Source: Cycloclasticus sp.
Lineage (GTDB): Bacteria > Pseudomonadota > Gammaproteobacteria > Methylococcales > Cycloclasticaceae
NCBI GenBank assembly: GCA_002700385.1
Contig: PADC01000006.1
Coordinates: 620,001 to 684,000, forward strand
Length of the DNA stretch: 64,000 bases
Direction of reading: 5' to 3'
A model generated the notes under the pieces. That model worked only from the letters and a program-made list of their open reading frames with translations. It ran no database searches and was not told where the DNA came from. Of this stretch, positions 1-64,000 are shown one piece after another. A program made the translations under genes and the position numbers. Positions within the stretch are counted from its first letter, which is position 1, and every line of letters begins with the position of its first letter.

Positions 1-729
1 AATTGGATGTTAGAACAAAGTAATAAGTTACCAGAGATTATCTACATACCTGCGTCTGTAATGGTTGCTAAAGTTGGCAATACTACTCATGCAGTCCCTG
101 CTGACGGTTGTGCGATTTTGGATGACAAAAAAAACCTTAGACCTCACCAATCCAAACTAACTAAGGCTCTATCACAATCACTTTTACCTAAGATGCAGAG
201 CTGTCAGCAACGAATTAAGACTAACAGCGACGACTTAATGAGTTGTGTAATGGCACACCAAAGCGACCCAAGTTTTTGTGGACAACAAATAAAAAATAAA
301 CTGACAAAATGTTTAGCTGAATCACCTCAAAACCACACCGATACATGGAACAAAATAAACGTCAAATGGGTTCAAAGTAATTTTAGTATAGCCCAATGTA
401 ATGCTTATTTAAGACATGAAAAATTACGCACCTCGAAAAGGTTTCCAACAGACAACGGTTCTCTTCAATTTAAACCATCACAAATTACTGCTCGATTCAA
501 TTTTGGCCAATCATTTAGCTTACCCTCTATAAAGGATAAACCCTTCAATTTAGAAAGGCCGCTAGAACAAGCGATATTAATGTTTAAAGTTAAAATACTT
601 TCAGGAAAATTATCTTCTGTGCTTACAAAGAAAGGGCCTACCCTTCAGGTAAAAACAAAGATTATTAGCACAAAATACACTAAAGGAACTACTTACGGGT
701 TAAAACCTATTCGGGGGGCGTCAAGCTGA
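1..729 (+). CDS. hypothetical protein, probably 5' partial
   Basis: I do not recognise this protein. The frame is open to the first base of the window, so the true start may lie upstream; the first ATG is at 7. From that ATG it is 240 residues, basic, rich in Lys/Asn/Gln, with four Cys in residues 60-110 spaced like disulfide pairs (MQSC, MSCVM, SFCGQ, TKCLAE) and one more near residue 133. The C-terminal third looks like alternating beta-strand sequence. There is no clear signal peptide or membrane segment in the visible part. Its codon use looks more AT-rich than the pqq genes that follow. It could be a secreted or periplasmic accessory protein, but no function is assigned. Confidence 0.5.
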   Translation, partial: NWMLEQSNKLPEIIYIPASVMVAKVGNTTHAVPADGCAILDDKKNLRPHQSKLTKALSQSLLPKMQSCQQRIKTNSDDLMSCVMAHQSDPSFCGQQIKNKLTKCLAESPQNHTDTWNKINVKWVQSNFSIAQCNAYLRHEKLRTSKRFPTDNGSLQFKPSQITARFNFGQSFSLPSIKDKPFNLERPLEQAILMFKVKILSGKLSSVLTKKGPTLQVKTKIISTKYTKGTTYGLKPIRGASS

Positions 730-1158
730 TATTTCTCAATATATAAAACGAGTTAACTAAAACCCTGCCCTCCCATATCGACATACAAGATCAGGTTTCA
801 GCACAAAACTGCAACCTAATGAAGCCTTTATTCTTTATTGTAAAGTTAGAACAATCACTCTCCGACTTTGTAGCGTTTATCTTTAGAAATGGTATTTACT
901 CGCTACTCCTAGCAGTGTTGCTATAAAGGGTAATTTTGCCGAACAATTAATAATGACCCCCTATATCAGACGATACGATAGAATACTATCGTATGCCTAA
1001 CGGTCATTCTTAGAATCTGAATGATAGCGCAGCATTTTAATTAGCTTACTCATTTAACTAGGTTTTTTCTTTATTACGAAAAAAAATTTCAATACCCGTT
1101 TAATTAACTTTTACCATAAAATCGATTAGAACTCTAACTGACTCCTCTTATTAAATTT
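730..1158. other. 429-base AT-rich intergenic region before pqqB
   Basis: No convincing gene. I looked for pqqA, a peptide of about 23-30 residues with an E-x3-Y motif that usually sits directly before pqqB, and did not find it in any + frame. The region holds one perfect hairpin (973-994), an A8 run near 1078 and several T-rich stretches. The pqqB promoter is probably in the last 150 bases, but no hexamer pair is good enough to call. Confidence 0.5.
973..994. repeat. perfect 9-bp inverted repeat
   Basis: ATACGATAG at 973-981 and CTATCGTAT at 986-994 are exact reverse complements around AATA. No T-run follows, so it is not a standard rho-independent terminator. It may be an operator or an RNA hairpin in the pqq leader; its role is unknown. 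Confidence 0.5.
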
Positions 1159-2067
1159 ATGCAAATTCGTGTTTTAGGCTCAGGTGCTGGCGGCGGCTTT
1201 CCACAATGGAATTGTAGCTGCCCTAATTGCAAAGCTGTACGCGCAGGAACGATTAAAACCTCTACTCGCAACCAGTCATCCATTGCCGTTTCATCGGATG
1301 GCGAGCACTGGGTTTTATTTAACGCGTCGCCTGACGTTCGCGCTCAATTAGAGAGCTTTCCTGAAATACACCCAAAAAATAAAGTACGTGGCACCGGTAT
1401 TGAAGCCATTGTGATGTTTGATTCTCAAATTGATCACGCTACAGGGTTATTGATTTTACGCGAAGGCGACCCATTAACCATTTATTGTACCGAGATGGTA
1501 AAGCAAGACCTAACAACCGGTTTTCCAATTTTTAACATTTTGGAACACTTTTGTGGTGTGAATGAGCATGCTATTCCACTGGATGGTCATGCCTTTACTA
1601 TCCCCAATATTAATGATTTAGAATTTATGGCGTTACCGCTAAAAAGCAAGGCACCGCCCTATTCACCTCACCGTAACGACCCGCATGAAGGAGACAATAT
1701 TGGGATGGTTATTCGCCAGTGTTCAACGGGCAAAACGATGTTCTACGCACCAGGCCTGGGTGAAATCGAGCCACATGTTGAAAAAGCCATGTGCGAAGCT
1801 GATTGTGTACTGGTAGACGGTACCTTCTGGACAGACGATGAGCTTGCTTCAGTGGGCCGCCCTTTATCAGCTAGAAAAATTGGTCACTTACCACAATCCG
1901 GTAAAGGCGGCATGATTGAGTTTTTAGATACCCTCAAAAAACCTCGAAAAATCTTGATTCACATCAATAACACCAATCCCATACTCAATGAAAATTCTAA
2001 AGAACGCGATATACTGACCCAACACGGCATTGAAGTATCATTTGACAACATGAATATCGAACTCTAA
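1159..2067 (+). CDS. pqqB: PqqB, coenzyme PQQ biosynthesis protein B
   Basis: A metallo-beta-lactamase-fold protein of PQQ biosynthesis, 302 residues, the normal family length. It starts with [19 protein letters not shown], the PqqB signature, followed by the CxCxxC zinc site (CSCPNC, residues 19-24). The fold's metal-site region appears as [11 protein letters not shown] near residue 88. PqqB is thought to act as an oxygenase or hydroxylase on the excised Glu-Tyr adduct before PqqC; this follows published family work and is not visible here. It is the first gene of pqqBCDE, with 3 bases to pqqC. No pqqA precedes it. Confidence 0.97.
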
Positions 2068-2070
2068 GCC

Positions 2071-2796
2071 ATGACAGAACAAACACCCTGGTCTTTAGAA
2101 GAATTTGAACAACGCATTCGCGATATGGAGCGCTTTTACCACATTCATCACCCGTATCATGTGATGATGCACGAAGGCGCTCTCAACAAAGAACAAATTC
2201 GTGGCTGGGTGGCAAATCGCTTTTATTATCAAGTTAATATCCCCTTAAAAGATGCTGCGATTATGGCCAACTGCCCCGACCGCGACACACGCGCTCAGTG
2301 GGTTCAACGCATTCTTGACCACGATGGCGCACCCGGGGAAATCGGTGGTATCGAAGCCTGGCTACAGCTCGGAGAAGCGGTAGGTTTAACCCGCAAAGAA
2401 GTCTTGTCTGAAGAACACGTATTACCCGGCGTGCGCTTTGCGGTAGACGCGTACGTTAATTTTGCACGACGCGTTACATGGCAAGAAGCGGCAAGCTCCT
2501 CGTTAACGGAGCTATTTGCGCCTAAAATTCACCAACAACGGTTAGATAACTGGCCTGAACATTATCCGTGGATTGATTTAAACGGCTTAACGTATTTTCA
2601 AAAACGTCTGTCGGAAGCACGTCGTGATGTAGAACATGGTTTACGTATCACGCTGGAGCATTATAAAACGCGCGAGCAGCAAGAAAAAATGATTCGTATT
2701 TTAAAATTTAAACTCGATATTCTTTGGACAATGGCTGACGCTATGCACATGGCATACGTGCATCACATGCCCCCTTACTGTACCGTTGATTCATGA
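2071..2796 (+). CDS. pqqC: PqqC, pyrroloquinoline-quinone synthase
   Basis: A cofactor-less oxidase that performs the last step of PQQ synthesis, ring closure and eight-electron oxidation of AHQQ using O2. 241 residues, all-helical heme-oxygenase-like fold. Family-typical stretches are [14 protein letters not shown] (22-35), [10 protein letters not shown] (45-54) and [19 protein letters not shown] (80-98). The His, Tyr and Arg residues of the active-site cavity are present in these motifs. The stop overlaps the pqqD start in ATGA, indicating translational coupling. Confidence 0.97.
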
Positions 2797-3068
2797 GCCT
2801 TCAAACTCATAACACCCTCCAACTTTCCCCTGCTTATCGACTACAGTGGGAAGCAGCTCAGAATATGTTTGTCCTGCTCTACCCCGAAGGATTAATTGAG
2901 TTAAACCAGAGCTCTGCAGAAATTTTACAATTATGCGATGGCACCAACACACTGGCCCGTATCGTGGTTGCATTAGAAAAAAAATTCAACACCACCGGCT
3001 TGGAAAATGACATCAAAAACTTCTTAACCGTCGCACTCGATAATGGCTGGATCACTCAAAGCACCTAG
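2793..3068 (+). CDS. pqqD: PqqD, PQQ peptide chaperone
   Basis: A small winged-helix-like RiPP recognition element that binds the PqqA precursor peptide and presents it to the radical SAM enzyme PqqE. 91 residues, normal length. It has the family pattern of a short beta hairpin ([25 protein letters not shown]) followed by a helical part ending in LDNGWI. It overlaps pqqC by 4 bases and pqqE by 26 bases, fitting the tight stoichiometry of a PqqD-PqqE complex. Confidence 0.95.
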
Positions 3069-4167
3069 CCCGCCACGCTGGTTATTAGCAGAGCTAACCT
3101 ACGCTTGCCCTTTGCAGTGTCCGTACTGTTCTAACCCACTCAATTACGCCCATATCAACGATGAACTCTCTACTGAAGACTGGAAACGCGTCCTCAAACA
3201 GTCACGTGAAATGGGTGCCGTACAACTCGGTTTTTCCGGCGGCGAGCCACTGCTAAGAAGCGACTTAATTGAACTGGTTCAATATGCACATCAACTGGGC
3301 TATTACAGCAACCTCATCACCTCAGGATACAGCATCGATGAGGCTAAAATTATTGCACTAAAAAAAGCAGGCCTGGATCATATTCAAATCAGCCTACAAG
3401 CCAGCTCACAGGAATTAAATGACTACATTGCTGGCACAGAAAGCTTTGAACAGAAAAAAACCGTGGCCAAACTGGTAAAAAAACACGGTTACCCGATGGT
3501 GCTTTGCGTGGTACTTCACCGCGCAAACATTCATCAAATGAAAGACATTTTGGAAATGGCCATTGAACTCGAGGCAGATTTTGTCGAACTGGCCAACACA
3601 CAATACTACGGCTGGGCGCATCACAACCGTGATCAACTGATGCCCACTCAGCAACAATTAAACGATGCCGAACTTATTGCTAATCAATACCAAGCCTCAC
3701 AAAAAGGTAAAATGAAAATCTATTATGTGGTGCCTGATTATTATGAAGGACGCCCGAAAGCCTGTATGAACGGTTGGGGAACAACTTTCCTGACGATTGC
3801 CCCTGATGGTTTGGCACTGCCGTGTCACTCTGCCCGACAGTTACCTAATTTTGATTGCCCCAATGTAAAAGACCACTCCGTACATAACATATGGAATGAA
3901 TCAAAAGCATTCAACTATTTTCGTGGTGATGGCTGGATGAAAGAACCTTGCCGCAGTTGCGAAGAGAAGGATAAAGACTTTGGCGGCTGTCATTGCCAAG
4001 CCTTTTTGTTAACCGGTGATGCAACCAATACCGACCCTGTTTGTCACTTATCCCCACAACACAACCTTGTGACTGAGGCCGTTGACCTCGCAAACCTTAA
4101 CAACAAACAACCCAGTGAAAAACCACTTGTTTTTCGCAATAGCAAAAATTCCAAGCCCTTTAAATAA
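3043..4167 (+). CDS. pqqE: PqqE, PqqA peptide cyclase (radical SAM, SPASM)
   Basis: A radical SAM enzyme that forms the Glu-Tyr carbon-carbon bond in PqqA, the first step of PQQ synthesis. 374 residues. The SAM cluster motif CxxxCxxC is CPLQCPYC (residues 22-29) and the GGEP motif follows at about 66. The C-terminal SPASM region carries the auxiliary-cluster cysteines (CMNGW, CHSAR, CRSCEEK, GGCHCQ, DPVCH). The ATG at 3043 lies inside pqqD; its product begins 11 residues before the conserved RWLLAELT. It ends 17 bases from the convergent peptidase gene, with no hairpin terminator seen. Confidence 0.97.
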
Positions 4168-4184
4168 CCCCCTTTAAGGACAGT

Positions 4185-5144
4185 TTATCCATTTGATCTT
4201 GAAGGCTTAAATGCATCTGTCGCAGAGACCAAAGCATCAATCATTTCTTCCCCGTGTGCTAAATGCGTTGAATTTGGCAAAGGTATAAATTTAGCGTTAG
4301 GTAATGCTTTCGCCAAAGTAAATGAAGATTCAATCGGGCACATATAATCTTTTTGTCCATGAATAATCGTACACGGTAAGTCCTGTATACGAATGGCATT
4401 CTCCAAAATTTGATTTTCACGAATAAAATAATCATTCATGGCGTAATGCGTTTCAATACGCGCTTGGGCAATCGCTGTTTCAGGCACTTCACCTTCCAGT
4501 TCTTCCGCATTAAACTCTTCCCCGAGAACCACTGCACCACCCCATGCATCCCATTCACGTGTTGTGTCTTGTTGAACGTCAGCATCATCAATATTGAGTC
4601 GGTGATAGTAGGCTTTCAGCACCTCCTTGCGCTCATTTTTTGAGATGAATTCAGTAAAACGATACCAAGCTTCAGGGTACAACCGATTCGCACCTTCTTT
4701 AAAAAACCAATCCGCGTCTTTTGAACGTGCCAAAAAAGTTCCCCGCAAAATCAGACCCAACACATTCGATGTGTATTGTTGGGCATATATCAAGGCTAAT
4801 GTTGCTCCCCATGAACCACCAAACAATAACCACTTTTCAATACTCAATTTTTTACGAATGGCTTCCATATCGAGCAAAATGTGGTTCGTTGTATTATGCT
4901 TCAAACGGCCTAATGGACGGGAACGACCCGCACCTCGCTGATCCATTAAAATAATGTGGTATTTATCCGGATTAAAAAAGCAACGGTGATGATCTTTACA
5001 ACTTGAACCCGGACCACCGTGTAAAAAGATAACAGGTACACCGTTTGGATTACCCACTTGTTCAACATACACCTCATGTCCATCACTCATATCAAGCCAA
5101 TACGTGGCGAATGGTTTTATTTCAGGGTACACGGTTTTATGCAT
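4185..5144 (-). CDS. pip: proline iminopeptidase (S33 family)
   Basis: A cytoplasmic alpha/beta-hydrolase that removes N-terminal proline from peptides. About 319 residues, usual for the family. The oxyanion-hole motif is FLHGGPGSS near residue 43, the nucleophile elbow is GGSWGAT near 110, the acid is in HGQKDYMCP and the His in STHLAHGEE near the C-terminus. I prefer the ATG at 5144 over the TTG one codon upstream, because AAGGA sits 6 bases before it. It is convergent with pqqE and divergent from thiO, with no functional link to PQQ visible beyond adjacency. Confidence 0.9.
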   Translation of the reverse strand: MHKTVYPEIKPFATYWLDMSDGHEVYVEQVGNPNGVPVIFLHGGPGSSCKDHHRCFFNPDKYHIILMDQRGAGRSRPLGRLKHNTTNHILLDMEAIRKKLSIEKWLLFGGSWGATLALIYAQQYTSNVLGLILRGTFLARSKDADWFFKEGANRLYPEAWYRFTEFISKNERKEVLKAYYHRLNIDDADVQQDTTREWDAWGGAVVLGEEFNAEELEGEVPETAIAQARIETHYAMNDYFIRENQILENAIRIQDLPCTIIHGQKDYMCPIESSFTLAKALPNAKFIPLPNSTHLAHGEEMIDALVSATDAFKPSRSNG

Positions 5145-5240
5145 CAATCATCCTTCTTTTTCATGGTTCAAAGCTGATTAGGGTCAGCAAATACCGAGTT
5201 AGACTACGCTATAATAAGCCTTTTTTAAACCCTACTTTTT

Positions 5241-6323
5241 ATGTTTGATTTTCTTATTATTGGCGGTGGTCTTATTGGTTTATTAACCGCTAAAGAACTA
5301 CAAAAAACAGGTGCTAACATTGCTGTTATTGAAAAAAACAGCCCTGGCAAACAGGCGACCTGGGCAGCCGGTGGGATTTTATCTCCTATGCGTCCCTGGT
5401 ATTACTCCGAACCTGTCAACGCCATTAGCTCCATCAGTCAATCTATCTATCAACAATTATCGATCGAGCTTCGTGATGAAACAGGCATAGATCCCGAGTG
5501 GTTGCCATCAGGCATGCTCGTTCTGCATGACAATGAAATGACGCAGGCTATCGAGTGGTGCGAACAACATCATTCACCCATTAAGGTATTGACTACTGAA
5601 GAACTTAAAACACAGTTTAACCATTTAACACCGCAAAAAAAATCCGCTATCTATCGCCCTGATGTGGCCACCATACGGCCCCATAAATTATTAGCGGCGC
5701 TAAACCAATTTTTAGCCAACAACGGTGTCACATTTTACAACGATCAAGAAGCCCAAAAGCTCAACATTAACAACCAAGCCATCACCTCTGTTCAATTAGA
5801 AGAGACAACGCTTAATGCTGGAGAATACATTGTTTGTAGTGGCGCATGGAGCCCTAATTTACTGCCTGAACTGGCTGAAAAACCGAACATTACCCCTGTA
5901 AAAGGTCAAATGATCTGTTTTCCACCCACCGCTATCGCCAACAAATCAATGGTCATGGATGGCAATCGCTATATCATCCCCCGCAAAGATGGGCGAATGG
6001 TGGTGGGCAGTACCCGTGAACAGACTGGCTTTGATGCCAGTACAACTCAATCAGCCTTTAAGGCACTTAAAGAGTTTGCCCAACAACTCTACCCTGCGTT
6101 ATCCCATGTCGAACCGGATGCCCATTGGGCGGGATTAAGACCTGCTTCACCCGATAGCATTCCTTATATTTGCCGAGTCGAACCCTATAAAAACCTCAGC
6201 CTTAACGCCGGACATTACAGAAATGGCATTGTCACTGCGCCTGCCAGTGCGGAATTGATGGTCGATCTTTTACTGAATAAAAATACCAAAATTGACCCCA
6301 AGCCCTACGAAATAAAACGCTAA
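5241..6323 (+). CDS. thiO: glycine oxidase ThiO-like FAD-dependent oxidoreductase
   Basis: A DAO-family flavoprotein of 360 residues. The N-terminal dinucleotide-binding motif GGGLIGLLTAKEL is at 7-19, followed by the ribose-binding acid in VIEKN. The C-terminal substrate and FAD region carries WAGLRPASPDSIPYI and AGHYRNGI, both typical of ThiO, which oxidises glycine to iminoglycine for the thiamine thiazole ring. No thiS/thiG lies nearby, so the thiamine role is inferred from family similarity; a more general amino-acid oxidase is possible. A TATAAT at 5210-5215 precedes it without a good -35. Confidence 0.85.
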   Translation: MFDFLIIGGGLIGLLTAKELQKTGANIAVIEKNSPGKQATWAAGGILSPMRPWYYSEPVNAISSISQSIYQQLSIELRDETGIDPEWLPSGMLVLHDNEMTQAIEWCEQHHSPIKVLTTEELKTQFNHLTPQKKSAIYRPDVATIRPHKLLAALNQFLANNGVTFYNDQEAQKLNINNQAITSVQLEETTLNAGEYIVCSGAWSPNLLPELAEKPNITPVKGQMICFPPTAIANKSMVMDGNRYIIPRKDGRMVVGSTREQTGFDASTTQSAFKALKEFAQQLYPALSHVEPDAHWAGLRPASPDSIPYICRVEPYKNLSLNAGHYRNGIVTAPASAELMVDLLLNKNTKIDPKPYEIKR

Positions 6324-6342
6324 TTTTTTGCCAAAATGCCTG

Positions 6343-6351
6343 TGCTATACT
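6343..6351 (+). promoter_or_regulatory. possible extended -10 promoter of the Fur-family gene
   Basis: TGC-TATACT forms an extended -10 element 26 bases before the ATG at 6378. No good -35 is spaced correctly (TTGCCA at 6328 is only 12 bases away). An ATG at 6336 in the same frame would lie upstream of transcription start from this promoter. Confidence 0.35.
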
Positions 6352-6377
6352 GCTATCACAAGATAAAGGCAACGCTG

Positions 6378-6791
6378 ATGATTAAAAAAACCAACAAACG
6401 ACCTGTTAAACATTTACTCAGAGAACATGGTATTACGCCGACTCAACAGCGTGTTGAAATCGCTAATTTTCTCTTCAAAAAACAGCAACACGTCTGTGCC
6501 GATCAAATCTTATCAACCATTAAACAAGGCCAACGGCCTGTTTCCAAGGCCACCGTTTATAACACACTTGGGTTATTTGCAAAAAAAGGGCTGTTACGCG
6601 AAGTGATTATTGACCCAAACAAAGTCTTTTACGACACCAACACAGAACACCATCATCACTTTTATAATACCGACACCTGCACGTTAACTGATGTTGACAA
6701 GCATGACATCAATATCAACAATCTACCAACACTTCCAACCGGAACAAAAATTCACTGTGTCGACGTGATTATTAAAATCGGTAACGAATAA
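6378..6791 (+). CDS. Fur-superfamily transcriptional regulator, Irr/PerR-like
   Basis: A metal- or heme-responsive DNA-binding protein of 137 residues. The N-terminal winged helix shows the family pattern GITPTQQRVEIANFLF and the recognition helix region SKATVYNTLGLFAKKGLL. The regulatory half has EHHHHFYN (residues about 84-91), like the histidine cluster of heme-binding Irr, but no CxxC zinc pairs. The ATG at 6378 is chosen because the 6336 alternative overlaps the probable promoter and adds non-conserved residues. It is not Fur itself: too short at the C-terminus and without the Fur cysteines. It could sense peroxide, heme or iron. Confidence 0.8.
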   Translation: MIKKTNKRPVKHLLREHGITPTQQRVEIANFLFKKQQHVCADQILSTIKQGQRPVSKATVYNTLGLFAKKGLLREVIIDPNKVFYDTNTEHHHHFYNTDTCTLTDVDKHDININNLPTLPTGTKIHCVDVIIKIGNE

Positions 6792-6796
6792 ACAAC

Positions 6797-6825
6797 TTGT
6801 CGATTTTTTAATAATTCCCTATACT
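6797..6825 (+). promoter_or_regulatory. sigma-70 promoter of tRNA-Thr
   Basis: TTGTCG (6797-6802), 17-base spacer, TATACT (6820-6825). The -10 box ends 14 bases before the mature tRNA 5' end, with a GC-containing discriminator (CTCGCCC) as expected for stringently controlled tRNA promoters. Confidence 0.65.
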
Positions 6826-6839
6826 TTCTCGCCCTTTTA

Positions 6840-6915
6840 GCCGATGTAGCTCAGTTGGTAGAGCGGCTCATTCGTAATGAGTAGGTCAGCGGTTCGAATC
6901 CGCTCATTGGCTCCA
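6840..6915 (+). tRNA. tRNA-Thr (anticodon CGT)
   Basis: The 76-base cloverleaf closes fully. The acceptor stem GCCGATG pairs with CATTGGC (one G-U). The D arm contains AGCTCAGTTGGTAGAGC. The anticodon stem GCTCA/TGAGT encloses loop TTCGTAA with anticodon CGT, reading ACG. The T arm is GCGG-TTCGAAT-CCGC, and CCA is encoded. It stands alone between the Fur-family gene and msrQ. Confidence 0.97.
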
Positions 6916-6968
6916 TCTATCTTTTTTCAAACGCATTTTAAGCCATACAATCGATATACGGTGTCTAC

Positions 6969-7589
6969 TTATACCCGTTGTTTTACGCTAGACCCTCGCC
7001 TGGTCAAAGCGACCCTGAAGGCTAATAAAACAAGCAGGATAGCCAAGTAAATGAAGGGCTCTGAATAATCTAACTTCGTTAACCAAAAGAAATGAAGCAC
7101 ACCTAACAGGGCCACTGGATATATCATTTTATGCAACGTGAACCATGAGTGCCCTAAAAGGCGCATCATTCCCGATGTAGATGTTACGGCTAATGGAATG
7201 AGCATAAAGTAGGCTAACAAACCCACCATAATGTAGGGGCTTTGAGGCACATCTTTTATCATATTTTCCATACTTAATGATTGATCCAACACCAGCCAAA
7301 CCAAGACATGCAAACTTGCATAAAAGAACGCGAACAGGCCCAGCATACGACGAAAACGCATGGGTATGGGTGAATGGAAAAAACGCTGCAAAAGCGTCAT
7401 GCTCAATGTGATAAACAAAAATCGTAGCGCCCAGTCACCCGTCCTAAAGTGCAATGTTTGAATAGGGTCTGCGCCTAACTGATTAAACACCGTCTCCCAG
7501 ATAATAAACATAAAAGGCATTAAACATGCAATAAACACAAACGTTTTCAATACGACAAGTTGCTGCTTGATTAGCCTTTTTTTTGCCAA
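6969..7589 (-). CDS. msrQ: MsrQ (YedZ), heme-binding membrane subunit of the MsrPQ system
   Basis: An inner-membrane b-heme protein that passes electrons from the respiratory chain or flavin reductase to periplasmic MsrP. 206 residues with about six hydrophobic segments and family-conserved histidines (LQTLHFRTGDW, FFYASLHVLVW, HSWFTLHKMIYPVALLGVLHF). The start appears to be TTG at 7589: the preceding in-frame codon is ATT, and AAGG lies 9-10 bases before the TTG. It lies 15 bases after msrP, the standard gene order. Confidence 0.92.
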   Translation of the reverse strand: MAKKRLIKQQLVVLKTFVFIACLMPFMFIIWETVFNQLGADPIQTLHFRTGDWALRFLFITLSMTLLQRFFHSPIPMRFRRMLGLFAFFYASLHVLVWLVLDQSLSMENMIKDVPQSPYIMVGLLAYFMLIPLAVTSTSGMMRLLGHSWFTLHKMIYPVALLGVLHFFWLTKLDYSEPFIYLAILLVLLAFRVALTRRGSSVKQRV

Positions 7590-7604
7590 AATGAAGACCT
7601 TGCT

Positions 7605-8573
7605 TTAGAAAAAACGCTTTAGATTCATCCCCTTATACAAACTCGCCACCTGTTCACCATACCCATTAAACATTTCCGTTTTTCTTTTAGGTGTGAACAA
7701 GGGCGCGCCAATCACCCTCTCACGACTTTGGCTCCACCGAGGATGAGAAACGTGTGGATTAACATTGGCATAAAACCCGTACTCATGGCGAGCCGATTCA
7801 TTCCATGATGTTGTTGGTTGATGCTCTACTAATCGTATCTTTACAATGGATTTAATGCTTTTAAAACCGTACTTCCACGGCACAATTAACCTCAACGGAG
7901 CGCCATTTTGATTAGGCATTTCTTCACCGTACAGCCCGGTTGCCATTAAGGTTAAAGGGTGCATCGCTTCATCCATTCTCAACCCTTCAACATAGGGCCA
8001 TTTCAATGTGCGCCGTTTTTGCCCAGGCATTTGCTCTGGATCATAAAGCGTCGTGAATTCCACATAGTTCGCTTTCGATGTAGGCTCCATTTGCTTAATC
8101 AGTTCTGCTAATGAAAAACCTATCCATGGCACAACCATCGACCACGCCTCGACGCAACGTAAACGATAAATACGTTCTTCTAGTTGTTGGCGTTTGAGTA
8201 TATCTTCTAAATCATACACGCCTGGTTTACCCACTTCGCCGTCTACCGTTACACTCCATGGCCTTGTTTTTAGGCGATGCGCATGAGCTGCAGGATCCCC
8301 TTTGCCCGTGCCAAATTCATAAAAATTATTGTAGCTGGTCACCAGCTCATAAGGTGTTAACTCATTTTTAATTGGAGAGTTGCTTTTTTTATAATGTTCA
8401 ATTTTATTTCCTGCCCACAATGTATTTGGGGAAAAACTGGTTGCCAGCACCAATGCTGAACCTTGAGCCAGAAATTGCCGACGTGACGCAGAAATTATCG
8501 AACGACTCTTGTCGTAGTCCTTTTTCGGTGTCACTTCATTTTCTTTAATCAGTGACGCTGATTTTATAAGCAT
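7605..8573 (-). CDS. msrP: MsrP (YedY), periplasmic molybdopterin methionine sulfoxide reductase
   Basis: The catalytic subunit that repairs oxidised methionine in periplasmic proteins. 322 residues. It carries a Tat signal ([15 protein letters not shown], twin Arg at 31-32), then the sulfite-oxidase-fold domain. The molybdenum-ligating Cys is in [10 protein letters not shown] (Cys140), and the family stretches [18 protein letters not shown] and HPRWSQ near the C-terminus are present. It forms a two-gene operon with msrQ. Confidence 0.95.
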
Positions 8574-8637
8574 GTCTTCTCACCGTGTTACTGAATGGGT
8601 ACTTACTAGACCTGTTAACTCACAAAATACTTACAAC

Positions 8638-8661
8638 AAAAAAAACGGGGCTTTCGCCCCG
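8638..8661 (-). terminator. rho-independent terminator of hsp20
   Basis: Read on the minus strand: CGGGGC, loop GAAA, GCCCCG, then eight T. Stem 8646-8661, T-run 8638-8645. It lies 22 bases after the hsp20 stop and separates it from msrPQ. Confidence 0.9.
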
Positions 8662-8682
8662 CTCGGTTTCAGACAACCTAAA

Positions 8683-9123
8683 TTAACTATCGTTACTCTT
8701 AACCTTAATTCGTTTTGCCTGCTGTACAGGCTTTTTAGCCACAACCAGCTCTAAGACACCTTTATCATAATTCGCTGTGATGTTATCGGTGTCCGTGATA
8801 TCGGGCAAAACAAAACGACGGAAAAAACTGCCACTCATGCGTTCAACACGCCTGTAACCATCTTTCTCTTCTTTAGACTCTTGTGTCCGCTCACCTTTTA
8901 CGGTGAGTACACCGTCTTTCATGCTCACCTCAATATCCTCGGGTTTAACCCCGGGTATATCAGCATGGACAACAAAGCGGTCATCTTCTTCTTTAATATC
9001 TACGGCAGGCGTCCAAGTCGCAATGGAAGAAGCGCTGTCTTCATGCTCATCCAAAAAACGCTGATTCACATCATGATTAAACTGTTTCAATAGTTGCCAA
9101 GGCTCATATTTTACTAATGTCAT
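8683..9123 (-). CDS. small heat shock protein, Hsp20/alpha-crystallin family
   Basis: An ATP-independent holdase that binds unfolding proteins. 146 residues. The alpha-crystallin domain spans about residues 38-140 (WTPAVDIKEEDDRFVVHADIPGVKPEDIEVSMKDG in short pieces), with GVLELVVAKK (the family GxLxxxxPK-type region) and the C-terminal oligomerisation motif RIKV. Two ATGs follow one another; the second (9123) has AGGAG 7 bases away and is preferred, the first (9126) only 4. A sigma-32-type promoter precedes it and a strong terminator follows, so it is a single-gene heat-shock unit. Confidence 0.93.
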   Translation of the reverse strand: MTLVKYEPWQLLKQFNHDVNQRFLDEHEDSASSIATWTPAVDIKEEDDRFVVHADIPGVKPEDIEVSMKDGVLTVKGERTQESKEEKDGYRRVERMSGSFFRRFVLPDITDTDNITANYDKGVLELVVAKKPVQQAKRIKVKSNDS

Positions 9124-9138
9124 CATCTTTCTCCTGCA

Positions 9139-9158
9139 TTATTAATCACAATTAATAA
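9139..9158. repeat. 20-bp palindrome at the hsp20 transcription start
   Basis: TTATTAAT (9139-9146), CACA, ATTAATAA (9151-9158): exact inverted repeat. It overlaps the downstream edge of the -10 box and the expected start point (about 9149), a position where a repressor would block initiation. Confidence 0.55.
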
Positions 9159-9185
9159 ATGAGGCTGTTGGTTATTTTTTTCAAG
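9156..9185 (-). promoter_or_regulatory. sigma-32 (heat-shock) promoter of hsp20
   Basis: On the minus strand CTTGAAA (9185-9179), 14 bases, CCTCATTTA (9164-9156), one mismatch from the RpoH -10 consensus CCCCATTTA. The expected start is about 26 bases before the ATG at 9123. The TGA stop of the MFS gene (9183-9181) lies inside the -35 box. Confidence 0.75.
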
Positions 9186-10506
9186 GTTTAGTCGGTTTTT
9201 CGTGATTTTTTATAAAAAACACAGCCGCTGAAGTTATCAAACAAAACCCACCAAAAACGATAAAATTAATATTCAAACCAAGGGCTGCAGCCACCAAAGC
9301 ACCCGCCAGCAACGGCCCAACAATTGAACCGACTCGCCCAATTCCTAACGCCCAACCCACCCCGGTGGAACGTATATGTGTTGGGTACATATAACTACTT
9401 AACGCATTTAAGCTGACTTGGCCACCTACAATAAAAAAACCGGCAAAGAATGACAAAATCATCACCATGTTTATGGATGAGCCAAACTGACCGACAGCCA
9501 TCATGCTGATAGCTCCTAAGATAAAGCAAATGGTTAATACTATTTTGGACCCCCAATGCGCTATTAGCCTCGCCAGTATGAAAGGGGCTACTGCACCGCC
9601 AACATTCAGGACGACAACGGTCTTTGTTGCATCGTCTAACTGATACCCTGCTTCAACGAGCAAGGTCGGTACCCAACTATATAAAAAGTAAGCCACCATT
9701 AAATTAAAAAAGAAAACCAGCCAAATCAGCAAAGTATCCGTCTGTCGACCGTCCATAAAAAGTGCTTTAACAGGAAAATGCTTTTCTACAGCATGGTGTT
9801 GGAATTTACTATCGGGTTCTACATCGAAGCGTCGTTCTATCTTTTTTGCAATGCGGCAAAGCACCGCATCATTGTCATCATCATGCTCTATAAGGAAACG
9901 AGGAGATTCTGGCAGGGCAAACATCAATACCGGGACTAACAACAGGGGCATAATACCACCCACATAAAACAAAGACTCCCACCCATAAACAGGGATGATT
10001 TCCGATGCAACCAAGCCGCCTGAAATGCCGCCAATCGGCATACCAAGAAAAATCACGGCGATGGCAATATTTCTATGCCGTGTTGATACATATTCTGTCA
10101 TCAAGGCCATCGCATTTGGCAAAGCACCGCCCAAGCCCAAGCCTGTTAAAAAACGAAGTAACACAAGGTCGTTATAGTGATCAATAAACCCCGTCAGCAA
10201 GGTGCATAAACCAAAGGTAAATACACTCAATATAACGGCCGAACGGCGGCCCAATTTATCACCAACCGGTCCCATAATCAGTGCGCCCAACATCATTCCG
10301 AATAACCCTGCTGAGAAAACATAACCAAGTTCACTCTTAGGAATATTGAGCTCTTCACTTAAATTGGGTGCTGCAAAAGCAATAGCCAATACATCAAAGC
10401 CATCAAAGATAATAATAAGCGCACAAAAAAACATCACGAGTCGTTGAAAAACACCTAACGGGTTTTCTTCAATAATCGCCGCCATATCAAGCACTTTTTC
10501 ATTCAT
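9181..10506 (-). CDS. MFS transporter, aromatic acid:H+ symporter (PcaK/BenK) type
   Basis: An inner-membrane secondary carrier of 441 residues with 12 predicted segments. The TM2-TM3 loop signature is GPVGDKLGRRSA. The first helix DGFDVLAIAFAAP and GLGLGGALPNAMALMTEY are characteristic of the AAHS subfamily that imports 4-hydroxybenzoate, benzoate or related acids. A strong SD (AAGGAGGCGAG) sets the start at 10506, and ATGA couples it to the upstream luciferase-domain gene. The substrate is inferred from subfamily only; no ring-cleavage genes lie in the window. Confidence 0.85.
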   Translation of the reverse strand: MNEKVLDMAAIIEENPLGVFQRLVMFFCALIIIFDGFDVLAIAFAAPNLSEELNIPKSELGYVFSAGLFGMMLGALIMGPVGDKLGRRSAVILSVFTFGLCTLLTGFIDHYNDLVLLRFLTGLGLGGALPNAMALMTEYVSTRHRNIAIAVIFLGMPIGGISGGLVASEIIPVYGWESLFYVGGIMPLLLVPVLMFALPESPRFLIEHDDDNDAVLCRIAKKIERRFDVEPDSKFQHHAVEKHFPVKALFMDGRQTDTLLIWLVFFFNLMVAYFLYSWVPTLLVEAGYQLDDATKTVVVLNVGGAVAPFILARLIAHWGSKIVLTICFILGAISMMAVGQFGSSINMVMILSFFAGFFIVGGQVSLNALSSYMYPTHIRSTGVGWALGIGRVGSIVGPLLAGALVAAALGLNINFIVFGGFCLITSAAVFFIKNHEKPTKP

Positions 10507-10979
10507 AACTCGCCTCCTTTTGTTGCTGTTGCATTCTTTAATGATGCATTGACTATTTGCATGACAATATCCATTTCTTCGATATTTCTGGGCGCATAAA
10601 TCAAGGCAATGGTTTCGGGAATAAGCCCACCGCCCGCCAACGGGTGCTGCTCTCCCCAATTCTTCTCTATCACTGTTTGAAAATCTTCAGCCGATAAAGC
10701 CATATGCAAACTACCATCATAAGCAGGATGAATATGAGCGAATTCTCGCCCAATCATAAAACCATCCGTGCAATTACAAGGTTTATCTTCACTTAACCAA
10801 AGCGCCTCAGCCCCTGGTACAGAAATCATACTGGGGCGACGGCTCACCTCATCGAAACAAAATAGTTTTTCTTTAAACAGTTGATGACATTCAGCGCTTG
10901 GGTTTTGCGTTAATTGCTCGTGTGGGTTGGTATTCGTTGTTTTTGGACGTTCGCCTTCTCTATTTGGTATGTTTAACAT
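10503..10979 (-). CDS. luciferase-domain (DUF5519-like) protein
   Basis: 158 residues, soluble, no signal peptide. From memory of the family, the pattern VPGAEALWL, GREFAHIHPAYDGSLHMAL, WGEQHPLAG, ALIYAPRNIEE matches the small luciferase-domain family. His residues in AHIHP and EQHPLA are conserved in that family and could bind a ligand or metal. Three Cys lie in the middle (FCFDE, PCNCTD). The biochemical function is unknown. Its stop overlaps the MFS start in ATGA, so the two proteins are likely made together, perhaps for the same aromatic or fatty substrate. Confidence 0.65.
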   Translation of the reverse strand: MLNIPNREGERPKTTNTNPHEQLTQNPSAECHQLFKEKLFCFDEVSRRPSMISVPGAEALWLSEDKPCNCTDGFMIGREFAHIHPAYDGSLHMALSAEDFQTVIEKNWGEQHPLAGGGLIPETIALIYAPRNIEEMDIVMQIVNASLKNATATKGGEL

Positions 10980-11028
10980 GCGAGTGTTTTATAATTCTAT
11001 TTAGTAAAAATTAGACATATATTACCCT

Positions 11029-11523
11029 ATGAGTCGTTACCGTCCACCCGCTGACAAAAAATCGCCCTATATTACTCAAGAAGGTTTCGAACATTTACAA
11101 GCTGAAGAGAAAACCTTATGGCTTAAACGACGAAAAGTCGTTACCGCTTTATCGGCGGCAGCGGCAGAAGGTGATCGTTCTGAAAATGCCGAATATATTT
11201 ATCGTAAAAAAGAACTGCGTGAACTTGACTACCGGATCCGATATTTGCAAAAACGTTTACCCGATTTAACGGTGGTGTCAGAAAAACCTCACCTCAAAGA
11301 TCAGGTTTTTTTCTCTGCCCTTATTACGCTTGAAGACGAAGACGGGAATGAAATAACCTATCGTATTGTTGGCCCTGATGAAATAGACCATCAGGCACAT
11401 TACATCAGCATGGACTCACCTGTTGCAAAGGCTTTATTTAAAAAACAACTGGGTGATGAGGTGACTGTTAATACCCCGGCCAGCCATCAGACCTTTATCA
11501 TTATCAGCATCAGCTATGAATAA
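11029..11523 (+). CDS. greB: transcription elongation factor GreB
   Basis: Binds the RNA polymerase secondary channel and stimulates cleavage of backtracked RNA. 164 residues. The N-terminal coiled coil carries the acidic tip GDRSENAEY (about 48-56), and the C-terminal FKBP-like domain has DEIDHQAHYISMDSPVAKALFKK. The start MSRYRPP and the PYIT motif favour GreB over GreA. It overlaps the next gene by 8 bases and is divergent from the luciferase-domain gene; TATAAT at 10990 could be its -10 but lacks a good -35. Confidence 0.95.
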   Translation: MSRYRPPADKKSPYITQEGFEHLQAEEKTLWLKRRKVVTALSAAAAEGDRSENAEYIYRKKELRELDYRIRYLQKRLPDLTVVSEKPHLKDQVFFSALITLEDEDGNEITYRIVGPDEIDHQAHYISMDSPVAKALFKKQLGDEVTVNTPASHQTFIIISISYE

Positions 11524-11998
11524 CGTTTTTTGCCCCTGTGGTTCAGACAAACCCTATACAAATTGCTGCGAACCTTTTATTAAGAAAACCCAAAAGCCCG
11601 ATACAGCCGAGCAACTGATGCGCTCTCGTTTCAGTGCTTTTTGCCTTAAAAAATACCCGTATTTGGTTGACACCCATCACCCCAGCCTGCATGAAGCCAA
11701 CGAATTAAATCACTTAGAAAAAAGCAATAATAAAACCCACTGGGTGAAATTAACCATTCACCAAACAGCGCAAGGAGACAAAAAAGACCGACATGGGCAA
11801 GTAAAATTTTCTGCTTTGTTTAACGATCATGATCAATTTTTTGTACTGCATGAAACGTCTCGTTTTATTCAAGAAAACGGTCAATGGTTTTATCTGGATG
11901 GCAACGCCAGTATAAAAAATGCTGAATACCAATTAAAAAGAAACGGCCCTTGCTGGTGTGGAAGTGGCAAAAAATTTAAACATTGCCATTTATCATAA
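11516..11998 (+). CDS. YchJ-like SEC-C motif protein (UPF0225)
   Basis: A cytoplasmic protein of 160 residues with a SEC-C zinc motif at each end: CPCGSDKPYTNCC (residues 4-16) and CWCGSGKKFKHCH (about 147-159). Between them is an NTF2-like YchJ domain (AEQLMRSRFSAFCLKKYPYLVDTHHP). The two zinc motifs flanking one domain are the normal YchJ arrangement. The function is unresolved; SEC-C motifs bind zinc and in SecA contact SecB and the ribosome. It is coupled to greB by an 8-base overlap. Confidence 0.88.
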   Translation: MNNVFCPCGSDKPYTNCCEPFIKKTQKPDTAEQLMRSRFSAFCLKKYPYLVDTHHPSLHEANELNHLEKSNNKTHWVKLTIHQTAQGDKKDRHGQVKFSALFNDHDQFFVLHETSRFIQENGQWFYLDGNASIKNAEYQLKRNGPCWCGSGKKFKHCHLS

Positions 11999-12012
11999 AT
12001 AATCATTTTCTC

Positions 12013-12040
12013 TTGATTCTTTAAATCATCAGCGCATAAT
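12013..12040 (+). promoter_or_regulatory. probable sigma-70 promoter of the diguanylate cyclase gene
   Basis: TTGATT (12013-12018), 16-base spacer, CATAAT (12035-12040), 27 bases before the ATG. Confidence 0.45.
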
Positions 12041-12067
12041 CAAAAACGATGATTTCAATACCGAACG

Positions 12068-13051
12068 ATGAGTAAACAGTCACAATCAGGCTTTCCAGCA
12101 GGGCTAAACACCGTGCTCACCTCTTATGTTTTAGATAGCATCACGATCCCCACCTTTGCACTTAATACGCAACATGAAATAACACATTGGAACAAAGCTC
12201 TCGAAAAAATCACCGGTTTTCTGGCCGGCGATATGGTTGGCAGCAAAGATCAATGGAAACCTTTCTATCCCAACCCAAGGCCAACGTTATGCGACCTTAT
12301 TATCGAGGAGGCTGATAACGAAGTCATCAAGCAATTTTTTGCTCATAAATATCGCCAATCTAATATTCTTGAAAATGCCTTTTCGGCGGAAGATTTCTTT
12401 CCCACCGTTGGCAACGGTGAATGGCTCTCTTTTGCAGCAAGCCCTATATTGGATAGCAAGGGTAACACCCTTGGAGCTGTTGAAACCTTAACCATTATCA
12501 GCGAACAAAAACAAGCTGAAAAAGAGCTCATCAACAGCCAACAGAAGTATCGTGAGCTCAGTACACTCGATGATTTAACTCAGCTCTATAATGCCCGATA
12601 TTTTTTCTCGACCATTGCAAGTGAAGTTGATCGTTGCAATCGTTACAGCCAGGCATTGACAGCTTGTATGCTCGATCTAGATGACTTTAAAATGGTCAAT
12701 GATACATACGGACACCAATTTGGAAATATCGTGCTTAGCCAATTTGCAACCATCATCAAAACCAACATTCGCCACGTTGATATGGCCTTTCGATACGGCG
12801 GTGAAGAGTTTATCGTTCTTTTTCCATTTGTTATCGCACATCAAGCCGCCATTGTTGTGGATAAAATTCTTAAACAACTAGAACAAACTGAGTTCAAAAC
12901 AACAAGTGGACAATTCGTCCATATCACCGCCAGTGCTGGTCTTGCAAGCTATCAATCTCAAGAGGGGCAAGAACGTTTTATTCACCGAACTGACAAAGCA
13001 ATGTATCAGTCAAAGGCTCATGGCAAAAATCAAATCACTCTTGCCGATTAG
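12068..13051 (+). CDS. PAS-GGDEF diguanylate cyclase
   Basis: Makes the second messenger c-di-GMP from two GTP. 327 residues, cytoplasmic with no membrane segment. The N-terminal PAS domain (about 20-150) includes ALNTQHEITHWNKALEKITGF and a PAC-like end, a short coiled linker follows, then the GGDEF domain (about 165-325). The active motif is GGEEF (244-248), and the product-inhibition site RHVD (235-238) is exactly five residues upstream, so it should be feedback inhibited. DLDDFK (about 203-208) binds metal. The PAS ligand is unknown. Confidence 0.93.
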   Translation: MSKQSQSGFPAGLNTVLTSYVLDSITIPTFALNTQHEITHWNKALEKITGFLAGDMVGSKDQWKPFYPNPRPTLCDLIIEEADNEVIKQFFAHKYRQSNILENAFSAEDFFPTVGNGEWLSFAASPILDSKGNTLGAVETLTIISEQKQAEKELINSQQKYRELSTLDDLTQLYNARYFFSTIASEVDRCNRYSQALTACMLDLDDFKMVNDTYGHQFGNIVLSQFATIIKTNIRHVDMAFRYGGEEFIVLFPFVIAHQAAIVVDKILKQLEQTEFKTTSGQFVHITASAGLASYQSQEGQERFIHRTDKAMYQSKAHGKNQITLAD

Positions 13052-13088
13052 GCGCTTTGATTCATGTATTTAATGATGATTAATAACG

Positions 13089-13295
13089 ATGGATTCTGAC
13101 GATTTTGGTTTATGGGCCATGCTGGCTTTTTGGGCAAGTGCGATGGGTGGCATTATGTTGGGCGTCAGCTGGGCTAAAAGTAGGGGGAAGAAAAGCCCCG
13201 CACCCAGGGAAGTGATTCTAAAATCGTTGAAGACTCGACTGGAAAAAGGCGAGATCACGGAAGAGGAATACCAAAAACGATTAAAAGAGCTTTAA
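13089..13295 (+). CDS. small membrane protein with SHOCT domain
   Basis: 68 residues: one transmembrane helix (LWAMLAFWASAMGGIMLGVSWA), a basic linker, and a C-terminal SHOCT motif (LKTRLEKGEITEEEYQKRL). SHOCT motifs occur at the ends of many small membrane proteins and are thought to mediate oligomerisation; the function of this one is unknown. It follows the cyclase gene by 37 bases and converges with dinB. Confidence 0.75.
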   Translation: MDSDDFGLWAMLAFWASAMGGIMLGVSWAKSRGKKSPAPREVILKSLKTRLEKGEITEEEYQKRLKEL

Positions 13296-13315
13296 GCCGA
13301 GCATTTCGTCATGCT

Positions 13316-14410
13316 TTATCCGTTAATATCCAAATTAATTTCCAACTGTTTTTTTGTATCTGCATCGGCTTTATTAACTAACCCACTGGCTGTTACACCC
13401 ACTAAGCGTACGGCTTTTTCCGCTGCTTGAGTACGCAACAGCAACTCAGCCAACATGCTTTGCATGCGGCTTAATTCGCTGATCATCAACTCACTGCTCA
13501 TGGCACGGGTTACTTGCTGAAAATCTGAATATTTCACTTTTAAGGTCACCGTTTTAGCCAATAGTCCTTTATCCTCCAAACGCTGAAAAACCTTTTCCGC
13601 CAAATCCTTAATATGCTCCATTAATACATGAGTATCATGAACATCCTCATTAAAGGTTGTTTCTTTACCCAGCGATTTTCGAACCCGTGTACTCCGCACC
13701 GGTCGATGATCAATGCCTCGTGAAATATGATAGTAATGCTCGCCAACCTTACCGAAATAAGCCTTTACTTCTGTTTTATTCAACGCCCGTAAATCTTCAC
13801 CGTTTGTAATACCCAGCTTTTGCATTTTAGCTTCGGTCGCAGGGCCTACACCATAAAACTGGCCAATCGGTAATCTGGCTACAAAATCCGGCCCTTGCTC
13901 TGGCGTAATGACATATAAACCATCGGGCTTATCCATGTCTGAGGCGATTTTAGCGAGAAATTTATTATAAGAAACCCCTGCAGAAGCGGTCAGCTTAGTC
14001 TCCGTTTGGATATCTTGTTTTATGGCTTGCGCTATACGCGTTGCCGAGCCCTTTAACTGCTCGCTATGAGTCACGTCAATATAGGCTTCATCAAGGGATA
14101 AAGGCTCCACGTCTGAACCATATCGCCAAAAAATAGCGTGAATTTTTTCAGACACCTGACGATAAACATCGATTCTCGGTGGAACAAAAACGGCTTTAGG
14201 ACAAAGCCGGTAGGCTCTAGAAGAGGGCATCGCTGAATGAATGCCAAATTGGCGTGCCTCATAACTGCAAGCCGCGACAACACCACGACGATCAGGTTGA
14301 CCACCCACTACCACCGGATGACCTCGTAGTTCTGGTCGATCCCGCTGTTCTACTGAGGCAAAAAATGCATCCATATCAATATGGATAATTTTACGCTGCC
14401 GGCTCATCAT
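13316..14410 (-). CDS. dinB: DNA polymerase IV (Y-family, translesion)
   Basis: A low-fidelity bypass polymerase of about 364 residues. Catalytic carboxylates are in HIDMDAFFASVEQRD (near the N-terminus) and SLDEAYIDVT (about 103-112). The helix-hairpin-helix (FYGVGPATEAKMQKLGI) and little-finger region (RKSLGKETTF) follow. The extreme C-terminus lacks an obvious QLxLF beta-clamp peptide: it ends KKQLEINLDI, where QLEINL is a likely weak version. The ATG at 14410 has AGGG 7 bases upstream; a TTG just before and an ATG just after are alternatives. Confidence 0.94.
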   Translation of the reverse strand: MMSRQRKIIHIDMDAFFASVEQRDRPELRGHPVVVGGQPDRRGVVAACSYEARQFGIHSAMPSSRAYRLCPKAVFVPPRIDVYRQVSEKIHAIFWRYGSDVEPLSLDEAYIDVTHSEQLKGSATRIAQAIKQDIQTETKLTASAGVSYNKFLAKIASDMDKPDGLYVITPEQGPDFVARLPIGQFYGVGPATEAKMQKLGITNGEDLRALNKTEVKAYFGKVGEHYYHISRGIDHRPVRSTRVRKSLGKETTFNEDVHDTHVLMEHIKDLAEKVFQRLEDKGLLAKTVTLKVKYSDFQQVTRAMSSELMISELSRMQSMLAELLLRTQAAEKAVRLVGVTASGLVNKADADTKKQLEINLDING

Positions 14411-14443
14411 CAATAGGCCCTAAACAATATATGGGCCGTTGAT

Positions 14444-17400
14444 TTACCCCACCCATTGCCTGGCATTTCTGAACATTCTTAACCAGGCACCGTCTTCACC
14501 CCATTCTTCTGGAGACCAACTGTTTTGTACCGTTCTAAAGCAGCGTTCTGGGTGCGGCATCATAATAGTAAAGCGCCCATCTTCCGTTGTTAAACCGGTA
14601 ATACCTTGAGCAGAACCGTTCGGGTTAAATGGAAATTGTTCTGTGACGTTCCCTTGATGATCAATATATCGCAAGGCCACTCGCCCCTTTTCATTCGCAT
14701 TGGCATATTCGGCTCGCCCCTCACCATGCGCCACAGCAACGGGCAATTGAGAACCTTCCATGCCCGATAATAAAATCGACGGAGATCGCTGAATTTCCAC
14801 CATCGCAACCCGGGCTTCAAATTGCTCCGATTCATTACGCACGAAGTGAGGCCAAGCTTCTGCGCCCGGAATCAGCTCACGTAAATTCGACAACATTTGA
14901 CAACCATTACAAACACCTAAACCAAAGGTATCTTCGCGCTTAAAGAAATCGCTGAATGTTGCTCTGGCTTGTTCATTAAATAAAATAGATTTTGCCCAAC
15001 CTTCTCCAGCGCCCAAGACATCACCGTATGAAAAACCGCCACAAGCAGCCAGACCGACAAAATCTGATAAATCCTTTTGCCCGGAAATCAATTCGCTCAT
15101 GTGAATATCAACGGCTTCAAAGCCTGCTTTATCAAAAGCGGCCGCCATTTCAACATGACCATTTACACCCTGTTCGCGTAAAATCGCAACTTTTGGACGC
15201 AAGTTAGCGCTCATTAACTCTTTTACTATATTCTCTCTTGGATCAAAACTGAGCGCCGCAAACAAGCCGCCATCTTCATTATTTTCTATCCGCTCAAACT
15301 CTTGTTGCGCACAATCCGGATTATCACGTAATGACTGCATTTTATAGCTGGTTTCAGACCATGCTTTTTGCAAATCGGCCCGCGTTTCTTCCAGCACCGT
15401 TTCTCCAGCATGGGTCACAATGAGACGTTGGAAACGATAAGCTGTCCCAATCACTGACACACACGCGGCCAACCCTTGAGACTCAAAGGTCTCAAGAACA
15501 GCGACTTCATCCGCTGCATTAACTTGAATAACTGCACCTAGCTCTTCGTTGAATAAGGTCTTTAACACATCGTCTTTTATATCAATTATCGCACCGCAAC
15601 GACCCGCAAATGTCATTTCACACAGTGTTGCCCACAAGCCGCCATCAGAGCGGTCATGGTAAGCCATGAGTTGCCCTCGTTCATTTAGCATTTGAATCGT
15701 ATCGAAGCATTTTTTGAATACATCTGGCTCATCTAAATCCGGTACTTGCTCCCCCATCATTTGTTGAGTTTGAGCTAACACAGAGCCCCCCATCCGATTT
15801 TTTCCTTGCCCAAGATCAATCAAAATCAGGCTGTTATCAACCTCTGTTTTAAGCTCTGGGGTTAATGTTTTGCGTACATCTTTAACCGGTGAAAAGGCCG
15901 TAATAATCAATGACAATGGTGAACTCACCGTTTTCGCTTCAGCTCCTTCTTTCCATGCCATTTTCATCGACATGGAGTCTTTGCCAACGGGAATGGCCAA
16001 GCCCAGCGCCGGACACAGTTCCATACCCACTGCCCGCACTGTATCAAACAAAGATGCATCTTCACCTGCTTCACCACAAGCGGCCATCCAATTAGCCGAT
16101 AAACACACCTCGTTTAACCCTTTGATATTGGATGCCGCAAGGTTCGTTAAGGCTTCGCCTATTGCCATTCTGCCAGACGCAGGGCCGTCAATCAGCGCCA
16201 ACGGTGTACGCTCACCCAAAGACATCGCCTCGCCTGTATAGTGATTAAAGCCACTGGTGGTGACGGCAACATCGGCGACTGGAATTTGCCAAGGCCCGAC
16301 CATTTGGTCTCGTGCCACCAAACCTGTCACCGAACGGTCACCAATATGAATAAGGAATGACTTATCTGCCACTGCGGGAAAACGCAAAACGTCGTAGGCT
16401 GCCTGTTTTAAATTAAACGCTGCTTCATTAAACAGCGGCACATTGCGTTCTACATGCTCTACGGAACGCTCCATTTTTGGTGGCTTACCAAATAATAGAG
16501 ACATCGGCAAATCAATGGGCTGATTGTTAAATAAGCGATCGTTTAATATTAAGTGTTCTTCCGCTGTTGCTTCACCAATGTGTGCATACAAGCAACGTTC
16601 ACGGGCACACAGCTCCTTGAACTCTTCTAAACGATCCGCCTTTAGCGCTATGACATAACGTTCTTGGGATTCATTACACCAAATTTGCATGGGTGACAGG
16701 CTGCTATCTGCACATAAAATATCGCGCAACTCAAAGCGCCCCCCCAAATCACAATCATGGATAATCTCTGGTACTGCATTTGACAAACCACCAGCCCCTA
16801 CATCATGAATTGATAAAATGGGTGTATCTTCGGCCATTGCATTACAGGCCTCTATCACCTCTTGGCAACGCCGTTGCATTTCAGGGTTTTCACGCTGAAC
16901 TGAGGCAAAATCAAGGTCTTCTGATCCTTCACTGGATGTTTGAGACGAAGCCGCACCGCCGCCTAAACCAATCAACATTGCTGGGCCACCCAACACAATA
17001 ATCGGTGAGCCCGGTTCAATTTTTTGCTTTAATGCGTGCATCGGGCGTACTGAACCCACCCCCCCAGCAAGCATGATTGGCTTGTGATAGCCTCTTGCTC
17101 TCTGGCCCTCAGTCTTTGGTACAGCCTGTTCAAAGGTACGAAAATACCCGGTGAGGTTTGGGCGACCGAATTCATTATTAAACGCCGCACCACCCAGCGG
17201 CCCTTCCAGCATAATCTCTAAGGCGGAGGCAATGCGGTCGGGTTTACCAATGGAGTGTTCCCACGGTTGCGCATAATCAGGAATATTTAAATGTGACACC
17301 GTAAAACCCGTCAACCCTGCCTTGGTACGGGAACCTTGCCCCGTGGCGCCTTCATCTCGAATTTCGCCACCCGAACCTGTTGCTGCACCCGGGTAAGGTG

Positions 17401-18301
17401 AAATCGCCGTTGGATGGTTATGTGTCTCAACTTTCATCAAATACGGCACATGTTCTTGCACAAATTGATAAGAGCGGCTCTTTGGATCACGGATCATTAC
17501 ATCTGCATCATGCCCTTCTGCGACCGCTGCATTGTCACTGTATTTAGAAATAATCCCTTCAGGACTGTGTTTTGCTGTATTTTTGATCATGCCGAACAGG
17601 CTTTCTTCTTGCTGCTCGCCATCTATTTGCCAATCAGCATTGAAAATTTTATGTCGACAATGCTCAGAGTTTGCCTGAGCAAACATCATCAATTCGATAT
17701 CATTGGGGTTTCGACCGAGTTTTGTAAAATTTTCGACCAGATAATCTATTTCATCTGACGATAAGGCCAGGCCCATGGCTTGATTAGCCGCCTCTAAGGC
17801 GTGTTTCCCAGCGCCCAAAATATCAACAGATTCCAGATGTCCGGGTTCAGCATGAACAAACAGGTCATCGGGTGTTTCATTCTCAAACAACACGCGTTCT
17901 GTCATACGATCATGTAATTGTTCAGCCACTTGGATTAATTGCTGCTTACTCAGCTCACCTTCAACGTAGTAGGCAATCCCTCGCTCAAGGCGGTTAATTT
18001 GAGTCAATCCACAGTGCTGAGCAATGTCCGTGGCTTTAGTCGACCACGGTGACAGAGTGTTTGCCCGTGGCACAACCAATAGACGGTAGCCTTTATGCTG
18101 AATGCCTTCACTTTTTGGGCCGTACGTTAAAATACGCTTTAACGTCGACAGTGCCGAGTCGGTTAAAGCTTCCTCCACATCGGCGAAATGAATATATTCC
18201 GCACTGATCTCTTTAACGAGGGGAATCGTACGGGTCAATTTTTTTAATAAACGTTTTTTACGGAAAGCAGATAAGGCTGTGCTGCCAATCAGTTCAAGCA
18301 T
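14444..18301 (-). CDS. purL: phosphoribosylformylglycinamidine synthase
   Basis: The fourth step of purine synthesis, converting FGAR to FGAM with glutamine and ATP. 1285 residues, the large single-chain proteobacterial form. N-terminal PurS-like part, then two AIRS-type ATP domains with [22 protein letters not shown] (about 292-313), and a C-terminal class I glutaminase domain with the nucleophile in GVCNGCQML and MPHPERCF near the end. It overlaps the upstream metallo-hydrolase gene by 8 bases. Confidence 0.98.
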
Positions 18302-19082
18302 GGAGAGTCTCGTTACTTTTAATGTTTGTTGTTAAGTTGCGCCAGGCCAGTCCCTGTTCTTGATCGATAACATCTAACCAGGCTCGATCACACTGTATCG
18401 CCCTGCTCACGCTATCTAAAACGAGATCATGGCTGTTATTCTTCTCGCTGACATGTGCCAGCACCAAGTATTGCAAATTGTCCACATTCAGACGTTCTAA
18501 TAACTCGATCGCTTGCCGGTTATCTAAATGCCCCCAATCACCCATCACGCGCCTTTTTAAAGACTCCGGATAAACGCCATTCAACAGCATCTCACGGTCA
18601 TAATTGCATTCAAGGAGCAAGGCATCACAATCCATTAACACATCAACCATGTGCTGTGTAATTGAACCGACATCAGTCATCACGCCAAATTTTAAATCAT
18701 TGGCCTTGAATATAAACTGAGTGGGCTCTCTTGCATCATGTGGAACTAAGACCGGCTCAATTAAAAAACCGCCCAAGTTAAACGTTTTGTGGCTATTAAA
18801 ACACTGCAACGATTTAATCTCCTTTATCATTGCACCTGTGCCATGACTCGCCCAAACAGGAATATCGTAACGGCGCGCATAACGGGCTACGCCTCCCACA
18901 TGGTCGTTGTGCTCATGCGTTACAAGAATGGCTGTAATATCGTTACCTACTAGCCCTAAACGCTCTAATCGTTTATCGGTTTCTTTTATTGAGAAACCGT
19001 TATCAACCATTAAGACCGTGTCATTAAACTGGACAAGGGTTGAGTTCCCCCGGCTACCACTGCCCAGGGAAGCAAACCTCAC
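18294..19082 (-). CDS. MBL-fold metallo-hydrolase, YycJ/WalJ-like
   Basis: 262 residues with a metallo-beta-lactamase fold. The N-terminus [15 protein letters not shown] is characteristic of the YycJ/VicX branch, followed by the metal motif [10 protein letters not shown] (about 54-63) and a GDWGHLDN site near residue 183. Members are suspected DNA or RNA 5' exonucleases; the exact role here is unknown. The start is GTG at 19082, overlapping the bamC stop in GTGA; the end overlaps purL by 8 bases. This run dapA-bamC-MBL-purL is tightly coupled. Confidence 0.88.
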
Positions 19083-19705
19083 TGTGCTAAGGGGGTCAAC
19101 AAGTCAGATAATAAGGTTTTTGAAACCTCGTTCTCTATGCGAGTTTCCTCCTCATCAAGAACACGTAGGGTCACGCCACTGTCAGTCCGTTTCAGTTCAA
19201 TAAGATAAACCTCCGTATCCGCACTTTTCCAGAAAGCTAAACTGGACAACATGCTGCTTGACCCCTTATCTTTGGCAATATTCAGATACACTAAACCTGT
19301 TTGGCGATTTTTATCTTCAATATCGTAATTTTTTTCTTCCAGAGCGCTGATCGTTTTGCGCCATGTATTGCGCAAACTGTCGCGTACCATCAGGTGACTA
19401 TCGACTCCTTGCTTGATCAGTTCCACAGGCGGCAAGTCTTCGCTTAAGGGCGTGGTTTTAACAACAGCCTTATTATTTGAAGAATAGGCAGTGGCTGTTT
19501 TCGTTCCACCATCATATTCATCCTGAATGGCGCCTGCTTTTAATTCTGGAGGCAACTCCAAGGGAGGTAACTCATGCGCTTTTTTATACGTTTCTCGTTG
19601 ATCAACAAAAACCCCATCAACCGATGGCATCAGGCCACAGGCCGATACCGCGCCCACTAAAATCACCAGTAATGTTAATTTAAACACTTTATTCATTCTC
19701 ATCAT
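19079..19705 (-). CDS. bamC: outer-membrane assembly lipoprotein BamC-like (NlpB), short form
   Basis: A lipoprotein of the BAM complex. Type II signal peptide with lipobox VSAC (Cys about 23), then a Pro-rich extended segment (PPLELPPEL, as in the part of BamC that wraps BamD), then one helix-grip domain (VRDSLRNTWRKTISALEEKNYDIEDKN to LRVLDEEE). At about 208 residues it is well short of the roughly 344 of E. coli BamC and lacks the second C-terminal domain. Its position after dapA matches E. coli dapA-bamC. ATGs at 19702 and 19696 are alternative starts. Confidence 0.82.
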   Translation of the reverse strand: MMRMNKVFKLTLLVILVGAVSACGLMPSVDGVFVDQRETYKKAHELPPLELPPELKAGAIQDEYDGGTKTATAYSSNNKAVVKTTPLSEDLPPVELIKQGVDSHLMVRDSLRNTWRKTISALEEKNYDIEDKNRQTGLVYLNIAKDKGSSSMLSSLAFWKSADTEVYLIELKRTDSGVTLRVLDEEETRIENEVSKTLLSDLLTPLAQ

Positions 19706-19713
19706 TTTTTATT

Positions 19714-20583
19714 TTATTCCGCTGCTAGCATTGCTTTTTTAACCACTTCTTCGTATTCAGTCGCCAACCATGTCATTGGCAAACGGATGCCTTTTTCAAT
19801 TAAGCCCATTTCTTTCACAGCCCATTTCACAGGAATAGGGCTCGACTGTACAAATAAATCCCGGTGCAACGGCTGAAGTGTGGCATCAATCGCTTTAGCA
19901 CCTTCCGCATCACCCGCTAATGCTTTCATGCACATTTGATGATTTTTTGCTGGTGCGACGTTACCAGTCACAGTAATAGACCCTTTGGCACCCATTAAAA
20001 TCAACTCGCATGATGTTGCATCATCGCCAGAGTAAACTACAAAGTTTTCATCACTTAACTCGATCAACGCCTTCCCGACGGCCATGTCCCCCGTTGCGTC
20101 TTTAACACCAATAATGTTCGGTATATTTTTTAATTTTGCTACGGTTTCAGGCAACATATCACAGGCCGTTCGACTCGGTACATTGTATAAAATTTGCGGA
20201 ATGTCTACCGCTTCAGCAATGGCCTTAAAATGCAGCACCAAACCTTCTTGTGTCGGCTTGTTGTAATATGGCGTTACTAATAAACAAGCATCTGCACCTG
20301 CCTGCGCTGCACAGCGTGTTAAATCAATTGCTTCTGTCGTGGAATTTGCCCCTGTTCCTGCTATCACTGGTAAACGGCCTGCAACAATATCGACCACTCT
20401 GCGAATAAACTGGCAGTGCTCTTTTTCATTCAATGTAGCCGATTCACCTGTTGTTCCCATTGCGACCAGCGCATCAGTTCCTTGCTGAATATGAAATTCA
20501 AGCAGTTTTCGAAGACTCACCTCATCGAGTGAACCGTCTTCATGCATGGGGGTAACGAGTGCAACAATACTGCCTTGAAACAT
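19714..20583 (-). CDS. dapA: 4-hydroxy-tetrahydrodipicolinate synthase
   Basis: Condenses pyruvate with aspartate semialdehyde in lysine and peptidoglycan synthesis. 289 residues from the ATG at 20583, matching the usual N-terminus MFxGSIVALVTPM; a TTG at 20595 would add four residues. All catalytic features are present: MGTTGESATL (Thr44, Thr45), ILYNVPSRT (catalytic Tyr near 133) and IIGVKDATGD (Schiff-base Lys near 161). It is the first gene of the dapA-bamC-MBL-purL run and divergent from bcp. Confidence 0.97.
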   Translation of the reverse strand: MFQGSIVALVTPMHEDGSLDEVSLRKLLEFHIQQGTDALVAMGTTGESATLNEKEHCQFIRRVVDIVAGRLPVIAGTGANSTTEAIDLTRCAAQAGADACLLVTPYYNKPTQEGLVLHFKAIAEAVDIPQILYNVPSRTACDMLPETVAKLKNIPNIIGVKDATGDMAVGKALIELSDENFVVYSGDDATSCELILMGAKGSITVTGNVAPAKNHQMCMKALAGDAEGAKAIDATLQPLHRDLFVQSSPIPVKWAVKEMGLIEKGIRLPMTWLATEYEEVVKKAMLAAE

Positions 20584-20728
20584 AGCTAAATCCAATTTTC
20601 AAAAATGTAATGGCTATTTTAAACACAGCCCAAATCAAGGGCATATTATACATACATCAATGCTGCAACTAAAAACCAGTCTGCTAAAATACTGCCAAAA
20701 TTAATCACTTTTTATAAGGTCATTACAA

Positions 20729-21196
20729 ATGAATAGCGTAGAACTCAATCAAGCAGTCCCTGAATTTTCTTGTGCCACCACCGCAGATGAAGCTTTAACG
20801 CTGAGTAGCTTAAAAGGTAAAAACGTCGTTATCTATTTCTACCCTAAAGACAACACACCGGGCTGTACACAAGAAGGACAAGATTTTCGAGACTATTACG
20901 ATGAATTTAAAGCCGCAAATACTGAGATTTTTGGCGTCTCACGTGACTCTGTTCGTGTACACACAGGCTTTAAAACAAAGCACAATTTTCCGTTCGAATT
21001 AATCAGCGACCCAGATGAGTCTTTATGTAAATTATTTGACGTGATCAAACTTAAAAAACTATATGGCAAAGAGCATCTGGGTATTGAACGCAGCACGTTT
21101 CTTATTAATGCTGAAGGGGTTTTAATTAAAGAATGGCGCAAAGTTAAAGTGAAAGAGCATGTGCTTGAGGTCTTAGCCGCAGCAAAGGCCCTCTAA
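20729..21196 (+). CDS. bcp: peroxiredoxin, Bcp/PrxQ type
   Basis: A thiol peroxidase that reduces H2O2 and organic peroxides with thioredoxin. 155 residues. The active site is YFYPKDNTPGCTQEGQDF, with the peroxidatic Cys in PGCT (about residue 50). The resolving Cys five residues later, found in many Bcp proteins, is absent (CTQEGQ), so it is probably a one-Cys type or uses another Cys. It is divergent from dapA and ends 4 bases before the convergent BON gene. Confidence 0.93.
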   Translation: MNSVELNQAVPEFSCATTADEALTLSSLKGKNVVIYFYPKDNTPGCTQEGQDFRDYYDEFKAANTEIFGVSRDSVRVHTGFKTKHNFPFELISDPDESLCKLFDVIKLKKLYGKEHLGIERSTFLINAEGVLIKEWRKVKVKEHVLEVLAAAKAL

Positions 21197-21200
21197 ACGC

Positions 21201-21899
21201 TTAAAACCTAAATAGCGGGACGACTTTATTGACACCCGCAAGATCTGTCACAAACTGCGTAGCGTGCTGCGCGGTTGATTGGCTAAGCTGATCACCCAAC
21301 AGATACACATATCGATCAGCGACCACAACTTTTATCGTCTCTGCTTTATCAATAACAGCCGCCTGTAATAACTTATTAACTATCGTGGCACGCAACAGAT
21401 CATCGCCACTGCGTTCAATTTCGCTGAGCGGAGCTGCAATCCTCACCTCATTATAAAAACGGTTGACTGTGCTGCATTCCTCGGCGGTTTTTAAATTAAA
21501 TCGACGCCGATCATTGGCTGCCATTTTAGAGGCTTTTTCACCACACACCTGCGCATTAGAAGGTTCTACATGGTTTACATCACCTTGTGTCCACTGCAAA
21601 TGCGCTTCTGATAAAACCAGCTCCAGTACCGCATCCTTCAGTTCTTGTGTCGCTGCTTGGCCTGCAATCAAAACAGAATTACGGTTTCTAGAAACCACAA
21701 TGTTCGTCCCTTTCCTCAAGGACTCGCGACGTAACAAAGCAGAACTCACGTCAAACTCAAACTTAGCCTCTTTCAACTGCCCCTCTATTCCCGTTGCATG
21801 ATCACCAAATAATCGATCAGAAAGCGTTGATAACTCAAAGGCATTCGCCGTCGTGATAAAAAAGAATGAAACGCAAAAAACAAAATGGAAAACTTTCAT
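21201..21899 (-). CDS. secreted BON-domain protein
   Basis: 232 residues with a Sec signal peptide (KVFHFVFCVSFFFITTANA, cleavage after about residue 20). A C-terminal BON domain spans about 165-232: DLLRATIVNKLLQAAVIDKAETIKVVVADRYVYLLG and then VNKVVPLF. A first weaker BON-like repeat may lie at about 65-95 (NSVLIAGQAATQELKDAVLEL). BON domains bind membranes or phospholipid, as in OsmY and YraP. It is co-directional with perM 17 bases upstream. An envelope-stress role is possible. Confidence 0.72.
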   Translation of the reverse strand: MKVFHFVFCVSFFFITTANAFELSTLSDRLFGDHATGIEGQLKEAKFEFDVSSALLRRESLRKGTNIVVSRNRNSVLIAGQAATQELKDAVLELVLSEAHLQWTQGDVNHVEPSNAQVCGEKASKMAANDRRRFNLKTAEECSTVNRFYNEVRIAAPLSEIERSGDDLLRATIVNKLLQAAVIDKAETIKVVVADRYVYLLGDQLSQSTAQHATQFVTDLAGVNKVVPLFRF

Positions 21900-21916
21900 G
21901 GATATCCTGTAAAAAA

Positions 21917-22987
21917 TTATTCGGTTGGGCTGTTTATTTCATTATAACGAGTTGGCCACGCCACTAAAACTGCTTGCACTAATGTCGCCAACGGAATGGC
22001 AAAAAAGACTCCCCAGAACCCCCACACTCCACCAAAAAATAAAATAGCAACGATGATTGCCACCGGGTGGATATTGACCACTTCGGAAAACAGCAACGGC
22101 ACAAGAACATACCCATCTAAAGCTTGAATGACAAAAAACACGCTTGTTAAATAAATGAATTCATTACCCCAACCCCATTGGAAATAAGCAACCAGCAACA
22201 CAGGAATAGTCACCACCGTTGCACCTACATATGGCACAAGAACTGATAATCCCACTAAAAAGCTAAGTAATACGGCATAGTTCAATCCTAAAAACTTAAA
22301 CGCTATAAAACAAGCCGCCCAGACTATTAGGATTTCCCAAATTTTACCACGAACATAGTTGGCAATTTGTCCATTCACTGTTGACCAGACTTCAACGGTC
22401 AAACGCCTATCTGTTGGAAGAAAATTGGCGAACCACCGCGTGATTTCTTCCTTATCCTGAAGAAAAAAATACACCATCATAGGCACCAAGAGTAAGTAAA
22501 CAATCAATGCAACTATGTTTAAGACAGAAGCCGCCGAGAATGTTAATAAATTTTGTCCAAATCTAATCGCCTCCGTGCTGACTTGATCAAAAATCATTTT
22601 CACTTGAGCTTCCGTTATAAAATTCGGGTATTTTTCTGGCAACGCCATGAATAAGTGAATACCTTGATTCAACATTGTGGGCAACTGTTGAGCTAATTGA
22701 ACCGTTTGAATTGAAAGCAAGGGAATAAGCCCAAACACCATATAAGATAAAAGCGCCATAAATAGGCTGAATGAACCGATAACCGCTAATTTTCTCGTCA
22801 ACCCCAAAGATTGGAATTTAACAACCATACCTTCTAATAAATAGGCAATCACAATACTTGCTAACACAGGGGAAAGCACATCCCCAACCCATAAAATCGC
22901 TAAAAAAACAACCAATAAAGTCCCCAAAAGCGCCAAAGCTTCCGGGTTGGTTAGCACTCGATTAAACCACTGTTTTATATTTTCCAT
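21917..22987 (-). CDS. PerM/AI-2E family membrane transporter
   Basis: 356 residues with about eight hydrophobic segments. The family pattern includes the N-terminal pair of helices, the long middle region with VYLLLVPMMVYFFLQDKEEI (about 161-180), and LSFLVGLSVLVPYVGATVVTIPV (about 240-262). Members include TqsA (autoinducer-2 exporter) and PerM. The substrate cannot be told from sequence. There is no lux gene nearby. Confidence 0.88.
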   Translation of the reverse strand: MENIKQWFNRVLTNPEALALLGTLLVVFLAILWVGDVLSPVLASIVIAYLLEGMVVKFQSLGLTRKLAVIGSFSLFMALLSYMVFGLIPLLSIQTVQLAQQLPTMLNQGIHLFMALPEKYPNFITEAQVKMIFDQVSTEAIRFGQNLLTFSAASVLNIVALIVYLLLVPMMVYFFLQDKEEITRWFANFLPTDRRLTVEVWSTVNGQIANYVRGKIWEILIVWAACFIAFKFLGLNYAVLLSFLVGLSVLVPYVGATVVTIPVLLVAYFQWGWGNEFIYLTSVFFVIQALDGYVLVPLLFSEVVNIHPVAIIVAILFFGGVWGFWGVFFAIPLATLVQAVLVAWPTRYNEINSPTE

Positions 22988-23160
22988 AGATTACTCATTG
23001 TTTCAGATAAACCAATCAACTGCTCCTTCGCTTCTCAATTTAATCGTACCCTTTATTAACATCGTTTCAAGTTTATCAATGCGTGACAACTGAGCAAAAA
23101 AAGTTATCCATGCCTTTTAACGCTCTGATAATATAATCACAGTCCACAACTTATCACTCA

Positions 23161-24051
23161 TCAATTTACGGAGGGTTTTCTCAAATTCGTTTGCAATACC
23201 AAACCGCCAATAATAAGAGTTGCCCCCACACCTAACGTTGCTGTAAACGATTCTTTTAACCAGAGAGTCGAAGATAATAGACCCATCAAGGGAACCATTA
23301 AAAACCCTAATGAAACCGTCATGGCTGGTAAAATTTGAGTCACTCGCATTGAAGCCCATTGCGCCAACGCTGTTGCCATTACACCGTTATATAACAAAAT
23401 CAACACCAGTTCTGTACTCCAAATAACAGGCCGTGTATTAGAAAACCAGGCGTAAGGCACAATGATCAACAAGGCCAATAAAATCTGCCATGGCGTTAAT
23501 TCTAATACGCTGCCTTTCCATTGGTGTTTTCTAATATGTAAAATGGATAACGCCCAAATCATTGCCGCAATGAGTAATATCGCATTTCCCTTTACTACGG
23601 ATGCATCATTCCAATCGAAACTAAAGGGGTTAAATAACACCAGCAGCCCACATACACCCAGAGCCGCTCCTAACATTTTCATTCGAGACATGGGCTCTTT
23701 CAAAAAAAAGTACGCTCCGGGAGTAACCCAAAGCGGGGTTGTATAGGCCAGCAAAGCTGCCCGACCCGCATTCACCTCCGTTAAACCAACATTAATTAAC
23801 GTCACAAAGAGAGCCGACTGCATGACACCAATCCCCACGACAATAGGGACATCTTGCTGATGAGGCCTTTTTAGGCGCCCTAAAAATAACAACAATATAG
23901 ATATCGCTACCAAAGCAATGCCTAACCTTGCAACTGTAAACCATAGCGGATCAATCGATTTGAGGCCAATTTTCATGATGGGCCAATTTGATCCCCAAAT
24001 AATCACAACCAATATTAAAAGAACCCAGGCAGAGGACAATAATTTTTTCAC
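23161..24051 (-). CDS. EamA/DMT family transporter
   Basis: A ten-helix drug/metabolite exporter of about 297 residues with two EamA repeats (WVLLILVVIIWGSNWPIMK at the N-terminus; the second repeat begins near AILLIAAMIWALSILHIRKH). The start is probably GTG at 24051, which has GAGA 7 bases upstream and begins VKKLLSS; a TTG at 24069 would add six polar residues. The substrate is unknown, and it is transcribed away from pcnB. Confidence 0.87.
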   Translation of the reverse strand: MKKLLSSAWVLLILVVIIWGSNWPIMKIGLKSIDPLWFTVARLGIALVAISILLLFLGRLKRPHQQDVPIVVGIGVMQSALFVTLINVGLTEVNAGRAALLAYTTPLWVTPGAYFFLKEPMSRMKMLGAALGVCGLLVLFNPFSFDWNDASVVKGNAILLIAAMIWALSILHIRKHQWKGSVLELTPWQILLALLIIVPYAWFSNTRPVIWSTELVLILLYNGVMATALAQWASMRVTQILPAMTVSLGFLMVPLMGLLSSTLWLKESFTATLGVGATLIIGGLVLQTNLRKPSVN

Positions 24052-24308
24052 GGCACTTTCTCGTTGCAATAAACACGGTATAGCATGACAGATTGCGAAC
24101 GGGTCGTGTTAATCGTCAATCCATTAAAACCCGTTCAGTTTAACTTTCACTGTTTAACAGCAAGCCAATCCAAAAATTACTTTCAACCCGGCATACAGCA
24201 CCTTTTAACCTACCCCTGATGACCCCCAACATAATCTTGTCCAAATATACGTTACAATATGAGTGCTCTTATAGACAATCTTAAATTTAATACGACGCTC
24301 AGACTAAT

Positions 24309-25613
24309 TTGCCAGTTCAACACAAACCTAAAACCTATCCGTTACGCGAGTTGGGGCTATCTGCCGAAAAGCTCGATAAACATGCCGTTTCAATCACTGA
24401 CCGTTTGGTAAAGGCGGGGTTTGAAGCGTATCTTGTCGGAGGGTGTGTTAGAGACTTATTGTTAGGCATGCACCCAAAAGACTTTGACGTCTCAACCAAT
24501 GCCGAGCCTGAAGAAATCCAAGCGCTTTTCAAAAACTGTCGCTTAATTGGGCGCCGTTTCCGCCTGGCGCACATCCATTTCGGACGACATATTATCGAGG
24601 TGGCCACCTTTCGAGGACCGCATATTAAGCACGATAAAAATGCCAGCCATGCCCATAAAGATGGTCGATTACTACGTGATAACGTCTACGGCACCTTAGA
24701 AGAAGATGCCTGGCGCCGTGATTTTACGGTTAATGCACTTTATCTGGATCCTAAGAAAAAAACGGTTATTGACTACGTTGGTGGCATAGAAGATCATCAA
24801 CAACGCATACTGAGGCTTATGGGCGACCCTGTTACGCGATTTAAAGAAGACCCTGTTCGGTTGATCCGTGCCATACGATTTCAAGCAAAATTAAATTTTC
24901 AAATTGAAAGCAATACAGCGGCCCCCATTACTAAAATGGCCCCGTTGTTAAAAGACATTCCGGCTGCTCGTTTATATGACGAAGTTCTAAAGCTTTTCTT
25001 AAATACACATGCAACCCAAATTTTTGAATTACTTCGACAATACGGTTTATTTGAAGCGTTGTTTCCCCAAACTGAACTTTGCTTGAATAACGCTGATTCC
25101 GATGCACCGCTCAGGTTCATTAAACAAGCCATGACAAACACTGAAGCGCGTTTAAAAAACAATCAGCACGTAACACCCTATTTTTTATTGGCCACTTTAT
25201 TGTGGGAACCTGTACGCCGGCTAACAGAACAGAACCGGTCTTCTTTTCATAGCGATACACAAGCCATTCATGCTGCTGCTAATGAAGTTATTGCCCACCA
25301 AATTAGCCGTCTTGCTATTCCACGACGCATGACAACCCCCATGCGCGAAGTTTGGGCACTGCAACCGCGTTTTCACAAACAAGTGGGTATACGTTGTTTA
25401 CGTTTTATGGAACACCCACGTTTTCGAGCAGCCTACGATTTTATGCTGTTACGAGCCCAACACGGTGAAATAGATGAAAAAACAGCCGATTGGTGGACAC
25501 ATATTCAAACATTGGAACCGGCCGAGCAAAAATTGATGACGCGCCCAACGCAATTCAAAAACAAAAGAAAACCTCGAAAGAAAAAACCTAAACCAATAAC
25601 TTCCAATAACTAA
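24309..25613 (+). CDS. pcnB: poly(A) polymerase I, TTG start
   Basis: Adds 3' poly(A) tails to RNA and so promotes decay. 434 residues. The nucleotidyltransferase core is LVGGCVRDLLLGMHPKDFDVSTNA (about 41-64), with catalytic Asps in DFD and the third in RRDFTVNALY. The RNA-binding part includes GDPVTRFKEDPVRLIRAIRF. The C-terminus is very basic (NKRKPRKKKPKP). The start is TTG at 24309: an in-frame TAA lies at 24288-24290, no ATG follows before the conserved core, and no SD is evident. folK follows after one base. Confidence 0.95.
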   Translation: MPVQHKPKTYPLRELGLSAEKLDKHAVSITDRLVKAGFEAYLVGGCVRDLLLGMHPKDFDVSTNAEPEEIQALFKNCRLIGRRFRLAHIHFGRHIIEVATFRGPHIKHDKNASHAHKDGRLLRDNVYGTLEEDAWRRDFTVNALYLDPKKKTVIDYVGGIEDHQQRILRLMGDPVTRFKEDPVRLIRAIRFQAKLNFQIESNTAAPITKMAPLLKDIPAARLYDEVLKLFLNTHATQIFELLRQYGLFEALFPQTELCLNNADSDAPLRFIKQAMTNTEARLKNNQHVTPYFLLATLLWEPVRRLTEQNRSSFHSDTQAIHAAANEVIAHQISRLAIPRRMTTPMREVWALQPRFHKQVGIRCLRFMEHPRFRAAYDFMLLRAQHGEIDEKTADWWTHIQTLEPAEQKLMTRPTQFKNKRKPRKKKPKPITSNN

Positions 25614-25614
25614 A

Positions 25615-26106
25615 ATGCCCTCTTCTGTTTCTGCTTTTATTGGTCTTGGTAGCAATCTATCTGATCCCCCGCAACAAGTGCGCAGAGCCATAGACAAGAT
25701 TCAGCATTTAGACTGCTGCTCTCTCGAACAGTGTTCCAGTTTGTACGAAACGCCGCCCATGGGGCCGCAAGATCAACCAAACTACATCAATGCCGTCGTT
25801 AAAATTAAAACCTCTCTCTCACCCTATGAACTACTGGGCACCTTACAATGTTTAGAAAACCAACAAGGTAGAACAAGAGATAAGGGCAGATGGGGTGCTA
25901 GAACACTGGATTTAGATATATTACTTTACGACACCCTTGTCTCACAGGACCCGACGCTGACTCTACCCCACCCGGGCTTGCCTTTCAGATCTTTTGTTCT
26001 ATACCCCTTATTTGAAATTGATAAAAACCTCAACATCCCGACTTTTGGCGCTATACAAACACTGTTAGAGCGCCTTGAAGACGAGCCGCCCAAGGTAGTT
26101 CGCTAA
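25615..26106 (+). CDS. folK: 2-amino-4-hydroxy-6-hydroxymethyldihydropteridine pyrophosphokinase
   Basis: Transfers pyrophosphate from ATP to the pterin in folate synthesis. 163 residues. Signatures: FIGLGSNLSDPPQQV at the N-terminus, SSLYETPPMGPQDQPNYINAV (about 42-62), and the motif GRWGARTLDLDILLYD (about 95-110), in which the Asp pair binds magnesium. It begins one base after the pcnB stop, as in E. coli pcnB-folK. Confidence 0.96.
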   Translation: MPSSVSAFIGLGSNLSDPPQQVRRAIDKIQHLDCCSLEQCSSLYETPPMGPQDQPNYINAVVKIKTSLSPYELLGTLQCLENQQGRTRDKGRWGARTLDLDILLYDTLVSQDPTLTLPHPGLPFRSFVLYPLFEIDKNLNIPTFGAIQTLLERLEDEPPKVVR

Positions 26107-26185
26107 TTAAATTTAACCGATGAATGCTTGAAACATATAACGGTATCGTGCAAAGTTCTCATCTCACTAATACATAAAAATAATT

Positions 26186-26851
26186 TTGGAAAAACACATT
26201 TTAGAAACGTCTCAACCCCCCAAGTTCATCGTGGTAGAAGGCCCCATTGGCGTTGGAAAAAGCAGCTTGGCTAAAAGATTAGCCAAGAGTTTTTCCTGTG
26301 ATGTCGTTAAAGAAAAAGCCGATGAAAACCCCTTTTTAGAACATTTTTATACTAAAAAAAATCAATCTGCTTTACCCGTTCAACTGCACTTTTTAACCGA
26401 ACGTGCCAAACAATGGAATGAATTAAGCCAGAAAGACCTTTTTTCAACCGGAATCGTTGCGGACTTCATGCTTGAAAAAGACCGTTTATTTGCCAAACTG
26501 ACCTTAACGGACGAAGAATTTAAGCTTTACGACCAAATGTATCAATCCCTGGCTATCCAAACAACAAAAGCTGATTTAGTTGTTTACTTGCAAGCCCCCG
26601 TGGAAACATTACAATCTCGGATTAGAAAGCGCGGTATTAAACACGAAAAAAATATCAGCGGGGAATATCTACAAAAATTATCAGAAGCCTACACTGATTT
26701 TTTTCACCGCTATGATGCAGGGCCTTTACTTATTGTTAATGCAAGTGACATCAACCCTGTTGATAACGATGATGATTATGAACAATTGCTCAAACACATT
26801 TGCTCTACCCGTGCAGGCCGTCATTATTTGAATCCGTTACCCCTTTTATAA
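26186..26851 (+). CDS. deoxynucleoside kinase family protein (deoxyadenosine/deoxyguanosine kinase-like)
   Basis: A nucleoside-salvage kinase of 221 residues. The P-loop is VEGPIGVGKSSLAKRL (about 17-32), the DRY-like ExDRLFA motif appears as EKDRLFAKL, and the lid region is LQSRIRKRGIKHEKNIS with several Arg. No ATG lies before the P-loop. The usable start is TTG at 26186; the GTG inside FIVVEG would remove the lead-in. This gene commonly sits between folK and panB in gammaproteobacteria. Substrate preference (dA, dG or dT) cannot be decided. Confidence 0.85.
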   Translation: MEKHILETSQPPKFIVVEGPIGVGKSSLAKRLAKSFSCDVVKEKADENPFLEHFYTKKNQSALPVQLHFLTERAKQWNELSQKDLFSTGIVADFMLEKDRLFAKLTLTDEEFKLYDQMYQSLAIQTTKADLVVYLQAPVETLQSRIRKRGIKHEKNISGEYLQKLSEAYTDFFHRYDAGPLLIVNASDINPVDNDDDYEQLLKHICSTRAGRHYLNPLPLL

Positions 26852-26872
26852 CGCTTATTTTTTAAGATCAGC

Positions 26873-27685
26873 ATGAGCCAACATTCAACTTCAAAAAAAA
26901 TCACCAATACTGAATTATCTGCCATGAAAACGCGTGGCGAAAAAATTGCCAGCCTGACAGCTTACGACGCCAGTTTCGCACACATTCTTGATCAAGCCGG
27001 TGTTGAAATGGTGCTCGTTGGTGATTCACTGGGCATGGTCGTACAAGGTCAATCAAGCACCGTCCCGGTCACCATCGATGAAATGGCTTACCATTCTAAA
27101 ATGGTTTCACGCGGTTTAGAACGCGCCTTATTAGTCACCGACATGCCCTTTATGAGTTATCCCGATCCGCAAACGGCCATGAATAACGCAGCCATTTTAA
27201 TGCAACAAGGCTACGCCAATATGGTGAAGCTTGAGGGCGGACAACCTATTCTTGAATGTGTGCAGCATATTGTCGGTCAAGGCATCCCTGTTTGCGGCCA
27301 CTTGGGGCTCTTACCACAATCAGTCAATCAATTAGGCGGCTACCGAGTACAAGGAAAAGATGACGCTCAGGCAAAGGCTATAATTGAGGACGCTAAAAGC
27401 CTGCAACAAGCTGGCGCCAGTGCCATTGTGGTTGAATGCATCCCGTCTTCATTAGCAAAAAAACTGACGGCTTCTGTCGATATTCCTATTATCGGCATTG
27501 GCGCAGGAAACGATTGTGATGGGCAAGTCTTGGTTAGCTATGACATGCTCGATATTACTGCTGGCAAACGACCAAAATTCAGTAAAAACTTTATGCTTGA
27601 GGCCGGCAATATTTCTGACGCTGTTAGCGCTTATGTCCAAGCCGTTAAAAATAAAAAATTCCCTGCAGACGAACACACTTTTTAG
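26873..27685 (+). CDS. panB: 3-methyl-2-oxobutanoate hydroxymethyltransferase
   Basis: Makes ketopantoate from ketoisovalerate and methylene-tetrahydrofolate, first committed step of pantothenate synthesis. 270 residues with TAYDASFAHILDQAGVEMVLVGDSLGMV (about 29-56, metal-binding Asp in VGDS), VTDMPFMSY, and the catalytic region VVECIPSSLAKKLT. Two bases separate it from panC. Confidence 0.97.
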   Translation: MSQHSTSKKITNTELSAMKTRGEKIASLTAYDASFAHILDQAGVEMVLVGDSLGMVVQGQSSTVPVTIDEMAYHSKMVSRGLERALLVTDMPFMSYPDPQTAMNNAAILMQQGYANMVKLEGGQPILECVQHIVGQGIPVCGHLGLLPQSVNQLGGYRVQGKDDAQAKAIIEDAKSLQQAGASAIVVECIPSSLAKKLTASVDIPIIGIGAGNDCDGQVLVSYDMLDITAGKRPKFSKNFMLEAGNISDAVSAYVQAVKNKKFPADEHTF

Positions 27686-27687
27686 CC

Positions 27688-28539
27688 ATGCTGGTTGTTC
27701 GCACGATTAAACAACTTCAAGAAGAGCTAAACCAAAGGCGGCAAGCGAGTCAATCTATAGCGCTCGTCCCCACCATGGGTAATTTACACGAAGGCCATCT
27801 TCAGCTAGTTAAAACAGCTCAGCAACAAGCCGATATCGTTGTCGTTACGTTATTTGTAAACCCTACGCAATTTGGCGCCAACGAGGATTTAGACAACTAC
27901 CCGCGCACCTTCCAGGATGACTGCAACCAGCTTGAATCGATCAACGCCAACATTCTTTTTGCACCCAGTATTAATGAAATCTATCCACTGGGCGGTAACA
28001 ACACTTCCCACGTCCACGTTCCCGGCATCACGCATTTGTTATGTGGAGCTTCCCGACCCGGCCATTTTGATGGTGTCACCACGATTGTCTGTAAATTGTT
28101 TAATATAACCCGCGCCGACGTTGCCATTTTTGGTGAAAAAGATTATCAGCAGCTTGCCGTTATCCGACGTATGGTAAGCGACCTAAATATCCCCATTCAC
28201 ATTATTAGCGAACCCATTGTCAGGGCGCACGATGGCTTGGCGATGAGCTCTCGCAACGGTTATTTAACGGATAAGGAACGTATCGTAGCGCCTCAACTTT
28301 ATCAGGCATTACAAGAGGTGAAACAACAACTTTTAAATGGGGAGACTGATTTTCTAGCCTTGGAAAATAACGCCAAAACACAATTAAGTTCCACAGGTTT
28401 TCGTCCGGATTACTGCTCTATTTACCACGCACTTGAACTTAAACCGGCCAAAAAAGGCGACAAAGAAATCGTTATTCTAGCAGCCGCCTTTTTAGGCCCC
28501 ACCAGACTCATCGACAATATCACCTGCTCTCTTCCCTAA
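27688..28539 (+). CDS. panC: pantothenate synthetase
   Basis: Joins pantoate and beta-alanine using ATP. 283 residues. Class I synthetase HIGH-like motif is PTMGNLHEGHL (about 28-38); VNPTQFGANEDLDNYPRT and the KMSKS-like region MSSRNGYL (about 186-193) are present. DYQQLAVIRRMVSDL matches the family. It forms an operon with folK, the kinase gene and panB, and an mscS-type gene follows after 13 bases. Confidence 0.97.
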   Translation: MLVVRTIKQLQEELNQRRQASQSIALVPTMGNLHEGHLQLVKTAQQQADIVVVTLFVNPTQFGANEDLDNYPRTFQDDCNQLESINANILFAPSINEIYPLGGNNTSHVHVPGITHLLCGASRPGHFDGVTTIVCKLFNITRADVAIFGEKDYQQLAVIRRMVSDLNIPIHIISEPIVRAHDGLAMSSRNGYLTDKERIVAPQLYQALQEVKQQLLNGETDFLALENNAKTQLSSTGFRPDYCSIYHALELKPAKKGDKEIVILAAAFLGPTRLIDNITCSLP

Positions 28540-28552
28540 CCGTCTTTTTACT

Positions 28553-30292
28553 ATGAATAAAGTCCTGCTCATTTTCTTTTTATTTTTTCATTCCACGCTG
28601 AGTTTTGCTGACAACTCGACCGATACAGCCTCAACCAATGAAGAACCGATTGTCAGTCCTGAAGCATTAGGCTTGAGCTCCCCGAGAGAAACCTTCGCGA
28701 CTTTTTTACATAGCATGAATGACATTAAGCGAGGGCATTCAGAGCGCATCAACAGAGCCACCAGCACCTTGGATTTATCGGCCATCAACCCTCTTATTCG
28801 TGAGGAAAAAGGCCGCGACTTGGCTTGGATGCTTCTTGAAGTCATTGATAAAACTAAAATCGTTACCTTGGAAACGATTCCTAATAGAAAAGAGGGCGCT
28901 CCTTATATCTTCGCTCAATATCAACATGGCACGATCAGCCTCAGTAAATCGGCTCATGGTCACTGGTTATTTAGCCAGACTACTTTGTCATCATTGCCTG
29001 ACATCGTAGAAGAACTCTCTCCCAAAAAACGGCTCAAAGTTGATGACGATAATGCTCAATATATTCCTTGGCATATTCAGTTTCGTCAGCAATTACCCGA
29101 CTCGCTAAGAGCCCGTTCTTTTTTACTCGAAAATTGGAAATGGCTAGGTATCTTTTTATCCATTGCCTTGGGGATTATTGCGGACAAATTTACCTCGTTT
29201 TCTCTACAAATTCTGGTCAAAAATTTCCGCAGAAAAACACGATTACCGGCTTTTAAAGACACACCCGAAGATATGCTCAGGCCCTTGGCAATGCTTGTTA
29301 TGGCTGCTATCTGGTGGGCAGGTTTAAACTTATTGGCGTTACCTGATCAAGCGATGATTATTTTACTCGTTGCCGTGAAAATACTTGCCGGTATTGCCGG
29401 TGTTTGGGGATCGTATCGACTGGTTGACTGGGTGACACTTTACTTACAGTATCAAGCCAGCCAAACCGATAATAAAGTCGATGATGTGCTCGTCCCTTTA
29501 ATAAGAAAAACACTCAAAGTGTTCGTTACGGTTATTGGCATTACCTTTGTTGCTTCCAATTTAAACCTCAATGTTTCAAGTTTATTAGCAAGTCTCGGCT
29601 TAGGCGGACTGGCCTTTGCGTTGGCTGCTAAAGATGTCGTACAAAATTTATTTGGATCAATTACCGTCATTCTCGACCAAACCTTTCATACGGGCGATTG
29701 GATTGTCGTTAATGATATTGAAGGCAGCGTGGAAGAAGTGGGTTTAAGAAGCACTAAAATTCGCACCTTCTATGATTCACTTATTACACTCCCAAACTCT
29801 ATTTTTATAACAGCAAAAGTAGATAACATGGGACAACGCCGTTACCGCCGTCTTAAATGCAATGTCTCGTTAACTTACGACACACCGCCCGATAAGATTG
29901 AAGCCTTCTGCGAAGGTGTTAGAGAACTGATTAGACTGCACCCCTACATGAGAAAAGATTATTTTCACGTTTACCTCAATTCTCTGGGTGCTTCTTCTTT
30001 AGATGTGCTTGTCTACGTGTTCTGGGAAACACCCGACTGGGGAACCGAGTTACGTGAACGCCAACGTTTTTTGTTAGACATTCTACGTCTTGCAAAAAAC
30101 CAACAAATTAACATTGCTTTTCCTACACAAACATTGCATTTATTAACACCAAACGACCTTACCGAAGAAGCAGCCGCTCAGCCAACCCCGCCTTCTGTAG
30201 AAGAGCTTTCAGAGCAGTTCAAACAATCAGCAAAAAATATCGTTTCGCAATCAATGAATACTGAGAACAAGCCACCACCAGTAAAGTTCTAA
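28553..30292 (+). CDS. MscS family mechanosensitive ion channel
   Basis: 579 residues. Signal peptide (KVLLIFFLFFHSTLSFA), a periplasmic domain of about 150 residues with a DUF-like globular region, then several membrane helices. The pore helix has a Gly/Ala-rich SSLLASLGLGGLAFALAAKD (about 345-364) and the MscS beta-domain signature NLFGSITVILDQTFHTGDWIVV follows. The C-terminal tail is a soluble Gln/Pro-rich part. It should release solutes on hypo-osmotic shock. It lies between panC and panD, 13 bases after panC. Confidence 0.9.
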   Translation: MNKVLLIFFLFFHSTLSFADNSTDTASTNEEPIVSPEALGLSSPRETFATFLHSMNDIKRGHSERINRATSTLDLSAINPLIREEKGRDLAWMLLEVIDKTKIVTLETIPNRKEGAPYIFAQYQHGTISLSKSAHGHWLFSQTTLSSLPDIVEELSPKKRLKVDDDNAQYIPWHIQFRQQLPDSLRARSFLLENWKWLGIFLSIALGIIADKFTSFSLQILVKNFRRKTRLPAFKDTPEDMLRPLAMLVMAAIWWAGLNLLALPDQAMIILLVAVKILAGIAGVWGSYRLVDWVTLYLQYQASQTDNKVDDVLVPLIRKTLKVFVTVIGITFVASNLNLNVSSLLASLGLGGLAFALAAKDVVQNLFGSITVILDQTFHTGDWIVVNDIEGSVEEVGLRSTKIRTFYDSLITLPNSIFITAKVDNMGQRRYRRLKCNVSLTYDTPPDKIEAFCEGVRELIRLHPYMRKDYFHVYLNSLGASSLDVLVYVFWETPDWGTELRERQRFLLDILRLAKNQQINIAFPTQTLHLLTPNDLTEEAAAQPTPPSVEELSEQFKQSAKNIVSQSMNTENKPPPVKF

Positions 30293-30353
30293 CGAATATT
30301 TGAATGATATAGTCGGCTGATTCTTAAAGACTTATTGCACACGCACATAATTG

Positions 30354-30382
30354 TTGATGAAAAACAACATATCAGGCATAAT
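30354..30382 (+). promoter_or_regulatory. probable panD promoter
   Basis: TTGATG (30354-30359), 17-base spacer, CATAAT (30377-30382), 32 bases before the ATG. Its presence fits panD being a separate unit from panBC-mscS. Confidence 0.5.
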
Positions 30383-30414
30383 TCTCGTCCGTTTAGTTAA
30401 TCTAGCCAATCTTT

Positions 30415-30795
30415 ATGCGTTCGACAATGTTACAAACAAAGCTACATCGAGCAACTGTGACTCACAGTGAACTTCATTACGAGGGTTCATGTGCAATCGA
30501 TGGAAGCTTGCTTGACCTTTCTGGAATCCGCGAATATCAACAAATTGATATCTATAACGTTAATAATGGCGAGCGCTTTACTACTTATGCTATCCGGGCG
30601 GAAGAAAATTCTGGCGTAATCTCTGTAAATGGCGCAGCTGCGCGCCTTGCCGTCGCAGGTGATATTTTAATTATTTGTGCTTATTCAGAATACAACGAAG
30701 CCGAGCTGGCGACATTTAAACCACGTTTAATCTATCTTGACGAAAACAACGGCGTTAAAGAAACTAAAAACGCAATTCCCGTTCAAGCAGCGTAA
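30415..30795 (+). CDS. panD: aspartate 1-decarboxylase proenzyme
   Basis: Pyruvoyl enzyme that makes beta-alanine for pantothenate. 126 residues, normal length. The self-cleavage site Gly24-Ser25 lies in HYEGSCAID, and [14 protein letters not shown] is the family N-terminus. The catalytic region [15 protein letters not shown] is intact. It has its own promoter and terminator. Confidence 0.97.
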
Positions 30796-30841
30796 AATCG
30801 TCAACAACTTAAGCTCTTATCGACTGCCCATTGCACGCATT

Positions 30842-30868
30842 AAAAAAGACGCGGTAAGCGTCTTTTTT
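30842..30868. terminator. bidirectional terminator between panD and the MBL-rhodanese gene
   Basis: A6, GACGC, loop GGTAA, GCGTC, T6. It serves panD on + and the convergent gene ending at 30875 on -. Confidence 0.8.
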
Positions 30869-30874
30869 ACGTGC

Positions 30875-31918
30875 TTAACGCTCGACAGGGTAGCCCAATT
30901 TAGTCCACTGCAACATACCGCCTTTTAGGTTATTAACATTTTTAAAACCTAACCCCTTCAAAATAGCTGCTGAAGTCGTACTTCTTGCTCCTGAGCGACA
31001 GACTAAAATAATTTCTTTTTCTTTAAGGGGGGCCAACTCTTCTATCACATCCGGTATTTTCCTCATTGGAATAAGGCGACTGCCGGCGATATGACCAAAC
31101 TCACCAGTAAACTCTGCCTCTTCTCTCACATCAATAATCACACTGTCATTACCGGCTTCCTCAAGTCGATTTTTAACCGCTGAAGGTTCCATCTGAAGCA
31201 CTTGATTCAGCTCTGCAACCATCGGAAATTTAATCAGATCGTCATCTACCTCACTTTGATTCATTTGCAGCACTTCTTGAATTTTTTCAGGAAGCGGCAA
31301 ATTCAAGTTGTCCATAATATGGATATATTCATCTCTTGTTTTACCGGCGATACGTGGGTTTGTCTGCTTTTCCTGCCCAACTGTCGACTGCGTATTCCCC
31401 CGATAATCATGACCCGGAAATAAAATCGTTTCATCTGGTAACGTAAATATTTTATTCTTAATCGAGTCATATTGAACACCAGCATCGCCGCCGGCAAAAT
31501 CTGAACGACCTGTTCCTTGAATTAAAATCAGATCCCCTGTCAAAATGCGATCTTCATTAACATAAAAACTAACACTGTCTGGCGTATGACCCGGTGTATG
31601 GAGCACTTTCACCTGAATACTACCAACGCTTAGCTCATCACCATCGGTATAGCGAGCATCGACACTGGGTTGTGGTGACAATTCATGCATCAACACATCA
31701 CAATGAGTTAACTTTCTCATTAATGTACACGCTGAGCGGTGATCTGCGTGTGTGTGCGTGTCCGCCACAAACTTCAACCTGAGGTGGTGATACGCAAGTA
31801 CCGCCAAATATCGCTCAACCATGCTATCAATCGGATCAATAATAGCGGCCTCTCCCGCCTCAAGATCTGCTATTAAATAAGATTTACAGTGAATACTATT
31901 CAATTCTTGAAAAAACAT
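30875..31918 (-). CDS. MBL-fold persulfide dioxygenase fused to rhodanese
   Basis: 347 residues, two domains. N-terminal ETHE1-like metallo-beta-lactamase (about 1-230) with the iron-site motif THTHADHRS (about 55-63), HTPGHTPDSVSFY (about 110-122) and LFPGHDY. C-terminal rhodanese (about 250-345) with the active-site loop VCRSGARST, Cys near 307. ETHE1 enzymes oxidise glutathione persulfide to sulfite, and a fused rhodanese can move the sulfane sulfur to thiosulfate. An FNR-type site lies upstream. It is convergent with panD across a shared terminator. Confidence 0.9.
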   Translation of the reverse strand: MFFQELNSIHCKSYLIADLEAGEAAIIDPIDSMVERYLAVLAYHHLRLKFVADTHTHADHRSACTLMRKLTHCDVLMHELSPQPSVDARYTDGDELSVGSIQVKVLHTPGHTPDSVSFYVNEDRILTGDLILIQGTGRSDFAGGDAGVQYDSIKNKIFTLPDETILFPGHDYRGNTQSTVGQEKQTNPRIAGKTRDEYIHIMDNLNLPLPEKIQEVLQMNQSEVDDDLIKFPMVAELNQVLQMEPSAVKNRLEEAGNDSVIIDVREEAEFTGEFGHIAGSRLIPMRKIPDVIEELAPLKEKEIILVCRSGARSTTSAAILKGLGFKNVNNLKGGMLQWTKLGYPVER

Positions 31919-31986
31919 AACACAACTCCTTTATTACTTTTTATTATTAACTTATATCATTTTAAATAATGAAAAAGCAAAAATCA

Positions 31987-32000
31987 CTGATTTATATCAA
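31987..32000 (-). promoter_or_regulatory. possible FNR/CRP-type operator
   Basis: CTGAT-TTAT-ATCAA on the + strand (TTGAT-N4-ATCAG on -) differs in one base from the FNR consensus. With the TAAAAT at 31964-31959 as -10 for the MBL-rhodanese gene, the site is centred about 41.5 bases before the start point, a classical class II position. It overlaps the 3' end of the metallopeptidase-like gene. Confidence 0.4.
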
Positions 32001-32761
32001 ACATCACCGTCTAACCAGCCTATTTCTGTGGCCGTTTGATGCCCAATAACACATTGACGCAACGAACTCGGCATCATTGACTCCTTTTCATTGATAGGAA
32101 TTTTGCCTGCCATAATTTCAGCCTTAGTTTGGCTATAACGAGCACTGGGTACAGCAAAACCAGTCGGGTAAAGCGGCTGCCCGCTTGTTAAATCATATTT
32201 ATCAGTCGCACCCACCGTATGCAACAACTCATGTGCAATCACCACATGATTCTGTTCCTGATAATCGTCTGAAGCATAGCCATTAACCACACCAATCAAG
32301 CCTTTTTGCAAGCCCAATGAATGCGCTAACTTTTCATGATTGTTGACTGGAAAATAGCGCACAAAAATAGTCACCGTACTTTTATCATCTCCCACAGAAT
32401 TCTGGTAAGACCATAACCTCAAGCGCAAACTCCAAAGCATAATGTTTATGACATGACCATCCGTTGGTGGACTTGGGGGTTGAGACAGTACAGGCGGTTT
32501 TAACGTTAGCGTAACGGGTTGAAAATCTACTTCATGATAATCCCCCCACTGTTTATTGAAAAATGTTTCTATGCCGCCAAATTTATCCGTTGTTAACGTT
32601 TGAATATAGTGGTCTGTTGATTCATTTCCACCAGCATTGATCGGGTAGATAGAAACCTCCAGCGAATCAGCCCAATCCATACTCTCAAGTCGCTGTAATT
32701 TAGTATAAAAAGCAACGTAAACAAAAAGGCACAGCAACAACACAATCCGAAAAATTTTCAT
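31997..32761 (-). CDS. membrane-anchored zinc-metallopeptidase-like protein
   Basis: 254 residues. An N-terminal hydrophobic segment (FRIVLLLCLFVYVAFYT) serves as a signal anchor, so the rest should be periplasmic. The metal motif HELLH is at 177-181, followed by TVGATDKYD (182-190), where an Asp or Tyr could complete the site. An N-terminal beta-rich part carries a Pro-rich linker near 93-99. I do not recognise a named family; the HExLH-x5-DKYD pattern recurs in uncharacterised gammaproteobacterial proteins. Likely a zinc protease, not proven. Confidence 0.6.
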   Translation of the reverse strand: MKIFRIVLLLCLFVYVAFYTKLQRLESMDWADSLEVSIYPINAGGNESTDHYIQTLTTDKFGGIETFFNKQWGDYHEVDFQPVTLTLKPPVLSQPPSPPTDGHVINIMLWSLRLRLWSYQNSVGDDKSTVTIFVRYFPVNNHEKLAHSLGLQKGLIGVVNGYASDDYQEQNHVVIAHELLHTVGATDKYDLTSGQPLYPTGFAVPSARYSQTKAEIMAGKIPINEKESMMPSSLRQCVIGHQTATEIGWLDGDV

Positions 32762-32790
32762 AATTTGGGATAAATTTTTATTTGCTCATT

Positions 32791-32818
32791 TTGCGATAGA
32801 CGATAAATCCCCTATAAT
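32791..32818 (+). promoter_or_regulatory. sigma-70 promoter
   Basis: TTGCGA (32791-32796), 16-base spacer, TATAAT (32813-32818). It drives the small Cys-rich protein gene that starts at 32847. Confidence 0.6.
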
Positions 32819-32846
32819 CATAAAACATCAAATGACGAGGCATCCC

Positions 32847-33281
32847 ATGCTAATAGCTCTCACCTTGCTAATAGTAATGATTTTGCTCATTTATTACTAT
32901 AAAAACAAAAGCTCTTCCGGCATAAAAAAACCCGGCCGTCGTCCTATAGATCAGCAACATCCGCCGCTTCATTCTATGATTGATTCTAATAAATACTGGG
33001 GAATGTATATCGAATGCACTCATCCAAAACTCTGCTGTCAAGCAGTACTACTACTTGATAAAAAACCTTTTCCTATCGATGACGTACCCACTTTACCCTT
33101 AAAAAATTGCACAAAAAAAAGATGTTTTTGCAAACATACTGGACTACTTGAAATGAGAAAACCCCAACGTCAGCGGCGCAAAGTGCATGACCGGCGTAGC
33201 GCAATACGTTTCGAAAATGTCACAGACCGACGTGCTCATACAGATCGTCGTTCTGTAAACTGGGAAATTCGATTACATTAA
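32847..33281 (+). CDS. small membrane protein with Cys pairs and DRR repeats, function unknown
   Basis: 144 residues from the ATG at 32847, chosen because GAGG lies 6 bases upstream; an ATG at 32832 has no SD. A single N-terminal transmembrane helix (LIALTLLIVMILLIYYY) is followed by a cytoplasmic-looking domain with six Cys (IECTHPKLCCQ, LKNCTKKRCFCKH) and a basic C-terminus with three DRR triplets (VHDRRSA, VTDRRAHTDRRS). The spacing suggests a metal site. Not recognised by function. Confidence 0.6.
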   Translation: MLIALTLLIVMILLIYYYKNKSSSGIKKPGRRPIDQQHPPLHSMIDSNKYWGMYIECTHPKLCCQAVLLLDKKPFPIDDVPTLPLKNCTKKRCFCKHTGLLEMRKPQRQRRKVHDRRSAIRFENVTDRRAHTDRRSVNWEIRLH

Positions 33282-33372
33282 ATTTACCAGCTTTCGCCAA
33301 AAACACACGTTCACGATTTTAAAAAAAAATGCTTTATAATGCTACAAAGCTCTCTTCACCCCTAACAGCACC

Positions 33373-33852
33373 ATGACTTTTAAAACAGCCGATCTATGCG
33401 ATGACTTTTCTGGCGACCTACAAATTGTATCGCCCGTATTTCAGTCTTTTGGTGGAAAGAAGCGTTTTAGCGGTGTCATCCAAACTGTAAAAATTTTTGA
33501 AGATAATGTCCTGGTTCGTGACTTGTTATCTCAAAAAGTAAACGGCGATGTCTTAGTCGTTGATGGTGGCGGTTCATTGCGCTGTGCTCTTCTAGGCGAT
33601 CTGTTGGCTGAACTGGGCTGCACTAATGGCTGGAGTGGTGTGATTGTTTATGGATGCATTAGAGACTCGGCTGATATTAACAAAATGCCCATTGGTGTGC
33701 GTGCGATACAAACCCACCCCTTAAAAAGCATAAAAAAAGGTTGGGGAGATAAAAATATTTCCGTTACCTTTGCTGGAACAACCTTTAATCCAGGCGACCA
33801 TCTCTATGCTGACGAAGACGGCATCATCCTTTCAACAAAACCACTGGTCTAA
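33373..33852 (+). CDS. rraA: ribonuclease E activity regulator RraA
   Basis: 159 residues, the normal RraA length. N-terminus TADLCDDFSGDLQIVSPVFQSFGG and core VDGGGSLRCALLGDLLAELGCTNGWSGVIVYGCIRDS are typical. RraA trimers bind RNase E and the DEAD-box helicases; closely related proteins act as HMG/CHA aldolases and use the same Arg/Asp site (GCIRDSADI), so a minor aldolase activity is possible. A TATAAT at 33335 lies 33 bases upstream without a clear -35. The next gene follows after 5 bases. Confidence 0.92.
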   Translation: MTFKTADLCDDFSGDLQIVSPVFQSFGGKKRFSGVIQTVKIFEDNVLVRDLLSQKVNGDVLVVDGGGSLRCALLGDLLAELGCTNGWSGVIVYGCIRDSADINKMPIGVRAIQTHPLKSIKKGWGDKNISVTFAGTTFNPGDHLYADEDGIILSTKPLV

Positions 33853-33857
33853 TTTTT

Positions 33858-34424
33858 ATGGGGCATCGTCTTTCTAAGATTTACACTCGTACGGGTGACT
33901 CCGGCACCACCGGCTTAGGTGATGGCAGCAGAGTAGCCAAAGACTCTTTGCGCGTTGAGGCTTACGGCACCATCGACGAACTGAACAGCCAAATTGGACT
34001 CGTCATTGCTTTTGGTCTTGATGACAACATAGCCGAACAATTACTGGACAGACAACACGAGCTTTTTGATCTCGGCAGCGAACTCTGTGTCCCCGGGTAC
34101 AGCGCCATTAAAGATTCTCATGTAAAGGCACTTGAAAACATTCTCGATGAACACAATGCCAATCTACCTGCCTTAAAAGAATTTATTCTACCCGGCGGTA
34201 ACCTCCCAGCAGCCACATGCCATATCGCGAGAACCGTTTGTAGACGATCAGAACGCCTTGTGGTCAGTTTGGCTAGGGAAGAAAATATTAACCCACCTGT
34301 GGTTAAATACCTCAATCGGTTATCCGATTTATTGTTTGTTTTATGCAGAGTACTGGCTCGCCAAGATGGGCAAACTGAAATTCTCTGGGATAAAAATCGT
34401 CATTCATCAAAAAAAACATCATAA
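33858..34424 (+). CDS. cob(I)alamin adenosyltransferase, PduO type
   Basis: Makes adenosylcobalamin from cob(I)alamin and ATP. 188 residues. The ATP-binding N-terminus is YTRTGDSGTTGLGDGSRVAKD (residues 6-26 in parts), with RVEAYGTIDELNSQIG and RRSERLVV following, all hallmark PduO-type motifs. Its stop directly abuts the ispH start. Whether the cell makes or imports corrinoid is not seen here. Confidence 0.94.
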   Translation: MGHRLSKIYTRTGDSGTTGLGDGSRVAKDSLRVEAYGTIDELNSQIGLVIAFGLDDNIAEQLLDRQHELFDLGSELCVPGYSAIKDSHVKALENILDEHNANLPALKEFILPGGNLPAATCHIARTVCRRSERLVVSLAREENINPPVVKYLNRLSDLLFVLCRVLARQDGQTEILWDKNRHSSKKTS

Positions 34425-35363
34425 ATGCAAATACTTTTAGCCAACCCCCGTGGATTCTGTGCCGGTGTCGATCGCGCCATTGACATTGTTGAACGCGCCT
34501 TAGAATTATTAGGTGCGCCCATTTATGTCCGCCACGAAGTCGTTCACAACCGGTTTGTGGTAGAAAATCTAAAGAAAAGGGGGGCTGTTTTTGTTGATGA
34601 ATTGAACGAAGTGCCCGATGATTCAACTGTTATCTTTAGTGCTCATGGTGTCTCAAAAGCCGTAGAAGATGAAGCCAAACGACGCCAATTAAATGTCTTC
34701 GATGCCACTTGCCCCTTAGTCACAAAGGTGCATATGGAGGTTATCAGCCATTCAAAAAAGGGGCGTTGTGTGATTCTTATTGGGCATAAAGGTCATCCCG
34801 AAGTGGAAGGAACAATGGGGCGTTACGAACAGCAACACCCTCAGAACAACATTATTTTAGTCGAGTCACCTGAAGATGTCGCTTCATTAAAATTTCCTCC
34901 AGACATAGAACTCTCTTATGTTTCACAAACGACCCTGTCGATGGATGACACTAGCGCTATTATTGATGCCTTAAGAAAAAAGTTTCCGAAAATCTCGGGG
35001 CCTAAAAAAAGTGATATTTGCTATGCCACTCAAAATCGTCAAGATGCCGTTAAAGAACTGGCTGAAAAAACAGACCTGGTTCTTGTTGTTGGCTCACCAA
35101 ATAGTTCAAATTCCAACCGACTTCGTGAAATCGCTGAAAAACTGGGAAAAACTGCCTATTTGATTGATGGTGCAGACGATATTGATAAAAACTGGTTAAT
35201 AAATATCAATCGTGTTGGCGTCACGGCGGGTGCATCTGCACCTGAAGAGTTGGTACAACGCGTCGTTGAACAACTTACCTCCTGGGGAGGGGTAGCTGCC
35301 GTTGAAAACCCAGGCATCCAGGAAAAAGTTACTTTTTCTTTGCCCAAAGACCTTCAACACTGA
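34425..35363 (+). CDS. ispH: 4-hydroxy-3-methylbut-2-enyl diphosphate reductase
   Basis: The [4Fe-4S] enzyme of the last MEP-pathway step, giving IPP and DMAPP. 312 residues. The three cluster cysteines are in [12 protein letters not shown] (Cys12), DATCPLV (about 96) and ICYATQNRQ (about 197). The conserved His motifs VHNRFV and [10 protein letters not shown] are present. It starts immediately after the adenosyltransferase stop and ends at a terminator. Confidence 0.97.
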
Positions 35364-35375
35364 ATTTATCTTGGC

Positions 35376-35403
35376 AAAAAAACGGGCTTCATGCCCGTTT
35401 TTT
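35376..35403. terminator. bidirectional terminator between ispH and the thiolase gene
   Basis: A7 run, AACGGGC (35381-35387), loop TTCAT, GCCCGTT (35393-35399), T-run. It serves both convergent genes. Confidence 0.85.
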
Positions 35404-35418
35404 ATACCGCATTGAGGA

Positions 35419-36606
35419 TTAAATACGTTCCCAAAGTGTCGCCATACCTTGCCCACCGCCAATGCAGAGCGTTGCAACCGCATATTGACCTTGAACACGT
35501 TCTAATTCATGAAGCGCCTTAACAACAATAATATTAGCCGACGCTCCAATGGGGTGACCTAAAGAAATACCACTACCGTTCACATTAACTTTATCCATAG
35601 GAAGGTCCAACTCGCGACAAACACTGAGTGCTTGAGCAGCAAACGCTTCGTTTACTTCCCATACATCAATATCTGCAATTGATAACCCGGTTTTCGCCAT
35701 TAACTTCTCAACAGCTGGTACGGGCCCAATACCCATAATAGAAGGCTCAACACCGGCATGCGTGTAAGCGACCAATTTTGCCATTGCCTTTAAACCACGT
35801 GCCTCGGCAGCCTGTTTTTCCATCAAAACAACTGCGGATGAACCATCGTTAATACCGGATGCATTACCCGCTGTGATTGAGCCCTCTTTTTTAAACGCCG
35901 GACGCATACCAGCCAGTTTCTCAATTGAAATGTCCGCACGAACGTGTTCATCCTTGTCGAACACAGTAACTCCTTTACGCGTTTTAATTTCAACAGGAAC
36001 AATTTGGGAATCAAAACGACCTTCAGTTTGAGCACGAGCAGCATTTTGATGACTCGTTACCGCCAAGGCATCTTGATCTTCACGCGAAATATTATATTTA
36101 TCAGCCAAATTTTCGGCCGTCATCCCCATATGGCCAGCACCAAAAGGGTCTGTTAATCCAGAAATCATCAAGTCAATCATTTGTCCTGGGCCCATTTTTT
36201 GCCCCCAACGTGCGCCAGGTAATGCATACAATGCGTTACTCATAGACTCCACGCCAGCTCCAATGGCCACTTCAAAATCACCTAGCATAATGCCTTGAGC
36301 CGCATCCACAATGGCTTGCATACCACTGCCACATAAACGATTGATAGCCACATTCGACGTTTCACAAGGTATACCGGCTTCAATTTGCGCAACACGAGTT
36401 GTATATGGAGCCCTTTCCTCTGCGGGAATCACTGTACCTGTATAAATCATGCCTATTTCTGATGGCTCCACACCTGATCTAGCAACCGCTTCTTTTAAAG
36501 TAACTGCAGACAGTGCACTAGGCGCGACTGATTTCAAACTACCACCAAAATCACCAATTGCCGTTCTAACAGCACTTAGCGCCACAACTTCTCTTACTTC
36601 ATTCAT
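35419..36606 (-). CDS. acetyl-CoA C-acetyltransferase (thiolase)
   Basis: Biosynthetic thiolase joining two acetyl-CoA. 395 residues from the ATG at 36606, which has GGAG 6 bases upstream; the TTG start four codons earlier would overlap that SD. Nucleophile Cys92 is in NRLCGSGMQAI. His and second Cys are in SLGHPIGASA and TLCIGGGQGMA near the end, and the EVNEAFAAQ motif is present. It may supply acetoacetyl-CoA for PHA, since phaC lies about 3.5 kb away on the same strand, but no phaB is visible. Confidence 0.95.
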   Translation of the reverse strand: MNEVREVVALSAVRTAIGDFGGSLKSVAPSALSAVTLKEAVARSGVEPSEIGMIYTGTVIPAEERAPYTTRVAQIEAGIPCETSNVAINRLCGSGMQAIVDAAQGIMLGDFEVAIGAGVESMSNALYALPGARWGQKMGPGQMIDLMISGLTDPFGAGHMGMTAENLADKYNISREDQDALAVTSHQNAARAQTEGRFDSQIVPVEIKTRKGVTVFDKDEHVRADISIEKLAGMRPAFKKEGSITAGNASGINDGSSAVVLMEKQAAEARGLKAMAKLVAYTHAGVEPSIMGIGPVPAVEKLMAKTGLSIADIDVWEVNEAFAAQALSVCRELDLPMDKVNVNGSGISLGHPIGASANIIVVKALHELERVQGQYAVATLCIGGGQGMATLWERI

Positions 36607-36687
36607 ACTTCTCTCCAAATTTGGGTTATGCTTTAAATAACAACCGTTCGATTATAGATGCATTGCAACAATAAATCACTAAGTAAC

Positions 36688-37539
36688 ATGAAAACTCAAT
36701 ACGTTACCAGCTGTTCCGTTTCAGGATTACATCAACTCGCCTACAACGATTGGGGCGACCAACGTAACCCAAACGTTCTTATTTGTGCTCACGGCTTAAC
36801 GCGCAACAAACACGATTTTGATGAACTCGCAAAAAAATTATCCACTAAAAGAAGAGTCATTAGTTTTGACTTCCCAGGCCGCGGCGAAAGTGACTGGCTT
36901 AGCAATAAATCATGCTACGACTACCCACAATACATCGTCGATGCCCTCATGATTATAGCTAGAACGGGGGCTAAAAAAATTGATTGGCTGGGTACCTCGA
37001 TGGGCGGGTTATTAGGTATGACCCTCGCCTCTTTAAAAAAATCGCCCATCAAACAGTTAATCCTTAATGATGTTGGTCCCTTTATCCCTCAAGCCGCACT
37101 CGCTCGTATCGCTGCCTATGTTACTGATCCGCCTCAATGTAGCACAGCCGATGAGCTCGAAAACTATATGCGTTCGACTTATGACGGGTTTGGTGAGCTA
37201 ACCAACGATCAATGGAAACATCTTTTACATTATGGACAACGGACATTGGAAAACGGCAAATTAACGCTCAATTATGACCCCGATATTTCGCAAGCCTTTA
37301 GCAACACACCTTTAGAAGATATCGATTTATGGCCATTATGGCAACAAACTCAACAGCGCACCTTGGTCATACGCGGTGAACATTCTGACCTATTAACGCG
37401 ATCAACGGCCGAAGAAATGATCAAAAAACGCCCTGATGTCGACCTTATAGAAATTAGCAACACAGCACATTCACCGGCTCTGATGAATAATACTGACATC
37501 AGTTACCTTGAAGAGTGGCTCGACAACCCCCCTCAATAA
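36688..37539 (+). CDS. alpha/beta-hydrolase
   Basis: About 283 residues from the ATG at 36688; an ATG at 36658 would add ten residues. The oxyanion region is CAHGLTRNKHDFDELA, the nucleophile elbow GTSMGGLLGM, the acid likely Asp in RGEHSDLLT and the His in SNTAHSPAL. The lid region is helical. Similar proteins are annotated as esterases or haloalkane-type hydrolases. The substrate is unknown; it is divergent from the thiolase gene. Confidence 0.85.
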   Translation: MKTQYVTSCSVSGLHQLAYNDWGDQRNPNVLICAHGLTRNKHDFDELAKKLSTKRRVISFDFPGRGESDWLSNKSCYDYPQYIVDALMIIARTGAKKIDWLGTSMGGLLGMTLASLKKSPIKQLILNDVGPFIPQAALARIAAYVTDPPQCSTADELENYMRSTYDGFGELTNDQWKHLLHYGQRTLENGKLTLNYDPDISQAFSNTPLEDIDLWPLWQQTQQRTLVIRGEHSDLLTRSTAEEMIKKRPDVDLIEISNTAHSPALMNNTDISYLEEWLDNPPQ

Positions 37540-37556
37540 TTGAATAAATTGTCTAT

Positions 37557-39293
37557 TTAAGTATTGGCTAGTTTTTTTGTTGATAGCCATCTAAAGAAAT
37601 CGCTTCTGGCAGGATCTTGCCCTGTTAATAAATATTCCAGGGTATATCGATTAACTAGATTCGCTTCAAAAATTGCTTGTTCAGCCGGCCGCATGCAAAA
37701 TAATATGTCGTCCCCCTCCTTTAAAGCAAGATCATTCACGGGCAGTACTTTAATCACTTTCCCTCGTTGATGCACTAAAGGCACCATTTTTAGAAAATTA
37801 TCCCTGTTTGAAGGTGATCGATAAATATCCCCTAACGAAACTTCCTTGCCTTCCATCAACGTTGAACACACTGCCGATGCTTTATTTTTGCACATTGTGT
37901 AGGTTTTAAGCCTTGGAAAATCACCGCCCACCTCGATGGCCAGTCTGTTCGTTACATCAGCCAACTTAACAGGGTCATTTTCATAAACCAGGCGCAAGTG
38001 GGCAAAAAAAGCTTTTAATAACGGCGCGGTCAACATAAAAAACACCATTCTCGCAATGACTAAGCTGGGTTGTAAAATGAAGTCTACGTCCGCTTTTTTA
38101 AACAAAACCTCATTCGCATGCCTATTCTGTCGAACGATTGAAAACAAGGAGGGATTCTCTCTATTAGCCTGATGCATCATGCTGAGGTTAAACGTGTCAT
38201 TATCGGTTCCAGCAATTAATCCCACGCAATCCTTCAGACCCGCCTCTTTTAAGTTCTCCAAGTTTGCTCTACCCAATACAGCGTACTCAGCTATTTCTTC
38301 AATTTTTTCAGACACTGGTTCAACGACCTTAAGATCAATGCCTCTCCTTGTTAACTTTTTATAGACCACCTGCCCCATCCGACCATGACCACATAAAATC
38401 CATCGCCCATTCTTTAAAGGGCAAATATTACGATCCAAGCTTGCTCCAGGTTCGCCTGACATCCACTCATTCAATGTTTGTATCGTTGGGTTATAAATAA
38501 TTAAGCTCAGGTAACTGGCAAAGACCCGAAAGGGGTCGACGACATGTATATCGCCCCCTATGGCCAGAATTTCGCTTTCATTTTCCTGCGAGGTCGAACG
38601 ACAAATAATTTTTATATCGGGGCGTAAGATTCTCGCTGACACCGCCACTTTTAAATTGGCTTCCTCATCGTTTGATAAAATGAGAACCCCTATACACTTA
38701 TCTCTTTCTATGCCAGCAGCTAACAAATAACGAGGCATTGTCGCATCAGCACACAAACCCAACACTTTACTTTGATAATTACGAAGATCTAACGCCTTAA
38801 TTCGTTCTTTATCTTGATCTAAAACAACCGCGGAAAGACCTGCATTGGTTAACCCTCTTAACAAAAGGCTACCCGTATCCCCAAAACCACACACTAAATA
38901 ATAATCCCTGCTTTTTTTTCTAACGGCTCGGGTAAACCTTTCTTCAGCAAATGCAGACTGCAAATGTGGGTTTTGTAATAGTGAAATAATCTTCCCAACC
39001 GTATACAACCAGGTAATCACGCTGATGTATAAACAACATATTGCCCACACCCTCTGTGCATTACTGAAGGGCACTGGTAATTCGCCAAACCCTGTCGTCG
39101 TTGCGGTATAAGCCAGAAAGTAATAGGCGTGAAAAAAAGACATATACGTCGTTTGACCATTTGCGTCGGGTACGCCAGGAACCAGGACCATACCAAGAAT
39201 ACAAATGGCATAGACACATATAAAAACGATTATTGGCGTGCGCATATGGCGCAAAACAATAAACGATACTCTGCCCAGCGATGAATTAGACAT
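37557..39293 (-). CDS. potassium channel with two RCK/TrkA-N domains
   Basis: 578 residues. A two-helix pore unit: outer helix (TPIIVFICVYAICILGMVL), pore with a filter-like TATTTGFGELPV (about 57-68), inner helix. Then two NAD-binding RCK domains (VCGFGDTGSLLLRGL near 134; LCGHGRMGQVVYKKL near 292) and a C-terminal TrkA-C-like part. The filter reads TTTGFGE, close to potassium-channel TxGYGD. It lies 11 bases after a small membrane protein gene, its probable partner. Confidence 0.88.
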   Translation of the reverse strand: MSNSSLGRVSFIVLRHMRTPIIVFICVYAICILGMVLVPGVPDANGQTTYMSFFHAYYFLAYTATTTGFGELPVPFSNAQRVWAICCLYISVITWLYTVGKIISLLQNPHLQSAFAEERFTRAVRKKSRDYYLVCGFGDTGSLLLRGLTNAGLSAVVLDQDKERIKALDLRNYQSKVLGLCADATMPRYLLAAGIERDKCIGVLILSNDEEANLKVAVSARILRPDIKIICRSTSQENESEILAIGGDIHVVDPFRVFASYLSLIIYNPTIQTLNEWMSGEPGASLDRNICPLKNGRWILCGHGRMGQVVYKKLTRRGIDLKVVEPVSEKIEEIAEYAVLGRANLENLKEAGLKDCVGLIAGTDNDTFNLSMMHQANRENPSLFSIVRQNRHANEVLFKKADVDFILQPSLVIARMVFFMLTAPLLKAFFAHLRLVYENDPVKLADVTNRLAIEVGGDFPRLKTYTMCKNKASAVCSTLMEGKEVSLGDIYRSPSNRDNFLKMVPLVHQRGKVIKVLPVNDLALKEGDDILFCMRPAEQAIFEANLVNRYTLEYLLTGQDPARSDFFRWLSTKKLANT

Positions 39294-39304
39294 TGACTGA
39301 ATGC

Positions 39305-39688
39305 CTATCGGCGAGACATCAATGTTTCAGACACCAGCATAACCACAGAAATGACATTGGCCACTAAGGCACCCCCTGCCAACGACACAATAGCCGACGT
39401 ATTATGCTCATTGAGTCCCGTTCCAGAAATTTGTGTTACATAACCCCAAACCAAAGCCGCTGCAATCAACTGTATGTTTGCCACAATACTGGTAGACAGT
39501 AAAACGGCACCAACTTGCGAACGATCCCCAAGTTTAAGCCCCATAGCAACAAGATTTACAAAAATCGTAGCAAATAGCTCATAGATATTATGATGCCGAA
39601 AATCATGTAATTCGCCCATAAAGAAACCAAAATTCAGCGTCAGCGCTAAAACAATAAAGAAACTGAAAACAACTTTTTCGGCATTCAT
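39305..39688 (-). CDS. small four-helix membrane protein, DUF6394-like
   Basis: 127 residues with four hydrophobic segments (VVFSFFIVLALTLNFGFFM; LFATIFVNLVAMGL; VAVLLSTSIVANIQLIAAALVWG-type stretch; GGALVANVISVVMLV). It is positioned 11 bases upstream of the channel gene in the same direction. From memory, small proteins of this kind (DUF6394) are found next to NAD-binding K+ channels. I infer an accessory or stabilising role for the channel; no activity is known. Confidence 0.6.
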   Translation of the reverse strand: MNAEKVVFSFFIVLALTLNFGFFMGELHDFRHHNIYELFATIFVNLVAMGLKLGDRSQVGAVLLSTSIVANIQLIAAALVWGYVTQISGTGLNEHNTSAIVSLAGGALVANVISVVMLVSETLMSRR

Positions 39689-39788
39689 AGTGGCTCTCCA
39701 ATTATTCTGTTATTCCATTTAGTTTAACGCTATGCATTTGCTAAGCAAACCTAGATTATTTAAATTTAAGTACCTTGATCAACGATTC

Positions 39789-39977
39789 TCAAGGCTTTTC
39801 CATAGAAGCTGTTTTTTTTCCCAACAAGAACAATCGCTTTTTACAATCTGCCATTAACGAAGCCCTTCTAGCATCGGAATACGAAGCCCATGAAGTTATT
39901 TCATTCAACATCCGCCCACAACCGAGGCAGACATCTTCTTCATTTAACGCACACATCCTGATACAAGGAGAGTCCAT
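39789..39977 (-). CDS. DUF1289 family protein
   Basis: 62 residues. It has the family core SPCIRMCALNEEDVCLGCGRMLNEITSWASYSD, whose four cysteines (CxxxC...CxxC) suggest a zinc or iron-sulfur site. AAGG is 9 bases before the ATG. A 91-residue + strand reading frame covers the same bases but has no family match; the minus frame is the gene. The function of DUF1289 is unknown. Confidence 0.85.
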   Translation of the reverse strand: MDSPCIRMCALNEEDVCLGCGRMLNEITSWASYSDARRASLMADCKKRLFLLGKKTASMEKP

Positions 39978-40086
39978 CGATCAACCTTCAAATTTATTGT
40001 TAAGCGTAAAAACCACCCCAAGACGGTGGCTTCTATCATTACATAAGTGACGTAATAAATCTCACAATCGTTAGCTTACAATAGCG

Positions 40087-41811
40087 CTAGTCGGCTTTTG
40101 CAAAAACAAAAGAGCCTGGCGCGGCTTCTAACTCCGGATATTTTTCTGAGCCCAGTTTCTCAGGCGCATCAATCATTTTATCCCCTTGGCTTTTTAACCA
40201 AGCATCCCAATGCGGCCACCAACTTCCCGGGACTTCCGTCGCTGTTTCTAACCAATGATCCGCTCCCTGACCCAGCTCTCCATCTTTCCAGAAATGACGT
40301 TTATTTTTATTGGCAGGATTAATAACACCAGCCACATGTCCACTAGCAGCCAAAACAAACTCCACATTGCCTTGCTTCACTAATTCCGTGCCAATGAAAG
40401 TCGTTTTCCATGGAGCTATATGATCTTCAACCGCTGATAAGAAATACACGGGGCAGTCAATTTTGCCCAGATCAATTTTCACACCGCATAACTCAACACC
40501 ACCAGGTTTTGCCAAGTTGTTTTCTAAATACATGTTACGCAAGTACCACGTATACATTGCTGACGTCATGTTTGTTGAGTCGCTATTCCAATAAAGAATA
40601 TCAAACGGTGGTGGTGTTTTACCTTTCAAGTAATTATTTACCACATAGCTCCAAACAAGATCATTCGCACGAAGCATTGCAAATGTAGTGGCCAGTTGCT
40701 TGCCAGGCATCACACCACCGTCTTTTAATTTATGTTCGTGTTGTTTGACTTGAGATTCATCAATAAAGACACCCAATTCACCTGGGTCAGAGAAATCTAA
40801 CAAGGTGGTGAAAAATGTAGCCGTCGCAATCGGTTTCTTGCGTTTTGCTGCCAAGACGGACAGCGTTGTTGCCAACATGGTTCCACCAATGCACCAAGAT
40901 ACCGCATTAATTTTTTTGGCACCAGAAATGTCTTTTACGGCCTCTATAGCCGGTATCGTGCCTTCAGAAATATACTCGTCCCATGTGACATCACCCAAGC
41001 TTTCATCCGGATTACGCCAAGAAATAATATACACGTCATTACCCTGTTCTAAGCAGTAACGGACATAAGAATTATGCTCCGATAAATCGAGAATGTAATA
41101 TTTGTTAATACAAGGAGGAACAATAAGAATAGGGCGTTCATTTACCTTTTCGGTCATGGGCTTAAAATGGACCAATTGTATCAATTTGTTTTCAAAGACG
41201 ACTGAACCCGGTGTTGTCGCAATATTTTCGCCCAAGGTAAACGCTGATTCATCCGTCATACTGATGACGCCCTTATCCATGTCTTTCAGTAAATTTTCTA
41301 GGCCAGACATCAAGTTTTGGCCTTTAGTGTCTATCGTTTCTTTTAACACTTCAGGGTTTGTTAATGCAAAATTTGATGGGGACAACGCATCAATAAATTG
41401 GCGTGTGTAAAAATCACACTTCTGTTTTGTAGACTCATCCAGTGTAGAGTCTTCAACCAGCCCCATTAACCAGCGACTCGATAATAAATAAGACTGCTTT
41501 AAATAATTGTGAATTGGGCTTTCGTCCCATTCTTCCCCTGAAAACCGGCGATCACCTCGTTCCGGTTTCACCAGTGGCTCACTCGACGGATTAAACATAT
41601 TAATCCAGAGATTAAATTGGTCTTGATAAAAGCCGGACATGGTCCTTATCCACTCTTCCGGGCTTTCCATTGCACGTGTCATGATCGTATTCCAAGAATT
41701 CCCAAACTGCGACATCATTTCTTTTGATTCAGCAGCCGAAAAGTCTTTGAACATTTTATGGCCTTTTTGAGCCATTTTCTCGAATAACTCTTGTGGTGTT
41801 TTATCGTCCAT
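40087..41811 (-). CDS. phaC: class I poly(3-hydroxyalkanoate) synthase
   Basis: Polymerises (R)-3-hydroxyacyl-CoA into PHA granules. 574 residues. The catalytic Cys307 lies in the lipase-like box SWCIGGT, with the Asp region VEDHIAPW and His in SGHVAGVINP near the end; FVNPWGGN-type alternatives of class III are absent. The N-terminal 80 residues are variable and helical, as in class I. No phaA/phaB/phaP gene is adjacent; the nearest related gene is the thiolase at 35419-36606. Confidence 0.94.
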   Translation of the reverse strand: MDDKTPQELFEKMAQKGHKMFKDFSAAESKEMMSQFGNSWNTIMTRAMESPEEWIRTMSGFYQDQFNLWINMFNPSSEPLVKPERGDRRFSGEEWDESPIHNYLKQSYLLSSRWLMGLVEDSTLDESTKQKCDFYTRQFIDALSPSNFALTNPEVLKETIDTKGQNLMSGLENLLKDMDKGVISMTDESAFTLGENIATTPGSVVFENKLIQLVHFKPMTEKVNERPILIVPPCINKYYILDLSEHNSYVRYCLEQGNDVYIISWRNPDESLGDVTWDEYISEGTIPAIEAVKDISGAKKINAVSWCIGGTMLATTLSVLAAKRKKPIATATFFTTLLDFSDPGELGVFIDESQVKQHEHKLKDGGVMPGKQLATTFAMLRANDLVWSYVVNNYLKGKTPPPFDILYWNSDSTNMTSAMYTWYLRNMYLENNLAKPGGVELCGVKIDLGKIDCPVYFLSAVEDHIAPWKTTFIGTELVKQGNVEFVLAASGHVAGVINPANKNKRHFWKDGELGQGADHWLETATEVPGSWWPHWDAWLKSQGDKMIDAPEKLGSEKYPELEAAPGSFVFAKAD

Positions 41812-41901
41812 TATTGCGCCTCGATTAATTTTATAGTTTTATTGCATTGCATCATTATAGAACTGTTCAATTTTTTTTACTACAAAGAAAATAGTGACCT
41901 T

Positions 41902-42267
41902 TTAATCGTCATGATTCTTTTCAGAGAGCAACTCCCCCTTATCCGACCAAGATTTGAATACCCCCGTACGCTCCCCTTCATCAAAATAACCTTGCTCCCG
42001 CATTTGGCCATTAGGCCAATAAGCTGTAAATAAACCGTGATAATTATTATTGACAGTAGACGCTGCTAACGCAATGTGCCCTGTCAAATACCACGAGATA
42101 TGTTCTCCGTGCATAACACCGTGAACAAAATCTGTTTCAGATATTTTGGCTCCAGATGGATGCCAAATCGTTCGCTTCCCATGGATGACTTCATCAAGGT
42201 ATTCGCATTCTTCAAGAACGTTTCCATGCTCATTTTTTTTAACTTTTACTACTTTTTTCTCTTTCAT
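41902..42267 (-). CDS. MORN-repeat protein (YwqK-like)
   Basis: 121 residues. At least three MORN-type repeats: HGKRTIWHPSGAKISETDF, HGEHISWYLTGHIALAAS, HGLFTAYWPNGQMREQGYF, and then GVFKSWSDKG. The repeats make a beta-meander; such proteins are often labelled YwqK antitoxins, but no toxin gene is next to this one. No signal peptide. The function is unknown. Confidence 0.7.
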   Translation of the reverse strand: MKEKKVVKVKKNEHGNVLEECEYLDEVIHGKRTIWHPSGAKISETDFVHGVMHGEHISWYLTGHIALAASTVNNNYHGLFTAYWPNGQMREQGYFDEGERTGVFKSWSDKGELLSEKNHDD

Positions 42268-42293
42268 GCTCCCCCCTAAACGCTAACAGGCAC

Positions 42294-42321
42294 AAAAAAA
42301 CGCGCAATAATGCGCGTTTTT
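42294..42321. terminator. terminator after the cytochrome c pair
   Basis: A7, CGCGCA (42301-42306), loop AATA-type four bases, TGCGCG (42311-42316), T5. On the minus strand it ends the cytochrome genes with a T7 tract. The MORN gene starts beyond it. Confidence 0.85.
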
Positions 42322-42345
42322 AAACGTCAACAATATAACCACCTG

Positions 42346-42675
42346 TTATTTTTTCAGTGTTTTCAAACCATCCAAACTCGCAAAATAAGCGGCTAAATTA
42401 ACCATATCCTCATCTGACAAGCCAGCAACGGAACCCGCCATCACCGGGTTATTTCGTTGACCTGATTGATAACCTCTCAACGTATGTAGCATATAGTCAG
42501 CATGTTGCCCTGCGATTGTCGGAAACATGGGGCTGGCACTGACGCCATCAACACCGTGACAAGCAGCACAGGCTGTTGCTTTCTCTTTACCCGCTTGAAT
42601 ATCACCGACTGCAAATGCAGAGGTCGACAACGCCATCCCCACCATTGCAAAAATCATTACTCTTAACTGTTTCAT
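42346..42675 (-). CDS. periplasmic monoheme cytochrome c (class I)
   Basis: 109 residues from the ATG at 42675, which has GAGG 7 bases upstream; the ATG at 42687 is upstream of that SD. Sec signal (VMIFAMVGMALSTSAFA), heme site CAACHG, and the distal Met in NPVMAGSVAGL. It resembles a half of cytochrome c4 (GVSASPMFPTIAGQHADYMLHTL). It lies 22 bases after a second cytochrome gene, and the two could serve as an electron-carrier pair to a terminal oxidase. Confidence 0.9.
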   Translation of the reverse strand: MKQLRVMIFAMVGMALSTSAFAVGDIQAGKEKATACAACHGVDGVSASPMFPTIAGQHADYMLHTLRGYQSGQRNNPVMAGSVAGLSDEDMVNLAAYFASLDGLKTLKK

Positions 42676-42709
42676 TTTTTTCCTCATGACCTTTTATGAT
42701 TTACAACAC

Positions 42710-43027
42710 TTACTTACCATCTTGCTCAAAATAAGCCGCTATATCTTGCATATCTTGATCAGATAAATCGGCCACATTGCCATGCATTGTTGAATGACTG
42801 CGTAAACCATCTTTATATGCTTTCATGGCCGTAACCAAATAAGCCGCATGCTGCCCCCCTAATTTTGGCACACGATAGGTCGGGTATGCATTGTTATAAT
42901 TTTTAACGCCATGACAACCCAGGCAAGTTTCCCCTTTAATTGCCCCTGCCGCAACGTTTCCAGCCGCATTCACGTTGATAGAAAACAGCATCCCCAGTAC
43001 GAATAAACTTACAAATAATTGCCTCAT
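42710..43027 (-). CDS. periplasmic monoheme cytochrome c (class I)
   Basis: 105 residues, Sec signal (QLFVSLFVLGMLFSINVNA), heme site CLGCHGVKNYNN, and Met ligand probably in HSTMHGNVADLS. It shares LGGQHAAYLVTAMKAYKDG and SDQDMQDIAAYF with its neighbour, so the two are paralogues from duplication. Its first cysteine spacing is standard CxxCH. Confidence 0.9.
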   Translation of the reverse strand: MRQLFVSLFVLGMLFSINVNAAGNVAAGAIKGETCLGCHGVKNYNNAYPTYRVPKLGGQHAAYLVTAMKAYKDGLRSHSTMHGNVADLSDQDMQDIAAYFEQDGK

Positions 43028-43187
43028 TACTTCTTTCCCTTGTTGTCTTGCTTATTATTTTCAAATTAAACTGATTTTACTGAAAACATTGCTATTGTGC
43101 TAGCATAAACCACTGATTCAAGCTAACGAAACCTTAAAACCTGCTAAATTTTCAACCAGTCGAATGACGACTCTTTTTTAAACCACT

Positions 43188-43439
43188 ATGTCAACGATTA
43201 TTATTTACACCGCGCCTCTTTGTCCTTATTGCACCCATGCCAAGCGCCTACTCAACAACAAAAATGTTTCTTTTGAAGAAATTTCTATTGCTGACGACCC
43301 GTCAATAAGACATGAGATGATCCAAAAAAGTCAGCGAACAACTGTTCCTCAAATTTTTAATGGAGACACTCATATTGGTGACTGCACAGAAATTTATGAC
43401 TTAGAAAGCCGAGGTCAACTCGACGCTCTGCTCGCTTAA
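43188..43439 (+). CDS. grxC: glutaredoxin 3
   Basis: Glutathione-dependent disulfide reductase, 83 residues. Active site CPYC (residues 12-15), then the cis-proline motif TTVPQIF and the glutathione-binding GDCTEIYDLESRG. hslR follows 6 bases later on the same strand. Confidence 0.94.
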   Translation: MSTIIIYTAPLCPYCTHAKRLLNNKNVSFEEISIADDPSIRHEMIQKSQRTTVPQIFNGDTHIGDCTEIYDLESRGQLDALLA

Positions 43440-43445
43440 ATCGTT

Positions 43446-43838
43446 GTGGCAACCGACGTCTTAACAAAGCAGCGTTTAGATACTTGGTTATGGGCTGCTC
43501 GTTTTTTTAAAACACGGCGACTGGCAACTGAAGCCATTTCAGGTGGTAAAGTTCACCTCAATGGTCAACGAACAAAACCCAGTAAAGACGTTCGTATTGG
43601 CGACGAATTACAAATCAGTAAGACGGGTTATAGCTGGGAAATCAATATCTTAGGTTTAAATACCAAACGACGACCTGCTAAAGAAGCCACCCTGCTCTAC
43701 AACGAGAAGGAAGAAAGTTTTAATCGACGGCAGGCACTCATCGCGCTTAATAAAGACATGAATGCATCCGCACCTCAGTCGGAACGACCCAATAAAAAAC
43801 AACGGCGGCAAATCCACCGATTTAAGCAATCTGATTAA
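43446..43838 (+). CDS. hslR: heat-shock ribosome-rescue protein Hsp15 (S4 domain)
   Basis: Binds stalled 50S subunits carrying nascent chain and tRNA. 130 residues. The S4 RNA-binding domain is RLDTWLWAARFFKTRRLATEAISGGKVHLNGQRTKPS, followed by a basic tail ending in NKKQRRQIHRF. The start is GTG at 43446. Convergent with tusE, 14 bases apart. No heat-shock promoter was seen between grxC and hslR. Confidence 0.92.
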   Translation: MATDVLTKQRLDTWLWAARFFKTRRLATEAISGGKVHLNGQRTKPSKDVRIGDELQISKTGYSWEINILGLNTKRRPAKEATLLYNEKEESFNRRQALIALNKDMNASAPQSERPNKKQRRQIHRFKQSD

Positions 43839-43852
43839 GCACTATGGCTTAC

Positions 43853-44170
43853 CTAAATACAAGAAGGCGGTATGGGCAATCCCGCATATTTGTTGGCGTA
43901 TTTCAACGGCCCATCTGGAAATAATTTATACAGGTAGATAGACGCGCCTTTTTCTGCACCTAATTTTTTTTTGATCGCTCGAGCAAATAATCGTGCATTC
44001 GGTTGATGATTAAACTCATCATAATACGCTTGCATAAAATAAATAATATCCCAATGCGATGCTGTTAGCGTTAACCCATCTTCCAGCGCCATGGCTTCGG
44101 CCACCCCCTCGCTCCATTGGTTTCTATTTATTAAAAAACCGTCTTCATCTCGTGCAAGTTCAGCCAGCAT
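43853..44170 (-). CDS. tusE: sulfurtransferase TusE (DsrC family)
   Basis: Accepts persulfide sulfur from TusBCD and passes it to MnmA for 2-thiouridine in tRNA. 105 residues from the ATG at 44170, which overlaps the tusB stop in TAATG. The catalytic penultimate Cys is present (GLPIPPSCI). Helix and loop segments DGFLINRNQWSEGVAEAMA and ASHWDIIYFMQAYYDEFN match the family. Confidence 0.94.
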   Translation of the reverse strand: MLAELARDEDGFLINRNQWSEGVAEAMALEDGLTLTASHWDIIYFMQAYYDEFNHQPNARLFARAIKKKLGAEKGASIYLYKLFPDGPLKYANKYAGLPIPPSCI

Positions 44171-44460
44171 TAAAAACAAGATCTCACGGGTTTATTATTT
44201 TCGACTAATTCGACAAAACCTGCATAATCAACGTATTGAATGCGCTCATAACAGCGCTGGGCATCGAGACCTCTCGCTTTCATATCCGACCGTAGCGCAT
44301 AAACTGAAATATCGCTGGCTAAGGTTGATATAACGGATGAAGGGCTTGTCTTCACCGCGGCCAAAACGGCGTCTTCGATCAACAAGATCACATCATGTGA
44401 CGTTAACCTCTCGACACAATCCTTTAAAACCTCACCCTTTTTATTGACGATATACAGCAT
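44170..44460 (-). CDS. tusB: sulfurtransferase complex subunit TusB
   Basis: A DsrH-family subunit of the TusBCD hexamer, 96 residues. MLYIVNKKG and ILLIEDAVLAAVK are typical. The Cys found in DsrH at the sulfur site is not obvious at the classic position; TusB usually lacks catalysis, so this fits TusB. TAATG overlaps on both sides couple it to tusC and tusE. Confidence 0.85.
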   Translation of the reverse strand: MLYIVNKKGEVLKDCVERLTSHDVILLIEDAVLAAVKTSPSSVISTLASDISVYALRSDMKARGLDAQRCYERIQYVDYAGFVELVENNKPVRSCF

Positions 44461-44816
44461 TAGAAACCAAACAAATGATCTGCCGATCGTAACCGTTTTT
44501 TAATATCTGAACGTGAAACAACAGCGGCTTTTATCGCCAATTCGTTTTCAGTCAAACCATAGACCTCCATCGATTCTTTCTCAACTATAACGTCATTAAT
44601 ATCATAAACAGGTAATGTATCCAAAACCGGCATCATGTTTTTTAAATTGAGACATTCGGGCTGCTGATTTTTCAGCAAGGCATTCACGCCATCTCCCTCA
44701 AACAACACCACCACTTTTTGGTCAAAGGCTGCTGCCATTAAAATTATATCTAGGAATTCTTGCCCACACACATTGCCTTGAAGCCCCTTATTGATAATAA
44801 AGAATAACGTTTTCAC
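44460..44816 (-). CDS. tusC: sulfurtransferase complex subunit TusC
   Basis: A DsrF-family subunit of TusBCD, 118 residues. The start is GTG at 44816 (VKTLFFIINKGL), one base after the tusD stop, which gives the family's usual length; upstream in-frame codons would overlap tusD. GLQGNVCGQEFLDIILMAAAFDQKVVVLFEGDGV is the typical core. Confidence 0.9.
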   Translation of the reverse strand: MKTLFFIINKGLQGNVCGQEFLDIILMAAAFDQKVVVLFEGDGVNALLKNQQPECLNLKNMMPVLDTLPVYDINDVIVEKESMEVYGLTENELAIKAAVVSRSDIKKRLRSADHLFGF

Positions 44817-44817
44817 A

Positions 44818-45210
44818 TCAAGCACCAAAGGTAAGGTGCCGATCAGATTCAATGACTGATTCCATCAACAAGCCCAAACCGGCAATCCGGAAGCCATCTG
44901 CTACGGCGTGTATGTAACCACCTACTTTCTTTGCAACGGATTTTTCGAGTAACCCTCTACGTTGCGCTGACGACACACACACAACTAAATCAACACCTTT
45001 TTCGGATTGTAGGGCACTCCACCTTTTGACAATATCTCTTTCATCACCGGGAGGGCGAGAATCTCGGCATGCATTAAAAATTCCATCATGATAAAAAAAT
45101 ACACGATATACCTCATGCCCAGCTTCAAGCGCCGCTTGAATAAAATGCCAGGCGGTATCCGCTGCTTGGTGCTGGTAGGGACTCGCATTGATTTGGATAG
45201 AAATTTTCAT
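44818..45210 (-). CDS. tusD: sulfurtransferase complex subunit TusD
   Basis: The DsrE-family catalytic subunit that takes sulfur from TusA, 130 residues. The active cysteine is Cys78 in LVVCVSSAQRRG, the same position as in E. coli TusD. AWHFIQAALEAGHEVYRVFFYHDGI is a strong family match. It is the first gene of tusDCB-tusE, the standard order. Confidence 0.94.
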   Translation of the reverse strand: MKISIQINASPYQHQAADTAWHFIQAALEAGHEVYRVFFYHDGIFNACRDSRPPGDERDIVKRWSALQSEKGVDLVVCVSSAQRRGLLEKSVAKKVGGYIHAVADGFRIAGLGLLMESVIESDRHLTFGA

Positions 45211-45248
45211 TTAACTTGTTTTTAAACTCCATTAAACTAAAGTCGCTT

Positions 45249-46745
45249 ATGAACGCACATCATACTATCACGCGACGTTTTTTTACCGTACTACTCGCTT
45301 CAATTCTCACACTCATTATGGCGAGCATTGCCAGTCTCTGGTCAGAAAAAAGTCTTGCCAACAATCGAATCAAATTACCTGATATCGGCAACACCGCTAA
45401 TACTATCATTTCCAGTGAGGTTGAAAAAAAACTGGGCAAGGCTTTTTTAAGAAGTATTCGACTGAGAGTACCACTGAGCCATGATCAAGAAATTAACGAT
45501 TATGCGCAACAATTAGGTCACAGAGTTGCAAAATTCAGTGAGCAACCCGATCGGCACTTTAACTTCTTTGTGGTCAACGATCATCGAATCAATGCCTTTG
45601 CCGGACCTGATGGCCATATTGGTCTCAACACAGGGCTCATTCTCGCTGCCGAGTCTGAAAGCGAACTCGCTTCTGTTGTTGCTCATGAAATTGGTCACGT
45701 CACCCAACAACACCTTCAACGCGCTTTTGAAACAGCCAGCCAACTGTCAACACCTACCGCTGCCGCCATGCTGGCCGCCGTTATTTTAGGCGCAGCTGTA
45801 CCGGGCGTAGGGCCAGCCGCTATCATGGCCGTACAAGCGGGACAGGTACAAAAACAAATTAACTTCACCCGCAGTCATGAAGCAGAGGCCGACCGTGTTG
45901 GCGTACAAAATTTAGCCGATGCTGGCTTTGACCCAAGAAGCATGCCTCTTTTCTTTGGTCGGCTTAAAACGGCAACCACTCAATACGGTCAAAAAATTCC
46001 TGAAATATTGCTAACCCACCCTGCTCCTACCTCTCGAATCGCCGACACCGCGGCACGCGCAGAAAAATTTCCTTATAAACAGGTGGAAGATTCACAAGAT
46101 TTTCGTTTAATCCGTATGAAAGTCCGTGTTAACAAGCAACAGCAAACGTCAACGGGTGAACTGATTGAAGCCTTAAAAAATGAATCTCAACAAGGCACTC
46201 AACCCATCAAAAACGCAGCCCGCTATGGCCTTGCCCTGGCTTATATGAAAGACAGGCAATTTAATAAAGCCCGCGACCTGTTATCGGTCCTCAGAAAACA
46301 AAACCCTGAGCAACTGCACTACCTAACCGCTCTAGCATTGAATGAATACCGAGATAACAAACCCCAACGGGCTTTAACATTATTTGAACAAGCAAAACAA
46401 TTATTTCCAAAAAGCCGCGCTGTTAATTTATTGTATGCAAAAGTTTTATTACACAATGGCAAACCACAACAAGCTCTCACTTATTTAAACCAGGATTTGG
46501 CCTTATTCAATCCAACACCCAATGTCTATGACTTGCTTTCTATTGCCTATGGCCAAGTTAATGAGCCGGTCAGAGGATTCCAGTATCGGGCAGAATACCT
46601 CTATTCAATCGGGTTCACTAAAGACGCGATCATCCAACTTGAACAGGCTTTACGTTCTGCTAAAAATAATTTTTACTTAAGCAGTCAAATCGAAAACCGT
46701 ATTCATCAGCTACAAGCCGAGCTTAATGCACCAAAACTTCTATAA
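45249..46745 (+). CDS. bepA: M48 metallopeptidase with TPR domain, BepA-like
   Basis: A periplasmic protease/chaperone for outer-membrane assembly. 498 residues from the ATG at 45249, with a signal sequence (FFTVLLASILTLIMASIASLW); an ATG at 45216 would add 11 residues. The zinc motif HEIGH is at about 146-150, with the third ligand in RSHEAEADRVG. TPR-like helices fill the C-terminal part (NEYRDNKPQRALTLFEQAKQLFPKS and after). Separated from tusD by a short divergent region. Confidence 0.92.
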   Translation: MNAHHTITRRFFTVLLASILTLIMASIASLWSEKSLANNRIKLPDIGNTANTIISSEVEKKLGKAFLRSIRLRVPLSHDQEINDYAQQLGHRVAKFSEQPDRHFNFFVVNDHRINAFAGPDGHIGLNTGLILAAESESELASVVAHEIGHVTQQHLQRAFETASQLSTPTAAAMLAAVILGAAVPGVGPAAIMAVQAGQVQKQINFTRSHEAEADRVGVQNLADAGFDPRSMPLFFGRLKTATTQYGQKIPEILLTHPAPTSRIADTAARAEKFPYKQVEDSQDFRLIRMKVRVNKQQQTSTGELIEALKNESQQGTQPIKNAARYGLALAYMKDRQFNKARDLLSVLRKQNPEQLHYLTALALNEYRDNKPQRALTLFEQAKQLFPKSRAVNLLYAKVLLHNGKPQQALTYLNQDLALFNPTPNVYDLLSIAYGQVNEPVRGFQYRAEYLYSIGFTKDAIIQLEQALRSAKNNFYLSSQIENRIHQLQAELNAPKLL

Positions 46746-46760
46746 TAAAAACTTAACTCT

Positions 46761-47186
46761 ATGAGCGATCCATTAAAGCCGCCAGGTATTTTTAAACGTC
46801 TGGCTGTCGTTGTTTATGATGCACTGCTGTTAATCGCCATCTTATTTCTGGCGACACTCATCTTACTCCCGTTCCAAGAAGGTCATTCCTTTCAAGCCAA
46901 TTCTTGGCAATACTCCGTTTACCTGTTATTTGTCAGCTTTCTTTTTTATGCTTGGTTTTGGACTAAAAGCGGTCAAACATTAGGACTTGTCGCCTGGAAA
47001 TTAAAAGTTGCAAACAAAAACGGTGAAAATATCAGTTGGAAACAAGCTGTTATTCGTTTTTCAACGGCACTTCTCTCATGGGGGCTGTGCGGACTTGGTT
47101 TTCTATGGATGTTTTTTAACAAAGACCGTCTCACTTGGCACGATATTGCGTCAAATAGCCGCCTCATCTGGAAAAAACCTGAATAA
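46761..47186 (+). CDS. RDD family membrane protein
   Basis: 141 residues, three hydrophobic segments. RDD-type core: VVVYDALLLIAILFLATLIL in helix 1, GQTLGLVAWKLKV in the loop, DRLTWHDIASNSRLI at the end. The N-terminal Arg-Asp-Asp triad is degenerate (RLAVVVYDALL). Function unknown; some RDD proteins are Na+/H+ antiporters. It ends next to the convergent lptG stop with no base between. Confidence 0.82.
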   Translation: MSDPLKPPGIFKRLAVVVYDALLLIAILFLATLILLPFQEGHSFQANSWQYSVYLLFVSFLFYAWFWTKSGQTLGLVAWKLKVANKNGENISWKQAVIRFSTALLSWGLCGLGFLWMFFNKDRLTWHDIASNSRLIWKKPE

Positions 47187-48251
47187 TCAGCCCATTCGAC
47201 GAATCGTAAAGACGGATAAGGAAAGCGCTAAAAGAAAAGGCATTGAAGCCGCAATGATCGGGTTTAACCCGTAGAGAACACCCACATTGCCAAACAAACG
47301 GTCAATCAAATTAAAGCCAATGCCGATTAACGCACCGATCAATATTCTTGTTCCCGTACTGCCTGCACGTTTCACGCTGAGCACCATCGGAATAGCAATC
47401 AACAGCATCACCAAAATAACAAAAGGTCGAATTAACTTACTGGTTATTGCAACAATGAATTGCCTGGCGTCCTGTCCATTATTTTCTAAAAACGTAATGT
47501 AACTCGCTAAACCCATGATGGATAAACGCTCAGGTTTAACGACTATTACATCGAGCAAGCCCGGGTCCAATAATGAATCCAGTTGCGCCGAATCAGAATG
47601 AGTCACCTCGACACGATCTTCTAAAATGGCCGTTTGCTGAACCCCTTTAAGCGCCCATTTATTATTAATAAAACTTGCCGTCTTCGCATGCGTAGCGTAT
47701 TTGAGTTGATTATGATCTGTCATCTCATAAATACTGACATCTTTAAGTTCTGATGAGTCCAAAATCTCTCGAATATTTAAATAGGTATCACCATCTCGCG
47801 TCCAAAAACCATATTTTGTTCTTAAGGCGACTTGTTCATTTTTTGCAGTAAATTTCAACATTTGTGCGGCTTGTTCGGACGCCGGTGCGATCGTCTCACT
47901 GACAAACAACGAGATCACCATTAACATAACACCAACACGAAGGACCGAAAAAATAATCTGCCATCGACTAACACCCGCTGCTCTCATGGCCGTTAATTCA
48001 TAGTTATTCGCCATACTGCCTAATGTAATCAAGGCTCCTAACAAAGCTGCTGATGGCAGAAGCTCATAAAAATTACGCGGCGCAATTAATGCCAAATATT
48101 TCAAAATTTCAATCAGGCCATATTGGCCTGTTCCCATATCATCCAGTTCATCCGCAAACGTAATGACCAAGACCAGCGACAATAAAAAAAGCACTGCAAT
48201 CCCTGTACTTTTTAACATCTCCACCGCAATGTATTTATTAATGACCTTCAT
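47187..48251 (-). CDS. lptG: LPS export permease LptG
   Basis: Inner-membrane subunit of LptB2FG, which extracts LPS. 354 residues with six helices split by a periplasmic beta-jellyroll (about 110-260). N-terminus IAVEMLKSTGIAVLFLLSLVLVITFADE and the helix-turn NNYELTAMRAAGVSRWQI (LptB coupling helix) match. It overlaps lptF by 4 bases, and its stop abuts the RDD stop. Confidence 0.95.
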   Translation of the reverse strand: MKVINKYIAVEMLKSTGIAVLFLLSLVLVITFADELDDMGTGQYGLIEILKYLALIAPRNFYELLPSAALLGALITLGSMANNYELTAMRAAGVSRWQIIFSVLRVGVMLMVISLFVSETIAPASEQAAQMLKFTAKNEQVALRTKYGFWTRDGDTYLNIREILDSSELKDVSIYEMTDHNQLKYATHAKTASFINNKWALKGVQQTAILEDRVEVTHSDSAQLDSLLDPGLLDVIVVKPERLSIMGLASYITFLENNGQDARQFIVAITSKLIRPFVILVMLLIAIPMVLSVKRAGSTGTRILIGALIGIGFNLIDRLFGNVGVLYGLNPIIAASMPFLLALSLSVFTIRRMG

Positions 48252-49354
48252 CTTTTTAAGGCTAATTTATTTTTAACATAAGCAAAACCGTGCAGTCTTA
48301 TCACCATCACAGCAGAAAAGCCTAACAACACGACATGAACCCACCAGACACCAACCCAAGGTGGCGTCACACCTTTGACCAACCATGAATGAGACAAACT
48401 CATCAAATTCTCAAAAACAATGTAGATTAATAAGGCCGTTAATAAATTGCCGTACATGCCCGCTCGAGGCGATACCCGACTAATGGGCACTGCTAACAAT
48501 GCAAATGTAATAATCGCCAAGGCTAATGACCACCTTTTCTGTAATTCGCTCTGTGCCCGAGGGGATTTCATCTTCATTAGCTCCCCAGTGGGCTTTTCCT
48601 TAACACCAAAAGACAGTTGAGCTGTTGATTTTTCTGCTACAACAACACCGTATTCCTTAAATTTTGTGATTGTATAATCGGCCTGGCCGGGGACCCCCTC
48701 ATAACGGTTGCCCTCATGCAGAATAATAAAACGATCACCTGTTGTCGGGTCGACTCTTAATTCACCGCTTTTAGACGACGTGATACCCAGTTTTCCGTGT
48801 TGCCGATTTTGAATAAACACATTCAACATTTTGTTATCGTCGGTTATTTTTTCTACGTAAAAAACCAGATCACCCCGACTGTATTCATTAAAACGTCCAT
48901 CGGTAATGCCGCGAATATCCAAGTTAGCCTGATCACTCGTTTTAACTCGCTCAATTGCCTGCATCAAGTCGGGTGTAGCAACCAACGCCAAGTACAGCAT
49001 AATCGCAAATAAAGGCGCAACGACAATAAAAATTGAGCGGTAAATTTGCGTTAAGCCAACCCCGGCAGAAAATAAGGCCGTCATTTCTTGATCACGATAC
49101 ATCCTGCCCAACACCAACAACACCGACAACAACAAGGCAACCGGTATAATTTTAATTATCAGCAACATCATATTAAACATGATGAGCGACAACACCGCAT
49201 CGGTTGATAGCTCGCCGGCCGTCACTTTAGATAACAAACGAACCAGTCGTTGACTTAACAAAATAACTGACAGCACCGTCATCACGCCCAACATCATCTT
49301 GCTCAGTTGAGTCATGAATAATCGATCTATAATTTTTAATTTAAACGCAGACAT
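48248..49354 (-). CDS. lptF: LPS export permease LptF
   Basis: Partner of LptG, 368 residues. Coupling helix MYRDQEMTALFSAGVGLTQI and a C-terminal membrane part with VSPRAGMYGNLLTALLIYIVFENLMSLS. The N-terminus MSAFKLKIIDRLFMTQ fits the first conserved helix; a GGTGG SD is directly upstream. It is divergent from pepA, as in E. coli. Confidence 0.95.
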   Translation of the reverse strand: MSAFKLKIIDRLFMTQLSKMMLGVMTVLSVILLSQRLVRLLSKVTAGELSTDAVLSLIMFNMMLLIIKIIPVALLLSVLLVLGRMYRDQEMTALFSAGVGLTQIYRSIFIVVAPLFAIMLYLALVATPDLMQAIERVKTSDQANLDIRGITDGRFNEYSRGDLVFYVEKITDDNKMLNVFIQNRQHGKLGITSSKSGELRVDPTTGDRFIILHEGNRYEGVPGQADYTITKFKEYGVVVAEKSTAQLSFGVKEKPTGELMKMKSPRAQSELQKRWSLALAIITFALLAVPISRVSPRAGMYGNLLTALLIYIVFENLMSLSHSWLVKGVTPPWVGVWWVHVVLLGFSAVMVIRLHGFAYVKNKLALKR

Positions 49355-49519
49355 CCACCGTGTATTTGCCTTATAGTTAAAGCTGAGCTAAGTAGGTCAT
49401 TCCCACTTAAACGAAACGCTTACCTTTTTAAGGAATAAGCATATCAGCCCATAGAAAATATGGTGTCGTATCGTAACGGAAAAACCAAGTAATAACATTA
49501 AATTCACCGAGGTATCAGC

Positions 49520-51007
49520 ATGCAATTCGTATCAAAAACCGGGCAAATCGATAAACTATCAACCCCATGTCTTATTTTGCCTGTCTTTAGTAAAGGCCAA
49601 CAGCTTGACGTCACAACACGTTTTGATCAGGCACATAACGGGCAAATCACAACCGTTTTAAAACAAGGCGATGCCTCAGGAAAAGTCGGCAACACACTGT
49701 TACTTCAGATGCCTGCTGGCAATAAAACCAAACGGGTGCTATTGGTTGGCCTTGGCGAGCAAGGCAAAACAACCGAGAGCGACTTCAATAACGCTGTTCA
49801 AGCGTCTATCAATGCGATTAAACATTTACCCATTAAAACAATCTGCTCTGCGTTATTAACCGTTGAGGTTACTGACAAAGATATTGACTGGAAAGTACGA
49901 CAACTGGTGCTAACCTCCCGTGAAGCGTTGTATCAATACACAGAAACACTCACCACGGCCGCACCCGATGCGCACTCTCTGGAAAAATGCCAGTTATTAG
50001 CCCCGTCTGGTCGTGCCACTCAAGCGATTAATGAGGCCGCAAATATAGCATCAAGCATCGCCAACGGTGTGGATCGTGCAAAAGAACTGGCTAATTTGCC
50101 CGGCAATATTTGCACCCCGACCTATCTCGCTGATACGGCTAAAACCCTTGGCAAGCAACATACATCTCTTAAAGTAACTGTGTTAGATGAGGCCAAAATG
50201 GAAAAACTGGGCATGGGCTCATTATTATCCGTTTCTCGCGGTTCGCGCGAACCGGCCAAACTGATCACCATCGAGCACGCAGGCGGCCCTAAATCGCAAA
50301 AGCCCATCGTTATTGTTGGCAAAGGCCTAACGTTCGATGCAGGCGGCATTTCAATTAAACCTTCATCCGGTATGGATGAAATGAAATACGATATGTGCGG
50401 TGGCGCCAGTGTTTTTGGCGTGATGCAAATGTGCGCAGAATTAAACCTGCCAATTAACGTTATTGGTGTCGTGCCATCATCAGAAAATTTACCCGATGGT
50501 GATGCCAACAAACCGGGCGATATTGTTACCAGTATGGCCGGTTTAACCATTGAAATTTTAAATACCGATGCCGAAGGCCGATTAATTTTATGCGATGCGC
50601 TCACCTATTCGGCCAAATTCAAACCCGACGTCGTCATTGATGTTGCCACCCTCACCGGCGCCTGTGTGGTCGCACTGGGTAAACATGCTACCGGTTTAAT
50701 GGCCAATAACGATGAATTAGCCAATGAATTATTGGGTGCGGGTCTTAAAGCAGGCGACAAAGCATGGCAGCTTCCTTTATGGGACGAGTACAAACCACAG
50801 CTTAAAAGTAACTTTGCTGATCTGGCCAATATTGGTGGCCCCGCAGGAGGCACCATCACGGCGGCCTGTTTCTTATCTCGCTTCACTGAGGATTACAAAT
50901 GGGCGCATTTAGACATTGCCGGAACGGCATGGAAAACCGGCGCTGAAAAAGGTGCAACAGGTCGCCCGGTCCATATGCTCAGTCAATTTATACTAGACCG
51001 CTGTTAA
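49520..51007 (+). CDS. pepA: cytosol aminopeptidase PepA (M17)
   Basis: A two-metal leucyl aminopeptidase, 495 residues; in E. coli also a DNA-binding protein. The catalytic domain has VGKGLTFDAGGISIKPSSGMDEMKYDMCGG (about 280-310) and the signature NTDAEGRLIL. Catalytic Lys and Arg lie in these motifs. SD GAGGT is 7 bases upstream. It forms the classic pepA-holC-valS run. Confidence 0.97.
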   Translation: MQFVSKTGQIDKLSTPCLILPVFSKGQQLDVTTRFDQAHNGQITTVLKQGDASGKVGNTLLLQMPAGNKTKRVLLVGLGEQGKTTESDFNNAVQASINAIKHLPIKTICSALLTVEVTDKDIDWKVRQLVLTSREALYQYTETLTTAAPDAHSLEKCQLLAPSGRATQAINEAANIASSIANGVDRAKELANLPGNICTPTYLADTAKTLGKQHTSLKVTVLDEAKMEKLGMGSLLSVSRGSREPAKLITIEHAGGPKSQKPIVIVGKGLTFDAGGISIKPSSGMDEMKYDMCGGASVFGVMQMCAELNLPINVIGVVPSSENLPDGDANKPGDIVTSMAGLTIEILNTDAEGRLILCDALTYSAKFKPDVVIDVATLTGACVVALGKHATGLMANNDELANELLGAGLKAGDKAWQLPLWDEYKPQLKSNFADLANIGGPAGGTITAACFLSRFTEDYKWAHLDIAGTAWKTGAEKGATGRPVHMLSQFILDRC

Positions 51008-51011
51008 AAGA

Positions 51012-51434
51012 ATGACACGAATAGATTTCTACGTTCTACCGGATGATCAGATCGACAAGCAATACCTTTTTGCTTGTCGATTAGCACAAAAAGCAACCAA
51101 GCAAGGCCATCGCGTTTATATTCATACCGGCTCAGAAAGTCAATCTCAACAGTTAGACGAATTGCTGTGGTCATTCTCAGCCACCAGTTTTGTTCCTCAC
51201 ACCCGTGATGCCAATGAATTTTCAACTCACCCTGTGTATATTCATCACAGTGGTGACCCTTTAGACATACACGATGTATTAATTAATCTCAGTCACCAAA
51301 CCCCCGAATGTTTTGGACGCTTTGAACGACTGGCTGAGTTAGTTAATCAAGACGAAAAGATAAAACTAGCGGGTCGAGAACGTTTTAAGTTTTACAAAAG
51401 CCGTGGATACCCACTGCAAACACATAAACTGTAA
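51012..51434 (+). CDS. holC: DNA polymerase III chi subunit HolC
   Basis: Links the clamp loader to SSB. 140 residues. RIDFYVLPDDQIDKQYLFACRLAQKATKQGHRVYIHTGSE and WSFSATSFVPH are the family core. Four bases follow pepA. The SSB-contact region is near the C-terminus (RFKFYKSRGYPL). Confidence 0.95.
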   Translation: MTRIDFYVLPDDQIDKQYLFACRLAQKATKQGHRVYIHTGSESQSQQLDELLWSFSATSFVPHTRDANEFSTHPVYIHHSGDPLDIHDVLINLSHQTPECFGRFERLAELVNQDEKIKLAGRERFKFYKSRGYPLQTHKL

Positions 51435-51475
51435 AAAAAATGCCTCTGCCGTAACGTCAAGCTTTCAGTCAGGGC

Positions 51476-51481
51476 TATAAT
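51476..51481 (+). promoter_or_regulatory. possible valS -10 box
   Basis: TATAAT lies 34 bases before the valS ATG with a GCCC discriminator; no good -35 is 16-18 bases upstream. valS may also be transcribed from the pepA promoter. Confidence 0.35.
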
Positions 51482-51514
51482 ATCGCCCTTTACAGATTAC
51501 ACTTAAGTTTCACG

Positions 51515-54280
51515 ATGGATAAAACATACGCCCCTCACGACATTGAATCTCGCTGGTACAGCCAATGGGAAAAACAAGGCTACTTTGAACCCAAAGGCGG
51601 CGATAGCGCGTATTGCATTATGATTCCACCACCCAATGTAACCGGCAGTTTACATATGGGCCATGCGTTCCAAGACACCATTATGGACTCGCTAACCCGT
51701 TATCACCGTATGAAAGGCCATAATACACTATGGCAAGCCGGTAGCGATCACGCCGGTATTGCGACGCAAATGGTGGTTGAACGCCAATTGAATGCCGAAG
51801 GCAAAACACGCCACGATTTAGGCCGCGAAGAATTTGTAAAGCGCATTTGGGACTGGAAAGAATTATCCGGTAACACCATTACCAAACAGTTACGCCGCAT
51901 GGGCACCTCGTTAGATTGGTCTCGCGAACGCTTTACCATGGACGAAGGCTTATCAAAAGCGGTTAATGAAGTATTTGTAAAACTGCACGAAGAAGGCTTA
52001 ATTTACCGTGGCAAACGCCTGGTTAATTGGGACCCTAAACTGCACACCGCTGTATCAGATTTAGAAGTTATTTCAGAAGAAGAACAAGGCCATATGTGGC
52101 ATATGCGCTATCCACTCGCCGATGGCAGTAGCGAACTTGTGGTGGCTACCACCCGCCCAGAAACCCTGCTAGGTGATGCCTGTGTCGCCGTACACCCAAG
52201 CGATGAACGTTACCAGCACTTAATTGGGCAAAGGGTGACACTGCCCTTATGTGATCGTGAAATTCCCATTATTGCTGATGAGTATGTCGACCCGGAATTT
52301 GGTACCGGTTGCGTAAAAATTACCCCAGCCCACGATTTTAACGATTACGAGGTTGGTCTGCGTCATAACATGCCGCTGATTAACGTTTTCACCGTTGATG
52401 CCAGAATCAACGATGACATGCCAGAAAAATATCAAGGCTTAGATCGAGCTAAAGCGCGCAAACAAATCGTACAGGATTTAGATGATTTAGGGCTACTGGT
52501 AAAAGTTGAAGATCACAAACTCATGATTCCTCGTGGTGATCGTTCTGGCGTTATTATCGAACCATTGCTGACCGATCAATGGTTTGTTAAAGCCAAGCCC
52601 TTAGCAGAACCGGCTATTGAAGCAGTAAAAAGTGGCAAAATTAAATTTGTACCCGAAAACTGGGACAAAACCTATTACAACTGGATGAACGACATTCAGG
52701 ACTGGTGTATTTCGCGTCAAATTTGGTGGGGGCATCGAATTCCTGCCTGGTACGATGAGGCGGGCAATATATATGTCGGCCATAGTGAAGCCGACGTACG
52801 CGAGAAGAACCAACTCCCAGACTCGCTGGCATTATCACAAGATGAAGATGTACTCGACACCTGGTTCTCATCAGCGCTTTGGCCCTTTTCTACCCTTGGC
52901 TGGCCCGATAAAACACCCGAACTAGACACCTTCTACCCCACCAGCGTATTAGTGACGGGTTTCGATATCATCTTCTTCTGGGTCGCCAGAATGATTATGA
53001 TGGGACTAAAGTTTATGGACGATGTGCCCTTTAAAGAAATTTACATTCATGGCCTGGTACGCGATGCTGAAGGGCAAAAAATGTCCAAATCCAAAGGCAA
53101 TGTACTCGACCCAATCGACCTGATCGATGGCATTTCGCTGGATGATCTTGTTGAAAAACGCACAAAAGGACTCATGCAGCCAAAAATGGCCGCCAAAATT
53201 GAAAAAGACACGCGTAAACATTTCCCTGAAGGCATCCCATCCTACGGGACCGATGCGTTGCGCTTTACCTTTGCCTCACTCGCTTCAACAGGCCGTGATA
53301 TTCGTTTTGATTTAAATCGAATTGAGGGTAACCGTAATTTCTGCAATAAATTATGGAACGCTACCCGCTATGTATTAATGAATACCGAAGGCGAAGATAC
53401 CGGTTTAGGCAACGAAGACTGTACATACAGCCTACCCGATCAATGGATTGTTTCGCGCTTACAACAAACCGAAGCCAGCGTTATCAGCTCCATTGAAAAA
53501 TACCGTTTTGACCTTGCTGCCCACTCCTTATACGAATTCCTCTGGAACGAATACTGCGATTGGTATTTAGAGCTGTCTAAACCTATTTTATTAGATGAAA
53601 ACAGCAGCGAAGAACAAAAACGCGGTACGCGACAAACGCTTATTCGAGTCCTAGAAGCGGTATTGCGCCTATTGCACCCACTGATGCCCTTTATTACCGA
53701 AGAAATTTGGCAACAAATAGCACCGCTAGCCGGTAAAACAGGCAACACCATCATGCTACAAGCTTACCCAACACCCGACGAAAGCAAAATATCCGCCGAT
53801 GCAGAAGCCGATATGGCGTGGATCATGGAATTTGTGATGGGCATTCGTAAAATTCGTGGCGAAATGAACATTCCACCCAGCAAACCGTTAACGGTGATCT
53901 TAGATAATGTTTCAGAACTGGACCAAAAACGCCTGGAAAATAGCGGCACCTTAATCAGCAAACTTGCCCGTACCAGTAGCATTGATTCTCTTGCAAACGG
54001 TGAACAAGCACCAGAATCAGCCACCGCTCTTGTAGGTGATATGAAAGTGCTTATTCCTATGGCCGGGCTCATCAATAAAGACGAAGAGCTGGCTCGTTTA
54101 GATAAAGAAATAGCAAAGCTAAACAATGAACTAAAGCGCCTGACAGGTAAATTATCAAACCCCAAATTTGTTGATAAAGCACCCAAAGAGGTTGTTGAAA
54201 AAGAGCAGGAGAAAAAACAGCACGCTGAATCTAAATTACAAAACCTAAGCCTGCAGCGGGAGAAAATAGCCTCTTTATAA
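51515..54280 (+). CDS. valS: valyl-tRNA synthetase
   Basis: 921 residues, class Ia. HIGH motif in [14 protein letters not shown] (about 38-51), KMSKS in [13 protein letters not shown] (about 525-537). The editing domain (about 190-350) includes [12 protein letters not shown]. The C-terminal tRNA-arm coiled coil is [22 protein letters not shown] to the end. Gene order pepA-holC-valS is standard. Confidence 0.98.
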
Positions 54281-54354
54281 TTTTACCTGCCCCAGTGCAG
54301 TATTCTCTATTCGATACACCCCAAAGAAAACTCACCATCAACCTCGTCTTATAC

Positions 54355-54379
54355 AAGCGGCCCAATCATAGGGCCGCTT
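54355..54379. terminator. possible weak terminator after valS/DUF2970
   Basis: AAGCGGCCC (54355-54363), loop AATCATA, GGGCCGCTT (54371-54379): a perfect 9-bp stem. No real T-tract follows on either strand, and it overlaps the DUF2970 stop, so it may act as a hairpin only. Confidence 0.4.
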
Positions 54380-54584
54380 ATTCAAGCAGCACCAGCTTCA
54401 CAAGTCCGATAACAGCCATCACAAATAAAAACGTTAAAATAAAACCCGTTACGATAAACACTTTCGGGTTTCCATGCTGAAAATCCCGTTGTCTACGTGA
54501 CTCCTTCGACACGCCAAAAAAAGACAGCATCGTACTGCCAACCATTTGCCAAAAAGAAGGGGCCAAATCATCGTCTTTCTTCAT
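54378..54584 (-). CDS. DUF2970 family membrane protein
   Basis: 68 residues from the ATG at 54584 (AGGTGA a few bases upstream); an ATG at 54608 would add eight residues. Family core: SFWQMVGSTMLSFFGVSKESRRQRDF, then one C-terminal transmembrane helix (VFIVTGFILTFLFVMAVIGLVKLVLL). Function unknown. Convergent with valS. Confidence 0.83.
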   Translation of the reverse strand: MKKDDDLAPSFWQMVGSTMLSFFGVSKESRRQRDFQHGNPKVFIVTGFILTFLFVMAVIGLVKLVLLE

Positions 54585-54719
54585 CCTGATCACCTGTTTA
54601 TAATTCATTGGCGTATTTTATCACTGACACCCCATGAGTTTTCTTCAAAATAGCCTCAATTTATCTGCAAGCGTCGTTTCTATACCTACTTATCTAAAAC
54701 CATTAAATTCATGAGAATG

Positions 54720-54747
54720 AATCGGTTTTAACTTAAGGCAACCGATT
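54720..54747. repeat. 8-bp inverted repeat upstream of the polysaccharide genes
   Basis: AATCGGTT (54720-54727) and AACCGATT (54740-54747), exact, 12-base spacer. It lies 77-104 bases before the glycosyltransferase ATG, in a 239-base gap that holds no gene (54585-54823). It could be an operator. No JUMPstart/ops element was found. Confidence 0.4.
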
Positions 54748-54823
54748 ACTTTCAACGAGCACCGCCAAGTAAAAAAGTGTGAGACAATAAATTCAACCAA
54801 AAAAGAACACGTGCTTTCTCATC

Positions 54824-55693
54824 ATGACGACAAAAAAGCCCTACCTTAGCATTGTGATGCCCTGCCTCAACGAAGCTGAAAACATTGACAATTTATTACC
54901 AAAAATTAAAGAACACCAGCCTGATGCCGAAATTTTAGTGGTTGATGATGGTTCAACTGACCGTTCTTTAGAAATTTGCAAAGAGCATGGGGTTAAAGTT
55001 GTATCGCACCCCGCTTCGTTAGGGAATGGAGCGGCTATTAAAACGGGCGCACGCAACGCCATTGGAGAGATTATCGTCTTTATGGATGCAGACGGGCAAC
55101 ATGCCCCTGAAGACATTCAACGGCTTTTAAGCAAACTCGAGCAAGGCTACGACATGGTTGTCGGGGCCAGGCAATCTAGCAGTCACGCCTCAAAAAAACG
55201 GCTGATTGGCAACACCATTTTTAATAAGCTGGCCTCATTTATGACTGGCCAAAAAATAGAAGACCTGACTTCTGGCTTTAGAGCCGTTCGAGCAAAGCAT
55301 TTTAAAAAATTCCTGTATTTATTGCCTAATGGGTTTTCCTACCCTACCACTTCGACCATGGCCTTTTTTCGTTCCGCCCTTCCTGTTGCTTACATCCCGA
55401 TTCATGCTGGAAAACGCGAAGGAAAAAGCAAAATCAAACTCCTCAACGACGGCTTTCGATTTTTTGTAATTATTTTAAAAATAGGTGCTTTATTTTCCCC
55501 AATGCGACTATTTCTTCCCGTTAGCGTAACCTTCTTTATCCTCGGTGTAATCAATCACATTGATAGCTATTTGAGCGCCGGCACATTTAGTAATGGCAGC
55601 TTATTGCTGTACACCTCCTCGGTGTTTATCTTTTTAATGGGTATCTTGTCAGAACAGATTTCGTCGTTGCATTATAGAAATTCTCAGGGCTGA
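54824..55693 (+). CDS. family 2 glycosyltransferase, polyprenyl-phosphate type
   Basis: 289 residues. GT-A domain with VVDDGSTDRSLEI (about 44-56) and the metal-binding DxD as FMDADGQHAPEDI (about 86-98), then SGFRAVRAKHF, and two C-terminal transmembrane helices (LPVSVTFFILGVI, LYTSSVFIFLMGIL). It resembles dolichyl/undecaprenyl-phosphate mannose or glucose synthases (DPM1-like). The likely product is a polyprenyl-phosphate sugar at the inner membrane. The next gene follows by 18 bases. Confidence 0.85.
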   Translation: MTTKKPYLSIVMPCLNEAENIDNLLPKIKEHQPDAEILVVDDGSTDRSLEICKEHGVKVVSHPASLGNGAAIKTGARNAIGEIIVFMDADGQHAPEDIQRLLSKLEQGYDMVVGARQSSSHASKKRLIGNTIFNKLASFMTGQKIEDLTSGFRAVRAKHFKKFLYLLPNGFSYPTTSTMAFFRSALPVAYIPIHAGKREGKSKIKLLNDGFRFFVIILKIGALFSPMRLFLPVSVTFFILGVINHIDSYLSAGTFSNGSLLLYTSSVFIFLMGILSEQISSLHYRNSQG

Positions 55694-55711
55694 TAAAGTT
55701 AAAATCTCAAG

Positions 55712-56806
55712 ATGATCTACTGCATAATTGGCACGCGGGCCCAGCTAATAAAAATGGCCCCCATTATTGCTTGTATCGAAGAGAAAAAATGGCCTCTACG
55801 AATCATTCATACTGGCCAGCATGTTATTAGCATGGATGATTTACGTTCAGATTTTAATTTAAAAAGCCCTTGGGAATATTTACTAAAAAAGCCAGAAGCA
55901 AAAACAGTGTTCAGTAGCCTGAAATGGCTCACTCATATTTTATATTTAAGCTTTTTTAAAGCAAAAAAACTGATTCCCAATGCCAACATTAACAACGACA
56001 TCGTTCTCGTCCATGGCGATACTTTTTCAACCGTCATTGGTGCACTCATCGGCAAATTAAGTGGTGCATCTGTTGGGCATATTGAATCTGGCTTACGCTC
56101 ATTCAATATATGGAATCCCTTCCCAGAAGAGATCAATAGACTCATCACTTTTTCCTTAATAAACAAAGCATATTGCCCTGGAAGTTGGGCTGTTGATAAT
56201 CTAGAAAAGCATAAGAATATTGAGCTTATCGATACCAAGCAAAACACCCTTATAGACTCACTTTATATCGCCTTGCAAAAATTAAGCAAGGAGACACTCT
56301 CTAACGACCAATATGGTGTCATTTCAATTCACCGATTCGAGAATATATACAATAAAAAAAGGCTTCGATTTATTATTGATACCGTCCTACTTGCAGCAAC
56401 AAAAAAACATATCATTTTTGTTATGCACCCCGTTACACAAAAACGCCTATTAAAAACCGGGTACCTCTCGTCTATAAAATCCAATAAAAACATTACGTTG
56501 AAGAATCGCTGCGGCTATATCGAATTCACATCATTACTTGCAAATTCTAGCTTTGTCATCACTGATGGTGGCAGCAATCAAGAAGAATTAACTTACCTAA
56601 ACACCCCAACACTCCTTATGCGAAAAGCAACAGAACGGCCTGAGGGGCTGGGTAAAAACATAGTCCTTTCGAACTATTCAACAAAAATCACCCATGACTT
56701 TATTTCTTCTATAAAGCCAAAGGAAAAAAACAGACCGGTGATAGCGGTTCCTGACCCCTCTCCAACAAATATTATCATGAACTCTCTCAAACATTTTAAA
56801 GGCTGA
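55712..56806 (+). CDS. divergent UDP-GlcNAc 2-epimerase-family protein
   Basis: 364 residues, GT-B-type fold of the WecB family. Matching motifs: HGDTFSTVIGA (Asp), VGHIESGLRSF, FPEEINRL, ISIHRFENI, TDGGSNQEEL and RKATERPEGL. The first glycine loop reads GTRAQLIKMAPII, where WecB has GTRPEAIK. Catalytic Asp, Glu and His positions seem kept, but overall identity is low and several regions are rewritten. It may act on a different nucleotide sugar. Co-transcribed with the GT2 gene; convergent with the minus-strand cluster. Confidence 0.75.
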   Translation: MIYCIIGTRAQLIKMAPIIACIEEKKWPLRIIHTGQHVISMDDLRSDFNLKSPWEYLLKKPEAKTVFSSLKWLTHILYLSFFKAKKLIPNANINNDIVLVHGDTFSTVIGALIGKLSGASVGHIESGLRSFNIWNPFPEEINRLITFSLINKAYCPGSWAVDNLEKHKNIELIDTKQNTLIDSLYIALQKLSKETLSNDQYGVISIHRFENIYNKKRLRFIIDTVLLAATKKHIIFVMHPVTQKRLLKTGYLSSIKSNKNITLKNRCGYIEFTSLLANSSFVITDGGSNQEELTYLNTPTLLMRKATERPEGLGKNIVLSNYSTKITHDFISSIKPKEKNRPVIAVPDPSPTNIIMNSLKHFKG

Positions 56807-56867
56807 TTGCAGCAACGAAGAAAAAGCTTTAGCCTAAAGTATCGGTTTAACTCTTGTCCAAAAACCC

Positions 56868-57872
56868 TCAATTGCTATAACTAAATCCATCGCACACTGA
56901 TTCAAACAAATGTTGATACTCAACCATCATTCTTTTTAAAGTAAAGAGCCGCTCAACCTTATCTCGGTTGTAATCACCCATCTCTCGCCGCAACGCTTCA
57001 TTTTCAGCTAACAAATTAATTTTAACTGCAAAATCGTTTACGTCACCTAACCCACATAAAAAGCCACCTTTTCCTTCATCAATCAGTTCAGGCAATGAAG
57101 AACAATTAGTCGCTACCACGGGTAGCCCACAAGCCATGGCCTCAGATGCGGCCAAACCAAAACCCTCACGTACCGTTGGAAATAACAATACATCAACCGA
57201 TTGATATAACTGGGGCATATTACTGTACTCAACCCTACCAACATTCACTAACCTAGAATGAGCACCCAAGTCCCCTTGACCCCTTAAACCTGCCGTATAA
57301 ACAATTTCAATATTAGTATTGAGTTTATTCAATATGGGCATGATCCAATGCACGCCCTTCCGTTTTGTTAAATTACCACTAAACAGCACCCTGATTCGCT
57401 TTCTATTGCCTATTTTTTTCACAGGCTTAAAGGCTGCCTCATCAATACCATTGTAAATAACATTAATCGGCTTCTTTAAAACCAACTCCTTAGCCACTAA
57501 ACCAGCTGTAAACCGACTAACGGCAGTTATCGAGCTGGCCAAATTAACAGATTTCTTCGTAAACCATTTCAAATCTGTCTGGTAATGTAGGTTTTGCAAA
57601 GGGCTGCTATATGCTCGCATAAAAGCATCAAGTACATAGTTATGAAACGTTAAAACAAGCGGAACTCCTTTCTTTGCATGAAACAATGCATAATCAGGCG
57701 CTGCATGGAAAATATCAGCCTTATAGGCCTTACCCACACTCCAAAGACCAGGTGGAAATAACGTTCTATATGGATGGTAAGACGCAACCTTATATCCTGA
57801 AAGGGCTTTTTCAAGACTTTTGTGCACGACATGAGCACCGTTACCAGCAGCCATTGGACTTAATATATTCAC
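56868..57872 (-). CDS. family 4 glycosyltransferase
   Basis: 334 residues, GT-B fold. C-terminal donor site: LFSGNLTKRKGVHWIMPIL, then VREGFGLAASEAMACGLPVVAT (the Ex7E motif EGFGLAASE) and the ELIDEGKGGFL loop. The N-terminal domain is VHKSLEKALSG with AAPDYALFHAKKGVPLV. The start is GTG at 57872, with GTGA overlap to the upstream glycosyltransferase. The acceptor and sugar are unknown; the two GT4 enzymes act in one cluster. Confidence 0.88.
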   Translation of the reverse strand: MNILSPMAAGNGAHVVHKSLEKALSGYKVASYHPYRTLFPPGLWSVGKAYKADIFHAAPDYALFHAKKGVPLVLTFHNYVLDAFMRAYSSPLQNLHYQTDLKWFTKKSVNLASSITAVSRFTAGLVAKELVLKKPINVIYNGIDEAAFKPVKKIGNRKRIRVLFSGNLTKRKGVHWIMPILNKLNTNIEIVYTAGLRGQGDLGAHSRLVNVGRVEYSNMPQLYQSVDVLLFPTVREGFGLAASEAMACGLPVVATNCSSLPELIDEGKGGFLCGLGDVNDFAVKINLLAENEALRREMGDYNRDKVERLFTLKRMMVEYQHLFESVCDGFSYSN

Positions 57873-59059
57873 TTATCTTTTAGGATATAAGAATCAAATA
57901 AAGCACATAGCTTACGAGTCAATTCTCGTCTCTCATAATTTTTTGAAAAACTCTCATCAGGAATATTTAAATGGTTTAATTTCCCTCTAGACCATTTTAA
58001 ATACAAACTCTGAAGCCCTTTCGCTATATTCTCTGGCGTAGCATCTTCGACTATTTCATGTATTTTTACATATCGCCGAATAAGCGCCTGATTATCCCCT
58101 GGTGGCGCAATGGATAAAACCGGCTTACCAACCCTAATGTATTCAAAGGTCTTACCCGCAATCGGCTGCACTTCACTGCTTGACTCCTCTTGATACATCA
58201 ATAAAACATCGTGTTGATACATCTTCTGTAGCGCTTCAAAATGCGGTATTTGTTCGTTGCAATCTACGCAATCATCTAGCCCTTTTTCTCGAATTAAGCC
58301 TGCTATGTTTTCAGGTTGATTTCCATATATCGACAACTTAATATTCAGTTCATTTCTAGTTAATGCCAACCCATCTAAAAGACTCTCAACCTTGCGTCCA
58401 CCCACTCCAAACCTGCCACAATATAAAATACTCATGCCACCCTTTTTTTGTTCATGTAAGTGACTCAACCCCAAAAATGCTTTTTCATCATAACCATTTG
58501 TAATTAAGAACATTTTAGATGCGTATTCAGGGTAATGGCTTTGATAAGCTTTGAGTGTTGAAGGCGTGTTTAAAATAACCCCATCAGAATAAGAAAAAGC
58601 CCATTTTTCTATTTTAGGAAAAATAAATTTATAAACAAACTTTTTAAACCGACTACCTTCTTGATAAGGGTCTAGCGACCAAGCATCTCGAAAATCTAAA
58701 ACCAACGGCTTACCAAGGCGTTTTTTAAAAAAAACACTTGTTAGAATTTGCGGAAAAGGAGGGCATGAGACATAAATCAAATGACAATCTTGAAAACTTT
58801 TTAGATAACGCCAAACATTCAAAGCCCAGCCGTATGCCGTTATCTCATAAGGTTTTTTATAAGGTGTCAACGACTTAATACGGAGAACCTGGTGAGATTC
58901 ATCGAGCAGGCTTGGCCCTTCATTCGACTCACCTATTGAGACAACTAGTGCACTCCAACCAAACTCTTTTAAATACTGTATAAACTTTTCTGATCTTATA
59001 CTCCCACCTATTTCTTCACAAGGTGGAAAATGCGCCGCTATAAAAAGTACCTTATGCAT
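57869..59059 (-). CDS. family 4 glycosyltransferase
   Basis: 396 residues. N-terminal domain (CEEIGGSIRSEKFIQYLKEF, VSCPPFPQILT, LDFRDAWSLDPYQ) and C-terminal donor domain (YCGRFGVGGRKVESLL, VQPIAGKTFEYIRVGKPVLSIAPPGD). The FRDAWS motif occurs in WbuB-like (Fuc/QuiNAc) transferases. It overlaps the following GT4 gene by 4 bases and lies 26 bases after the WecB-like gene. Confidence 0.88.
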   Translation of the reverse strand: MHKVLFIAAHFPPCEEIGGSIRSEKFIQYLKEFGWSALVVSIGESNEGPSLLDESHQVLRIKSLTPYKKPYEITAYGWALNVWRYLKSFQDCHLIYVSCPPFPQILTSVFFKKRLGKPLVLDFRDAWSLDPYQEGSRFKKFVYKFIFPKIEKWAFSYSDGVILNTPSTLKAYQSHYPEYASKMFLITNGYDEKAFLGLSHLHEQKKGGMSILYCGRFGVGGRKVESLLDGLALTRNELNIKLSIYGNQPENIAGLIREKGLDDCVDCNEQIPHFEALQKMYQHDVLLMYQEESSSEVQPIAGKTFEYIRVGKPVLSIAPPGDNQALIRRYVKIHEIVEDATPENIAKGLQSLYLKWSRGKLNHLNIPDESFSKNYERRELTRKLCALFDSYILKDK

Positions 59060-59085
59060 TTAAAACTTTTGATCAAAATTGTACA

Positions 59086-60174
59086 TCACGCTGTTTCCAA
59101 AATTTGCAAAATCCTCTCCCCAGCTCGCCCATCCCAAATGGGATTTTCAGGTGCTTCGTGAATCTCTCCCAGTCCATCAACTTTTTCTCGAAACAAGTCC
59201 CAATCGCCTGCAATCAATGTATTCGTCCCTTCATAAAGAGTAATGGGTCTTTCGGTATTATCACGTAAAGTTAGACAAGGCACACCCAAAGCCGAGGTTT
59301 CTTCCTGCAAGCCACCGCTATCCGTTATAACGACTTTCGCTTCGCTCATCGCTGAAATTGCATCCAGATAGGATAAAGGAGGACTCAAATATATAGTTGG
59401 CACACGTTCTAAATCTTCAATTAAACCCGTTGTAGTCAACCTATTTAGTGTACGAGGGTGCATTGTAAAAAAAACTGGAAACTGAGTAGATACCCAGATT
59501 ATTTCCCGAACAATTTCACCTAAAACTAAATCATTATCCACGTTAGAAGGGCGATGCAACGTCACTAAAGCAAATTTTTTTGGCTCTAAGTGATAATCTT
59601 TATACTTAGCCTTTTTTGAAGCTCCTGACAGATTTCGTTTTAAAGTATCGATCATCAGATTACCAACAAGGTAAATATCCGATTCTTTTTTACCTTCATT
59701 TAACAAATTATTCAGTCCTGAAGGTTCTGTCACAAACAAAAAATCACTCAAACTGTCTGTTAGAACTCTATTAATTTCTTCGGGCATCTCCTTATCAAAG
59801 GACCTTAGTCCCGCTTCAATATGCGCAACTCTAATGCCCATTTTGGTTGCAACCAATGAACAAGCCAAGGTCGAGTTAACATCGCCCACAACCACACAAA
59901 CATCAGCAGGGTTTTTTATTAACCATTGCTCATACCCTATCATTATTTTTGCCGTTTGATAGGCATGACTACCTGACCCAACCCCAAGATTGCAATCTGG
60001 ACTTGGAATGCCAAGTTCAGAAAAAAAAACACCCGACATTAACTCATCGTAGTGCTGGCCTGTATGAATAAGCCTAAGTTTTAACAAAGGAAATTGCTTC
60101 GATACCGCAAACAACGCAGCTACTTTCATAAAATTAGGGCGTGCGCCTACGATAATATCAATTTGTTTATCCAT
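59086..60174 (-). CDS. UDP-N-acetylglucosamine 2-epimerase (WecB family)
   Basis: 362 residues. All WecB motifs are clear: VGARPNFMKVAALF (residues 9-22), VVGDVNSTLACSLVA (about 91-105), AHIEAGLRSFDKEMPEEINR (about 114-133, with the two catalytic Glu), LVTLHRPSNVDN (catalytic His), MHPRT, TDSGGLQEETSALGVPCLTLRDNTERP. It should interconvert UDP-GlcNAc and UDP-ManNAc, or be the hydrolysing NeuC-like form that releases ManNAc. The two cannot be told apart by eye. It is in the minus-strand cluster with the CMP-sugar synthetase. Confidence 0.92.
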   Translation of the reverse strand: MDKQIDIIVGARPNFMKVAALFAVSKQFPLLKLRLIHTGQHYDELMSGVFFSELGIPSPDCNLGVGSGSHAYQTAKIMIGYEQWLIKNPADVCVVVGDVNSTLACSLVATKMGIRVAHIEAGLRSFDKEMPEEINRVLTDSLSDFLFVTEPSGLNNLLNEGKKESDIYLVGNLMIDTLKRNLSGASKKAKYKDYHLEPKKFALVTLHRPSNVDNDLVLGEIVREIIWVSTQFPVFFTMHPRTLNRLTTTGLIEDLERVPTIYLSPPLSYLDAISAMSEAKVVITDSGGLQEETSALGVPCLTLRDNTERPITLYEGTNTLIAGDWDLFREKVDGLGEIHEAPENPIWDGRAGERILQILETA

Positions 60175-60258
60175 GTTTTAAAATTTCGCCACCATAATTT
60201 TTTCCATAAAATCACAATTTAATACACCAGAATCTTCTTTGCATAATGGATCATTCAA

Positions 60259-61503
60259 TTATTGAGCTTCTTCTTTAACCAAAAAATTTGTGTCCGGAAT
60301 AGTCTGAGCGCCTTCCAAAAATCCTTCATTTATCAATGTACAAACATGCTGACAAATTCTTACACCCGCTCCAGATTCAAAACCACCCAACATATAATCT
60401 GCATACTTTCTAGCCCTCTTCTGATACGAAGAATAATTACGCATAACTGAGGTGAACTCCATACCAAGTTCCAAACTAGACTTAACTGTAGGTAAAAATC
60501 CCATTAAATTTAAATGCTCAGAACAGTTATAAGGGTCAACAGCTATTGATGGTATACCAAGTATACCTGCTTCAATTGCCACATTTGACGACATATGAAG
60601 GCACAGATTTGCCCCCCTTAAAACATCACCTAATTCTACATTTTTATCTAGCACCTGGACGTTTTGGTTATTTTTGCAAATTCCTAGCCATCTTTCTCCG
60701 TTGTCATGAGGGTGCACTTTAACAACAAACGTTATGTGATGATTTGCCCTTATAAAATTCTCGATAATTAAAGCACTTTGATCTAAAGCTGTTTTTGCAT
60801 CATCACGAGCAGGTGTCCATTGGCTCGCGATCATCACATAACTTTGGTTGTTAGTTTTTAGATCAAACACCTTCTCGTTTTTGCCAAAAATAAAAGGTGA
60901 CCCTACAATCATTGCTCTTGTTTCACCAACTCTATTCTGATTTTTACGTTTCCCATCGATTGTAGACTGCCCAAAAACAAACCAATAATCAAAATCAGAA
61001 GAAGTATGGGCAATCCCTTGGTATCCAACACCATGCGCCAAATTAACCAACAACGCTTGATTATCATTTAATTCTTTACGAAAAACACTCGGAAACACCG
61101 TCGAGTTCATCGATATAACCGCTACTTTCGGTTGATACTTACCAACTAAATATTGCGCCTTACAAACTGGAGCAAGCAAATTAAAGGGAATTCTTTTTCT
61201 CAGCCCAAATAAAATGGCACGCACGTAAAACTTAGCCTCATAAAGTCTAACTTGCCTAACGGTCACATTCTGCTCTTCTAAAAGCTCAGCTAAATAATCA
61301 AGCCGAGCTTGTGAAGAGGCATTCCCAAAAACAAATAAGACATCGCATGCATCTCTCGCCATGCATTGTCTATAGAGCCACGATAACCCAGTAACTTTTA
61401 AACAAACGATGAAAAACCACAATCCGTAAAGTACCGTTTTACGATAAAGGGAAAAACCATGATAATGTTGCAACCTCTCAAGCCGTTGATAGGCTGACCT
61501 CAT
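60259..61503 (-). CDS. GT-B-like surface polysaccharide protein
   Basis: About 414 residues from the ATG at 61503, with GGGGA upstream; an ATG at 61548 would overlap the DapA-like gene by 29 bases. A hydrophobic segment lies near residue 30 (GLWFFIVCLKVTGLSWL). C-terminal half has VKVHPHDNGERW, LGDVLRGANLCLHMSSNVAIEAGILGIPSIAVDPY, typical of the CDP-glycerol/capsule-type GT-B transferases. Not assigned to a named enzyme. Possible polymer or linkage transferase for the nearby sugar. Confidence 0.65.
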   Translation of the reverse strand: MRSAYQRLERLQHYHGFSLYRKTVLYGLWFFIVCLKVTGLSWLYRQCMARDACDVLFVFGNASSQARLDYLAELLEEQNVTVRQVRLYEAKFYVRAILFGLRKRIPFNLLAPVCKAQYLVGKYQPKVAVISMNSTVFPSVFRKELNDNQALLVNLAHGVGYQGIAHTSSDFDYWFVFGQSTIDGKRKNQNRVGETRAMIVGSPFIFGKNEKVFDLKTNNQSYVMIASQWTPARDDAKTALDQSALIIENFIRANHHITFVVKVHPHDNGERWLGICKNNQNVQVLDKNVELGDVLRGANLCLHMSSNVAIEAGILGIPSIAVDPYNCSEHLNLMGFLPTVKSSLELGMEFTSVMRNYSSYQKRARKYADYMLGGFESGAGVRICQHVCTLINEGFLEGAQTIPDTNFLVKEEAQ

Positions 61504-61519
61504 AATGTCCAGAGTTCCC

Positions 61520-62482
61520 CTAGAACTCCCCCACCAGAATCTCATCAATTGGTAATCTTTTCATTAGTTCTTCCACCTCTTTGTATTGGTTATCATCTAT
61601 TGCCAACAAGGGCATTCTCTCATATCGGCTCATTATTCCTCTCGCCTGTAAGGCAGCCTTTATACCTAAATGCCAACCAAACTTTGAGACAACATCATCA
61701 AAAAACGGCACCTCTATTTTCTCAATTATTTCCATACACTTAGACATGTTATTTTCTTGCTTCGCTCGCCAAAAAACCACCGCCAACTTAGGTTCAAAAA
61801 CTCCAATACCATTCAACCACGCTTGACATCCTAAATTTGAAAACTCTAACCACTGTCTTTTCCCGCCACCGGAAATTATGATCGCAACTCGATCTTTAAT
61901 CGTTGAAATAACTTCATGTGAATAAACATCGTCTTTAGCATCTTCTTTAATAGCAATCACATTTTCGATACCCGCTAAACTGTCAAGCAACTCAACAGGC
62001 CAATTAACAGTGTGTCCACCATGCCCGCTAATAAAAGGCATTTCATGGACTAAAATACCAATATCAGTCGATTCAGCTATAGCCAGATAGTGTTTATATA
62101 CTTGTTCATTAGAATAAAATTTCTCTCTAAAAACTAACGAAATCATGTCTGCACCTATTTTCTCAGCGTGTCGTGCAAAATCTATCGACACCCTCGTCGA
62201 GCAATGCAGTGGATCCGCTACAATTACAATGTTATCTTCATCAAGCGCTTTAACTGTGTCTACAACAAATTTATTGAGCTCCCTAATTTCCTGCCACGAC
62301 AATTCACTAAAACGGCTGTTATAACCCATGACATAGAATATTTTTCCCCCATCATCAAATATTTTTCTTAGATAGCACTCCAAGGTTAGATAATCTATTT
62401 CATCATCTACTTCTTTAAAGGGTGTCATAACAGAAAAAACAGGTCCGTTGATTCGAGATTTTAATAGTTCAAGTTTATTCAT
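61520..62482 (-). CDS. DapA/NanA-superfamily protein with altered active site
   Basis: 320 residues, (beta/alpha)8 barrel of the DapA family. The Schiff-base Lys179 is kept (VIAIKEDAKD). The pyruvate-binding GTTGE motif is replaced by GYNSR (53-57), and the catalytic Tyr of ILYNVP is replaced, with His146 at the matching place (ILVHEMP). The dapA gene at 19714-20583 keeps all of these, so this protein is unlikely to be a second DapA. It overlaps the CMP-transferase gene by 4 bases. Substrate unknown; see findings. Confidence 0.75.
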   Translation of the reverse strand: MNKLELLKSRINGPVFSVMTPFKEVDDEIDYLTLECYLRKIFDDGGKIFYVMGYNSRFSELSWQEIRELNKFVVDTVKALDEDNIVIVADPLHCSTRVSIDFARHAEKIGADMISLVFREKFYSNEQVYKHYLAIAESTDIGILVHEMPFISGHGGHTVNWPVELLDSLAGIENVIAIKEDAKDDVYSHEVISTIKDRVAIIISGGGKRQWLEFSNLGCQAWLNGIGVFEPKLAVVFWRAKQENNMSKCMEIIEKIEVPFFDDVVSKFGWHLGIKAALQARGIMSRYERMPLLAIDDNQYKEVEELMKRLPIDEILVGEF

Positions 62483-63174
62483 TTTGTGTTGTCCATGACA
62501 AATTGTACATATTGCAAATCTAGTTCAGTATCAATATCAACTGAATCAAGACGCTCCATTTGATAACCCTTCACTTTACCTTTCCAAAAATTTTGATGTC
62601 CAATAAATGACTTCATCCACTGAATATAAAAACCACCATTTGGCCTATATATATTTTTTTGATCTTGAGATCTTGTATCACCCGTGATCAAAGGCGAAGG
62701 CTCAAAAACTGATTGTATTAAACCTTTCTCCTCTATCGTCACACTTAATTGAGGCGGAAACTCATAGGTGGTTAGACTCACTACGCCATCAATTGCAGGA
62801 CTAAGAAGCTTAAAACCTTCTTGAATATGCTCTTGTGTTCTGAAAGGACAAGTTGGCAACAATAAAGCCACAGCATCATAGTTATCTCTATATTTTGGCA
62901 TTGAAGTCAACTCACACACCAGCTCCAATGCCGTAACATGATCACCAGACATCTGTTTAGGCCTTTTTACAGGCTCAACATCCTTATATAGTGCAGAAAG
63001 CGTCAAAATTTCATCGTCATCAGAAGATAAAATAATTGTCGAGAAACATCCGCTGTTTTGAGCAGACTGAAGTGTATAATCCACTAAAGCACGTCCACCA
63101 AGTTGTCTAAGATTTTTTCTTTTTAGTCGTTTAGACCCGCCTCTAGCGGGTACAATTGCTAGCGCCTTTACCAT
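62479..63174 (-). CDS. CMP-sugar synthetase (acylneuraminate cytidylyltransferase family, NeuA/PseF-like)
   Basis: 231 residues. N-terminal P-loop-like motif IVPARGGSKRLKRKNL (about 7-22), SSDDDEIL, PTCPFRTQEHI and the C-terminal metal-binding Asp pair in DSVDIDTELDL. Family members activate Neu5Ac, pseudaminic or legionaminic acid, or KDO as CMP-sugars. Length and motifs match the NeuA/PseF type more than KdsB. Coupled by 4 bases to the DapA-like gene, so the two act on the same sugar. Confidence 0.85.
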   Translation of the reverse strand: MVKALAIVPARGGSKRLKRKNLRQLGGRALVDYTLQSAQNSGCFSTIILSSDDDEILTLSALYKDVEPVKRPKQMSGDHVTALELVCELTSMPKYRDNYDAVALLLPTCPFRTQEHIQEGFKLLSPAIDGVVSLTTYEFPPQLSVTIEEKGLIQSVFEPSPLITGDTRSQDQKNIYRPNGGFYIQWMKSFIGHQNFWKGKVKGYQMERLDSVDIDTELDLQYVQFVMDNTK

Positions 63175-63221
63175 AATTTTCGGTTTTATGTTTTATATAA
63201 TGAAAGTAAGTTAATTGAACT

Positions 63222-63890
63222 TTAAGGAATTCGAATATAGGCTGGAATATGAGAAATGGGCAACTTCTCAATCAACAGGTTTTTGTCTCTAAGGAAATCA
63301 TCTATCGCTCTTGTTTCGCCAGGCACAGTTCCATAATCATCCATCATTATAATCCCGCCTGATACCACTCTGTCAAAACAGTTTTCCAACACGGTCATCG
63401 TCGGTTCATAAACATCAACATCAATATGTAGAAGTGAAATTTTTAGCTCAAGGTGCTCCTCCACATACTTCGGCAAAGTGGTCTTAATATCCCCTTGAAT
63501 TAACTCAAAATTCTCAACCCCTTTTTCTTTTAAAGAATCACTTAATTCTCTAACAGATATGCCTTCACCCGCTTCCTTTTCAAATTTATTAATAAATCCC
63601 ACATCACTTTCATCTCCATAACTTGGAAACTTTCCAAAAGCATCGAAACCTATCACCTTCCTAGAGTATGGGCTTTCGAGCATATCACGAAACGTACAAA
63701 ACCTAATAAATGAAGCTCCTTTAAAAACACCAAATTCAACTATATGACCAGGCAAAGCTTGAATTGATTTATATAGCTCATAGTGCGCCAATAGTTTGGG
63801 GATGCGAACAAAGTCACTGGTCAAATAAAACCCATTTTCATAATCCCATTTTTTTTTGGTTTCAAACCCTAAAAAAGATTTATCCAACAT
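63222..63890 (-). CDS. TylF/MycF-type SAM-dependent O-methyltransferase
   Basis: 222 residues. The SAM motif is IVEFGVFKGASFIRF (about 50-64), then VIGFDAFGKFP (about 79-89), HIDVDVYEPTMTVLE (about 155-169, metal-binding Asp pair) and MMDDYGTVPGETRAIDDF. These are hallmarks of macrocin-type sugar O-methyltransferases. A surface sugar is the likely acceptor. The SD AGGAGG ends only 2 bases before this ATG, so a TTG one codon later is possible. Confidence 0.85.
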   Translation of the reverse strand: MLDKSFLGFETKKKWDYENGFYLTSDFVRIPKLLAHYELYKSIQALPGHIVEFGVFKGASFIRFCTFRDMLESPYSRKVIGFDAFGKFPSYGDESDVGFINKFEKEAGEGISVRELSDSLKEKGVENFELIQGDIKTTLPKYVEEHLELKISLLHIDVDVYEPTMTVLENCFDRVVSGGIIMMDDYGTVPGETRAIDDFLRDKNLLIEKLPISHIPAYIRIP

Positions 63891-63896
63891 TTCCTC

Positions 63897-64000
63897 CTAA
63901 AAATACTGCTCAAGCTTTTCTAAAGCACACCAAAACCCCTCTCCTGAATTTTCGTGCCCTTGCCAAACTTCTGGAATAAAGCTTGCCAAGGGGGCTTTTT
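63897..64000 (-). CDS. 3' end of an unidentified gene
   Basis: The last 33 codons and a TAG stop of a minus-strand gene are present, running off the right edge. The readable end is PLASFIPEVWQGHENSGEG and then FWCALEKLEQYF, which looks like real coding sequence. The other two frames stop early. Not recognised. The stop is 6 bases before the methyltransferase ATG. Confidence 0.55.
   Translation of the reverse strand, partial: KAPLASFIPEVWQGHENSGEGFWCALEKLEQYF

Follow-up and report, generated by a model that had tools for sequence, protein, structure and literature searches.

The window analyzed here is a 64,000-nucleotide stretch of a Cycloclasticus contig, and the genes of interest lie on its minus strand around an hsp20 gene (8683 to 9126). 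The product of this gene was identified as a small heat-shock protein by its match to Pfam PF00011 (HSP20; 90.6 bits), and the gene is followed by a hairpin and T run that resemble a terminator (8664 to 8643, minus strand), in keeping with the preliminary description of an hsp20 gene that has its own terminator. A Shine-Dalgarno sequence, AGGAG, was found at 9135 to 9131. The second ATG of the reading frame (9123 to 9121) is the likelier start codon, since hsp20 of the closest relative (G004) starts there and since this ATG is 7 nt from AGGAG. Upstream of hsp20 is a gene for an MFS transporter of 441 amino acids (9181 to 10506, minus strand, with its start ATG at 10506), which matched Pfam MFS_1 with 189.7 bits when searched with a query that carried one extra 5' codon. 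The MFS gene is in turn preceded by a gene for a luciferase-domain protein (10503 to 10979, minus strand; PF17648, 75 bits). The stop codon of the luciferase-domain gene and the start codon of the MFS gene overlap as ATGA at 10503 to 10506, which suggests that the two genes form one operon. The gap between the MFS stop codon and hsp20 is 54 bp.

A predicted RpoH (sigma32) promoter precedes hsp20. Its -35 box, CTTGAAA (9185 to 9179), a spacer of 14 nt (9178 to 9165), and its -10 box, CCTCATTTA (9164 to 9156), were all confirmed on the minus strand at the positions at which they had originally been reported, and the usual promoter geometry would place the transcription start about 6 to 7 nt past the -10 box, at 9150 to 9149. 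The 3' end of the MFS gene reads CCT TGA, and both the open reading frame (ORF) list and the table of junctions place this TGA (9183 to 9181) inside CTTGAAA; the stop codon and the -35 box therefore do share bases, as had been claimed. CTTGAAA contains TTGAA, the -35 core of RpoH promoters, and CCTCATTTA is one change from the CCCCATNTA type, which agrees with the earlier statement that it is one base from the RpoH consensus. TTGAA is given as the -35 consensus, and CnATnT, which CCTCATTTA fits, as the form of the -10 element, in PMC9866376. The spacing is also suitable, being 15 nt when counted from CTTGAA (14 nt from CTTGAAA); spacings of 14 to 15 nt were found in relatives from the genus (L075 to L078) as well as in the best sites of eight E. 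coli K-12 heat-shock genes. Directly downstream of the boxes is a heat-shock gene, hsp20 itself, and the genome of the window (G000) encodes a protein of the RpoH family (TIGR02392; 382 bits versus a curated cutoff of 323). In E. coli K-12, the best site ahead of clpB, an RpoH promoter, has both the CTTGAA -35 box and a -10 box identical to that of the window; it differs in its spacer (14 nt versus 15 nt in the window) and in that the yfiH stop codon is 65 nt before the box.

The pattern CTTGAAN{12,17}CCNCATNTA occurred once in the window, compared with a mean of 0.04 in shuffled sequences (4 of 100 shuffles had one), and three times in the 2.52-Mb genome, compared with none for the reversed control. 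The three genomic matches were located before hsp20, before a gene for an HSP90 (HtpG-like) protein, and inside an unrelated 341-amino-acid ORF, the last of these probably being a chance match. When a looser -10 was allowed, 12 matches were found genome-wide, which is barely above the 9 of the control. Since the looser pattern was matched about as often as its reversal, only the stricter pattern is informative. We regard the RpoH promoter before hsp20 as very probably real, and as a strong reading of this region. Of the interpretation offered in the preliminary description, then, the RpoH promoter is supported by the sequence, and the mutual constraint between stop codon and promoter is unsupported, as detailed below. 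We infer that RpoH would be used here, with a start near 9149 to 9150 and induction by heat, and that selection would keep the box.

Two further candidate elements near the predicted start were considered. A perfect 8-bp inverted repeat, TTATTAATCACAATTAATAA (9139 to 9158), spans the predicted start site. Its exact sequence occurs in the genome only at 9139 to 9158, and with 2 mismatches it matched 14 other places, versus 2 for the reversed control. This operator-like repeat may be the site of a regulator, but no support for one was found, and the place that has the same central bases (C3:63303) falls inside a 435-amino-acid ORF. An RNA thermometer in the short hsp20 leader was rejected, as Rfam gave no match there at E values up to 1; the sole weak match, LPR69 (19.2 bits against a gathering threshold of 40), was on the plus strand at 8643 to 8714, outside the leader. 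The predicted leader also folds no better than shuffled sequences (z = 0.58).

The junction was then compared across the genus. Among 18 genomes searched, hsp20 was found in 6, and CTTGAAA was present upstream of the gene in all 6. The -10 element varied among these loci and was without a clear form in G015, where no same-strand ORF of at least 100 amino acids ended near the hsp20 box (L076). In the other five genomes (G000, G004, G012, G014, and G017), hsp20 follows the MFS gene. The comparison of this junction that had been proposed bore out the -35 box, which is retained at all five junctions, but the TGA of the box served as the MFS stop codon at only three of them (G000, G014, and G017). 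The MFS gene of G012 ends at a TAA with 2 nt between stop and box, one extra base just upstream having shifted the frame; that of G004 ends at a TGA with 14 nt between stop and box, and here the frame is shifted by a 10-base tandem repeat of ATGAAAAACC just upstream. The box was retained in both cases. At the junctions with the overlap, the box forces the MFS gene to have NCT (P, A, or S) as its last codon, in a C-terminal tail that varies.

A close MFS homologue (at least 71% identity) was present in 11 of the 18 genomes, the sequence of G013 being cut before the end of the MFS gene. Five genomes have an intact MFS end and no adjoining hsp20 was seen in them (G001, G002, G003, G006, and G007). 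CTTGAA was absent within 300 nt after the MFS stop codon in G001, G002, G006, and G007 and within the 170 nt between the stop codon and the contig end in G003. The completeness of these genomes was 89% (G001), 73% (G002), 80% (G003), 80% (G006), and 99% (G007), and given this incompleteness, hsp20 may be located elsewhere in some of them. The box accompanies hsp20 and not the MFS stop codon. After the MFS stop codon of G007 (L043), a promoter-like but altered sequence, CCTGGAAA, was observed with no hsp20 seen, and this may be the remnant of a decayed promoter. In a tree of the MFS proteins, G000, G001, G014, and G017 grouped together (support, 96/94), and in a tree of the hsp20 products, G000 paired with G004 (93/90) and G012 with G014 and G017 (93/99). 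The histories of the two genes may thus differ, with recombination at the junction being possible, and because the trees disagree, gains and losses of the overlap were left uncounted.

Two larger sets of loci were used to determine how often an upstream stop codon falls in the -35 box; the literature consulted gave no figure for this frequency in RpoH promoters. The first set consisted of 80 hsp20 loci from public genomes, 77 of which were usable after two were dropped for too little upstream sequence and one because no start was found. In 8 of the 77 (L077, L080, L109, L112, L113, L114, L115, and L122), the stop codon of an upstream ORF of at least 100 amino acids was the TGA within a CTTGAA or ATTGAA box; L127, with a poor site and TAA as the stop codon, was left out of the count. 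The upstream gene of L077 is the MFS gene, and the upstream ORFs of L080, L112, L113, and L122 belong to Pfam families, those of L112, L113, and L122 being Dus genes. The upstream ORFs of L109, L114, and L115 matched no Pfam family and may be spurious.

The second set was collected with CTTGAAN{13,15}CCCCATNTA from 276 gammaproteobacterial genomes, blind to both gene and overlap. This strict pattern gave 126 sites in 89 genomes, versus 3 for the reversed pattern, and the removal of 2 sites at contig ends left 124 for analysis, among them one from the genome under study (L033). With upstream ORFs called by length, some of them unreliably, 62 sites followed a same-strand ORF, 28 were divergent, 16 were inside a same-strand ORF, 16 were inside an opposite ORF, and 2 had no ORF within 400 nt. 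The upstream stop codon was exactly the TGA of the box at nine sites, which are not all independent, as L230 is near-identical to L227 and other loci may be related. Among eligible ORFs, i.e., those with a stop codon within positions -150 to +60, 9 of 53 (17.0%) ended in the box, versus 17.6% expected (binomial P = 1.0). The expected value was obtained from the 28 divergent sites by letting a reading frame enter at a random point of the upstream 150 nt and determining how often its first stop codon was that of the box; the other classes gave values of 15.5% (codirectional), 25.4% (inside an opposite ORF), and 20.0% (inside a same-strand ORF). When the upstream span was set to 60, 100, 200, or 300 nt, the expected frequencies were 25.4, 21.2, 15.4, and 12.2%, versus 22.0, 19.1, 16.1, and 14.8% observed, and none of the differences was significant (P = 0.55 to 1.0 across the five sizes). 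An effect of the overlap that is too small to alter these frequencies may exist.

Eight of the nine upstream ORFs were scanned, L230 being the one left out; seven belonged to a Pfam family, and that of L170 belonged to none. The genes that follow these eight encode HslV-like proteasome-type proteins (two), HSP90 (one), HSP70 (two), HSP20 (two), and GrpE (one). In L255 and L283, an RpoH-type promoter ahead of dnaK (HSP70) has the grpE stop codon within its -35 box. Eight upstream ORFs of the set end at position +16, in the spacer; their loci look alike, and the cluster is probably a product of shared ancestry.

A comparable arrangement is known from E. coli. In strain K-12, the TGA of ftsN lies inside GTTGAA, which is followed after 14 nt by CCCCATCTA, before hslV. 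The -35 box of this best site thus holds the upstream stop codon and has a heat-shock gene next to it, as in the window; it differs in having G for C at the first base of the -35 box, CCCCATCTA as its -10 box, other genes, and a spacer that, counted from the 6-base box, is 14 nt in K-12 and 15 nt in the window. The K-12 site agrees with the sigma32 promoter of hslVU described in PMC10044804, the boxes of which are 14 bases apart and which contains seven consecutive C residues. The upstream neighbor is on the same strand for four of the eight K-12 heat-shock genes, and among these four only hslV has the stop codon in its box. According to PMC5493296, 26 of 133 RpoH holoenzyme sites are inside ORFs, and therefore the overlap of an RpoH site with a gene is familiar. 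The elements of those sites overlap upstream coding sequence, as they do here, but the sites lie within an ORF, whereas the site in the window ends the ORF. The promoter model of PMC13377108 is noted there to recognize the stop codons of preceding genes. The site in the window adds a further example to a promoter class that is already known.

The overlap itself might be taken to mean that the stop codon and the -35 box are functionally coupled and that their overlap is selected, for instance because terminating ribosomes tune promoter access or read-through. The overlap is indeed present at three of the five junctions of the genus, and it recurs before HSP90, HSP70, HSP20, GrpE, and HslV-like genes in other gammaproteobacteria. 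We nevertheless consider such coupling very unlikely, given that the overlap is no more frequent than the null predicts, that two relatives separated the stop codon and the box while retaining both elements, that a same-strand ORF crosses the box in another frame at 16 of the 124 sites, and that the upstream ORF ends just past the box at 11 more. The claim that the two elements constrain each other was not supported, on the same two principal grounds (separation in two of the five relatives and an overlap frequency of 17.0% against 17.6%); constraint reaches no further than the final codon of the variable MFS tail.

We consider it highly likely instead that an ordinary RpoH promoter drives hsp20 and that its overlap with the MFS stop codon is a by-product of the TGA in CTTGAA. 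In this mechanism, RpoH (sigma32) would direct transcription of hsp20 up to the gene's own terminator, and any upstream frame that drifted into CTTGAA in the right phase would have to end at the built-in TGA. The TGA within CTTGAA would account for the position of the MFS stop codon in the -35 box, and the MFS end would move by small insertions and deletions because the C-terminal tail is variable, with the box staying with hsp20. The overlap looks designed, yet it occurs at about the frequency predicted by the TGA inside CTTGAA, and therefore no special explanation is called for at ftsN-hslV or, in two other genomes, at grpE-dnaK. The comparison within the genus also shows a promoter box that is retained whether or not the adjacent stop codon lies within it.

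An alternative is that hsp20 is expressed mainly by read-through from the MFS operon or from a sigma70 promoter and that the RpoH-like boxes are there by chance. Since none of the listed terminators lies between the MFS stop codon and hsp20, some read-through is likely. As a main source of hsp20 transcripts, however, this is highly improbable, because nothing resembling a sigma70 promoter was listed for the 54-bp gap, matches to the pattern are few, and CTTGAA is retained ahead of hsp20 but was not seen at junctions where hsp20 does not follow. Still harder to credit is the proposal that ribosomes terminating on the MFS gene, or the fixed stop codon, modulate the RpoH promoter and so couple MFS translation to hsp20 induction.

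Least probable of all is the reading in which read-through RNA masks its Shine-Dalgarno region by base pairing with the -10 box, leaving the RpoH transcript as the only one translated: this pairing was better than 97 to 98% of swapped controls in G012, G014, and G017 and slightly stronger than controls on average over 63 loci (mean energy, -6.6 versus -5.9 kcal/mol), but it was average in the window (58% of controls were at least as strong) and weak in G004 (27%), its mean rank was 0.42 over the 63 loci, and the folding of read-through segments surpasses that of shuffled sequences by only 0.9 to 1.9 standard deviations. The pairing was rejected for this locus, being found in three related genomes and absent from the window. 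In those three genomes, the -10 box and the Shine-Dalgarno region are complementary (L036 in G017, L038 in G014, and L042 in G012), and in G014 and G017 the complementary segments read CCTATTTAA and TTAAATAGG.
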